Source: Owenia fusiformis
Taxonomy: Eukaryota; Annelida; Polychaeta; Sabellida; Oweniidae
Reading direction: 5' to 3'
Length of the DNA stretch: 64,000 nucleotides
Assembly: GCA_903813345.2 (NCBI GenBank)
Contig: CAIIXF020000005.1
Span: 15,131,375 to 15,195,374, forward strand
Below the pieces are notes generated by a model. That model saw only the letters and a program-made list of their open reading frames with translations, did not search any database and was not told the origin of the DNA. This document shows positions 1 through 64,000 of the stretch, piece by piece (position 1 is the stretch's first letter; the number at the start of each line of letters is the position of its first letter). Both the position numbers and the translations under genes were made by a program.

Positions 1-66
1 GCCTGAAGTCAATAGAATGTTATTTATAAAGCATTTTACTATTACATTACTATATATTTATTGCAG

Positions 67-254
67 CTAATTTGCATGGAGAGGCTTCAGATAATGTTAT
101 ACAAATCTTCAGAGAGTTTGCTATTGGTTACGAAATAGTAAATGACAATATCTGGAAAAAGACCTGGTGGGAACACACATTGAAATATTGGTCAGCTATA
201 CGTAATCCAGAGGTTGTTAAAGAAGTGCAAGCATTTTATACCAAACTATTTCAA
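67..254 (+). CDS. Sarcoplasmic calcium-binding protein/calexcitin-like gene 1, internal coding exon
   Basis: This exon is the counterpart of exon 3 in the complete paralogue at 17,005-19,079. Both are exactly 188 nt, follow a TTGCAG acceptor and end at CAA or CAG before GTAAGT. It encodes the second EF-hand region, which is degenerate in both copies: no canonical 12-residue loop is visible, but the helix with KTWWEHTL and the ending EVVKEVQAFYTKLFQ are kept. The family consists of soluble cytosolic Ca2+ buffers and sensors of invertebrate muscle and neurons. The gene's earlier exons lie left of the window. The next exon is 13.5 kb away at 13,753, because a large mobile insertion sits in the intron. 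The family assignment rests on the EF-hand layout and the FFGPLVDF tail of the last exon; calexcitin and SCP cannot be separated here. Confidence 0.85.
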
Positions 255-282
255 GTAAGTCTAAATGAAATACCTATATGTA

Positions 283-725
283 CCCTTAAGAAAAAACGCT
301 TGTTTTCTCCTCATGTGGTTAAAAGATGACCTTTTTTAACCATATTTTTACCACTCAAGATATGTTTAATTAAGTGTGGTTGTGGTCACCTGTTTTGACA
401 CTCATAAAAGTGTGGCCCCCGCTAGTATTTCTTCCACAATTCCAAGAAATATCTCCCCATAGTTTCTCCTCATAATGAAAAAGTCTGGTTAAGGTGTTCC
501 TGAAACTATGGAGGAGCAGGGCATTAACTTTAATATGATTTGAGGTTACCATATTTTTAATAGGGGTTAAAAGGGTTAATGCTTGTTAAATATATTTTGG
601 ATTTACTGTGATAAGTCTGTTATACCTGTTATTCTGGTATCTAAATTGTTTTATGCATCTTCTGTCAAATATTCCATTATGCATGTGGCATTGGCAACTA
701 TGAGACTGTTGTATGATTGAAGCAT
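283..725 (+). repeat. Left long terminal inverted repeat of the 13.3-kb insertion
   Basis: It aligns with the reverse complement of 13125-13589. The outer 370 bases are close to 95% identical by eye; the inner part contains short indels and fades beyond about 725. Confidence 0.8.
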
Positions 726-963
726 AGGGAGATGGGTTAATTTGATCACATATACATTTTATACTCTGACTGAGGTTAAACAGTTTAATCTTAACAAAAT
801 ATTTCAGTAAAATGACATAAGGGTTGTAGTAAAATGAACGATGCTTGACTTTTCTATTAAGTTAGATCAGATGTTTGCATGAATATAAAGTATTTTAAAT
901 TAGTTATTCTAAAGGGAAGCTTATTTTGACTAAACTGACTAATCTTATTAAAACACTAATTAA

Positions 964-1535
964 AGGGTGACGATTAGCATCCCGTATAAAAACAATATGG
1001 CGGCTCCAGGCAAATCAACTGGATCAGTCCATTTTTAAGAAATAAGGGGAGTTCTGTAAAATCAAGTTTATTGAAATTGTCTTTGAGATAAAGTAATCCG
1101 TTTATAATGATTTTGAAAACGTTATCCAAAGAGTGATTGCGTTCAAAGAATACATGTACAACAGCCAATATAAATCCTTGTATTGGAAACCGGTTTGTCT
1201 TGCTTTGTTTCATTTGTAGGATATTTCATATGCCAAGCTGTGTGCTATTACGTTATAGGGAAATTTAGATGCCAATTTTTCCTTATTATACACAAATAGA
1301 AGATCCTGAAACTTCACCCATAAATGTGGAATTGATTTGTCAAAATAAAAATCACCCTTTTATAAATGTGTGACGATCTATAATATACTTATGCTATATA
1401 ACAGTTAGAGGTGTTGACACAACGACCTGGAACCTGTGAACCCTTGAGTATTATTCCGGAATCGGGCCTTTTATACTAAACGGTGAGCAACACCAGAAAC
1501 GAGCGTTCGATTTGCTAAACAATATGCGTCACCCT
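964..1535. mobile_element. TTAA-flanked MITE, TIR AGGGTGACG
   Basis: The element is flanked by TTAA (960-963 and 1536-1539) and has inverted ends AGGGTGACG...CGTCACCCT. TTAA duplications are typical of piggyBac and Kolobok-like transposons. At 572 bp it has no plausible transposase, so it is non-autonomous. Confidence 0.7.
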
Positions 1536-1654
1536 TTAAAGGATACCAGGATGTGTCTGCTGTACAAATACAAGTAATCAATATGTTAAAATATAGTCCA
1601 GACATGATTTTATTAGGAGGCCCTCCTGAAAGGGCCTCCTATAGCTTTTGTAGC

Positions 1655-1795
1655 TTTTCTTTATTCTTATTCTTATTCTTCTTATTCTTCTTATTAGACT
1701 CCAGATGTCAATCTGGAGTCTATTGTTTTTGCCAGTATTCTTATTCTTCTTCTTATTCTTATTATTATTATTCTTATTTTTCTTTTTGAGTTTTT
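1655..1795 (+). repeat. Pyrimidine-rich TTCTTA microsatellite
   Basis: Imperfect TTATTC/TTCTTA repeats lie on both sides of the left end of the nested element at 1696. Short frames here are low-complexity artefacts. Confidence 0.8.
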
Positions 1796-3524
1796 TCCAT
1801 AACCATAAGGTATCTGATGAAGTCCATGATACAGTTCATTTAGGTACAGTATCTAGTTGGTGGGAAATTGGGTCAAATTTTTATCTAGGTCAAAGGTCAA
1901 GAACTAGGTCAAATCCAGTACTTTGTCACTTTTTTCGATTTTCTCGGTCGTCCTTCAATATTTTTGATCCGGGTTTTTTTCATTGTGTTCCTCATAAAAA
2001 AGTAGAAAATCTAGGGTCGATTTAGTTTTTTGGTATCTCAAACCGATTTCGAGATATCAGTGTCCAAAAACGAGGTCCAAAAGAAAAATCTCCGAATCCA
2101 ATGTCCAGGATATCAGTCTTATAGGAAATTTTCTCAGAATTCCGAATTTGAAAACCAAATTTCAATCTGACTTCCGGTTCAGAAGTTATGGCGTTTTGAA
2201 AATTCAAAAATCGCTAAATTTGGTGCCTCATGTTAATTCAATGGGAAAAAATATTTTTTTGAAGTGTAAAATAAGAGATATAGACTAAGCACAGCTAAAC
2301 ATAATGGAAGCCCATAAAAGAAAGGGACCTCAAAACCTTCTTTTCATATAAATTTGGACACCAAAATCCCTAGGTCAAAAGCTAGGTCAAATTCAAAGTT
2401 TTTCCTTATTTTTGCAATTCTGACACTACAGATTAATTATATTCTTCGAAATTCTGTATACATGTAGCCAAGAGTGTGCTTATAGTGTTAGCCTTTTGCC
2501 GTCAGAAAGTATTTTCACCCACTTTTGAGATATGGTGTCCTAAAAGTAGGTCAAAATAAAAAATTCTCCAAATTTAACGTTTGAGTAATGAATTAAGTAT
2601 AAAATTTTCTCAGGAATCCGAATCTGCAAATCAGATTTCGATCCGACTTCCTGTTCGGAAGTTATGCCATTTTGAAAGCTCAAAAATCGCTAAATTTGGT
2701 GCCCCATGTTATGTCAATGGGAAAAAAGATTTTTTGGAAGTGTAAAATTCCAGATATAGACTAAGTACAGCTTAAAATAATGAAAGCCTATGAAAGAAGG
2801 GGACGTCAAAGGCTATCTAACTTCAAAATTTGGACTCCAAAATCCCTAGGTCAAAATCTAGGTCAAATTCATAGTTTTTCCTTATTTTTGTGATTCTGAC
2901 ACTATATTTAAATGATTTCCTTCAAAATTTTGTATACAGGTAGGAAAGAGTGTGCTAATAGTGTTAGCCTTTTGCCGTCAGAAAGTATTTTGACCCACTT
3001 TTGAGATATGGTGTCCGAAAAGTAGGTCAAAATAAAAAGTTCTCCAAATTTAACATATTAGTTATGAATTAAGGGTAGAATTTTCTCAGGAATCCGAGTC
3101 TGCAAACCAAATTTCGATCCGACTTCCGGTTTGAAAGTTATGGCGTTTTGAACTTTCGAGAAAAATCGATCTGATGGTATCCTGATAGAAAGTCAAGAGT
3201 AGAGAAGAAAATACTGAAAACTGCATCCATCCTTCCTTTGTGATCCTATCGTATCCTTCTAATCTACCTTTCCTTCGTATCCTCTCCTTCCTATCCTTCC
3301 TATTCTATTCCTTCTTCCTTTTCTATTCTATCATTCTTTCCTATTCTATCCTATCATTCCTTTCTATTCTAGCCTATCCTTCCTTCCTTTTTCATCCATC
3401 CATCCATCTTTTTCTGGATGACTCAGCTTATTTTGGATGACTCGGCTTATTCTGGATGACTCGGCTAAAAAAAAGTCTAGATCTGGAGTCTGAAATTGAA
3501 CTTCGTTCAATTTCCAAAGTCTAG
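1696..3524 (+). mobile_element. Nested Helitron2/HINE-like element with AGACTCCAGAT hairpin
   Basis: The left end is the hairpin AGACTCCAGAT/ATCTGGAGTCT. The right end carries ATCTGGAGTCT, a hairpin AAATTGAAC/GTTCAATTT, then CCAAAGTCTAG before T. The flanks CTTATT and TTCTTATT continue the host element's pyrimidine-rich sequence. It has an internal duplication of about 500 bases (2180-2690 against 2690-3170) and a CCTTYTATC-type simple repeat at 3240-3410. Confidence 0.6.
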
Positions 3525-6500
3525 TTCTTATTATTCTATCAAAGCATTTTTCTCCTACTTCCAACTAGCTTTCAACTACCTACTATATATCCTACTAGGA
3601 ACCTTGGCTGAAATTGGGGGGAAAATATTTTTTATCTAGGTCAAGGTCAAAGGTCAAAATCTAGGTCAAATCTAAGTTTTTTTTCAAGTTTCTCAAGTTT
3701 GTCATTATACTTCATTATTTCTTGCGATGAATTAAACTGGAACTACATTTAAGTATTCTCTACAAATTGTTCACTATATGTCAGCATTAAATTTTTACCG
3801 TTTTTGAGATATTTGACGTCAAAAAACGGTCAAAAGAGGTCAATTTTCAACTTGCTTCAATCTGACCAAATTTTTTTTTAAAAATCATCTACAAGTTCCC
3901 AGGAGTCCGATTCTGACTTCAGATTTGACCTTTGACCTTTAGTTGACCTTCAGTGACCTTCGAAAGGTCAGAAAAGTTGATTTTTCAAATTGAGTCTTTG
4001 GATTCAAATTTAGGTCAGCCTAATTACCAAAAGCCTACTGAGGTCTAAAAAAGTAAAAATTTCAAGGTCAAAGGTCAAGGTCATCAAATTAGGTCACAAA
4101 CTGTGTTATCTAAGTTTCTCATAGTTCAAGACTACAAATCAATATTTTTAATTGAAAGTCAAGATATACATTCCTCTAAGGGTTCTACACATATTAGCCA
4201 TTGACTATTTATTAAAATTTTGTCCCAGTTTTGAGATATAAGAGCTCAAAAACTGAAAAAGGTCAATTTTTCAAAGTTTATAAGGTCAAATTTTAACTTG
4301 ATTCAAATTCACCCAACTTTTTTTAAAAAATCATCTACAACTTCTCAGGAGTTCATATTTAACCTCAGATTTGACATTTGACCTTTATAGTTGACCTTCA
4401 GTGACCTTCGAAAGGTCAGAAAAGTTGATTTTTCAAATCGAGTTTTTGGATTCAAATTTAGAGTCAGCCTAATCATAAAAGACCTACTGAGCTCTAAAGC
4501 AGTAAAATTTTCAAGGTCAAGGGTCAAGGTTATCAAATTAGGTCAAAGGTCAAAATCTAGGTCAAATCTAAATTTTTTTCAAGTTTCTCAAGTTTGTCCT
4601 TATACTTCATTATTTCTTGCGATGAATTAAACTGAAACTACATTTTAGTATTTTAGTATTATTGTTCACAATATGTCAGCATTAAATTTTTACCATTTTT
4701 GAGATATTTGACGTCAAAAAGTCAAAAAAGGTTATTTTTCAACTTGCTTGAATCTGACCAAATTTTTTTTTTAAAATCATCTACAAGTTCCCAAGAGTCC
4801 AAATCTGACCTCAGATTTAACCTTTGACCTTTAGTTGACCTTCAATGACATTCAAAAGGTCAGAAAAATTGATTCTTCAAATTGAGTCTTTGGATTCAAA
4901 TTTAGGTCAGCCTAATTACAAAAGACCTACTGAGGTCTAAAAAAGTAAAACTTTTCAGGGTCAAAGGTCAAGATCATGAAATTAGGTCACAAACTGTGCT
5001 ATCTAAGTTTCGCAAAGTTCGAGACTACAAACCAATATTTTTAATCCCAAGTCGAAATATACACATTCCTCTAAGGGTTCTACACATATTAAAAATTGAC
5101 TATCTAATGGAATTTTGTCCCAGTTTGAGATATAAGAGTTCAAAAGCTGAAAAAAGGTCAATATCGAAATTTTTCAAGGTCAAATTTAAACTCGCTTCAA
5201 ATTGATAAAATCTTTTTTTGAAAATCATCTACAAGTTCTCAGGAGTTCACATCTGACCTCAGATTTGATATTTGTCCTTTAGTTGACCTTCAAATTGTCA
5301 AAAATGCCTAAGAGGGCCTCCGTGAGATTGCTTGCAATCTTCAAAAGTCTAGTTATTCTTTCAAAGCATTTTTCTTCTACTTCCTACTAGCTTTCAACTT
5401 TCTACTATATGCTACTACTAGATACCTGGTTTCCTCTTGATGGGAAAATATTTCATATCTAGGTCAAGGTCAAAGGTCAAAATCTAGGTCAAATCTAAGT
5501 TTTTTTTCAAGTTTCTCAAGTTTGTCCTTATACTTCATTATTTCTTGCGATGAATTAAACTGGAACTACATTTAAGTATTCTCTACAAATTGTTCACTAT
5601 ATGTCAGCATTAAATTTTTACCGTTTTTGAGATATTTGACGTCAAAAAACGGTCAAAAGAGGTCAATTTTCAACTTGCTTCAATCTGACCAAATTTTTTT
5701 TTAAAAATCATCTACAAGTTCCCAGGAGTCCGATTCTGACTTCAGATTTGACCTTTGACCTTTAGTTGACCTTCAGTGACCTTCGAAAGGTCAGAAAAGT
5801 TGATTTTTCAAATTGAGTCTTTGGATTCAAATTTAGGTCAGCCTAATTACCAAAAGCCTACTGAGGTCTAAAAAAGTAAAAATTTCAAGGTCAAAGGTCA
5901 AGGTCATCAAATTAGGTCACAAACTGTGTTATCTAAGTTTCTCATAGTTCAAGACTACAAATCAATATTTTTAATTGAAAGTCAAGATATACATTCCTCT
6001 AAGGGTTCTACACATATTAGCCATTGACTATTTATTAAAATTTTGTCCCAGTTTTGAGATATAAGAGCTCAAAAACTGAAAAAGGTCAATTTTTCAAAGT
6101 TTATAAGGTCAAATTTTAACTTGATTCAAATTCACCCAACTTTTTTTAAAAAATCATCTACAACTTCTCAGGAGTTCATATTTAACCTCAGATTTGACAT
6201 TTGACCTTTATAGTTGACCTTCAGTGACCTTCGAAAGGTCAGAAAAGTTGATTTTTCAAATCGAGTTTTTGGATTCAAATTTAGAGTCAGCCTAATCATA
6301 AAAGACCTAATGAGCTCTAAAGCAGTAAAATTTTCAAGGTCAAGGGTCAAGGTTATCAAATTAGGTCAAAGGTCAAAATCTAGGTCAAATCTAAATTTTT
6401 TTCAAGTTTCTCAAGTTTGTCCTTATACTTCATTATTTCTTGCGATGAATTAAACTGAAACTACATTTTAGTATTTTAGTATTATTGTTCACAATATGTC

Positions 6501-9000
6501 AGCATTAAATTTTTACCATTTTTGAGATATTTGACGTCAAAAACGGTCAAAAAAGGTTATTTTTCAACTTGCTTGAATCTGACCAAATTTTTTTTTTAAA
6601 ATCATCTACAAGTTCCCAAGAGTTCAAATCTGACCTCAGATTTAACCTTTGACCTTTAGTTGACCTTCAATGACATTCAAAAGGTCAGAAAAATTGATTC
6701 TTCAAATTGAGTCTTTGGATTCAAATTTAGGTCAGCCTAATTACAAAAGACCTACTGAGGTCTAAAAAAGTAAAACTTTTCAGGGTCAAAGGTCAAGATC
6801 ATGAAATTAGGTCACAAACTGTGCTATCTAAGTTTCGCAAAGTTCGAGACTACAAACCAATATTTTTAATCCCAAGTCGAAATATTCACATTCCTCTAAG
6901 GGTTCTACACATATTAAAAATTGACTATCTAATGGAATTTTGTCCCAGTTTGAGATATAAGAGTTCAAAAGCTGAAAAAAGGTCAATATCGAAATTTTTC
7001 AAGGTCAAATTTAAACTCGCTTCAAATTGATAAAATCTTTTTTTGAAAATCATCTACAAGTTCTCAGGAGTTCACATCTGACCTCAGATTTGATATTTGT
7101 CCTTTAGTTGACCTTCAAATTGTCAAAAATGCCTAAGAGGGCCTCCGTGAGATTGCTTGCAATCTTCAAAAGTCTAGTTATTCTTTCAAAGCATTTTTCT
7201 TCTACTTCCTACTAGCTTTCAACTTTCTACTATATGCTACTACTAGATACCTGGTTTCCTCTTGATGGGAAAATATTTCATATCTAGGTCAAGGTCAAAG
7301 GTCAAAATCTAGGTCAAATCTAAGTTTTTTTTCAAGTTTCTCAAGTTTGTCCTTATACTTCATTATTTCTTGCGATGAATTAAACTGAAACTACATTTAA
7401 GTATTCTCTACAAATTGTTCACTATATGTCAGCATTAAATTTTTACAGTTTTTGAGATATTTGACGTCAAAAAACGGTCAAAAAAGGTCATTTTTCAACT
7501 TGCTTCAATCTGACCAAATTTTTTTTTAAAAATCATCTACAAGTTCCCAGGAGTCCAAATCTGACCTCAGATTTGACCTTTGACCCTTAGTTGACCTTCA
7601 CTGACCTTCGAAAGGTCAGAAAAGTTGATTTTTTAAATTGAGTCTTTGGATTCAAATTTAGGTCAGTCTAATTACAAAAAGCCTACTGAGGTCTAAAAAA
7701 GTAAAAATTTCAAGGTCAAAGGTCAAGGTCATCAAATTAGGTCACAAACTGTGCTATCTAAGTTTCTCATAGTTCAAGACTACAAATCAATATTTTTAAT
7801 TGAATGTCAAGATATACATTCCTCTAAGGGTTCTACACATATTAGCAATTGACTATTTATTAAAATTTTGTCCCAGTTTTCAGATATAAGAGCTCAAAAA
7901 CTGAAAAAGGTCAATTTTTCAGAGTTTATAAGGTCAAATTTTAACTTGCTTCAAATTCACCCAATTTTTTTTTGAAAATCATCTACAACTTCTCAGGAGT
8001 TCATATTTAACCACATATTTGACATTTGACCTTTAGTTGACCTTCAGTGACCTTCGAAAGGTCAGAGAAGTTGATTTTTCAAATCGAGTTTTTGGATTCA
8101 AATTTAGGGTTAGCCTAAGCGTAAAAGACCTACTGAGCTCTAAAACAGTAATATTTTCAAGGTCAAGGGTCACAGTTATCAAATTAGGTCAAAGGTCAAA
8201 ATCTAGGTCAAATCTAATTTTTTTTAAGTTTCTCAACTTTGTCCTTATACTTCATTATTTCTTGCGATGAATTAAACTGAAACTACATTTTAGTATTTTC
8301 TACAAATTGTTCACTAGATGTCAGCATTAAATTTTTACCGTTTTTGAGATATTTGACGTCAAAAAACAGTCGAAAAATGTCATTTTTCAACTTGCTTCAA
8401 TCTGACCAATTTTTTTTTAAAAAATCATCTACAAGTTCCCATGAGTCCAAAGCTGACCTCAGATTTGAGCTTTGACCTTTAGTTGACCTTCAATGACCTT
8501 CGAAAGGTAAGAAAAGTTGATTTTTCAAATTGAGTCTTTGGATTCAAATTTAGGTTAGCCTAATTACAAAAGACCTACTGAGGTCTAAAAAAGTAAAACT
8601 TTTCAAGGTCAAAGGTCAAGATCATGAAATTAGGTCACAAACTGTGCTATCTAAGTTTTGCAAAGTTCGAGACTACAAACCAATATTTTTAATCCGAAGT
8701 TGAAATATACACATTCCTCTAAGGGTTCTACACATATTAGCAATTGACTATCTAATACAATTTTGTCCCAGTTTGAGATATAAGAGTTCAAAAGTTGAAA
8801 AAAGGTCAATTTCGAAATTTTTCAAGGTCAAATTTAAACTTGCTTCAAATTGACAAAATCTTTTTTTGAAAATCATCTACAAGTTCTCAGGGGTTCTCAT
8901 CTGACCTCAGATTTGATATTAGTCCTTTAGTTGACCTTCAAATTGTCAAAAATGCCTAAGAGGGCCTCCGTGAGATTGCTTGCAATCTTCCAAAGTCTAG
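3525..9000 (+). repeat. Higher-order tandem array: alternating 896/927-bp monomers, 1,825-bp dimers, three dimers
   Basis: The landmark CTAGGTCAAATCTA starts at about 3661, 4557, 5484, 6380, 7309 and 8203. The spacings alternate 896, 927, 896, 929 and 894, so two diverged monomers form a dimer that is repeated three times. Dimers 1 and 2 are nearly identical; dimer 3 is more diverged. Each dimer ends with the element's 3' hairpin and CTAG (5352, 7177, 9000). AGGTCA and TGACCT are extremely frequent throughout. Confidence 0.85.
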
Positions 9001-9469
9001 TTATTTCTTAGACATCAAAGACTTGTAGAGTCACGAGAATAAAAGTTATTCTTGTAGTTAGTGAATTTATTTGAATTATATCAATGTTAATTTTAATAAT
9101 AAGATTATAATTGTAATCAAGAGTCTAAATCTAAAGATTAAATAACAAAAGGATGTTGCTTATATGTTTATAAAAACAATAGTTCTATAAGTCAGTTAAC
9201 TTGTTATTACACATTCCAGAATGTGCTTTGTGGAAAAATTGAGTCCTAAATATCTTTTCAAAAGATTAGATTATTAAAAGCAGTTTTAGTGAAAACTGTG
9301 AGATTCTGAAAAACACATCTAAAGTTGATACCAAAGGTTGATATTAGGTTGTTCTATAGCAACAGCCCAAGTTGATGCATTGTGTGGGAGATATTTATTT
9401 TATCATATGATCTTTTTTCGTGAACTGGTCCAAGTGTATTTTTCTTCTATTATTATCATTTTCAGTGAA
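9001..9469. other. AT-rich spacer inside the 13.3-kb insertion
   Basis: I see no gene, tandem repeat or element end here. Confidence 0.5.
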
Positions 9470-10894
9470 GGTACGTTCACACCAACGGCGAATGCCACGC
9501 TTTAAATCGGCGAGCAAAGCGCCGTCATTTTTGTCATTTTTCTTCATACCAACGGCGCTTTGATGGCGCTTTAAAGCGGCTTGTAAAGCGGCACCAAAGC
9601 GTAACAAAGTTTGATTAAAGCGTCGGGGTCGTAATAGGTCGTAGAAAAGCTCAGAGTAAAACGGGATATTCGGCAAGAGCGCCAAAAAATTTTAAACTCT
9701 TAAAACATTTTGGGCGCTCTGTTACGAATCGATTAAGCGCCGAGAGCGTATCAAAGCTTAACAAACCGTAACAAAGCTCAGAAAAACTTGATCCAAAGCG
9801 TAGGAAAGCTTAACATAGCTCTAAAAGGTTCCTCACGCTTTGATCCCGCTTTGATCAGGCTTTGTTACGCTTGAAATCACGCTTTGAAAAGCTTTGATAA
9901 GCATTATTACGCTTTGATGCGATTATGACGCTTTAAATCAGGCTCTGATACGATTGCAAAACTCTGTTGTGCATTGTTACGCTCTGTTAAGCTCTGTCAC
10001 GCATTGGAAAATGTCGAGATCGCCGATTCCATGCCGCTTTTGATCCAATGACTATATAAAGATGCAGTAGATCCATAAAACCATTGCATCTTTGACTCGA
10101 GAACACGATGGCAGAACAACGAGATCCAGAAATTCCAGATGGACCAGAGCATGACCTATCTGAAGAAGACATGACGTTTGTCGCACGGCTTGATATAGCG
10201 TGTGAAAACTTTCAAGCGTAACAAAGCCTAGCAAAGCGTTTCAATCCTTGATTAAAGCGTCTCAATTCGTTGGAAAGCTTGAGAGTCCCTCAGGAAAGTG
10301 TAACAAAGAGTGTCAGATATTGATGAAAGCGTCTGACCTCGTGTCAGATCTTCATACCAGATCGTAGCAAATCTTGAGACATCTTAACGAAGCGTGTCAA
10401 GTGGTAACATACCGTGAATAGACTGGGGTCCCCGCTTTGAACCAAGCTGTGTTAAGCTTTCCTACGCTTTTAGTCAAGCTTTGTTGAGCTTTGTTACGGT
10501 TTGTTAAGCTTTGATACGCTCTCGGCGCTTCAATCAATTCGTAACAGAGCGCCCAAAATTTTTAAACAGTTTAACATTTTTTGGCGCTCTTGCCGAATAT
10601 CCCGCTTTACTCCGAACTTTTCTACGACCTATAACGATCCCGACGCTTTAATCAAGCTTTGTTACGCTTTGGCGCCGCTTTACAATCCGCTTTAAAGCGC
10701 CATCAAAGCGCCGTTGGTGCGAACGCTTAAACAGTTTAAATTTTTTAGCGCTCTTGCCGAATATCCCGCTTTACTCCCGAGCTTTTCTACGACCTATTAC
10801 GACCCCGACGCTTTAATTAAGCTTTGTTACGCTTTGGTGCCGCTTTACAAGCCGCTTTAAAGCGCCATCAAAGCGCCGTTGGTGTGAACGTACC
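9470..10894. mobile_element. Foldback element with ends GGTACGTTCACACC
   Basis: The inverted ends continue as long arms (about 9470-9760 and 10,500-10,894) carrying AACGGCGCTTTGATGGCGC. The right arm is partly duplicated (10,730-10,894 repeats 10,560-10,725). The interior is made of short variants of ACGCTTT and AAAGCGT. No coding content is credible, and no clear target duplication was found. Confidence 0.65.
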
Positions 10895-10903
10895 ATGAAG
10901 GTC

Positions 10904-11086
10904 CAGGCCCGTAGCCAGGGGGGTTCGGGCGAACCCCCCCTGGCCAAAATTTCTTTCAAAATCATGCAGTTTTTCACCATTCTGACTAATTTTTGAGTGA
11001 TTTTTGGCCATATTTGCCAAAGTGAACCCCCCCTAGAATTTTTTAGAAAAACGAACCCCCCTTGGAAAATTCTGGCTACGGGCCTG
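10904..11086. mobile_element. 183-bp MITE, TIR CAGGCCCGTAGCCAG
   Basis: The 15-bp ends are perfectly inverted and flanked by AGGTC on both sides (10899-10903 and 11087-11091), a 5-bp target duplication. The interior has inverted CCCCCCTGG/GGGGGGTT tracts. Confidence 0.8.
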
Positions 11087-11136
11087 AGGTCTTACATATT
11101 TTTGCTTTATGGTAAACATTTGTAATGTACATTATT

Positions 11137-12024
11137 GGCTCACACAGTGAGCCTATGGGATCGACCAGGCGTCCGTCCGTCTGTTGGTCCGTCCGTTGGT
11201 CCGTCCGTCAACATTGGCCGCACAAATTAAAACTGCTATTCGGATTGAGTCATATTCAGAGTCATTTTATGCATATCCATAATGCCTATTTGACCTATCA
11301 TCGCCATTTCCCAAGTTCGCCCAGTTTCTGAGAAATTGCTGATTTTGACATCAAAAAGTCAAATTTTCTGTAAATACTAGACACTTTGTTGAAGTAGAAC
11401 TTTCAAATAACTTGTAGTAGTTGCTGTATATGCAACTTATGTCCTCTGAAGATTTCAAAGCTCTTGGAATTACAGTTTTTGGTGTTTTTGTAGTCATTTT
11501 CAGGAAACTTTCTCATGTATAAAGTCAATGGCAGGTTTTGTGATTGACAAGTTTCTCAAAGTTTGCCTTATATTTGATCATTTCTTGCAATGAATTACAT
11601 CATAACTAGATTTAAGCATCCCTACATATTGCGCAATATATGTCAGCATCAAATTTTAACCATTTTTGAGATATTTGACGTAAAAAAAAACCAACTTGCT
11701 TCAATTTGACCAATTTTTTTTTGAAAATCATCTACAAGTTACCAGGAGTTCAAATCTGACATTAGTTTTAGGATTTGACCTTTACTTGACCTTCAGTAAC
11801 CTTTAAAAGGTCAAAAAAGTTGATTTTTCAAATTGAGCTCTAAATAAGTAAAATTTTCAAGGTCAAAAGTCATCAAACTAGGTCACACAACTGTGCTGTC
11901 TCAGTTTCTCCAAGTTCGAGACTACAAATCCAAATCAATATTTTTGTTTGAAAGTCAGGATATACACTTCTCTGAAGGTTCCAAACTGTGTGAGCACAGG
12001 ACCGTGGGTCCTATTTTTGTGCTT
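11137..12024 (+). mobile_element. Helitron2/HINE-like element with GGCTCACACAGTGAGCC hairpin and GTCC repeats
   Basis: A perfect hairpin opens the element, followed within 35 bases by GTCCGTCCGTC microsatellite. The right end carries the matching GTGTGAGC half-arm and a hairpin AGGACC/GGTCCT before a short T-rich tail. The body shares the FTTGACGT-type and AGGTCA modules of the 3.6-9.0 kb array (for example ATTTGACGT near 11,675). Confidence 0.6.
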
Positions 12025-13120
12025 GGGGACCATATTTCAGATTTGTAAGTAGGTTTAACAGATAATTCTATTCATTTACAGAGCTTTAAATGATACTTTT
12101 CTGTATCTATCTAGATGGCAAGTTCTGATTGACTCTGTATGTTCAGTTCAGGCTCGTCACTTCAATGTGTCCCTTTTTCAGTATGATTATTAATAATTAT
12201 ATGATGATAATTAATCATTTGATTAATAATTAAATGTTTAATGATGGATCTTGGGTGCTAATTTTCATTAAATCTATATCTGAGCTAGATCTGAGTAAAC
12301 TCATTTTGTCCTAGCTGTGAAACTGAACATTGTTGTTATAACTTATGTAAACATTTTTAGGTTTGTTGACTTAAAGACCACACTTTTCCCACATTTTTAG
12401 ACAGCATTTTTTATTCATATAATATATCACCCATACCTGTACTGCTCTTATACAATCTCCAAACCACACTCATACCACACCCGACCCACTCCTTTGAATC
12501 TTATGGTCAGTGGTTTTTATTATATATAATGGAATTCTTTTAATTCAATTTAGTTTTTACACTGCTTAAAATTGTTAGATTTCTCATAATAGAACAACCC
12601 AACCTACTTTGGCAATAGACTCAATCTTAACCTTGGTATGAATAGCAAATACTCATTTTATTTCCTGTTATTAATCTCCAGTGCTTACACTTTTTATATA
12701 TTTTACAAAGTTTATTGCAGAATTGTCATTGGTCACAGTCAGGTGACAGGTGCCAAGCAGCCTTCAATGAACGATGAATAGTCATATTCAAACATCATCC
12801 TCTTTGATAGTGAATAAAAATTGAGGTTGATTTTGATTGTTTCCCATATAATTGGTCCTATATTTGGACATTTAATTTGGTATCGGGTCCCTATTTGACA
12901 TTTGGTATGACTTTGTGGTGTTATTTACATGTAACTGCCAATAGTATTGTGCAAATTAATTGGTATGGGAGCATATTGAAATTTGATTGATTGGTATTGT
13001 CAACAGTCCACTTTCATAGGTCACCAATTTTCACAATTCGAGGAGTTTCACTGAAATATCCTGTAGAGATAAACTCTGGGATGGTCAAAGATTAAAATAT
13101 ACACCAATAAATCAATAATA
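12025..13120. other. Gene-free AT-rich part of the 13.3-kb insertion
   Basis: I found no gene or ordered repeat. The short frames have no recognisable content. Confidence 0.5.
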
Positions 13121-13124
13121 ATTG

Positions 13125-13589
13125 AGACAAATTATTCATGCTTCAATCATACAACATTCTCATTTGTGTCACATATGTTTAATAAAATATTTGTTTGATG
13201 AAAAAGATGCACGAAACAATTTAGACACCAGAATAACAGGTACATGTATAACAGACTTATCATGTACAGTAAATCCAAAAATATATTTAACAAGCATTAA
13301 CCCTTTTAACCCCTATTAACAATATGGTAACCTAAAATCATATTAAAGTTAATGTCCTGCTTCTCCATAGTTTCAGGAACACCTAAACCAGACTTTCTCA
13401 TTATGAGGAGAAACTATGGGGAGATATTTCATGGAATTGTGGAAGAAATACTAGCGGGGGCCACACTTTTATGAGTGTCAAAACAGGTGACCACAACCAC
13501 ACTTAAACATATCTTGAGTGGTAAAAATATGGTTAAAAAAGGTCATCTTTTAACCACATGAGGGGAAAACAAGCGTTTTTTCTTAAGGG
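13125..13589 (-). repeat. Right long terminal inverted repeat of the 13.3-kb insertion
   Basis: This is the inverted copy of 283-725. It carries small extra TACATG-containing insertions relative to the left arm. It ends at CTTAAGGG followed by TA. Confidence 0.8.
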
Positions 13590-13752
13590 TATATTACGTT
13601 TTATAAGTTTGACTTCATCATACCCTGCATGCAGAGTCTAGTTATAAACTACCCTCTGCCTAGTATAGACTATGTACATGTATGTATGTATTTTAGTGTA
13701 AATCATTCTAAACAGTGGGAGCTTGAGCCTGAATATAAAACTTTATTTTCAG

Positions 13753-13983
13753 GCTTTGGACTTCAACTCTGATGGTTTTATAAGTATCTCTGAGTACATG
13801 CATTGGTGGAAGGCACTTGGTCTGGACCCAAGTCTTGCTAGACTGCAATTTGCCTACATGGACACAGACCATGATGAGAAGATTACCGAGAGGGAATTTG
13901 TGGATGCAGCCCTTGATTATGAACACAATTATGCTGATGGTGACACAAAGAATCGCTTTTTTGGACCTCTGGTTGATTTTTGA
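13753..13983 (+). CDS. Sarcoplasmic calcium-binding protein/calexcitin-like gene 1, terminal exon
   Basis: This 231-nt last exon encodes EF-hands 3 and 4 and the C terminus. Loop 3 reads DFNSDGFISISE and loop 4 reads DTDHDEKITERE. Both have acidic residues at positions 1, 3 (N or D) and 5 and Glu at position 12, so both should bind Ca2+. The protein ends FFGPLVDF, like the short hydrophobic tail of calexcitins. The acceptor is TTTTCAG, phase 0, and fits exon 67-254 exactly. The amino acid sequence is very close to that of the paralogue at 18,849-19,079, which indicates a tandem duplication. An AATAAA lies about 110 bases after the stop. Confidence 0.9.
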   Translation, partial: ALDFNSDGFISISEYMHWWKALGLDPSLARLQFAYMDTDHDEKITEREFVDAALDYEHNYADGDTKNRFFGPLVDF

Positions 13984-14091
13984 ACTGCGTCCAAGAGATG
14001 GCTATTTCTACAATTTTGTCATCTTTATCAGTACTTGATGTTAACTCTTATTTTGCCTCTTGCTTTCTTTTTCACTTTCATTGGTTTCATC

Positions 14092-14097
14092 AATAAA
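14092..14097 (+). promoter_or_regulatory. Polyadenylation signal AATAAA of calcium-binding gene 1
   Basis: A canonical AATAAA lies 109 bases after the TGA of gene 1, in a T-rich 3' region and before the TIR element at 14,182. It is the first such signal downstream. Confidence 0.55.
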
Positions 14098-14214
14098 GCA
14101 AGCCACTATAGTTTTTTCCTTAACCTATAGGGGCTCAAACAAGAGGGTCTCTTGCCAGACTTGAAAACAAATATAGGTAATCAGACTTGCCAACCTAAAA
14201 TGAAAAATTTACGG

Positions 14215-14900
14215 GAGATTTAAAAAAAATTGCGGTACTTTTGCGGGAGTTTTTTTCAAAATCCGGTAGTTTTTGCGGGAGTTTCTTGAAAAAAAGCGGG
14301 AGTTTTTACGGGAGATTTTTGAAAGAAACGGTAGTTTTTACGGGAGATTTAAAAAAAACGGGAATTTTTGCGGTAAATTTTGAAAAAAATGGGAGTTTTT
14401 ACGGGAGATTTTTTTTTAAAAAGGTATTTTTCGCGGTAAATTTAAAAAAACGTGACTTTTTTACGGAAGATTTCAGAAAAAACGGGAGTTTTTGCGGTAG
14501 GTTCTGAAAAAACGGGAGTTTTACGGTAGGTTTTGAGAAAACAGGAGTTTTTTGCGGTAGATTATTTAAAAAAAACGGGAGTTTTAACGGTAGATTTCTG
14601 AAAAAACTGGAGTTTTTACGGTAAATTTTGAAAAAACTGGAGTTTTTACGGTAGATTTCTGAAAAAACTGCAGTTTTTACTTTAGATTTTGAAAAAACGG
14701 TAGTTTTTACGGTCGATTTTGAAAGAACGGGAGTTTTTACGGTAGATTTCAGAAAAAAAACGGGAGTTCTTACGGTAGGTTTCTGAAAAACGGGTGTTTT
14801 TACGGTAAATTTTGAAAAACGTGAGTTTTTACGGTAGATTTCTGAAAAAACGGGAGTTTTTACTTTAGATTTTGAAAAAAAACTGGAGTTTTTCCGGTAG
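14215..14900 (+). repeat. Minisatellite of 30-37-bp units, CGGGAGTTTTTACGGTAGAT type
   Basis: About twenty imperfect units combine GGGAGTTTTT, ACGG and TTTTGAAAAAA. Open frames across it are periodicity artefacts. Confidence 0.85.
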
Positions 14901-15319
14901 ATTTATGAGCATTAAATCCAGCGATTTAATTGGTTGAAATTATTATGACGCATGCGCAGTTAATAAATTAATTAGAACTTATAATCTAAGATAGATGTCA
15001 CTTACGTTCATTATTTCACAGCAGTCCCTACCCATAATGCGCCCTTTATTGCGGGAATATTTTGTTAAGCGCCATATAAAAACAAAATGTATTCTCCCGT
15101 CAGAAGTATGACAGAATATGAACTGGCCCCCGTTTGTGGACATTTGCTGTGCAAACTTATACCGAACTGATCGCAGAAAAGCAATTTGAATCATGGGAAT
15201 GAAGTACTTTTAGGTTATTTATGAAAGTATCGATAGTGAACCATGGAGTACTTGAAATAAAAGAAAGAAGCGTGTCTGCAATAATCAAGGTCACAAATTT
15301 GTCAAATTCCTTTTAAATA

Positions 15320-15650
15320 CGGTAGATTTCGACAGCAAAAAATGGAGATTTTACGGGAGTTATACCAAGAATACGGGAGATTTTACGGGAGTTATACCAG
15401 AAAACGGGAGATTTTACGGGAGTTATACCAAGAATACGGGAGATTTTACGGGAGTTACTCCAGAATACGGGAGATTTCAGCAAAAATACGGGAGATTTTA
15501 CGGCCATATTTTTAAAAAAAATTACGGGAGATTTTAGTAGAAATACGGTACGGGAGTTTACGGGAGTTTTTACGGGAGAAAACGGTACGGGAGTTTGGTA
15601 TTTTTTACGGAAAAACAAAAAATTTACAGGAGATTCCCGTAAAAAACGGG
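15320..15650 (+). repeat. Minisatellite, TACGGGAGATTTTACGGGAG type
   Basis: This is the right arm of the element at 14,182-15,665. Its units resemble the left array but are spaced by TTATACCA(A/G)A. Confidence 0.8.
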
Positions 15651-15665
15651 AGGTTGGCAAGTCTG

Positions 15666-17004
15666 GGTAATTCAAGATTCCATTTCTTGCCAATCATAAC
15701 AATAACATGGAAAGAGGCTATCAGATCTAGCAACCTTGACTTAACAGGTGTACATGGCTTGTATGGCTTGTTTATACACAATTTACTTACAGTTAATATT
15801 TTTAGTGGCTCTGAGGCACATATACTGAGAAAGCACGAGAATGGACTTGGATATGAACTTGGATATCTCAGCCATTAGGTTTACAGCTTATATTCTGCTT
15901 CTTGTAGACCACCTGGCAGATTTGACTCTATCAGTCCTTATAACCAACCATATATATGTCACCAAATGGAACTAGGTTAAAAGGAAATCTTATCTATGAA
16001 TCTTGCCTACAGGCGAGAAAGAAGACATGCTGTCTTTCTCATCCGCCATTTTTTGTTATCGATACCACAAATTTTTGCAAATCACCTTGAAGTAATTGTC
16101 ATGGTATAACAGTGTGATAAAAGTATTATTGAAAATTGCATAGAGAAAAACATGCATAAAAAAGAAATAGGGAGTATGAAACTGAAATATGACAATTCTG
16201 ATTTATCGCAGTCACTTTTTATCTAATTTGAGGGATCTAATTTATTATAAGACATATATACTCTAAAAGCTCATGCTGGTTGAGTATGCTCTTCTATGTG
16301 CAGAGATTTTCAGAAATCATCTATGTCAAGGTCATTGATCAATTTGGTAACATATTTGCCACTGAAGGCGTAATAGGTCAAATAAACACGCCCTTTTTAT
16401 GCAAATTCTCCCCCCATTTTGTATCTTCAGAACTGTTTGACAAAAAAGGTTGTGTGACCACTCAAAATATCCGAAATGACCACATTATAGGGAGTCAATT
16501 ATACATATGTATTTTAAAAAGTCAATAGTTAACAAGATATTCACCAAAAACACATGACCTATGTAAAACATTCTCTGTTTTGTTGAAGTTGACCACAATA
16601 TCAACATATATCAATAAACATGGCCTGAAACTAACCCATAATATTCAATTATCCTGAGACGCATTTCTGGCATTCAACTATATTTACTATTTACATGTGG
16701 CTGTAGGGGGGGGGGGGGGGCTGAGGCTGAGATAGGATGCAGTGATATGGACATCTTGTTATTTCTTTCATTTTCTAATGTTATAATGTGGATAAAACTC
16801 CAAATAGGGGGTCTTCCATTTATTTCGATGTATAATTTATTCCAATTGAAATAAAACACAAACTATATGAACTATAAAATATATAAAAACTATGTCACAC
16901 TGTTATCAATGCTAGATCGTTTTTATACAGCATAGCATAAATCACATTACAATTTAGTTCAGGTGAAAACGAGATAGCAACCCCTGGGAACAAACCTGTT
17001 TTAA
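15666..17004. other. Intergenic region between calcium-binding genes 1 and 2
   Basis: It contains the displaced 3' flank (16,115-16,262), a poly-G run near 16,708, and presumably the promoter of gene 2. I recognise no promoter motif. Confidence 0.5.
16115..16262 (+). repeat. Displaced 3' flank of gene 1, homologous to the 3' flank of gene 2
   Basis: The sequence from ATTGAAAATTGCATAGAG onward matches about 19,128-19,280, just after gene 2. It marks the end of duplication unit 1. Its distance from the gene 1 stop (2.1 kb against about 50 bases in gene 2) is explained largely by the TIR element at 14,182-15,665. Confidence 0.65.
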
Positions 17005-19079
17005 ATGAAAAACAGAATGAGCTGTGTCAATAACTCTGTTATGGATGATACAAAGAAAAAGGTGAGATTATGTATCATAAATGATTATCAAGTACATGTA
17101 TAACATGATGGAAGACTTACAATAGATCAATATAATATAGAACACCTCTCTGTAGTTAACACCTACCAATACTGAATGTTTTTTCTTGGCCAAAATATGT
17201 TCAGTATACAGATGTTTCACTGTTCCATCCATCTACCTTTTGGTTGTAATGATTCAGGGCAGAAAATAGATCTCATCGCTAATTTTAATTTTGCTTTATT
17301 TTTCAAAGGGGTCGGGATTTAATGGAAAGTCTATTGAACTTTTGAACTCTGACATATTCATTTTTAATTCTTAAACTAAGTGTGCTGTTCTTCAGATAAA
17401 AGATCTCCCACATATTTGGGTCAGAAAAATGGCAACACTCCTATCTGCTACTGACCTTGATGGTGATGGAATAACCTCACATGACGATGTAATGACAATA
17501 GCACAACGTATTGTGAAATCGGGTAAATCAAATGATTGGTAGATTGTAGCTTGTAAGAAAGTGTAATATTTGCTCAATGACACGTGTACTGCAGCTGTAG
17601 CTTCACAAAATCGATATAGAAAATCTACATTGACTTGTATTGCTTATCCCTATATTTTGTGCTGCATATTTTTTCATGATTTTGGGAAGCTACGACTGCC
17701 GTACAGTTGCCGCAAATGTGACTGAGGAATTAGACAATTAAACTTTTCCTTGTATTACAGCCATGTACGTAGACACAATAAAATGTATCCAAGGTTACAA
17801 TGAAGGACCAATGGCCCTGCGCTCAAACAGTGTAGAACCTTTAGAGGAATGTATATCCTGACCTTCAACCAAAAATATTGATTTGTAGTCTTGAACTTTG
17901 AGAAACTTAGACCTTCGACCTTGGAAATTTTATTTTTCTAGGCTCAGTAGGTCTTTTGTGATTGAGGTGACCAAATTTTTAATCCAAAAATTCAATTAAA
18001 AAAATCAACTTTTTGATCTTTCGAAGGTCAAAACTATTTTTACTGCTTTTTGACGTCAAATATCTCAAAAACAGTAAAAATTTAATGCTGATTTTTAGTA
18101 ACTTGTAGAGAAGGCTTAAATCTAGTTACAATTTAAAACCTGCCATTGACTTTATACATGAGAAAATTCCCTGAAAAAGTCCTACTTGTCAAACATATAG
18201 AGTGAACACCAAAAACTGTAATTCCAAGAGCTTTAAAATCATCAGAGGCCATGTTGCACATCGAAATCAGCAAATTCTCAGAAAATGGGCGAAATTTGGA
18301 AATGGCGATGACAAGTCACATAGGTGTTATAATAAAATGGATTATTTGGATATGACTCAATACGAAAAAGCAGTGTTAATGCGGCCAATGTTGACAGACA
18401 GACAGACGGACCAATGGAAGAATGCCTAGTCAATTCTTTAAGGTCACTGTGTAAGCCAAAAATGAAGGTTATTTATAACTGCATATATTTCGGTTGCAGC
18501 TAATTTGCAAGGCGTGGCATCTGATAATGTTAGACAATCCTTCAGAGAGTTTGCTGACGGTTTGAAAAAAGCAGATGAGGATATCTTGACAAAGACCTGG
18601 TGGGAACACACATTGCAATTATGGTCAGGTGTAGATAAAGCAGAGGTTGTCAAAGAAATGCAGGCATTTTATACCAAACTTTTTCAGGTAAGTCTACAAT
18701 AACTAGAGTATATTTGGTTTTATAAGTGTGATTTTATCATGTACATAATGCTCTAACTGAAAATGGGATTAAGAGTTAAAACTAAAAATCCAAAAAGCAA
18801 TGTCTGAGCAATGGCAGCTTGCGCCTGAATATAAAACTTTATTTACAGGCTTTGGACTTCAACTCTGATGGTTTAATAAGTATCTCTGAGTACATGCATT
18901 GGTGGAAGGCCCTTGGTCTGGACCCAAGTCTAGGCAGACTGCAATTTGCCTACATGGACACAGACCATGATGAGAAGATCTCAGCCAGTGAATTTGTTGA
19001 TGCAGCCCTCGATTATGAACATAATTATACTGATTGTGACACAAAGAATTGCTTTTTTGGACCTCTGGTTGATTTTTGA
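17005..19079 (+). CDS. Sarcoplasmic calcium-binding protein/calexcitin-like gene 2, complete
   Basis: Coding exons are 17005-17061, 17396-17522, 18500-18687 and 18849-19079, with GT-AG junctions in matching phase. They give 200 residues, the usual size for SCPs and calexcitins (about 180-200). EF-hand 1 (about residues 39-50) reads DLDGDGITSHDD. EF-hand 2 is degenerate. EF-hands 3 and 4 (DFNSDGLISISE, DTDHDEKISASE) are canonical. The family consists of small cytosolic Ca2+ buffers or sensors. The start is the ATG directly after an in-frame TAA. A second in-frame ATG four codons on is an alternative. The intron between exons 2 and 3 contains an inverted fragment of the AGGTCA repeat family (about 17,790-18,428). 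Gene 2 lies 3 kb after gene 1 in the same direction, so it is one unit of a tandem array. Confidence 0.85.
17790..18428 (-). mobile_element. Truncated inverted copy of the 11,137-12,024 HINE-like family
   Basis: Read on the - strand, it has the TTTGACGTCA module, the rising-CTCTAAAGG segment and a 3' hairpin GGGCCATTGGTCC. The 5' hairpin is missing; it stops at a short GTCTGTCTGTC run. It lies in the intron of gene 2 (17,523-18,499). Confidence 0.55.
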
Positions 19080-19426
19080 AATGTGTCCAAGAGATGGCTA
19101 ATTCTACAAGTACACCTACATAGATCTTTCATTGAAAATTACACAGAGAAATACATGCATACAAGTATAATGAAAATAGGTGTATGAAACTAAAATATAA
19201 CAATTCTGATTCATCACAGTTCCTTTTTATTTATTTTGAGAGGAACTCTGATATTTATCATAAGACAAAACATATGTTCCTGGCAAGTTCATTCTCCAAA
19301 TGGGTTCACTCATGTGTAAGAGTCATGGGTCCAGTGTCACTATACCTGTACTCACAGGGTATGTACTAAATTAAGTGTGACAATTGAATGCTCAGGGTAA
19401 GGTACAACACGAAGGTGATGAAATTT

Positions 19427-19555
19427 CTGGCAAGAATGCAATTTGCCTACATGGACACAGATCATGATGGAAAGATTACTGAGAGGGAACTTTTGGATGC
19501 AGGACTTGATTATGAATTCAATTATACTGATAGTGGACCTCTGGTTGATTTGTAA
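19427..19555 (+). pseudogene. Degenerate third copy of the calcium-binding protein last exon
   Basis: A 43-codon open stretch matches the end of the gene 1 and gene 2 last exon, from LARMQFAYMDTDHDGK to GPLVDL and stop. EF-hand 3 is missing upstream, no splice acceptor adjoins the match, and 21 nt coding the DTKN..FF segment before the tail are deleted. The loop ends ITERE as in gene 1, not ISASE as in gene 2, so the copy derives from a gene 1-like ancestor. EF-hand 4 looks able to bind Ca2+, but no complete gene can be assembled around it. Confidence 0.75.
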
Positions 19556-20504
19556 CTTTATATGCATAATACATTAAACCTGCACAATTGCTTTACATGT
19601 AAATTGCAATCTTGGGTTGTTTCGGGGTCAACTTTAAGATGCAGGTTTAATACAGTACATTAATTATGGAAGGCTAAGCTTTTTTGAAATACTTCTATGT
19701 TATGAATGATAAACATACTAAGGACACTTAAATATATAGAAAAAAAAATACAGGGGTATCTTTTCCATTCTCAAAGATTAACATGTATAAAATGAAAAAA
19801 ATATTCTGAAAGTGAAATATGATCAGCCATGATAGAGAATGAACACTACAGGAAGTGAGTGCTATGAGTACATCAAGATTGGGGAATACCCCAGGGTTCA
19901 GAGAAGACCCATACATGTATTTTCAATGGAAAGTCATGTAGAGATGAAACATTGTCCCCAGGGGCGTAGCATAGGTACTTTGTGAGAGTATGCCATGAGT
20001 GAGCGATGCGAACAAGCTTTGAGAGGGTTTAACAGAGTTCGCCTCAAAGAAAATTTGAAAGTGAGATTGCATTTGAAGCATTATGGGGCATTTTAAATAT
20101 GACAGTCCAACAAATATAGACTAATAAAATGTAAATTATTGGCAATCTTTATACATTTTTAAAGTGTGGGGCAATTCAATATTTGACAGAAAGTGATGTA
20201 AACAAATTTTTGAATTCAAAATTTTCTAAAAAAGGTGCGAATAATATCATGTTTATTTCTTGCGTGTTTACCAATATTATAGCTTGTTATTTCACATCAA
20301 GCTACAAAAAGATATAAGGAATATGTATAAATTGAAAAACATCACATCAACATGTGGTATTCAAAAACTAGATGGTGGACATTCAAATCAAATAAAGGTG
20401 GTAAGCAGGAGAGGTTATTATAAGTCATCTTGAAACTCTAAGGGTTTTCCCTCTTGAGTATACATAATATAATAAATCCAGAAATTACTTTTGGGTTTAC
20501 TTAC
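19556..20504. other. Gene-free region between the gene 3 fragment and the vault gene
   Basis: Apart from the truncated MITE I see nothing. In particular no further major vault protein exon is visible on the - strand. Confidence 0.5.
19959..20230 (+). mobile_element. 3'-truncated MITE, CAGGGGCGTAGC type
   Basis: It shares the start and the GTGTGGGGCAA body with the complete copy at 21,883-22,180 but lacks the right TIR. Confidence 0.6.
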
Positions 20505-23500
20505 TGCTTCTGGTGTGGGGTAGTATGTAAGGGGGCCTTTAAGTTGCCATATATCTCCAGCATTACGTTTAGTTCCCCCAATTATATGGTCCCTTCTTGC
20601 CTTCAGCTTTAAGCCATAATTAGCCTTGATCACTGGTAGAGGTTTTATAGCTTTGGTGTAAGTGCTCTCCGTGGTGCCAAAGTTCTCAGCATCCTCAATA
20701 CGTTCTCCAGGATATAAAGGAAATGGTTCCTAAATGAGAAATGAAAACAGTGTTAAAGGCCCTATGAACATTTTCAAGCTTGAATTAGGGCCTTTAAAAA
20801 TTATTTAGGCCTCGGGCTTGGTCTGACATTGTCAAACTTTATTATTTGATTCATTGTACCTATAACATATATGAAAAAATAAATGATTATAAAAAAACAA
20901 TTCATTCAGTTATGTATCTGTCAAAACCTTCAACAAAGATAACATTTGGAAGAAGAGGAAGTAAAAATCAAATTAAATTCTTGCAAATGAACCAATATTT
21001 CAATACATACCTTATGTAATCTTATGCTAACTTCTCCAAACTTTTGCTCACAACTTTTCTCATGTACATAGTTACTGAAATTGAAAAAGATGAATATATA
21101 AAATCATTTCATAGGGAATAATAAATGATTGGTAAATATTTAGATCTAAACGATTGGTAACATTTAGATCTAAACAATTGGTAAACATTTAGATCCTTGT
21201 AGGATTAGATATCTATAAATGAGCAGGATATTCCAGTATTACCAGTATAAATTGCCGTCAATGTCACTAAGACTTTGGCAATTGTAAAGTTTTGTCAACT
21301 TGTATTGGAATAAAATAATGATGATTCATAAAAGAAAAAAAGTAACTTAGAATGAAATGTAAACAATATCTGAGCAAAATATTCATCAGGAGTCCAATTC
21401 TGAACTTTTATATATCGTAAATTCAATTGTTAATTTATGGTTTTGTCGTATACATGTATATTTAAGATAAAGCCAATTCTGAACTTTTCCATATATTTCT
21501 AAATTGCCATTTTTCTGAACTGAATGAAAAACTGATCATGTTGACTCCTTCAACTTCATATTATTAACAGGCAATCTCATTTTCTGATTCCTTTAAAAAT
21601 TCACATTTCAATTATTTGGATATCTCTGCAATTCATGAAAAGGCAACAAAAAGTGAATGTGCAGACAGATTTTAACTAAGCTGACTTTAAGTCACAAAAT
21701 TGATCCATGGATTTTGGTAAAACATAACATTACTGATGTCCAGACATACATCATAGATTGTTCATTGTTGAACAATAATGAACAGTAAATATGCAGTTTG
21801 ATTGGCTGAGAGTATTTAGCAATGGTTGAATGTTTAAATTCTTGTAATGAAATAAAAGTGACACTTATATTTGTATTCTTTTCAGTGGCGTAGCGTGGGT
21901 ATTTTGTGAGTGTACGCCGCGAGTAAGCGAAATAGACGTGCTTTGAGGGGGGTTCGGGGAAGGTCCCCCCAAGAAAAAAAGAAAGTGAAAAAGAAAATGA
22001 GATAGCATTTGAAGCGTTCTGGGGCGTTTGAAATACGAAATTCTGACTATTATTGACGAATAGAATGTAAATTATTAGCCATTTTTGAAGTGTGGGGCAA
22101 ATCAATATAAAAAATCAACTGTTTTCTAAATTTTGAGAGTACGCCATGGTGTTTTATGCGTATATGACGCTACGCCATTGCTTTTATTTATAATACATAT
22201 ACACGGTGAGCAACCATACCGCACCGGGGATCGACCCCGGTGCGTTACACTTTTCCCCGGAGCGTTGGTAACGCACTGTCCTTTTAAAATGGCGGACGGA
22301 AATGTGTTTCCTCCGGAGGAAACAAATAATAGTGGAAACCAGAGGTGAGTGAATATCTTTTAACACATTCCATTCTAAACACGATATATCAGGGTACCTT
22401 ATTAAAATTCCACAAAGCTGTAACATATCGGTATTATGTGAACGAAATGTAAATGCACCTTGAAAAATTCGAAGGAAAGTTAGAGGCTCGTCTAAAATGT
22501 TGTATTTCTTGTCAAAGAAATGATTGGAACAACCACAGATTTTTTTACTCAATAGAGATATATTTATAAACATACTACTCTTCAATATCTTACAATTCGA
22601 ACATTGTATAAGCGTCATTTATTTTCATGAAATGTACCTTCCAAAATTGATGGGGTAACGCACCGACACAAATCTACGACAATTTAGAAACGCACCGGTT
22701 TTATTTTTACAGGAAACAACGGAGAAGTTCTGGACTGCAAACTGGGCATTCAAGATACAAGAAACGCCTAATTGCACCTACCGTCACTACAAGCGACGCT
22801 GGTTGTACAAAAGCCTCAACTAACGATAAATCACTTAAGACACCAATCAATGCTAATACAAAGGCTATCAGAAGTGCTAGGAAAAATGCACCAAAGAAAA
22901 GAAAAAAGCCAAAAATTAGAAAAACATTGTTTGAACAATCACACACTGATTATGACATTGAAATTGAAAGTGCTATGAAACTGCTACCAAATGTCATATT
23001 GTGTCTCAGAAGACACAGTTTTTGCACCGAATTCATTATGCTACTAAGACTCCTCGCGAAAGACAAATTCCCAATGAATAACATATTTGGCTTCTTTTCC
23101 TGGAGGTTGTGAGGTGGTATTCCCTTAGTTCCACCTCAAACATGACGTACAGGTATGGTTGTTAGCTTTAGAAGCAAACCCTCACTCTGGAAGTACATTT
23201 CACATAACAAGGTATTTCATTGACCGTCCCCTGTCAGTCACCAATCCTAGATGGTGCACCTCCATGTGTTATAATATCATAGGAAAGCTCAATCAATTCA
23301 TGACTTATTAAAACAACTTTGATTAAGCTCAGCAGCTTTTACGCTCTTTTAAAGCTCTTAATGATACGAATAATAATGTTATTATTTGTCCCTCTCTTTA
23401 AACCCAATGTACAAATAGAAGCCATAAATCCAGCAAATTAGGATGATAGTGACGACAAAACATAAATCCACAAATTATGGTCCCAACAATCACTCGTTCC

Positions 23501-26500
23501 AATATTTAGCCCATAAGTGCATTATTAAACCAGAACAACGGCAACGCCAAAGCGTAGCGAATCCCATCGAACAGAAATGGCTGGCATTTTTACAAACGAA
23601 ATATATAGCAAACTTTTAAATGGTGGCCAATTTTCTTATTGGCCGCCTTCTACCAAAAATGTCATTAGACAGTGTGCCATGCTTATAGTATTCACATACC
23701 AAATATGAACAAAATCGCTCCACTACTTTTCAAGTTACAGCAAAAATCGTAAAATAACGAGTAAAGGCCGAGTAAAATACGTTTAAATGGCGGCCATTTT
23801 TCAAAATGGCCACCTTCTACCAAAAGTGTCATTAGACAGTGTACCATGCTTATCGTATTCACATATCAAATATGAACAAAATCGCTCCACCACTTTTCGA
23901 GTTATAGTAAAATACGTTAAAATGGCGGCCATTTTACAAAATGGCCGCCTTCTACCAAAAGTGTCATTAGACAGTGTGCCATGCTTATAGTATTCACAAA
24001 CCAAATATGAATAAAATCGCTCCACTACTTTTCGAGTTATAGTAAAATATGTTAAAATGGCGGCCATTTTGAAAAATGGCCGCCTTCTACCAAAAGTGTC
24101 ATTAGACAGTGTGCCATGCTTATAGTATTCACAAACCAAATATGAACAAAATCGCTCCACTACTTTTTGAGTTATAGTAAAATATGTTAAAATGGCGGCC
24201 ATTTTTCAAAATGGCCACCTCCTACCAAAAATGTCATTAGACAGTGAGCCATGCTTATAGTATTCACATACCAAATATGAACAAAATCGCTCCACTACTT
24301 CTTGAGTTACAGCAAAAATCGTAAAATAACGAGTAAAATCCGCCATTTTTCAAGATGGCTGCCATGTGCTTTTTTAATATCTACATTTCTAGCTTTATCA
24401 ATGTCCTATATAATTTTTTTACATTTAAAACATATTGCTATTACAGTTTTACATATTGCACCTAAATTACTGTAAAATCGGCACTAAAATGGCCACCATT
24501 TTTAAATGAGTGGCCATTTTGAAAATCGGCTTTCGAGCAGAACTTCTACCCCCATAGGGTATATGTGTACAAAATATGAACAAAATAGGGCCAACGGTAT
24601 TTGAGTTATTGCCCGGACGGACGGACGGACGGACGTACGGACGGACGGACGGACGGACGGACGGACGGACGGACGGACGGACGGACGGACGTACGTACGT
24701 ACGGACGGACGGAGGCGTTCCCTATATCCCTCCGAACTTCGTTCGATGGGATAAAAAGCTGTATGATGATGTATAGATTAAGAGAATCTAAAGGCCCATG
24801 TGATTTAGGATTGGTTTTGGATGGGAGAGGGTAATTATGAAACACCCTATACAATACACAAATGCATAAAAAATCAAAGTACGAAATGTGATAGTTTGCA
24901 AAATACGGTAATACATACTACAGGCGATAAAGATATGACACTTTCACTGGTCAGAATCAAGATGCGGTAACGACCGTTACCTTCTTATCTAAGATGGCGG
25001 ACAAAAAATATCGATTTCGATATTTTTTGTTTTCATCAAATTAAACTACGTATAATTGACACAATGCTTTGATATTTGAACTTGATAAGCCTTATATATC
25101 ATGGAAACTTTGGAGTATGATCATTTATTCTTAAATCATACACGGGCGCCATAATTCAATTATATGTTACACCGCTTAAGGGAAGGTAACTGAGAGTTTG
25201 ATTTTGCAAAATTCACTTCCATTTACCTTCCCTTAAGCGGTGTTACATACAGTTGAATTATGGCGTCCACGTATGATTTAAGAATAAATGGTCATACTCC
25301 TAAGTTTCCATGATATCTTAGATTTATCAAGTTCAAATATCAAAGCATTACGTCAACTATAAAGTAGTTTAATTCGATGAAAACAAAATATATTGAAATC
25401 GACATTTACCATCCGCCATCTTAGATGAGAAGGTAACGGCCGTTACCGCATCTTGATACTGACCAGTGACTTTGATAACATTTCGTGTGTATCCGTTCTT
25501 ATACCCTGCAGCAAATGGTATAAAATTATTTCACAATTATCAACGTAAAAACTAAACCGTACATTTCCAAATGAATAAAATATTGTATACTTTGAACATC
25601 AGTACCAATCGATTGAAAGCGTTATTGTTTCGTAGGGTAGAACTACACTCAATGCATTTGTGAATGGGTGTGTCAAAAAATCCGTCTTGCCCCTAGTTCC
25701 ATACATATACCCTTTCCCATCCTCATTTTAAAATTTATAGATTTGAATATATCGTTTCTAACGATTGTACCATAACAATTATATGTATACTTTAATACTT
25801 AGCGAGGAAACTCTAACCTTCTGGAAAGTTGGCTACCGGATGTTCCATGGGAAATTCTTGCGCTTCATGGGTGGAACAAAGTCAGTTGCTGCATTAGTGG
25901 AATCGAAAGAACAAGCGGGGCAGTACGATCCTCAGCATGAGGATCACACTATCAATTTATTGTTCTTATGTTATCAGTATGACCTATAATATAGGGTAAT
26001 ATTAACAAATGAATAAAGCACCGGTGCGTTTCCAAATATTGGCCTAATATGACCGGTGCGTTACAACTAGATTTAGTGATATCTCATAAAACTGACCACC
26101 ATTTAACTCCTAAACTGACACAATTTTGCATGCAACCATAAGGATCATGTTGATAAGATATATTCTCGCACAATCTAGGAATACTCTGTATATTTCATAA
26201 AAAGAATAAAAAACATCAAAATATTTTAATGTTGCTTGTGCTTTTACATCTTGTTTGCATTATATAGGCTAGTTATCACTGATCTAATCGATCTGGATCA
26301 TTCCTTAATATATTGTACTTTGAATGGTACATAGGAGTTCTTCGTACCTAATCACGAAACATCGTAAATCAAAAATTTCTACTCGCGTCCATTATGCATT
26401 TATCATTGTCCGCCATTTTTCTTCACTCCGGAGCGTTACAATTTAAGTGTAACGCACCGGGGTCGGTCCCCGGTGCGGTATGGTTGCTCACCGTGATATA

Positions 26501-29500
26501 GTGCCATTATCTTTAAGCATTAAAATGTGCTGAAGTCAATTTTGAACCTATTTGTATGCATAAAATCTGTATTCACTAGTTTAGCTACAAGCTCTTGTGA
26601 GACTCCCCCCCCCTCCTCCTTTCAAGCTACCAACATATAAACATCCCCCAAACACACAGGCATCAAGAACTTGTACTAAATGATGGCTGGACCCCTGTAT
26701 TCGAGGATGACATATAAGACCCAAGTTAATAAGCCAGATTTCTTTAAACTCTAGGCTTACCTGAACCTTGATAGTTAGTAGGGTTATCAGTGATCTCCCC
26801 AGGATTTTTCTCAGGTGGGTGCCAAATTCTCATTTTCACAATTCAGACCAAAATTGGTCAAAATATGCCAATTTTTCACAATTTTTCTTAATTTCAAGTG
26901 GGTGCAAATGGATTTTCAGGTGGGTGCAAGCCTATTTTCAAAATCCCAAGTGGGTGCTGCGCCCACTTGCTTTAATGCTGGGGTAGCTCACTGGTAATAG
27001 TATTACCCAGTGAGTTTGTATTTTGCCATACTAGTATAATTTACCTGACCGGGTCTTTAACAACGCAGAAGTGTCCAGGTGGAACTATGACAAAGGGGAA
27101 TGGACCACCAGCTAGTCTCTCATTTGTTTGAATCACAATCGTTTGAGGTCCCGTCTCAAGTTTTGTAATGTTGGTTGTCTACAATAAAATAATTGAACCT
27201 GTTATACTGCAGGGTAAAATTGCTTTGCTGCGAAGCATTTTTCTTGTCATAAGCTTTTTTGTGTAACACCTCCACCTTCTAAATAGAGAAGCTTCGGTGA
27301 TAACAGAGCAATTTACTAAAAAGAAAAAGAGGTTATATCCCAATGAAAGGATTGGGGAAGGGGGGCAACTTTTTAAACCAAGTAGGGTTTCTCAGTTATA
27401 ATGCTGTACGCGTAATACTTGTGTTATTTAAAGTAATGGGCTCTCGGAAGCTCATTCCATATAATAAAATCAATGAAACCCTAAACTTGTGAAGATTGTA
27501 AAATAGAAATTCTTTGACAAAAATAGTGCTATAAAATACTTCAAAAACATCCTTTCAAAATGAAAATGATTATGATAAAACCTCTGGACTAAACTGATAT
27601 TAGATAGCTAAAAATGTTTTGAAAGGTCAATTTGTCTTATAAATATGTTTTAACTGAGAAACACGAAGGTAGAAATGATTAATTTCAGTCAATATTCTGT
27701 TTTTAAAATGTCTTAAAGAGTGACCAGATCAGCTTGACCTTGGAGTTTTAACACAGGCCATCAATTTCACTCCCAAATATGGAAGGTGCAAAAATTGAGC
27801 TGTCAATCAAATATTGAACTGTAAGGAGAATTTTATTTGGCTTGATTGTAAACTTTGCAATGATTTTTATCAGACCCAAAATTGAAGTATTCTCACAATG
27901 TTCAAAATTGAAAGTAATTATTTGATAATAATTATGTACAGGTTAGTGTGACCTTTTTGGAAACAAAGGAGGAGGGAAGTTAGCGCAACAGATTTTGGAC
28001 AGTCATATGTTTGATTTTGGCCATTTCCTGGGGATTTAAAAAGGTGCATATGTTCACGGTGCGGTAGCCAAACTGCTTGCCTACTATGCACGCAGTTTGA
28101 AAGACTGACAAACTGCGCGCCTATCAACATTACATCATAAAAGTTGGAGTCTGTGTTTTCAAACGTCATTTTAAGACATTAATTCTGAATTGTTTTGTAG
28201 TTCCACACGTCCATTCAGTGGCGATTATATGATTCAACCATGTGATAGCGAAATGCATGTCCAGATGAATGTAGGTTTAAAAATATAAGCAGATTAATAC
28301 AAAAAATTGACATCGATTTTTCGATCACTGATACATAAGTTGATATCGCACGTTTCACAGAAATAGAAAACACTTAGGTTTTGATTCACAGGTAAATCTC
28401 AACCCAGTCCTCCCGTGCAATACAAAATATTTCGTATTAAAACAGATGAACATGACAGAAAGAAGTAATAAAACACAAACTGCGCGCCTATTTTAGCCCG
28501 AAATCACAAACTGCGTGCATACTCTTCCAAACTGCGTGCATATTATTGATGACTTCTCAGTAATGCAGGCCTATGTGATTTCATGGGAGTACGTAAGTAA
28601 GTTGAAAAGGTAGAGATTGAAAAGGTTCAAATAAATCAAAAACTAAAATTGGGTTGATGGTTGACAACCAGTGGAAATGTACATATTTATATTTTATTTT
28701 GTTCTTGTCTATATGATTTAATGATGCAATGATTCGACTTCATCATATAGAGTTGAGTTCAAAAATCTCATGAAATGGTTTTGTTCTATTGGGGTCCTAC
28801 TAAAAGACACCCAGGTGGCCCCCGCCTAGTTCCCATCGAAGTGCCGAACCTGCCTATTTTACTACTTTATTTCAAACTAGCACTATATGATGCAATGGTG
28901 CAACATAAATACAATACGTTCATAAAAATTGTGTAAATATATATTGAATCCTTTTTATTTATATTTTTGATTGATGCAGTCCAAAAAGCCATTTCTTAGA
29001 ATTCAATGAATTCCTCATTATAAAATACTATAAAAATTCACAGTTTTAGCAACACGAGTAAGAAAAGATATTTACAGCAATCTCACTCTTTCGACTTGAA
29101 ACTTTGTTTATTACCCATGTTACCATAAATAAGTGACCATGCATGCATGACGAGCAAAAATTCAGAAATTCAAAACTTTTTCACTTAAATCTTTGAATTT
29201 TTGGGGATACAATAGTTCCGAGTCTATTTTATAGCATATGCCAAAGGAAGTAATACTTGAATGTCCGGACTGCAGTACATGTATAGCATACGAGCCTGAT
29301 AAATCCAAAGAAATTGAGGAAGGGTTGACACAATGTACTATTTCTTTTAAGGTTTGAGAGGACATCGGGCAAGAGGTTTTCACAGTCTGTTAATGTTTTT
29401 TCAAATGAGTCACTGGTACCTTTAAATAATTGCCTCTTTGGTTTCTTGATTGGTTTCCTTTTCTTCACTGGTGCGTTTTAGAATAACATCTTGTTTAATT

Positions 29501-32500
29501 CTGAAGGGGGTGTCATGGTTTTTGAAGATGCGCTGTTGTTATCTACATCTTTGTTAGGGTCAGGCTTTGGTTTCTTTTTATATAGGGACAGGTTTAGTGA
29601 GTGGCGTTTACGTTTTCTGAAATACACAACAAACTTGCACACAGCTTGCAAATTAGGCGCGCAGTTTGTAAATATAGGCGCGCAGTTTGTAAATATTAGG
29701 CACGCAGTTTGTGAAATCCACGTGAAAGTATGCACACAGTTTGACAGCGAAAAAAAATAAAATCACGTTAATGGCTTGTCACTGTTTAACACACAAACTA
29801 TATTACTTAAACCATGTGCAGCAATCCTATATCTTTCAGAATATGCAAACACAAAGGCTGAATAAACGTCAAACTATGAAAAACAGACATTATATGACGC
29901 AACACTGTATAATTTTAACACGAAAGCTCCTTGGGAACCTTATTTTGAGATAACTAGATATGCATCGGGAAAAAAATCGAGTGCTACGTATAAAGTAAGT
30001 TAGTCTCCACATCTTGCTACTGTCTGAAAACCAAAATTAACCTAGTATTTCCAGTAATTTCCATCCTCTTGGGAGTCGTGTCCTCCCCGTCTGCCATTTT
30101 GTGCATAGGCGCGCAGTTTGTCAGTGTTCCAAACTGCGTGCATAGTAGGCGCGCAGTTTGCCTACCGCTCCGTGATGTTAGGCAAATGCATTACCTCCAG
30201 GAAAATCACTTCTAGAGACGATGAAATAATTTCGACTTTGAGACAGGGTAGATGCAAACAACCCACCCACATGTTTTTTCTGAAATGTTTTCCTGATTTT
30301 CAACCCCTTCCATCCTTGCTTTTTTAATTTTTCTTGCATCAATATGTTGCGTTTTGACACACAGTTAATCCCTTAAAAGGAATAAATGATTCCTTTTAGA
30401 TAAAGTGGAAAACAATATTTCCCATGTTATTTTCCCATAGGAAAAATCATTGCTTTCAGCTAAGTTTGGTCACCCATAATGGGTATCTTTAAAACCCCTG
30501 ATGGAATCACTTATTCCTTTAAAGTAGTTAACTATGTGTCAAAATGCAACATATCTATGCAAGAAAAATTAAAAAAGCAGGGATGGAAGGGGTCGAAAAT
30601 TAGGAAAACATTTCAGAAAAAATATGTGGGTGGGTTGTTTGCATCTACCCTGTCTCAAAGTCGAAATTATTTTATCATCTTTAGAAGTGATTTTCCTGGA
30701 GGCAATGCATTGGCCTAACATATGCAATTGTTTAAATCCTCAGAAAATGGCCAAAATCGAACATATGACTGTCCAAAATCTGTTGCGCTAATTTCCCTCC
30801 TCCTTTTGAAATTCATATTACTTTTTTTAGCATAATGAAAGTCATACTTTTTGTCAATCGATTCTAAACAACAGCATAAATATTCCCTCCAAGCCATTTT
30901 AAAATCATTACTTCATCATTCTAAGATTCAAAAATGTGAAATATAACATCATCATCACTAATTCTAAAAAGATTCAAAACTGCAACTCTTTTTGCATCTA
31001 TAGAATCAGTTTTACTTCTATCAGTTTTGTTAAGTTACAGAGTTAGACTTACAGGGTAGATTGGTACTAAGTTATTGAGTTAGTTTCTCAGTTACTTAGT
31101 TACTTTAAAACAATTTTCAATCACAAAGCCTGCCATTGGCTTTATACATGAGAAAGTTCCCCTGAAAATAACAGTCCTTACTTTTTGTCAAATGTTATGG
31201 AGTAAACACCGAAAACTGTAATTCCAAGAGCTTTCAAATCTTCACAGGAAATACATGTATGTTACAAATGGCAATGGCAAATGGCAATGACCGGTCAAAT
31301 AGTAGATAAACAGGGTGTTTCATAATGACCATCCCCCCATCCAAGGCCAATCCTAGATCACGTGGCCCCATAATCTATATACCATCGTAAAGTATATTCA
31401 ATTCTGGACTAATGTTTCAAATTTTAACATGACTGGTCAATGAGAACATAATTTGTAAATTTGTTTTTTTGATAATCACTATACCCTCAGTTTGTGTGAT
31501 TTGTGGCTACCATTTCTAAAGAGAGGAGCATATTGCTATATAATCCTTTGAATCACCAAGAGCTCTCTGGGTATTTCTTTGAAATATTCAATACTTGTGT
31601 CTTTCAAATATCATTGGGATATATCCTCAGCATCCATCAAATGTTATAAGTTGTACATTACTATAGATAATAGTGTATTGAGGCATGGTTATCATAGCCG
31701 TTTGCAGGGCACTTGGCTAAATTTTGAAAAAAAGATATCAGATTCTATGCTTGTGAGGCTAATGTTGACGGATCGCAAAACCTACCATTGACAATTTTTT
31801 TAGAGTTCCCTGAAAATGATAAAGTTACTCAGACTTAGACTAAGGCACATGTACTAAGTTATTGAGTTAGTTACTCAGTTACTAAGTTACTTCCCTTTCA
31901 AACAATTTTCAATCACAAAACCTGCCATTGGCTTTATACAAGATACATGAGAAAGTTCCCTGAAAAGCAATGTTATAGAGTAAATACTGAAAACTGTTAT
32001 TCCAAGAACTTTGAAATCTTCAGAGGACATACATGTATGTTGAAAATATAGCAACTACTAACATTTATTTGAAAGTATTTCTAGCAGTTTTAATTTGTGC
32101 AGCCAATGTCTAGTCATATAAATCCGATCGCTGAATACTGTTATTTGTTGTTATTTTTTTTTCTTATTTGGATATTTATTTTTTATTATTTTCTTGCATA
32201 CAGTGATAGTAAACACTTGCCTCTTTTATATTGTGGGAAACGCTTTCCGACCTTAGGCATGTAAAATGATTAGTAATTGTAGAAATATAAGCATGTTGCT
32301 TGAATTTTTTTTTTTCATTTTGATGTACCAAGATCACTTCCGGGCTAATCTGTTCAGCGTTCTCACCAAGATATTTTTAGACCCCAGATTTTTTGCGGTA
32401 TTGCGACTTCATCCTGTTAGTATACTTTTCAAAATACCTTATACGTTTATCTTCTTATTTGGAACATATTAACATTTCTAAAAGGTTTCTGACTTCCTAC

Positions 32501-33489
32501 TGCTTGTTTGTATCCAGTTTTAATGTATTTTCTAGTTTTACCACAAATAATGTGACAAAGAAGTAAAATTAGACTCTGGAAAAAACACTTTGGATTTCAG
32601 TAAGCTATTTGACTCTGGAGCAGGATGGTCTAAAGACATTAGACTCCGGAGAATCTCTGGAGTCTAAAAGCCTAGTGAGAACACTGCTGTTAGTCTATTT
32701 GTAAAACTATATCAAAAGGAAATCATAAGTATTTAATACACGAAGATTCAGTTGAAAGGCAAGCAGTGTCGTTCAGAAGAAAAGTAATTTGGAAAAGTTA
32801 TTGTCTCAAAAATGAATCTCTTTGTAGTAAATAATTATGATTCCGTTTCGATACATGTTTACATTACACTACCGGAAATAACATTCAGTAACATGGGGAG
32901 GGGGGGGGCGCCATATTGAAATATATTTCTATTGATAAGATTTCGTCAATTATCAGGTGTTTTACATGTCTAAGGTAAGATTTAACACTTTGAAGTTGTA
33001 GCAAAATAATTAATTATGACATTGGTTACCCTTAGACAGACAGACCAGGAAAGCATTTCCCGCAAATTATAACCTATCCTATCAATTTATAACCTACGAC
33101 TGAGTATGCTAAGAAAATGACAAAAAATAAATATCAAATAAGAACAAGGAACATCGAAGAAGAGCATACAACGGTCAGATTTATATGACTAGAGATGTTG
33201 ACTGATGCACGTACTAACAAAATGTTTTCGTTCCACCAGTGCCTAAAGATTGAAGTGTATAAATCAAATATGAGATGGAGAAACTCTGAGGGAGAACCTC
33301 TAGATTGTGCGGCTTTCCCATAGAGTTCCTCAGCTGGTTTTGATGCGGGTTGAAAAATTTCATTGAAAAAGTTGAAAAGTTTGATACAAAAATGAGAATA
33401 TTTAGATTATTCATACTTACTAGATTTAAGACATGCACATATTGCAGAGGGACGATACCAATAATATTATTGCTGTTGTTGCGATCCAT
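20505..33489 (-). CDS. MVP: Major vault protein, first four coding exons (N-terminal part)
   Basis: Exons on the - strand are 33421-33489, 27045-27178, 21011-21074 and 20505-20729, with GT-AG junctions in phase. They give 164 codons. The start MDRN..PLQYVHVLNL matches the N terminus of MVP (PPYHYIHVLDQN in human). Then come GPQTIVIQTNER, VIVPPGHFCVVKDPVS, EPFPLYPGE and a repeat with IKANYGLKLKARRD and AGDIWQLKGPLTYYP. These are the first structural repeats of the protein that builds the shell of the cytoplasmic vault particle. The other roughly 700 residues (more repeats, shoulder, cap helix) are absent down to position 1, so the gene either continues beyond the window past the calcium-binding genes or is truncated. 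Introns 1 and 2 carry the TIR elements at 28,055 and 22,202. Confidence 0.85.
20730..21010 (-). other. MVP intron 3
   Basis: A short AT-rich intron between coding exons 3 and 4. I see no other feature. Confidence 0.7.
21883..22180 (+). mobile_element. 298-bp MITE, TIR CAGTGGCGTAGCG
   Basis: Inverted ends CAGTGGCGTAGCG/CGCTACGCCATTG are flanked by CTTTT (21878-21882 and 22181-22185), a 5-bp duplication. It is non-coding. A truncated relative lies at 19,959. It sits 21 bases from the left end of the larger element at 22,202. Confidence 0.8.
22289..25989 (+). CDS. Spliced gene of TIR element 1, unknown basic protein with FWKVGYRMFHGKFLRFMGG region
   Basis: Three exons are inferred: 22289-22344 (starts MADGNVFPPEETN), 22713-23152 and 25803-25989. 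The junction phases agree: CAG AG|G AAA, and ACG TAC AG|C GAG. Exon 2 starts with a basic region (RKQRRSSGL, then KNAPKKRKKPKIRKTLF) and a helical stretch MKLLPNVILCLRRHS. Its end reads EVVRWYSLSSTSNMTY only after a one-base shift in frame, so this copy is probably broken. Exon 3 reads SEETLTFWKVGYRMFHGKF, then LRFMGG. An AATAAA follows the stop at 26,012. Element 2 encodes a homologue with the same first-exon length. I recognise no enzyme domain. A DNA-binding role is inferred only from the basic character and the iterons. Confidence 0.6.
23787..24330 (+). repeat. Four 135-bp tandem units (ATGGCGGCCATTTT... type)
   Basis: The landmark ATGGCGGCC falls at 23787, 23922, 24057 and 24192. Because 135 is divisible by three, a 133-residue frame on the - strand stays open, but it is repeat-born. 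Confidence 0.85.
24613..24714 (+). repeat. GGAC/GTCC tetranucleotide microsatellite
   Basis: About 25 tandem ACGG units with a few ACGT variants. Frames across it in all phases are artefacts. Confidence 0.95.
24945..25468. mobile_element. 524-bp foldback element, ends CACTGGTCAG, ACTTT duplication
   Basis: Two arms of about 240 bp are nearly perfect inverse copies around a short loop (about 25,190-25,225). They carry GGTAACGNCCGTTACC palindromes and an AAGATGGCGGAC segment. ACTTT flanks the element (24940-24944 and 25469-25473). It starts CAC and makes a 5-bp duplication like the TIR element it sits in. Confidence 0.8.
26797..26983. mobile_element. MITE with GTGGGTGC repeats, ends CCCCAG
   Basis: The ends CCCCAGGAT/ATGCTGGGG are inverted. 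The interior repeats AGGTGGGTGCAA. A reverse-oriented relative lies at 43,205-43,335 in a BUB3 intron. Confidence 0.55.
27179..27950 (-). other. MVP intron 1, exon-proximal part
   Basis: AT-rich intronic sequence. I found no exon or element end before the palindrome arm begins near 27,955. Confidence 0.5.
28055..30174 (-). mobile_element. 2.1-kb TIR element 2 (CACGGTGCGGTAGCC ends), relative of element 1
   Basis: The ends are CACGGTGCGGTAGCC and, inverted, CACGGAGCGGTAGGC, with about 68 bp of terminal inverted repeat. ATGTT flanks both sides (28050-28054 and 30175-30179). The iteron CAAACTGCGCGCCTA and close variants occur in both TIRs, just before exon 2 of its gene (29,640-29,735) and at 28,475-28,545. 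It shares the gene plan of element 1 but has different iterons. Confidence 0.8.
29162..30097 (-). pseudogene. Broken gene of TIR element 2, homologue of the element 1 protein
   Basis: Exon 1 (30042-30097) starts MADGEDTTPKRME and is 56 nt, the same length and intron phase as in element 1. Exon 2 begins at 29626 with RKRKRHSLNLSLYKKKP. An in-frame stop follows ELNKMLF, after which the frame continues NAPVKKRKPIKKPKRQLFKG, matching NAPKKRKKPKIRKTLFEQ of element 1, and LLPDVLSNLKRNS, matching LLPNVILCLRRHS. No counterpart of the FWKVGYRMFHGKF exon is visible. The copy is therefore degenerate and probably internally deleted. Function unknown. Confidence 0.7.
31078..32060 (-). repeat. Two inverted fragments of the HINE-like AGGTCA family
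   Basis: The stretches 31,120-31,280 and 31,910-32,045 both carry CCTGCCATTGGCTTTATACA and the following segment, seen in the opposite strand at 11,520. They lie in MVP intron 1. Ends are not resolved. Confidence 0.5.
32061..33420 (-). other. 5' part of MVP intron 1
   Basis: It contains GACTCTGGA/TCTGGAGTCT fragments at 32,570-32,670, similar to the end of the 1,696-3,524 element, and a poly-G run near 32,900. I see no gene. Confidence 0.5.
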
Positions 33490-34835
33490 GGTTAGCCTAG
33501 CGTAACTCCAAATTTGCTTAGAAATGCTGAGATTAGCTGAAATATTTGTTTACTCATCAAATCTCGCAATTTCGCAAATCTCATATCTCGTTGGTGGCCT
33601 TGACCTAGTTAGCATATAAGTGCTCATTACTGACCCTATGCACATGCTCATTATACAAATCTATTTCTAATCAATATTACGTGTACCAAAGATATCTTTA
33701 GGAAATCTACGAGCTAAGAAAACATCTGGAAATATTGATATTAGGGATTGTGATTAGTAGGCCAAACGAGAATCTCGTCGGCGCCATATTGAAATTGTAA
33801 AATTTGAAATCTAGGAAAGTTGGCAATTTTAGCCAATTACAGAGTCAACTGTAAGTAAATCTGTGTGTTTAATTAATTTTATATTTAGCAAATACATAAG
33901 TTCCTTCAGGGATAAGAATTTATTCATTGATTACTGGATAAAAATGGAAATATCCACATAATTGAATCATACTCTTTTATTCAGATTTTTTAGATTTGAA
34001 AATTGAGTGCATATCAAGCTACATGTAGGTTACCTTCTTCTAAGCCCACTATATTTTGGCCTTCGTCCAAAGATAAATCCCTGCATGTTTTTTACTCTGC
34101 TGGATGTGAGTCATGTCGCTGTTTATGGGTCATCATCATCATCAGGTTTAGGAGGATTTGGAGGCTTCAGCCTGTAATGTTCTCCCATCTGTATTGGTTT
34201 ATTTAACTGAATAGGGATAGTGAAAGTGCTATTGCTCACTAGTGACTACAGTGCTGATATATAATAATTAAGGGTGCGTTTTCAAACTAAACAGAGTGCT
34301 CCTATCAAAATGAATTTGCCTACATACCCCTGAGACTCTTATCTGATAGATAGAATGCACAGATAAAACAAAAGTTTTGCTATTATAGGTAAAAAGTTCT
34401 CTTGAAATTTCGATGTGATTTTACCTGTTAATTCTGTCCATGTCACGCCATTTTTGCGGAAGTTACACTGAAACGCAAACTCCATGAAAAGAAACGAAAT
34501 CAATAGAAAAAAACATGGCACACATTGTGCGCATGTGCAGCAAAGTTTAGACCAATCAGATTATTTGATTATTTTGCGCATATGAATTAGTTGCTTCTGA
34601 GCACTTACAAGCTTACCACAATAAACAAACCTGGCAGAGACTACCCTTAGCCTACTTCATTTTGGCGAAATTTCAGCTCAAACTCGTGACAAATGCATTA
34701 TGCATACGCTGGTGTGAAGCCTTGGAGACACTCATTTTGGTAAATATGATTTATGGGGTATACTTTTCTGCAGTTTGTGGGAGTTTGGGACATTAAATGT
34801 TAAAATTCAAGAAAATATGCCAATTAAACGACTGA
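33490..34835. other. Upstream flank of MVP
   Basis: This stretch presumably holds the MVP promoter (- strand). I cannot identify a TATA box or start site. No other gene is seen before the LINE at 34,836. Confidence 0.45.
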
Positions 34836-37800
34836 TCAATTAATATATACCAGCACTGTATTGTATATATCTGAGTGCCACGTCCTGTCTAAGAGGGTCT
34901 TGAAGTGGGAAACTGAAGGGGCATCAATAACATCCTGGGGTAGAGAGTTCCAGTTGTTTACAATCCTGGTACTGAAGGCATTCTTTCTTAGTTCCAGTCT
35001 AGTCTGTGTTTTTAGCTCACATGGTGAGCTTTTGCAATCACTCACTTGTCCGTCTGTCTGTCCGTCCGTCCGTCCGTCTGTCCGTCAACAATAGTGGCAC
35101 GTTTTAAAACCTCTGTCGATAGGATTCCTGTTTTAAGTTATTTCTGTTCAACATCAATACAGAAAACCCCCCTATGACTCCTGGTTCAAAAGCTCGCCTA
35201 TTTTCAAAATGGCCGTCACTTTTGTCTCGCGAAATTCACTTTTAGCCCATTTCCTAGCTAACCTCTGTCGATAGGATTCCTGTTTTAAGTTATTTCTGTT
35301 CAACATCAATACAGAAAACCCCCCTATGACTCCTGGTTCAAAAGCTCGCCTATTTTCAAAATGGCCGTCACTTTTGTCTCGCGAAATTCACTTTTGGCCC
35401 ATTTCCTAGCTTTACAAATAATTTCAGGTGTCCTACATTGTAAAAATCCATGTCAATGTAAAGATTAGATATATGTAATAATTTTGTTACCAAAAATCAG
35501 CGAAAATTTGTTTCCATTTTTTTATTTTCAGCCATTTTAGTTAACATTGATTTGTCTATCTGACTCGCGAAATCCACTTTCTGTCAATAACAGTGGCACG
35601 TTTTAAAACCTCTGTCGATAGGATTCCTGTTTTAAGTTATTTCTGTTCAACATGAATTCAGAAAACTCCCCTATGACTCCTGGTTCAAAAGCTCGCCTAT
35701 TTTCAAAATGGCCGCCATTTTTGTCTCTCGAAATTCACTTTTGACCCATTTCCTAGCTTTACATATAATTTCAAGTGTCCTACAAAATTATATCCATTTA
35801 TTTTCAGCCATTTTAGTTAACATTGATTTGTCCATCTGTCTCGCAAAATTCACTTTTGGACCATTTACCTTAAACCCTCTGTCGATAGGATTCCCATTTT
35901 AAGTTATTTTTGTTCAACATCAATACAAAAAACTCTCCTATGACTCTTGGTTCAAAAGCTCGGCTATTTTCAAAATGGCCGTCACTTTTGTCTCGCGAAA
36001 TTCACTTTTGACCCATTTCCTAGCTTTACAAATAATTTCAGGTGTCCTACATTGTAAAAATCCATGTCAATGTAAAGGGTAGATATATGAAATAGTTTTG
36101 TTACAAAAAATCGGCGAAAAATTGTATCCATTTTTTTTATTTTCAGCCATTTTAGTTAACATTGATTTGTCTATCTGACTCGCGAAATCCACTTTCTGTG
36201 GCACGTTTTAAAACCTCTGTCGATAGGATTCCTGTTTTAAGTTATTTCTGTTCAACATGAATTCAGAAAACTCCCCTATGACTCCTGGTTCAAAAGCTCG
36301 CCTATTTTCAAAATGGCCGCCATTTTTGTCTCGCGAAATTCACTTTTGACCGATTTCCTAGCTTTACAAATAATTTCAAGTGTCCTACATTGTAAAAATC
36401 CATGTCAATATAAAGAGTAGATGTATGAAATAATTTTGTTACGAAAAATCAGCGAAAAATTATATCCATTTATTTATTTTCAGCCATTTTAGTTAACATT
36501 GATTTGTCCATCTGTCTCGCAAAATCCACTTTTGGACCATTTACCTTAAACCCTCTGTCGATAGGATTCCCATTTTAAGTTAATTTTGTTCAACATCAAT
36601 ACAGAAAACTCTCTTATGACTCTTGGTTCAAAAGCTCGCCTATTTTCAAAATGGTTGCCATTCTTGTTTCGCGAAATTCACTTTTTGCCCATTTCCTAGC
36701 TTTACAAATAATTTCAGCTGTCCTGCATTGTAAAAAGCCATGTCACTGTAAAAGGTAGTTATATGAAATAATTTTGTTACAAAAAATCGGCAAAATATTA
36801 TATCCGTTTTTTTTATTTTCAGCCATTTTAGTTAACATTGATTTGTCCATCTGTCTCGCGAAATCCTCTTTTGGAACATTTGCTTAAACCCTCTGTCGAT
36901 AGGATTCCAGTTTCAAGTTATTTTTGTTCAACATCAATACAAAAAACTCCCCTATGACTCCTTGTTCAAAAGCTTGCCTGATTTCAAAATGGTCGCCATT
37001 TTTGTCTCGCGAAATTCAATTTTGGCCCATTTCCTAGCTTTACAAATAATTTCAGGTGTCTTGCATTGCAAAAAGCCATGTCACTGTAAAGAGTAGTTGT
37101 ATGAAATAATTTTGTTACAAATTATTGGCAAAAAATTATATCCGTTTTTTTTCAGCCATTTTAATTGACTGAGAGACAGATGGCTTGAAATAATTTTGTA
37201 ACAAAAAATCAGCAAAAAATGTGACCATGTGAGCCCAGTACCCACGGTACTAATTTTATCTTATTTTGTGGGTATGTCCTCTTGTTGTTAATGTTGACTT
37301 TTTGAAGAACTGGTCTATTTTCAAGTTGTAGATTCCATTCATTATCTTGTATACTTCTATCATATCTCCCCGTTTCCTCCTATAACTCAGGGAATATAAT
37401 TTGAGCCTCTGGAGCCTCTCATGATAGGGGAGATGTTTCAAAGTTGGTACCAATTTAGTCGCTCTCTTTTGGACGTCTTCCACTTTGTTGATGTCCATTT
37501 GGTATCTTGGGTGCCATACTGATTTCCATATTCAAGATGGGGTCTTACCATAGTTTTATAAAGTAATGGGAGAGTTGTTTCGTCTAGGCTGGTAAAAGTT
37601 CTATTGATGATTCCCAATACTTGATTTGCTTTACTGGTGCATTTATTTACATGGTTATGAAATTTTAACTCTGGGTCCATGTGCACCCCAAGGTCTTTTT
37701 CTAATTTTGTAGCTTTGATGTTGTTGTTGTTTATTGTATAGTTTTCCTTTGGGTTTTTATTTCCAAGGTGCATTGTTGAACATTTTGATGGATTAAATTT

Positions 37801-39095
37801 CAGTTGCCATTTTTCTGACCATTCCATAAGGGTATCTATATCATGTTGAATATTGCTCCTTCCATCAATGTTCTTCACGGGTCCATAGATCTTTGTATCA
37901 TCAGCGAAGATTTTTATATTACTGTTTATCTTGTCAGGCATATCATTAATGTACATTAAAGATAAAATCGGCCTGAGGCAAGTTCCTTGAGGGATTCCAG
38001 ACTGGACATCCGACCATGTTGAGAAGCTATTGTTGATTTTAACTCTCTGCCTTCTTCCAAGGAGATAATGCCTTAATCCAGTTAAAGAGGTCCCCCTTTA
38101 TTCCATAGCTGTTTATCTTGTTTAACAGGCGCTGATGCAGGACGGCTCCGAACGCAATACTGAAGTCGAAATATATTGCATCTAAGGGGTCCCCTTCTTC
38201 CAGAATTTGGGTCCAGTCCTCCATTACTTGTAATAGTTGAGTGATACATGACTTCCCTGGGACAAAGCCATGCTGGCTATCTGTCAAAAGATTGTTACTG
38301 ATTAGGTATTCCATCATGCTGTCTCTGATCAGGGATTCCATAATTTTGCAGACTACTGATGTCAGACTGATTGGGCGGTAGTTTGCTGGCACGGATCTTT
38401 TCCCCTTCTTGTGTATGGGTACAACCTCTGCTTCCTTCCAGTCGGCTGGGACATCACCTTTCTTCAGGGGGGCGTTGAAAATGGTTGATAGAGGAGTACA
38501 TATCTCATTTGCTGTTTCTCTTAGTACCTGGGGGTGGATTAAATCCGGGCCTGGGGATTTTTGAGGTTTCAACTTTTTCAGCTTTTTCACAATCAGGGAT
38601 GGATTTATGTCAATTGTATTAAGCTGGCTTCCATTTTGGGTTCAATCTGGGAACTCTGGGAGATTGTTTATCATTTCATCAGTAAATACACTTGCAAAAT
38701 AGCCATTTAAAATGTTTGTTGTCGCTGTCGTTGTCTGTTGTGTTTCCGTCCTGGGTATCAATGGGGCCAACTTTTGACTTAATCTTACTGGTACTATTTA
38801 CAAAGGCCCAAAATGGCTTCTGGTTAGTTTTAATGTTTTTTGCTAAGTCCAATTTGAATTTCTTTCTAAGCTCACGACATAGAGTTTTGGATTTGTTGCT
38901 TTCTTGCTTATATTTAATATAATCCTCGCCATCTTTGGATTCTAGATATCTCTGCCAATATTTATATTTCCTCCTCTGTTGTCTCATGGCTTTACTGTTC
39001 ATCCAGGTCTTGCGGTGCCTATCCCTCCTGATGTTACGTTTTGGTACATTTTTCTCTATGACTTCATTTAGTGCATTTTTAAAGGTGGTCTACAT
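34836..39095 (-). mobile_element. CR1-clade LINE, 5'-truncated, split by a HINE-like element
   Basis: Read on the - strand from 39,095, the fragments include the pre-RT region (MNSKAMRQQRRKYKYWQRYL), the reverse transcriptase (KPQKSPGPDLIHPQVL, NYRPISLTSVVCKIMES, HGFVPGKSC, FADDTKIYGP, LEKDLGVHMD) and the C-terminal part (RLELRKNAFSTRIVNNWNSL). The FADD catalytic motif is intact. The first catalytic region reads YFDFSIAFGAV, where CR1 elements usually have DFSKAFD. The endonuclease is missing, and frames change at least twice (near 38,590-38,680 and 37,440-38,040). The insertion at 35,012-37,258 splits the C-terminal part. Confidence 0.85.
35012..37258 (+). mobile_element. HINE-like element (AGCTCACATGGTGAGCT hairpin) inserted in the CR1 LINE
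   Basis: The left hairpin is followed by GTCCGTCCGTC. The right end has CCATGTGAGCC, hairpin GTACC/GGTAC and a short T-rich tail. Removing it restores the CR1 reading frame at K-I-R / K-T-Q, with the break between Ts and no target duplication, which fixes the borders. The interior is tandem units of about 338 bp (CCTCTGTCGATAGGATTCC near 35,272, 35,609, 35,876, 36,214, 36,552 and 36,889). Confidence 0.75.
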
Positions 39096-40000
39096 CTCGC
39101 TTGGGGTTTGTCCTCATGTTGTAAGGTTATAATGAAAACGCGCTGGCGCATTAACGTGCTGTTCAGAATGATCGATCCCCTAGGCCCGGGAACATGTATG
39201 TAAATCGGGACGAATAAATATAAGGTAACGTTTACTGTGCAGAGATTATCGCTCGTTAGTGTGTTTTATCTGATTTAAAAGGATCGAAGATAAAATAAAA
39301 AGTAGCAACTTACAGGATGAATGGTCGCAGATATGTGAATATGCTCACTATAATACCGTCGGTGAGAAAAATCCCGTTTCGAAATCCGAGGGCCCCCGTC
39401 TGAAATAACTTGACTTCATAATGTACATTTGTCGCATATTTCCACTTAATTTCAAGTCTTTAATGTTTTATATAACTTTATCCTCTATATTTTTTAAGTT
39501 ACATCTTACATGTTCTTAGCTAGCAGTAGGCGTCACATTTATATTTTCTTTTCGTGTTCGGTTGTAAATGCTCTTTCGCTTTCATGGAGGGGGGGTGTAT
39601 AGGGATATCCTATATCGTAATGAGTGAACATGTATTTTTATTCCATAATAACATGTTTTCCCTGGGAAAATAACAGGGAATAAAAGTGTTATTTGAAAAA
39701 TCCCGTATCAGATCCCGTATCAGCCAAAATCCCGTATCAGATCCCGTATTGGATCCCGTATCAGCAAAAATCCTGTATCAGATCCCGTATCAGAAATATT
39801 CCCGGTAATTTCTCTTGAGTTTTACGCTTTTCGTCTAGCACATCTCTACAGGAAATAAAAAAATCGTTTGGAAAATTGAAATTATTATCATCTAGTTTAC
39901 GTCTATTACTGTGACAAAGGTCTATTACTGTGACAAATACATCTAGACATCATTGGATGATGACATACAAAAATTGAAAAAAAAATATTATGAAATAAAT
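39096..40000. other. Intergenic region with ATCCCGTATCAG 12-mer repeats
   Basis: About seven copies of ATCCCGTATCAG or close variants lie at 39,703-39,800. I see no gene. A BUB3 promoter or 5' exon could lie in this region or the next but is not recognisable. Confidence 0.5.
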
Positions 40001-40181
40001 AGGTTATTGATGGTTGTGATGGAATATGGATTTATTCCTTGAGAAAATATGATATTGGCCTCAGAAAATATCATATTGACACTCGGGCTATCGCCCTCGG
40101 TCAATATGATATTTTCCTTGGTCAATATCATATTTTCCCTCGGAATAAAATCCATATTCCATCCCTCCCATTAAATAACCT
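40001..40181. mobile_element. Short palindromic MITE, ends AGGTTATT
   Basis: The inverted ends continue into GATGGAATATGGATTTATTCC and its inverse, with inner ATATGATATTTTCC palindromes. Confidence 0.6.
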
Positions 40182-40345
40182 CTATATATTGCATAAGAGA
40201 GGCCAACTTTTATCGTATATGGTATGTGGTATCGTATAAGTTAAATATATGTTTTAAAAGAATTAAAACCAGCCCAACATTTATGGGGGTAATCCAGGTT
40301 TTTGATGGATGAAAAATTCAAACGATTCTGTTTGGTGACCTTTCC

Positions 40346-40835
40346 TAATGGCCTAGTCACATAGCCCGGCCGATGAGGTTCCGATGAGCCAGCGATGCAA
40401 TTTTCACCGAACTCGGCCGAACACCGGCCGGACATCCGTGGCGTTTGTTGCTTAAAACCGCATCGGTGGCAGCTCGGTGAAATTTTAACTTCGGAGTTAA
40501 ATGTCACCGGGCTCTCACCGAGCTCCCTCATCACGCCCCATCGTAACCACATCAGAACACACGTCGGCCGGTGTACGGCCGAGTATCCGTCGGTGTCCCG
40601 TGCATCTGAGACAACCAGAGGACGAGGTTTTTTTAACGGACACCGGCCGAGCTCCGACCGAGCTCCGGCCGATGTGGGACAGAGCCTTGGAAAGTATAGT
40701 ACCTGAAGATGTCCGGACGGAGTCCGTTCACGTCACCGAGCTCTGCTTCCGATGAGGAGAGCTCGGTGGCACAAAAAAAATCCACCGAGCTCTACCGACG
40801 CCGGACATCGGCCGGGCTATGTGACTAGGCCATTA
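40346..40835. mobile_element. GC-rich TIR element, ends TAATGGCCTAGTCACATAGC
   Basis: Perfect inverted ends of about 28 bp enclose a CGGCCGA/ACCGAGCTC-rich interior that is much richer in GC than its surroundings. Two 103-residue frames on opposite strands arise from this palindromic sequence and are not genes. Confidence 0.75.
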
Positions 40836-41410
40836 GCGCCTACTTTATCTATTTTTCAGTCACATTTTCAGAGGTCTGAAAAAGTTATTTCATTGTGTTC
40901 AGGGTCATTGTGACCATGTAAATTGTGATCCTGGTCATGTAAATGACAAGTGGAACTATAATTAAACTGACTGGAGGTCAAAACAGAACTCTGTTATCTT
41001 GGTTCAAAAAATGTATGAAATCCAGTATGGTTTTGTCATTTCCTGTTAAGTACCACAGCACCTTAATGCAAATTTTAGAGGTCTCCCTTACCATAAGGCA
41101 GCCTGCAGGTAGAATGCAACAGCAAACTACTTGATGTGGGATCTCGATCTATCTATCTGGGTTGCTCTTATGATTATTCATCTCTTCATTCTACCTTAAA
41201 CTCTGTTATTCAGGTGTATTTTAGCAGAACCCACTCCATCCTTATGGACCACACTATGGATAGGATTCAGTATCCTCCAAATATATTTGACTTAGTGTTA
41301 CAGTAGAACACATGTGTGATGGAAAATAAGTATAGGAAATTTGTGAAGTGCATGTGCCATATCTAATGATTCTCAGAAATGTTCATTGACTTTGTGTTCT
41401 TTTCATTTCA
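40836..41410 (+). other. Upstream sequence or 5' intron of BUB3
   Basis: AT-rich, with no element recognised. It ends in the TTTCATTTCAG acceptor of the first coding exon, so at least one 5' non-coding exon must lie upstream. Confidence 0.5.
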
Positions 41411-41424
41411 GAGTACCATCAAGT

Positions 41425-44419
41425 ATGTCAGAGACACTCAATGAATTTAAGTTGAACAATTCGCCAACTGATGGCATTTCAGCTGTGAAATTTGGACCAA
41501 ATTCATCCCAGTTCCTCTTGGTCTCTTCTTGGGATTGTTATGTGAGACTGTATGATGTCGTCTCTAACAGCCTTCGAATTAAGTATGGTCATTCTGAGCC
41601 AGTATTGGATTGTTGCTTCCAGGTAAGCTGAACTTTCGTTATATTTAACAAGTTACATCACAGTAGGTTTTGGTAGTTTAGTAATGCCTAGTTTCCAAAA
41701 AATAAGTAGCTAAAGGCATGTGGTGAATTAAGTATGATGCACATTAGAAAGTCATTTTTATGGTAAGATAACATATTAAATTGTAATATTGTGTTATTAA
41801 TGATAAGTGATTTTTACAGGACACAGTTCATGCATATAGTGGAGGACTGGACAATTCATTGAAGATGTATGATTTCAACACCTCAGCAGGTAATAACTTA
41901 TAGTTTGGAACTGTTTGACTTAGAAATTGAATTATATGTAGAATTTCTTAGTGGTGGAATAATTACTCGTCAAGTCACACATTGACTTGCAGACAACCCT
42001 CTTTGAGTTACTGCATTGAGTTCACTAGGTGTCTACTCGAATTAGAAAATGTTCCGATGAAATGAGTAAGACCAGCTGGTAGTGCGATCTTGAAATGCAG
42101 AAAGTTAGCAAGCTAAAAATAAAGCTTTGTCACAAGGTCGTAATTTGTACGTTTCATTATTCGTCGAATATCTGTGTTGTAAACAGTGCATTTGAAAAGA
42201 TAATAGGGCTAACACTGATATCATTTATCCATTTTGTTCTCAGAATTTTTTCTCTTGCATCTTGTAAATTTTTGATTCCAAAATTCCAAACTGAAGTACT
42301 TCACATGACTTTGATATAAAAAATATCAGTCAACAAATATGTTATTCTCCATCTTCAAATGTCAAAGATTATCCAACAAATTAAATAGTTCCTCTCTATA
42401 CCCATATCTGATTTCCCTTTACTATCTTGCAGAAACACATGTTGGTTCCCATGATGGAGCGGTGCGATGTGTAGAATATGCTCCAGACACTAATGTGGTT
42501 ATAACTGGTTCCTGGGACTTTACAGTGAAGTTGTGGGACCCACGGGCACCTACCTGCACTGGCTCCTACTCACAGCCAGATAAAGTAAGACAGATCTTGA
42601 GGGGGTCATGAATTTGAACAATCCTAGAATTTGTCCTTGAATAAAGTTAATCAGGATCAATTTCAAATCATCTTTCAAGAATTTTTGTATTTGCTTGTGT
42701 AGGGGAAATCCCCAAGATTTAGGAGAATAAGATTGAGCATTGCCATTTGGATTGAAAGTTTTCCAAATTTCAGTCTGCCATCTATAGGTTGATTGAGATT
42801 GATAACATTTATCCCAAGTTCATTTGAATTCATAGTTCAAGATCGAATTATTTGTTAATAATGTGGAGAGTTTGAGTTTCATGTTTCATATAATAACCCA
42901 TTGCTGTATCCATTTATAGGTTTACACATTGGCTGTCACTGGTGATCGTCTCGTAGTTGGCACAGCAGGACGCAGGGTGTTAGTGTGGGACCTGAGGAAC
43001 ATGGGATACGTGCAACAACGGAGGGAGTCGAGTCTCAAGTACCAAACCAGATGTATCAGAACATTTCCAAATAAGGCTGGCTTTGTTCTCAGTTCAATAG
43101 AAGGTAAACATCTTTTAGGTTAAATGTACAATGGTTGTTGGAATGCATTATTGGCCCTGATAATTGAAATATTCATATAATTAAGAAAAGTCCGTGTTAA
43201 AAACAGGCTTGCACCCACCTGCAAATCCATTTGCACCCACTTGAAAATGAGAAAAAACATGAAAAATTGGCATATTTTGACCTATTTCTGTCTGCACTCA
43301 CCTGAAAAAATCTGTGAAAACTGTGTTAATGTGCCTCAATGGTAATGATGAAGGACTGAAATATACGAGGGTTGTCCCAGAAGTAATGCACTATATGTTC
43401 TGTGGTGTCATGAGGATTTGACTGTTATATCTACTGTTATATCTCACAATTCTTGATTACTTGAATAAAATCCTGTAATTCCTATTTTAATTTTCAAAGG
43501 TGATATTTTAGAGCTTAATCCCATTGACCACACTTATACATTGTTTTTGTTATTTTAGGGAGAGTGGCAGTGGAATACCTAGACCCAAGTCCAGAAGTTC
43601 AGAAGAAAAAATATGCTTTCAAATGTCACCGCGTGAAAGAAGATGGTGTGGAGAAAATCTTCCCTGTTAATGCCATAGCGTTCCATAATACACATAATAC
43701 ATTCGCAACGGGAGGTTCTGATGGCTTTGTAAATATCTGGGATGGATTTCATAAGAAACGTTTATGCCAATTTCATAGGTATGTACTATCATTAAAAATA
43801 TATGTGTTTTTTTTACTTGCTACACATTCCATTTGTCCAATATGTTGTTTTTAAGTCACTACTCAGAAGTGGTTACGTAATATTAGATACTAATATCTAG
43901 ATTATATGAAGAAATGTCTAAAATTGGTCAGTTTCACTTCATATCAGATTTTTGACTGAATGCAATTGAATTTTCATTGAGGAGCAGAATAATTTTTTTA
44001 CTAGGTGCAAATGAATTTTTATCTAGGTACAGTACAAAGAAATCTTCAGCTGAGTACAAATGAATCATGTCACCACCAAACCAAAAGTGGTGACATATTG
44101 TAAAAGTCTCCAATTTTTTGTGGATGGTGTTGGGCAGTTGGTGATTGGTGATTGTCATTTGGTGTCTGTAACAAATGGCAGGTATTGACATTTTGCATCA
44201 TAATCATCATTTCAGCATCTTCTAAAGTGAAAAATATTCACTCCATTGTTTTTATTTTCCAGGTACCCGACAAGCATAGCTTCACTTGCATTCAGTCAGG
44301 ATGGGTCTACATTGGCTATAGCATCATCATACATGTATGAGCAAGATGAGATTGACAATCCACCTGATGACAATGTCTATATAAGACATGTCAGTGATCA
44401 GGAAACTAAACCAAAATAA
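41425..44419 (+). CDS. BUB3: Mitotic checkpoint protein BUB3, complete
   Basis: Six coding exons: 41425-41622, 41820-41889, 42433-42584, 42920-43103, 43559-43778 and 44263-44419. They total 981 nt and 326 residues against 328 in human, with all junctions GT-AG and in phase. The protein is a seven-blade WD40 propeller that binds GLEBS motifs of BUB1 and BUBR1 and takes them to unattached kinetochores. Hallmarks are [97 protein letters not shown] and [19 protein letters not shown]. The ATG at 41425 was chosen because it follows the acceptor at 41,410; an in-frame ATG at 41386 lies in the intron. The stop overlaps an AATAAA. Confidence 0.97.
43205..43335 (-). repeat. Fragment of the GTGGGTGC MITE family in a BUB3 intron
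   Basis: This is a reverse-oriented relative of 26,797-26,983, with TTGCACCCACTTG and GGCATATTTTGACC shared. Confidence 0.55.
43370..43400 (+). repeat. Mariner-like terminal fragment
   Basis: ACGAGGGTTGTCCCAGAAGT is close to the inner end of mariner transposons (GGGT, then CAAAAAGT or similar). Only the end is present. Confidence 0.4.
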
Positions 44420-44522
44420 AAGGAATCTTCAATAACTGAGTTGTTCATATCGTGTTTTAATGGATGCATTGTTCTTCAAAATATTCTGGAGATTTTTAAA
44501 ATGGAAGTCTGCCGTAAAACAT

Positions 44523-44690
44523 GAGAGTCTTGCAAGTGACGTCACCAAAGTGAAACTTCTCAAGTGACGTCACCACGGTGAAACTTCTCAAGTGACGTCA
44601 CCATAGTGAAACTTCTCAAGTGACGTCACCATAGTGAAACTTCTCAAGTTACGTCACCACAATGAAACTTCTCAAATGACCAGATCTATT
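44523..44690 (+). repeat. 28-bp tandem array carrying CRE palindromes, 3' of BUB3
   Basis: About five and a half units of AAGTGACGTCACCAAAGTG followed by AAACTTCTC. The first four contain the palindrome GTGACGTCAC, whose core TGACGTCA is the consensus CREB/ATF site; the fifth is TTACGTCA. The array starts about 100 bases after the BUB3 stop and precedes the AATAAA at 45,008, so it probably lies in the 3' UTR. Confidence 0.85.
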
Positions 44691-45007
44691 TTTGTACTAT
44701 TATTACTAAATAGTACAGGATAAATAGTAGTTATTCTACGAAAAATTCAATTCAAATTAAAATGGCCTTAAATTATGAACTAGTTACATTGTTTTCTTAG
44801 TATTACTTCATTTGGCTCCAGGCCATATTCAAGATTTATAGGCAATTTTAATATCACGATTGAAATGTTAAAGTGTTGCCATAAACATTTTGGAGTATTT
44901 CTCAAATGATGAGAATCAATGAAATTTGAGGATCTTACAAACAAGTGTTTATTACTAACTGTAAATTGTGGTTGTAAAAAGCTATAAAACAATATATTTT
45001 GTATAAT

Positions 45008-45013
45008 AATAAA
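45008..45013 (+). promoter_or_regulatory. Candidate distal polyadenylation signal of BUB3
   Basis: AATAAA 590 bases after the stop. A closer AATAAA overlaps the stop codon (44,414-44,419) and seems too near to serve alone. Confidence 0.4.
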
Positions 45014-45280
45014 GAAAATATGTGTATTTAATTGTTTTATTACTTTTCATAAAACTTGTAGTGTTGTTTATGAGATCATATCTGTCTCAGTTGAACAATG
45101 AGAAGTCCTTTAAATAATCAATCACCAGTTATAGCCTTGTGTTTTGTCTTAAAATGCCAACTTGACACACTTAAATTCAATGTTATTTATAAATAAACTA
45201 GGATCTAGGCTATTATCTCAAACATAAACATAATAACAATATCATCCTGCCACTGATGAATTCTGGATTTGATGTCCTCC

Positions 45281-46738
45281 CTTGATAACTGTTGGAGTAA
45301 TGCAAGGCTCTGTACTTAGTACCTATTTATTCAACCATTTCCTTGATGACTTAAAAGATAATTTACCAAAAGAAAATGGCATTCAATTTAATGGAAATAT
45401 GTTAAACCATTTACTTTGGGCTGATGATCTTATCTTGATGTCAAACAGTAAGGATGGTGCCCAAACTTTGCTCAATTGCCTTTTGATTTTTGTAAGAGAT
45501 ATCATCTCATAGTTAACACAATGAAGACAAAATCAATTGTTTTTAACTCAAAAGTTGATGCGGTTTTCACATTCAATGATAGTGCTATAGAAAATGTTGA
45601 GCAGTACAAATATCTTGGATGTATATTCAGTAAAACAAAGAATTTTGACCAGCATGTATTTTACTTGAAAGAGCAAGCAAGAAAAGCTTTGTTTAAAGTT
45701 AAACAGCAATATAAAAAATTTAATGACATTCCAGTTAATGTTGCATTGCACCTTTTTGATTCCTTAGTTGAACCTATTTTAACTTATGCTTCAGAGGTGT
45801 GGATCAATGAAAAACATCTGAAGACAATAGAGACAATGCACCTATCTTTTCTTAAATGTCTTTTGGGTGTTAAAAAATCAACTGCAGCACCAGCAGTTTA
45901 TGGAGAATTGGGACGCTACCTGTTAAAAATACGTTTTGAAATCAAATTAATTAAATATTGGCTCCGTTTACTTCATCTACCACCGGGAAACATTCTTCAT
46001 AAAACATATATGTATGATCGTGAAATGAGTCACTTTGGTTTTAAAGGCACTTGGTCAAAAAAAGTCATTGATATATTAAAAAAGTGTGATTTATTATTAT
46101 CTTATTGGGATACTCAAAAGATTGATGATGACAATATTTTTATCAAGACAATAACAAAAACACTGTATCAGAATTATAAAACTTTGTAGATTTAGGCTTA
46201 GTTCCCACAAGTTACATATAGAACTTGGTCGTCATTTGAAGCCAAAGCCAAAACCTGTAGATGAACGTTTATGTAATATTTGTGGTATTTTAGAAGATGA
46301 ACAACACTTCATCATGATTTGTAAGAAATACACTACAGAAAGAAAACTTTTGTTTGACACCCTTACACAGTTTAATTTTGTAGGCAGTCCTGATATTATT
46401 TTTAAAAAACTGATGTCTCACAAAAATTCTTATGTAATTTTACATTTAGCAAAGTTTATCTATCATTCACTCAAAAAATTGGATTAATGTGTCAACGATA
46501 CATTACACTGATATTTAAATTTCTGTCAAGTCGTATCTGTGCTTTACAATTATCTTGTATTTTTGTATTTTACATTTGATGATGTAATTAGAATTGTATT
46601 TGACAACAACTTTATTTTTGTATCCAGTAGTTAGTTTAGTCTTAGGTCAATTTTGTAGATTGTAGTTTTTAGTTTTTTAGTGACTAATATGTCATTGTAA
46701 TGACATCAGAGAGTCAATAAAAGATATATAAAAAAAGA
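45281..46738 (+). mobile_element. 5'-truncated LINE, 3' half of the reverse transcriptase and C terminus
   Basis: The fragment begins inside the RT at TVGVMQGSVLSTYLFN and includes the catalytic WADDLILMS and KSIVFN, then YLGCIFSKT and DSLVEPILTYASEVW. A Cys/His motif follows: CNICG, then EDEQHFIMIC. There is one frame change near 45,480 and a stop near 46,187 before the final 83 codons. The 3' end carries AAAAGATATATA repeats near 46,720-46,745. The YASEVW and C-terminal C..C..H...C pattern suits Nimb/I-like or RTE-like LINEs; the clade is uncertain. Confidence 0.8.
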
Positions 46739-46747
46739 TATATAACA

Positions 46748-46822
46748 CATCTTCCAATGCTGAAGCGCCACCTATCAACTGGGATTACATTTATAAACTC
46801 ATCTAAAATGTCCTCAACATGT
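46748..46822 (-). pseudogene. Duplicate fragment of the DPCD last exon
   Basis: CTTCCAATGCTGAAG, then CCACCTATCAACTGGGATTA, repeats the stop codon region at 46,971-47,007 in the same orientation, with a 28-base gap after it and decay beyond. It abuts the LINE 3' end. Confidence 0.7.
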
Positions 46823-46992
46823 CATTTTGACACACAAATAATACCTTTTTAATTAATAATATTGTCACAAGCATAGAATGTGCAAGTCATTTGAACGTAT
46901 ATCACAGAACAATTCCATCAATGTCACTGATGTACTCTGGGAAATACCGTCCTCCATTGATCACATGTCTTCCAATGCTGAAGTGCCACCTA

Positions 46993-53061
<6,069 letters not shown>

Positions 53062-53174
53062 ATTTTTTTAATTTTTGTTGTAGCAATATTGCAGTAAAAT
53101 AACGAACGCATCACTTGTTACAAGTACCCAGTTCGGCAATTTTAATGCAATCTTTTAGAGGACGATATTCATTC

Positions 53175-54025
53175 GTAGGGGAACATGGGGCAAAACGGCC
53201 CTCTGGGGCAAAGTGGCCCATCGAAATATCTTTTGAACTATAAAAAGATGGTTCTTCAAAAGTCACAAAATCGAATTTTGAAATATCTGCCACCTTCTCG
53301 AGCGTCCATTTTTAACCAAGCAGCGTCTCGCTTTACGTAAGAGGTAATTCTACTTTTCACCCTCTTTTTTGGAAATTACCCCTCTCACGAGAATCTCTAA
53401 AAAATCCGGCAACAATAGAATATCGTTTTGATTTAACATTTTAAATAGAGAGTGCACATTTATTCTTTATTTGTAAAAATTTCGAGCCTCAAATATTAGG
53501 CAAATTAAAATGACGTCTATTTGAAAATTCACATGTCTTTGGGGCAAAACGGCCCACACATGTTATAACATACAAAAATCTTATTGTGCAAGAACAATTG
53601 GTTTTCAAATGTAACAATTTTAACATCTGGCTTGTGCCTAATTTCCTTCCGACACATATCGAATGACTAGAATTATGGTAGGGGTTAAGAATACTTTATC
53701 TGTCAAAGGTTTGAACGTCTGAGATAAGATGTTTGTGGACGAGTCTTGTAATTGATTAATTTTGGTTTCAAAACCCATGTAACAGAGGGTGGGCCGTTTT
53801 GCCCCACCCATGGGCCGTTTTGCCCCACTCTCGACAATATTTTTGACCATTGAAAAATCACAGAAGATAGTCCTAGGTAAGTATAAAACACTCGAAAAAT
53901 GTAAACCACAAACCATTAATAAAGTGGAACATCAAAGTGCGCGATGATTGACAGATACGAAAATACCCCGTACAGAACAACTTAAAATTAAATTTTTTGG
54001 GCCGCTTTGCCCCATGTTCCCTTAC
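53175..54025. mobile_element. TIR element, ends GTARGGGAACATGGGGCAAA
   Basis: The inverted ends continue into RCGGCCC. GGGGCAAAACGGCCC motifs recur inside (53,540 and 53,790-53,830). It lies about 110 bases upstream of the DPCD start codon, so it may contribute to or overlap the promoter. Confidence 0.75.
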
Positions 54026-54173
54026 CCAATCTTCCATTTAATATTCTGATGATGATACTGATATGATGAAATAAAATAAAATTAGTTACGTCCGGTGATC
54101 AATACTAGGTATATTAAAATATTATTTGATTTTATTTCCAGCTTTTTATTAGGCTACTATGTTATGTATTTAA

Positions 54174-55064
54174 AGGGGCAACAAGGACTTTAGAGAGAAA
54201 ATTCGATTTTTTTTTGATTTTTTCTGAGCTATCGGGTCAATATTTGGAACATCTTCTTTGACATACATATTTTCTTAAAATCAATGAATGGATAAACTCT
54301 CAATTTCAGCATTAAAAAAGGGGCAACAAGGTCTGTAAGCTTACGAGATAGAAAATTCAAAATTGTTTACTTTTTCTGAGCTACCAGGGGAATATTTGGA
54401 TTAACATCTTCTTTTGCATGCCTATTTTCTTAAAATGTATGGATAAACCATAAATTTCAGCATTAAGAAGTGTAAATTCAGTTCAAAGCTTCTATAAAGG
54501 ATGTCCCACTCATAGATTTTTAAAATCCATCACGTTTCAAGAGGACTATTAGCTGAAATAATATTCATCCAGGGGGTTTCTTTGGAGAAAATAAAAATAT
54601 ACAATGTATGTTGATGAAATATCCAAACTTGAATATATTCTGACTGGTCCATGATCGTTGAATGGTCCCTCTGCACTAATTGTTGCACCTTTAAGAAGTG
54701 TAAATTCAGTTCAAAGCTTCTTTAAAGGGAGTTCCACTTATACCAGTGTCAAAATATATTGGAGTTTGGATATTTCATCATGAGACTAACATATATTTTT
54801 ATTATCTTCAAAAAAAAAAACCTGGATGAACATCATTTCAGCTGATATTCCTCTTGAAACGTGGTGGACCTTAAAAATCTATAAGTGGGACTCCCTTTAT
54901 AAAAGCTTTTCAAAATTCACACTTCTTAATGCTGAAATTCATAGTTTATCCATACATTTTAAGAAAATAGGTGTGTCAATGAAGATGTTAAGCCAAATAT
55001 TGACCTGGTAGCTCAGAAAAAATAAAAAGTTTCGAATTTTCTCTCTACAGTCCTTGTTGCCCCT
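54174..55064. mobile_element. TTAA-flanked foldback, ends AGGGGCAACAAGGACT
   Basis: TTAA lies at 54170-54173 and 55065-55068. The arms (54,174-54,600 and 54,820-55,064) are inverse copies carrying CATTAAGAAGTGTAAATT and CACGTTTCAAGAGGA, and parts of the left arm are duplicated. It is non-coding and of the same target class as 964-1535. Confidence 0.75.
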
Positions 55065-56939
55065 TTAATGTGATAATATCATGAAAAAGCAAAAATGTTC
55101 TGACTTACACGCCACTTTGGATAACACAATATGATAAGTCACGCTTTAATCAGACAGCTGAACAAAAGCAGCTTCAAAGTTCCTTCCTTAAGGTGGCATA
55201 TAACCCTGTTTATTTTTTCGTGAAGCCACTCAGTAAAATTATGATTTCTCTGCACCCTGATGTCCAATCAAGATCATATATACATGTATGTATGACAGTG
55301 CACAGTAACATTATATAGGCATGGAATAATAAAGTGGAGCCTGAAAAGTCAAATATGGTGCTATGTTGAAAAGCCAAGAGAAATTCTACTGTACCAGCAT
55401 ATAAAATAGATAGTTTATATATTACTTTATCATACACCTTGGTCCAAATTATACATGATTTTTTCATTGAACAGACAAGTCTTGAAAATCAAAAACTCAT
55501 TTTTATTTACTTCCACAATATTTTGACTTTAAACTTTTTAATATGAGACTGGATGTTAATCTGTTGTATATATTCATATTCAATTAAAAGTTTATCGTGC
55601 AAAAGCATATTTTCAGGTAAAGCTTAATTTAAAATCTTTGAACATCTTTACATCTCAGTTGCGGCCAGAATTTTTTTAACTGATGCTAGGCGTTTCCGAT
55701 TGAGGGGTCGTCTCAACAAACTGAATTCCAGTTAACCATCAATTTCTGTATTTCATAGAGGATAAAGTCATAATTCTGTTATTTATGTTTGATTATGGTA
55801 AACCCTGTACTTCATAAAATATATTCAACTGTGGTAAATTCTGTATTCAATGAAGTAAACATTTGTTTATACTGTTTTGTTTCATTGGTAGAAATAAATA
55901 ATTGTGCCATTAAATATAAAGTTTCACATTTCTTATTGAACTCGATAATTACTGTATTTTCGATCTTGTGCTGATGGGGCAAACATTGTTGTCATGGAGA
56001 GAAAGCAAGATATGTTGTCATGGAGATAGTAAGAAACTCATTCATTTGTTTTACTTTAAATCTTTCCAAATCCAAGTGTGATTTTTGTGTGCCTCAATGA
56101 TCCCATTAATTCTGAAGTTATTTCATTTTCTAACCATTTCACAATTAAACATTTCTTTTCATATAATACTTCTAAATTGGCATCATTTTCATGTTTAAAT
56201 TGCTTATATAGTTTTTGGCTACTGATATTATCTCTATCATCAGTTTTCATTCCACAAACGAAATATCAATTATTTTGCCCAATATTTCAGTTTCATTATT
56301 TTGAAACATTGAATACATGTTTAATTGGCAGTTTAAAATGGTGCTCATTAACTAAGTCCAATATTCAGCGCCCCTTTATAATATAATTAATATCTATTTA
56401 GGGGCAAATCAATACTAAACTTAGCAGGCCATCTGATTCTCAATTTGATTTTGATTTGAATTGATTCTCAATTGGGACCCATAGTGACATTGCTCCACCG
56501 TTCTTGGTTGAGTTTAAGTCATGGCTCTAATTTATACAAAAATTAAGCTACCCGCGAATGCTGTTTTTCCTCCGGGGCCTTGCCATAACTAACGAAAACA
56601 ATGGACATTTCTGGATTATTTCCGGTGTTTCCTTTTGTTGCTTCCTCATTTCTCTAAGTATCCACGCCAATTTCTTGACTCTGTTGGAAGCCCATGGTCC
56701 GATCAACCGCACCTCCTTATCTTATGATGACCACACAAAATGACAGAGCATGGGAACCGACTGTGCCAAATGCTACGATATTGCAGCTATGTGTGTTGTG
56801 TTTTCAAGTGTTATTTTATATATGTCCGACAAATCGAATTATGTTTTGATACTATCTAGATGTATTTAATAGTATCTATATGTCTCGTTCATTCATTTGA
56901 CCAATAAAAATCACAACTGCCTTGAAAGTAATATGAATA
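55065..56939. other. Gene-poor region with one unassigned - strand frame
   Basis: Mostly AT-rich unique sequence. A 64-codon frame at 56056-56250 (-) begins MKTDDRDNISSQ and contains NDANLEVLYEKKCLIVKWLE. Its composition (charged, helical) looks protein-like, but no splice partners or homologue is recognised, so I do not call it a gene. Confidence 0.35.
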
Positions 56940-57380
56940 AAATATGTAAATAAATATGTAAATTATGTAAAATATGTAAATTAAAACGTCAAATTAAGAA
57001 GCAAAAGTCTTTTCTGGGTCACTGCGAATGGCATGATTTCCTCGAGTCTCTTCAGTTGCAAGGCAACCATACTGGGACCGATTCGCGTCGTTCCACTACT
57101 GCCCTTGGTGGGGGCCCGCTACCATACTATATGACTCCCGGAGTTTACTAAAGCACGTTAGTGGAGGAACCAACCACAGTCTCACAATCTGTCTCCGGCA
57201 AGAGCGGCCAGAGAACCAACCCATGCCAAGGGCCGGTAAACGGTTGGACCTTCGGACCGGGTGTCCGTAGTGACAATGATCAACAACTCCGTACCTGGGG
57301 CTCGAACGCGGGACCTCCGTATCCCACGACGTTCAACCGCAAAGTAGTCTCAGTCTACGCCACTAGGCTACCCTGCTTAG
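56940..57380 (-). mobile_element. tRNA-derived SINE
   Basis: On the - strand the head has a pol III A box TAGCCTAGTGG (57,360-57,370) and a B box GTTCGAGCC (57,299-57,307). A body of about 300 bases, richer in GC than its surroundings, follows. The 3' tail is ACATATTTTACATAATTTAC-like. The + strand frame through it is an artefact. Confidence 0.7.
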
Positions 57381-57937
57381 GTGTCAAAACTGCTAAAAAA
57401 TAATGAAGTTGTACAATTATTTGCTTGGATAAACATGATATTTCATTTCTTAATTGATTAATCTGATTTTGTTGGAAGTTCGAGCAACGATCAAGGCAAT
57501 GTAAACAACAACTCTTGCAAATGTGAACGGGAGTCGTAAAGACAGAAAGTACAAGGATCGTGATCAATGTAAAGTATAATATTTAAGACACATCTTTGAA
57601 TATCGGGTAGGAGAAACATTCCAAAATGAAGAAGAATCATTTAGAACATTTGATTTGTTGCCAATATATCAATTGCGTCTCAAATTAATGAAATAAAAGG
57701 TATCGCGGGCCACTAAGCCGATGAGTGAAAACAATTATAATTGACGCACTATAACGGTAAGTGAATAGGTTTGTGTAGAAACGTCGAGGAAAATAAGCTA
57801 TTTCGACGCTTGAAATAATCTGATTACGCTTATTAATAATTGCGCGTGGCTATTAAACACAAGTGTTGTGTAGAACAAAAACAAGAACGACCTATTAAGG
57901 AACTGTACTTCAGTTTCAAAGTGTTCAAGATATTTCC

Positions 57938-59420
57938 GCCCAATTGAAAAATAAAACTAATTACCAACTTATTACCAACTAATTTACAACTAATTATCAA
58001 CAATTCTGCTGGCAATTGGAATTAAAGTTAAGCGTTAATTAAATCAATGATAATTATGGCCTAATTATCAGTAGCAAGTTCAACGTAAATTAACTTACAA
58101 TAATGCTGATTTATGATTTTTAGTTGATAATTAAGATATGAAATGTTTGAGGGTGATAGTAAGTGGTAAATTAAAACGTTTTTGGTCTGAAGTAGATTAT
58201 TGGTTGATAGTTAACATATAGGATGATTTTAATGATAATTAGTTGTAAATTAGGCCCATGATTTAGAAATACAAACCCCCTAAATTTAATTTCAAGATGG
58301 TGGAAAAAGAAAACATGTGAGAGATATTTCTCTCATAAAATTGAGAATTACAATGTGAATGGTGCGTATACTACCATGAAATTTGGTCAACATTATTATA
58401 AGGGTATGTAGAACATGAATACAATGTATGTTAAATCTTATTCACACTTCTGTCTGAAATGTTTATGAATTTAAAAATCTTTTTGAATCAGATCATATAA
58501 TATTAATCCTAGAATGCAATTTATGTACTAACATGGGTTACCTATATTTCACAAGTAATCCAAATGTGCTCTTCTAAATAATGATTGTTAGATCAAAGAC
58601 ATTTCAAAACATATTTTTCATTATATCTGTTACATCCTTATTATGTAACATTATAGTCTAATGTTTGTGTTCTGATTTTAGTTGTTGATGGCAATAATGA
58701 TGTTTTCACATGCTTTTTATGAATCTTAAAAATTTGCAAAATAGAATTAAAAAAGAGGGGGAGAAACCCCAGGGTTCAAAGATGACATACGCTTATAATG
58801 TAAATCTGTATTGAGATGACATCGTCGCTGATTGGTTTAGCGAGTCGATCGTTGATTGGTTAAAATCTAGGTCAATTTGAAAACTTTAAAAACCAAGATG
58901 GAGGGTCCGTTTTCGACAAAAGGAGGTGTGCGAAGGAGGAAATCTTATGTCATCAATTGAATCATGGGGTTTTCCCTCCTCTTGCTGTGAAATTTCAATA
59001 GTTCAAGTTCAATGTTGTCTGTTCTGAAAGATCCTAATTAAGATGAATATTCCATCACAAAATAGTTCAAGATGAAGCAAAAATCTCCGAGTGAAGGGAA
59101 GCAAAAAAGAAGCGAGTCATTTTTGAGATGTCACAAATCTGACTTAAACCTAACTTTCAACTAATTATCAATAGTAAGTTAGGTGATAATTAGAGATTAA
59201 CTTACATCAAACTTACAACTAACTTTCAACTAATTTACGTAAATAGCTCATTTGCATATTGATGGTAGTTAATCGTTAATTAAGTTGCAAATTAAGCGTT
59301 AATTAAGTTGATAATTAGCTCATTTGCATGTGAATTTTTACACCTAACTTTCAACTAATTATCAATAGTAAGTTAGGTGATAATTGGAGATGATTTTCCA
59401 TAGGCTTTTTTCAATTGGGC
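57938..59420. mobile_element. TIR element, ends GCCCAATTGAAAAA, with AATTATCAACTAA repeats
   Basis: The inverted ends flank subterminal clusters of TAATTATCAACTAA and GTAAGTTAGGTGATAATT variants on both sides (57,950-58,260 and 59,140-59,400). It is non-coding. Confidence 0.6.
58751..58983. mobile_element. Nested MITE, ends AAGAGGGGGAGAAACCCCA
   Basis: Imperfect inverted ends (AGGGGGAGAAACCCCA against TGGGGTTTTCCCTCCT) enclose 233 bp within the 57,938-59,420 element. Confidence 0.5.
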
Positions 59421-59844
59421 GCATGTTCAAAAACACAAAATTTATATTTTAGGCTATCCATATTTTGTCAGAATATCTCCAATTCATATTACAGGGAAAA
59501 CATAATCATGTTTCCAAAAAGAATTTACACTCGCTACTCAAAATGAGGCACAGACACAAGTACAGAGAATAGCCTAGTGAAGGCATCTATCTAATAATAG
59601 CGGCTTTTCCATATAGCTTTGAAATCTCGTTAAGGTCTCGTTTTAATGAGATTTTAGGAGATCTGCATTTTTAACCACTAAAGACTAACATTTTCTTCTA
59701 TTTGAATTCTGTATGTAATTTTCTATCAAAGCAACTTAGTTTTTGCACTTTTATTTACCTTTATTCAAATTCTAGAGATTTTTAAGTTTTCTAAAAATGG
59801 TCGGGCTAAATCCCCATTGAAAAAGTAACATACATTGGTAATAC

Positions 59845-59975
59845 AAGTTCAAGGGTTGTTCAAAAAGTTTTGCACAACTATGTCTAATTTTGAGAATAAT
59901 GGACTAATCTTGTTCATAGTTGGTTTTTATATTTTGTTACATTGACGTTCCGTCAAAGTAACTAGTTGTGGAACA
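59845..59975 (+). repeat. Mariner-like fragment
   Basis: AGGGTTGTTCAAAAAGTTTT followed by GCACAACTATG resembles a mariner end. No transposase frame follows. Confidence 0.4.
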
Positions 59976-59984
59976 GTGATTATG

Positions 59985-60082
59985 GCATTCGGTATAACGC
60001 CTTCGGTACAATGCACGTCGGTATAATGGGTTTAGGTATAATGCGCGTCGGTATAATGGGTTTCGGTATAATGCGCGGACCC
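59985..60082 (+). repeat. Short tandem repeat TCGGTATAATGGGTTT/GCGCG
   Basis: Five or six imperfect 17-20-bp units containing GGTATAATG. Confidence 0.8.
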
Positions 60083-60186
60083 CTAGATTTTAACCATTCG
60101 TCGTCACCTCTTGTCGTAAGACCGTGACGAATCTCCTTTTAAGCGTGCAGCTGACACTGTCACCTTTCAAATGGTATATTAGGACC

Positions 60187-60664
60187 TTAAACCTGGTATA
60201 TACCAATGGGGCAAAATCCCACTTTCCCCATCGAGTCCCATCTTGCCCCATCGAATTCAAACTTGCCCCATCGAGTCCCACGAAGTCCCATATGACCTTG
60301 ATGACTTTGCCCCATCGTACCCATGGAGTCCCATTGAGCCCCATGGAGTCCAATCAAATACTACCGTGCCCCATTGGTGTATGTTGGGCTTCACACAACA
60401 CGTCCATTTGATCGAAAATCCCATGATGCCCCATGGAAAAAATGAACGTTCATTCTCGATGGGGCAAGATGGGACTCAGTGGGATTTTCACCCCATCTTG
60501 CCCCATCGAATCCCACAGAGTCCCACGTGGGACTTCATGGGCCCTCATGGGACTCGGATGGGGCCAGATGGGGCAAAATTCCAAGATAGAAGTCCCATGA
60601 GGTACCACGCAATGTTAAGTCTATGGAGGTCCCAACGTGCCCCATTGGTGTATACCGGGCTTTA
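60187..60664. mobile_element. TIR element, inner ends GGTATAYACCAATGGGGCA
   Basis: Inverted ends of about 28 bp enclose tandem GCCCCATCGAGTCCCA variants. TAA/TTA at the borders would suit a Harbinger-like target but is imperfect. Overlapping frames of 87-140 residues on both strands are repeat artefacts. Confidence 0.65.
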
Positions 60665-61805
60665 GGACACATTGCGTCATTCATCTTTTCATCAAGGAAC
60701 GGACTTTGAAACTCTCGTTTGCCATCACCCCTACACCTTTTAATAAGCGCAGAAAAAATTACGTACATAAATCTTGTCCTCATACAACGCCAAATTATAG
60801 TTAAGTTCAGTTTTGAAACAGGTATCCATCCATCCATCCTCCGAACACAGGCCTCCAGAACTCGAACCTCCTTCTTCCAGGAAGAAGGAAGGAACTTAGT
60901 GGATGATGTCTGGAACCCTGCGTTCGGAGGATGCCATCCATCTCAATCTTCATGATGATTATAATACACTATTGGAACAAATCGAACCTTGTGGGCTCTT
61001 GCGAATCAAGATAACTACCACCTCTGCGGCTGCTGCCAACGGACGCAATGAACAAATTACAGCTTCTTGGTTCTGTCTGAGACCATATATAATACGAATC
61101 TAGCTCAGTGAATAATATTTTCAACTTTTAAACGAGTATATCGTATTTCCAGGCACCTAATACCGACCATTTTCATTTATTTGCTTTTGCCTCTACAACG
61201 ATTTTCAGTAGATGCTTTATGTTAATGGGTGGCTAATTTTAATCATGATCTTGTGACCATATTCATTGTGTTTATCATTATAGATTATCTTGGCAAAGAC
61301 ACTCAAATTGATAACAAATCCATTGAATTCATCATTCTAAGTACATTAAGATAATTAACAGTTTACACCAGGGGATAGTGCAAAGTCATACTAGTAGTTG
61401 CCAAACCAGGAAGTAAATTTACTAATTGTTTGGTGAAAATACTGGCTCTGTGATTGGTTCAGAGGGCGATGATTGTATTTGCTTATGACATCGTTAAACA
61501 GTTTATTTTGAAGATATTCAGATCGAGGGACGATAATCATCTAGGATGTAGATTTGACCAATGGTTTCAGAGTAATGTTAACTGCGTCTGGTTATTCCTT
61601 GAAATGTGACTCAAGTAACGTGCGCAATTGAGGATGTTTGTATATTGACACAATGATAATACCATAAACAACTTTCATAAATGGGGGTGTCGTAACTATT
61701 AAAGGAGGGATAAAAGGAGGAAAATGAAAATTTTAAATGGAATTATACTATCTAATCTGAGCGGAGGGCAGTCGTTCAAAGAATCGCAAATTTTATCTAT
61801 TTGTA
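60665..61805. other. Upstream flank of the ankyrin gene
   Basis: No convincing gene. Short + strand frames at 60,719-61,103 show no recognisable motif. The promoter of the ankyrin gene should lie near 61,600-61,800 but shows no clear core element. Confidence 0.4.
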
Positions 61806-63669
61806 ATGCTCGAGAAACTGATGCCAGGCACAACAATGTCGTTGCTTCATTTTGTGAAAAAGCGAGATAAAAATAAAGTTAGAATTTTAATTTTGCAAAA
61901 TAATTCTAAGATAAACATAGACGAAGCTGATGAATTCAATAATGAGAATCCATTGTTCTTAGCATGTTGCTATGGCGACGAAGACATCGCTGAACTGCTG
62001 CTTTCCAATGGAGCAAATGTAAATTTCAAAAACGCATGGAATGCTACCCCACTTTTTGGAGCTGTGGACAACAACAAATTAAATACAGTCAGGTGAGATA
62101 CTTGTAAAATGTAATGCTTAAAATACAAGTTTATAAATATGTTTTGCTTTATAACTACTACTTCACAGACCAAACGTACACGAAGTTTGGCATCAGTCTA
62201 CAATGTTACTAATAAATATAGAAAAGGCATGGCGTTATATTACGGTAACATGGTTCTCGAAACTTACTGACAACATACGTTATAAATTATGCTATTGTTA
62301 TTAACTCAAAAATTGCTTTTGAAATAAACTAAGAAATATGCATTATTGTCACAGGTTTTGTATTTCACATAGTTCTTTTTGATACGAGTATGTTGGTAGG
62401 CCTACGCATATTAAGCATAAATGGTAATATCACTGATTTATCATAAGGCCAACTTTGTTGTTTATATTGCTTCAGTTTTTAATGAAAATTAATTCATTAA
62501 ATATCGCAAGTGTAGTATTTTCATAAAATAATCGAGATGAACGCACGGGGTTATTTTCAAAGTTATAAAAATACTATGCAAACTTCTCAATTTATTTTTC
62601 AACTGAGACGTGATACCATGCGCATGGTGATACCAAAGAAATCCTACACCATGCAATGAATATATCATTTGCAAGTAACCTCCACTTCTATTTGAAGTAA
62701 ATGCCAGGATCTAAAGCCATTGAAAACGGCGCTCGCGGATGCACTGGATTTTCCCAGCATTTTAAAGAAAAATAGCGATAACATCCTCCGACCCCCCCCC
62801 CCCCCCATGGGATGGTCTTATCAGACTTATAAGAGCGTTTATTGATTAATAAGTCAGTAGACACTGAGATTGAATTACATTTCTAAGAAGCTGATCAAAG
62901 ATTGTTAATATCAGAAATCAGAAATATTGAAGATAATCAAGCGTGCAAAGTTAATGGTCGAGTGAGCCATTTAGTTGCTGTTATCAAAATTAATTTTTGA
63001 GTATCAGTGAAATAATATGAATAATGTGAATACGATTCCTACATATATTCCCGTGCTCAAAAAACCGAAAAATAATTATGGCCGGTAAATATTGGACGGC
63101 CAAAGCCCCGAATTATATTTATTTGCCTTTTTTGCAAGAAGAGATTCTTGGGCGCACTGGGTTAGGAAGATGAGATATTCTTCCGGTTCATATTATAAAA
63201 ACTTGGGGGATCACTTTCTATCCCATATGGTTCTTTTCTCATAGAGCGACAACTATATTCATTAGTAGTATTTTAGAAATGATTTAGAATCGTATTTCAG
63301 TTTAGCTTCATTTTTAATGTTTTTTTAATTAAATGAAATTTTTATATAAATGAACCTAGGACTGGAGATACAGCTCTTCAGTGTTTTTCACCCAAACGCG
63401 CTTTGGCTCTTCACATAAAATGGATTTGTATTTTTTCACTAGGTTGCTGATCAAGTACGGAGCAATGTTAAATCTCCAGAACGACAATGGGGACACTGTA
63501 CTTCACATAGCCGCCTATAGAGGATTCTGCGATATAGTCCGACTTTTACTGAGACACGGAGCGCCATCTACAGTTCGGAACAACTGTGGAAAGAATTGTC
63601 TGAATGAAGCAGAAAGTAGAGGGCATGTAGAAATCGCCAAAATTCTAAGACATTACACTGAAAATATAG
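61806..63669 (+). CDS. Ankyrin-repeat protein, first two coding exons (continues right)
   Basis: Exons 61806-62092 and 63443-63669 join AG|G in phase. The product starts MLEKLMPGTTMSLLHFVKKR and has a row of ankyrin repeats: NPLFLACCYGDEDIAELLLS, then GANVN; ATPLFGAVDNNKLNTVRLLI, then KYGAMLN; DTVLHIAAYRGFCDIVRLLL, then RHGA; and KNCLNEAESRGHVEIAKILR. The second repeat is encoded across the intron, which supports the join. A further donor (G|GTGAGT) at 63,670 shows the gene goes on beyond the window. Ankyrin repeats mediate protein binding; the specific family cannot be told without the rest. An upstream 5' exon cannot be excluded. Confidence 0.85.
62093..63442 (+). other. Intron 1 of the ankyrin gene
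   Basis: AT-rich, with a poly-C run at about 62,791-62,807. I see no nested gene or complete element. Confidence 0.6.
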
Positions 63670-64000
63670 GTGAGTTCACATACAGCAGTCAAGGGACTTT
63701 CAGGGCTAGCCTATTGCGAGCGTAGCGAACCAGCCATTGACAGACAAGACCATGGAGACAATGGGCGTAAATACATCGCATCAATAGAACAGAATAAAAA
63801 AACTCGATAAATTCATCTTTGACTAATTTCCTGTTTTATTCCCTTATTTAGTGCTAATGTGATTATTAATAATTTTGGATGTACATACACACATTTTCCA
63901 GAAAATATAAATTGACTTGAAAAATCCACTATTCTCTACCCTTTGTATTCATTCGACTACCTTCTTAAAAGAGAACGTCGGTAGTGTATAACTAGACTCT
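63670..64000 (+). other. Start of the next ankyrin-gene intron
   Basis: Intronic after GTGAGT. No exon is seen before the window ends. Confidence 0.5.

Follow-up and report, generated by a model that had tools for sequence, protein, structure and literature searches.

How can two mobile elements in one stretch of DNA follow the same plan while the short word repeated in their ends differs from one to the other? We analysed the 64-kb window (the whole stretch of DNA, 64,000 nucleotides) that holds the two elements, together with their relatives in the same genome. A preliminary description had read them as one family with terminal inverted repeats (TIRs), CACGGWG-type ends, 5-bp target-site duplications (TSDs) and a shared basic protein, and had suggested that this protein and its binding sites change together. 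We find that both elements are probably internally deleted, non-autonomous copies, mobilised in trans, of a single exonuclease-carrying DNA-transposon lineage, in which the repeated words (iterons) are putative cis sites.

The two elements are placed as follows.

22202-26495, plus strand: element 1, a TIR element, probably non-autonomous, 4294 bp; TSD copies at 22197-22201 and 26496-26500
28055-30174, minus strand: element 2, a TIR element, probably non-autonomous, 2120 bp, with the gene remnant on the minus strand; TSD copies at 28050-28054 and 30175-30179

Element 1 has CACGGTG at both ends and is flanked by ATATA, and element 2 ends in CACGGTG and CACGGAG and is flanked by ATGTT, just as the preliminary description had it. 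The TIR arms are 51 bp long in element 1 and 70 bp in element 2, with 98% and 91% identity between arms, respectively. By itself the word CACGGWG is not diagnostic (10 matches in the 64-kb window against 3.85 expected, a count reached by 1 of 100 shuffles). Of 12 distinct complete copies, 11 have exact 5-bp TSDs: the two window elements and nine of ten others; the exception, found as L017 and again as L020, is one copy and is counted once. Genome-wide, there are 50 TIR ends of the element-1 type (at most two mismatches) and 77 of the element-2 type (at most one mismatch to a degenerate pattern), and the reversed control gives 0 in both searches.

Each element also retains the beginning of a gene:

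22289-22344, plus strand: element 1 predicted exon 1, 56 nt, MADGNVFPPEETNNSGNQ plus 2 nt; donor GTGAGT
22713-23152, plus strand: element 1 predicted exon 2 (end set by eye at a GT donor), with the basic region, NAPKKRK and the start of a conserved region; corresponds to L069 aa 72-216
25803-25960, plus strand: element 1 exon 3 remnant (start set by eye at an AG acceptor), ETLTFWKVGYRMFHGKFLRFMGG...; corresponds to L069 aa 217-270, where homology stops
29316-29616, minus strand: element 2 exon 2 remnant, KRKRHSLNLSLY..., with a TAA stop before NAPVKKRK; homologous to L069
30042-30097, minus strand: element 2 predicted exon 1, 56 nt, MADGEDTTPKRMEITGNT plus 2 nt; donor GTTAAT

The ATG lies 88 bp (element 1) and 78 bp (element 2) from the element end, in line with the gene start about 10-90 bases inside one TIR that had been described. 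The shared first exon with a common intron phase holds up as well: both elements accommodate a predicted 56-nt exon 1 that has a GT donor and is followed by an AG acceptor, with the exon junction between R and K. This exon recurs in three further gene copies, and its length and junction are identical in 5 of 5 gene copies examined, each with a private iteron. The motif NAP.KKRK, ascribed to exon 2 of both elements, stands in element 1; in element 2 the stop codon precedes it. Compared directly, the two exon-2 peptides of the window are only weakly alike (E=0.385, 30% identity). Against the larger protein of L069, however, element 1 aligns at E=2.5e-17 for exon 2 and E=5e-17 for exon 3, element 2 exon 2 aligns at E=9.8e-5, and a longer element-2 copy at C1:44423301 aligns at E=3.6e-25. 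Because all of these align to L069, the genes of element 1 and element 2 are homologous, beyond what random basic proteins would give, and with their common plan the two elements belong to one family.

The ‘basic protein’ is thus the N-terminal stub of a much larger one, and in element 1 the stub changes neutrally: we count 40 nonsynonymous and 11 synonymous changes, at a ratio of sites of about 346:98, and 6 of 10 element-1 copies carry frame-breaking indels. The window copy of exon 2 differs from L073 by a 3-nt deletion and by a 1-nt deletion that shifts the frame, and in the gene copy L070 codon 3 of exon 2 is a stop. Four element-1 copies outside the window have exon 2 open over 161-172 aa.

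In fuller copies the encoded protein exceeds 1,200 aa and contains a YqaJ/lambda-exonuclease domain. The Pfam YqaJ model scores above its cut-off in L075 (1.3e-8) and L076 (8.9e-6) and below it in L069 (0.005), and TIGR03033 matches L075 (6.2e-6) and L078 (0.0027), both below its own cut-off. An NCBIfam scan returned the nuclease only, and a PHROGs search gave no useful match. By eye, an acidic D and ExK, which we take to be the nuclease residues of YqaJ and lambda exonuclease, are readable in 6 of 6 proteins; a scripted motif search caught them in 5 of 6, its match in L076 being the wrong stretch. The protein runs from a variable N-terminus through a conserved region and the motif xxDGK...GDIDLxG to the YqaJ-type nuclease, followed by FDGQW, DxxHxxxNxR and ENFFG. 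Five copies have a basic N-terminus, and of the paralogs read the two most distant have a C2H2-like finger there; the D...D...E-like motifs are conserved and align across paralogs. In L075 and L076 the nuclease is read in the same frame as the conserved motifs on either side of it, and in L078 it is in frame judging by the alignment and the sub-cut-off TIGR03033 match. Two viral-contig scans for relatives outside this genome gave 27 and 28 pattern matches, none of them confirmed.

We now turn to the iterons, which occupy these places:

22202-22266: element 1 left terminal block; TIR at 22202-22252, iterons at 22218-22227 (plus), 22237-22246 (minus) and 22257-22266 (minus)
22657-22698, plus strand: element 1 left subterminal iteron cluster, 457 and 489 bp from the left end, in the predicted intron before exon 2
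26015-26062: element 1 right subterminal iteron cluster, 435, 467 and 472 bp from the right end
26428-26495: element 1 right terminal block; TIR at 26445-26495 and three iterons
28055-28124: element 2 left TIR, with iterons at 16, 33 and 56 bp
28477-28540, plus strand: element 2 left subterminal iteron cluster, 423, 454 and 475 bp from the left end
29656-29710, minus strand: element 2 right subterminal iteron cluster, 465, 487 and 508 bp from the right end, in the predicted intron before exon 2
30105-30174: element 2 right (gene-side) TIR, with iterons at 16, 33 and 56 bp

The element 1 iteron, AACGCACCGG, occurs 13 times in the 64-kb window at up to one mismatch, 11 of them inside element 1 (0.69 expected; 0 of 100 shuffles reach 13), and the element 2 iteron, AAACTGCGCGCC, occurs 12 times at up to two mismatches, all inside element 2 (1.17 expected; 0 of 100 shuffles reach 12). 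In both window elements the iterons therefore match the element's own ends, as first proposed. The further proposal that the word changes while its positions are kept is right about the word and about the distances, which are roughly preserved across five gene copies and one gene-less relative, but the reference point is the element ends rather than the exon-2 acceptor. There are four iteron zones, symmetric about the ends, at about 16-67 bp and 420-520 bp from each; the acceptor merely adjoins one of them, and inner clusters are present also at the end with no predicted exon nearby. Nor are the positions kept in every derivative: of 10 element types or diverged copies inspected, 4 lack the inner cluster (L085 and L086, element-2-like; L082 and L083, element-1-like), position 16 of L070 is without an iteron, and no iterons were found in L077. 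In L084 the iterons are in place and the start codon is absent.

The words vary little. Among 29 element-2 copies, 7 of 2088 iteron positions are changed, compared to 565 of 14151 elsewhere, a rate about 12-fold lower. Counted by column, 5 of 72 are variable in iterons and 130 of 468 elsewhere, and among 539 placements the score of 5/72 is equalled only by the two 1-base shifts. Inside the TIRs, variable columns number 7 of 44 in spacers and 2 of 36 in iterons; because the spacers there also vary little, the constraint within TIRs is not specific to the word.

Element 1 contains in addition two repeats:

23530-24752: nested repeat insertion of self-similar repeats, with a GGAC-type microsatellite by eye; missing from L073
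24944-25469: palindromic repeat of about 526 bp, 87% self-complementary; also in L073

Shortening goes further in the C7 copy, which retains only about 539 bp per end and has flanks compatible with a shared TSD. The search of the genome turned up no autonomous element that is complete with both TIRs, and the right end of L069 did not appear in 1.3 kb of further sequence. In place of that right end, L087 shows by eye another possible coding stretch.

What kind of transposase might the larger protein be? The order of its D, DxxH..N.R and E motifs, as read by eye, is similar to that of P elements, and PF21787 (the P-type RNase H) matches one of six members, at the second-D stretch, with E=0.00097, below the cut-off. 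These observations point weakly to a P-element likeness and make a DDE assignment a weak suggestion from sequence. PF21788 (GTP-binding insertion) and PF21789 (RNase H C-terminal) have no match in the five members of one scan or in the family proteins of a second, whereas L081, a P-like protein from the same genome, is above cut-off on all three P models. Comparison of the family with L081 by hhalign is no better than with shuffles (p 0.12, 0.33, 0.095 and 0.23), L081 ranks 86 among scored sequences that are mostly shuffles, the second-D profile does not report it, and its pairwise scores with the six members are reached by 133 to 990 of 1000 shuffles. Searches of the PDB with profiles of the C-terminal and second-D blocks returned no transposase. 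In layout, the P superfamily as described in excerpts of PMC7776569 likewise combines TIRs with subterminal repeats (in the zebrafish THAP9 element the subterminal inverted repeats are 12 bp long and their spacers 400 bp, near the 420-520 bp here) and includes non-autonomous copies with internal deletions, of which some retain a coding stub for the N-terminus. The same excerpts give P and THAP9 elements 8-bp TSDs, in contrast to 5 bp here, which speaks against a canonical P element; profile support for one is weak, at a single PF21787 match in six. Also unlike P, a YqaJ nuclease lies here between the first and second acidic motifs, and one word is repeated in the TIRs and again further inside.

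The preliminary description had suggested that the short basic protein is itself functional, binding the iterons and regulating its own splicing or transcription, and a role like that of the KP repressor might be added: among P elements, non-autonomous ones can code for repressors, the 207-aa KP protein being one (excerpts of PMC7776569). The gene-side iterons that directly precede the exon-2 acceptor and the four open frames outside the window would suit such a role. We nevertheless consider it unlikely, since the clusters are symmetric and occur also away from any predicted exon, and since the neutral change and broken frames of the element-1 stub, the stop in element 2 and the loss of the ATG in L084 largely refute a self-regulating protein in these copies. 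The parts of the preliminary reading that stand are the single element family, the match of the iterons to the element's own ends, and the change of word between families at roughly kept distances.

Two known groups come close in single traits. Transib elements and RAG have 5-bp TSDs and CAC...TG ends, and the 5-bp TSDs here, like the CACGGTG ends, which resemble a heptamer (CACNNNG), would fit a Transib/ProtoRAG/RAG lineage. CACGGTG and terminal inverted repeats also occur together in a paper on V(D)J signals (PMC9723617). Against this, no RAG1 or Transib chain of the PDB matched the C-terminal and second-D profiles at E<=10, although a fold may be shared without a sequence match, and the listed Pfam matches included no RAG1 model; the nuclease within the same protein and the iteron arrays also set these elements apart. 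Membership is without sequence support from the PDB searches, and we regard it as doubtful, to the same degree as the self-regulating protein. Less probable still, to the point of being very unlikely, is a place among ISL2EU/PHIS elements, for which a YqaJ exonuclease is reported (excerpts of PMC4482050 and PMC9179366). There, as far as the excerpts of PMC4482050 go, YqaJ occupies an ORF of its own beside a DDE/THAP transposase ORF, and the TSDs are 2-bp AT; here YqaJ is fused in frame (L075 and L076, and L078 as qualified above) and the TSD is 5 bp, and on these two differences we reject membership.

Returning to internally deleted copies of an exonuclease-carrying lineage, transposition would most likely proceed by cut-and-paste. 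The enzyme would be a transposase of the DDE/RNase-H type, distantly resembling the P transposase, whose own catalytic core would house the nuclease. The iterons would serve as its cis-acting sites, with two or three of them near each TIR and another one to three some 420-520 bp inward, and the family-specific word would result from an N-terminal reader and its sites having diverged together. Short copies lacking the enzyme would be moved in trans, their 5' exons being decaying leftovers. The nuclease might serve in end processing or in repair, both of which are guesses. By the tested features the parent lineage is neither ISL2EU nor canonical P, and it may be an undescribed one. We propose tentatively, and with rather less than even confidence, a new superfamily of eukaryotic DNA transposons whose DDE transposase holds a lambda-type exonuclease in its catalytic core, whose ends are recognised by way of an interchangeable word at near-fixed distances (about 16, 35, 60 and about 420-520 bp, both ends), and whose reader domain and word are replaced together from one family to the next.

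A search of the literature on YqaJ-fused transposases, covering part of what is in print, returned no description of these elements. Transposons fused to viral-type exonuclease genes, from 2018 work, are mentioned in PMC7826175; the excerpt gives no structure, TSD or iterons from which to tell whether the lineage is the same. A transposase with a built-in lambda/YqaJ-type exonuclease would, if confirmed, be an unusual enzyme, given that the YqaJ of ISL2EU is a separate protein (excerpts of PMC4482050). If the fusion is true, it raises the question of whether such elements trim their own ends or steer repair.

In Ac/Ds and En/Spm, short subterminal repeated words at both ends are transposase sites, and the short words near both ends here resemble them as putative sites of the same kind; unlike in those systems, the word here differs between families at similar distances from the ends. 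Studies of how transposon ends are recognised usually deal with single elements. The genome analysed here offers five or more sister gene copies, along with hundreds of ends of short elements, similar in geometry and different in their words, and the co-divergence of a DNA-binding domain and its sites is directly testable within it.

The two TIR elements of the window are flanked by 5-bp target-site duplications (TSDs):

22202-26495, element 1, TIR element, 5-bp TSD ATATA
28055-30174, element 2, TIR element (gene remnant on the minus strand), 5-bp TSD ATGTT

In the genome searched around the window (498 Mb in 525 contigs), 9 of 10 other complete copies among the fetched loci also have an exact 5-bp TSD, giving 11 of 12 complete copies with the window elements included. 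Genome-wide we find 50 element-1-type TIR ends (up to 2 mismatches), 77 of the element-2 type (up to 1 mismatch) and 521 (259 + 262; up to 2 mismatches) of the type of L069, a gene copy elsewhere in the genome; the reversed control pattern gives 0 in each case. Among the first 100 L069-type ends listed, many form pairs with a spacing of about 1.27 kb, and these short elements (including L084, C9:9614395) look like a recent burst. A self-similar repeat is nested in element 1 (23530-24752) and occurs again at 50731-51504.

Each element carries an iteron, a short word of its own. The element-1 word matches 13 times in the 64-kb window, 11 times within element 1 (0.69 expected); all 12 matches of the element-2 word (1.17 expected) lie within element 2. 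Element 1 has its iterons at 18, 36 and 56 bp and at 457 and 489 bp from the left end, and at 18, 36, 60, 435, 467 and 472 bp from the right end; the positions for element 2 are 16, 33, 56, 423, 454 and 475 bp (left) and 16, 33, 56, 465, 487 and 508 bp (right). There are four iteron zones per element, symmetric about the element ends. The preliminary description had placed the inner iterons by the exon-2 acceptor, but the acceptor comes after the inner cluster solely on the gene side, and because the cluster is present on the non-gene side too, the acceptor does not set iteron placement. A sequence close to the element-1 iteron, AACGCACCAG, occurs within the NAP codons of element 2 (29468-29477); we take this as coincidence.

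A search with the element-1 peptide finds longer relatives in the genome. Five gene copies (element 1, element 2, L069, L070 and L071) share a predicted exon 1 whose length is 56 nt in every case, ending at a GT donor and joined through an AG acceptor at a junction between R and K, and each copy has its own iteron. The plan originally described, of one family with iterons matching the element's own ends, holds and extends to three further copies. With the right end not in view in any of these three, L069 has AAACGCTCC at 16, 37, 67 and 454 bp from its left end. In L071 the words resemble AACGCGGCGCAG and lie at about 17, 434 and 499 bp, measured from a CAAGGTG picked by eye at L071:1386. In L070 words resembling AACGCAGTCCAG are present at 58, 431 and 494 bp, with none at position 16, and codon 3 of its exon 2 is a stop. 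The L069 relative L084 (83% over 526 bp) is one of 39 copies, out of 40 scored from 710 first-look candidates, that match the L069 end with scores of 85-86%. Within the first 526 bp of L084 the L069 word recurs at roughly 16, 38, 67, 455 and 488 bp, and the place corresponding to exon 1 lacks a start codon. The claim that iteron positions are kept across copies stands only in part: the inner cluster is present in 6 of 10 element types or copies inspected, and is absent within the 526-566 bp covered from L082 and L083 (diverged, element-1-like) and from L085 and L086 (element-2-like, 83-86%).

Are the iterons or the coding remnants constrained? For element 2 we compared the outermost 560 bp on the gene side between the window copy and 29 others, the best matches after the window's own locus (40 scored of 508 first-look candidates). 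Counting deletions, iterons are changed at 7 of 2088 positions, against 565 of 14151 elsewhere. With the window locus included (30 copies), 5 of 72 iteron columns in 1-540 vary, against 130 of 468 others (Fisher p=5.6e-5, a rough value because the copies have common ancestry), and of 539 circular shifts only the two 1-base shifts give equally low iteron variation. Little variation is seen in the TIR spacers either: 7 of 44 columns vary there, compared with 2 of 36 columns of TIR iterons. The contrast therefore shows best between the inner cluster and its surroundings (3 of 36 columns against 48 of 174, p=0.017, similarly rough). Exon 1 of element 2 is unprotected, with 17 of 56 columns variable. 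The element-1 stub, an N-terminal exon 1-2 remnant of a large YqaJ-containing protein, differs between ten other copies and the copy L073 by 40 nonsynonymous codon changes, 11 synonymous ones and 2 stops (changes common to several copies enter more than once), which at a site ratio of about 346:98 matches neutral expectation, and 6 of 10 stubs (window, L016, L017, L018, L019, L024) have frame-breaking indels. The earlier proposal of a self-acting basic protein is thus unsupported for these copies.

Searching with the C-terminal part of the large protein gives 22 matches, grouped as eight gene loci (E<1e-6) plus eight weak matches to a 44-46-aa piece. Single open frames span 1438 aa in L075, 1460 aa in L076 and 1221 aa in L078; in L069, L071/L077 and L079 the pieces are spread over exons. 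Pfam YqaJ scores above cut-off in L075 (1.3e-8) and L076 (8.9e-6) and below it in L069 (0.005), with no match in L078 or the cut L077 frame. Upstream of YqaJ lies an xxDGK...GDIDLxG motif (LDLKK...GRIDLANFE in L076; without the D in the L079 piece), and downstream lie FDGQW, DxxH(I/L)xxNxR and ENFFG, the L075 frame stopping short of the last. This order recalls P-type DDE transposases. PF21787 matches the FDGQW stretch of L077 below cut-off (E=0.00097; one of six members), hhalign comparison with the P-like L081 yields p of 0.095-0.33, HMM and pairwise scores against L081 are no better than shuffles, and PDB profile searches with blocks of the protein return no transposase, so that we can only infer that the large protein would be a DDE catalyst. 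L081 (C7:36772900-36774700) is a P-type transposase gene in the same genome, with PF21787, PF21788 and PF21789 all above cut-off and 6p5a at E=3e-11.

Several neighbouring features touch these loci. The tail of the 559-aa frame of L069 is matched by the window repeat 26781-26921 (60% identity, E=1.2e-9) and may therefore be an intron repeat and not protein. Frames of a DIRS-like retroelement, tyrosine-recombinase-like and RNase-H-like by eye (L069:2174-4192, minus strand), closely border or overlap the left end (4057) of the L069 transposon. Downstream of the large gene, L087:40-200 and L077:3784-3972 have MST(S/A)(R/K)RPVYPQ(Q/H)KLD stretches, alike by eye, that would mark either an additional exon or another gene.

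In the simplest reading, the large protein would bind the iterons, both the arrays of the TIRs and those lying about 420-520 bp from each end, bring the two ends together and carry out cut-and-paste transposition with a 5-bp stagger, and deleted copies retaining both end regions would be mobilised in trans. Exon 2 opens with a basic region in elements 1 and 2, L069, L070 and L071, and a C2H2-like finger is seen by eye in L075 (weak in Pfam, best E=0.0061) and in a frame just upstream in L076; this varying N-terminus would fit a replaceable, putative DNA reader, whose binding to iterons is hypothetical. L074 (C7:38777000-38786900) is a 10.2-kb element-1 copy whose match to element 1 is confined to about 539 bp at either end; one of these ends is matched as two stretches, and the roughly 50 bp separating them lie outside the sequence covered. 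Its flanks both fit the pattern from its left 5 bp, which eight 5-mers fit, a chance of about 1 in 128 assuming equal base frequencies. As judged from this sequence match, the outer 540 bp may suffice for mobilisation, and to judge by the short L085 and L086 the requirement may be smaller still. Between its ends L074 carries other DNA, about 9.1 kb in all, with a C2H2 zinc-finger frame at L074:798-1166 (zf-H2C2_2 3.5e-9, below cut-off), and nine family protein pieces find no match in L074 at E<=0.01; this interior is possibly captured host sequence.

In P elements the TIRs are accompanied by 10-bp transposase sites and by subterminal inverted repeats of 11 bp, TSDs are 8 bp and internally deleted copies occur; in a zebrafish relative the subterminal repeats measure 12 bp and the spacers 400 bp (PMC7776569). 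The TSDs of elements 1 and 2 and their relatives are 5 bp. ISL2EU elements encode YqaJ in an ORF of its own and have AT as their TSD (PMC4482050), in contrast to the 5-bp TSDs here. Membership of either group fails on the features tested. The literature searched, which excluded Repbase and Dfam, gave no description of these elements. The parental transposon may thus represent an undescribed lineage, and is a more interesting object than its short copies in the window.
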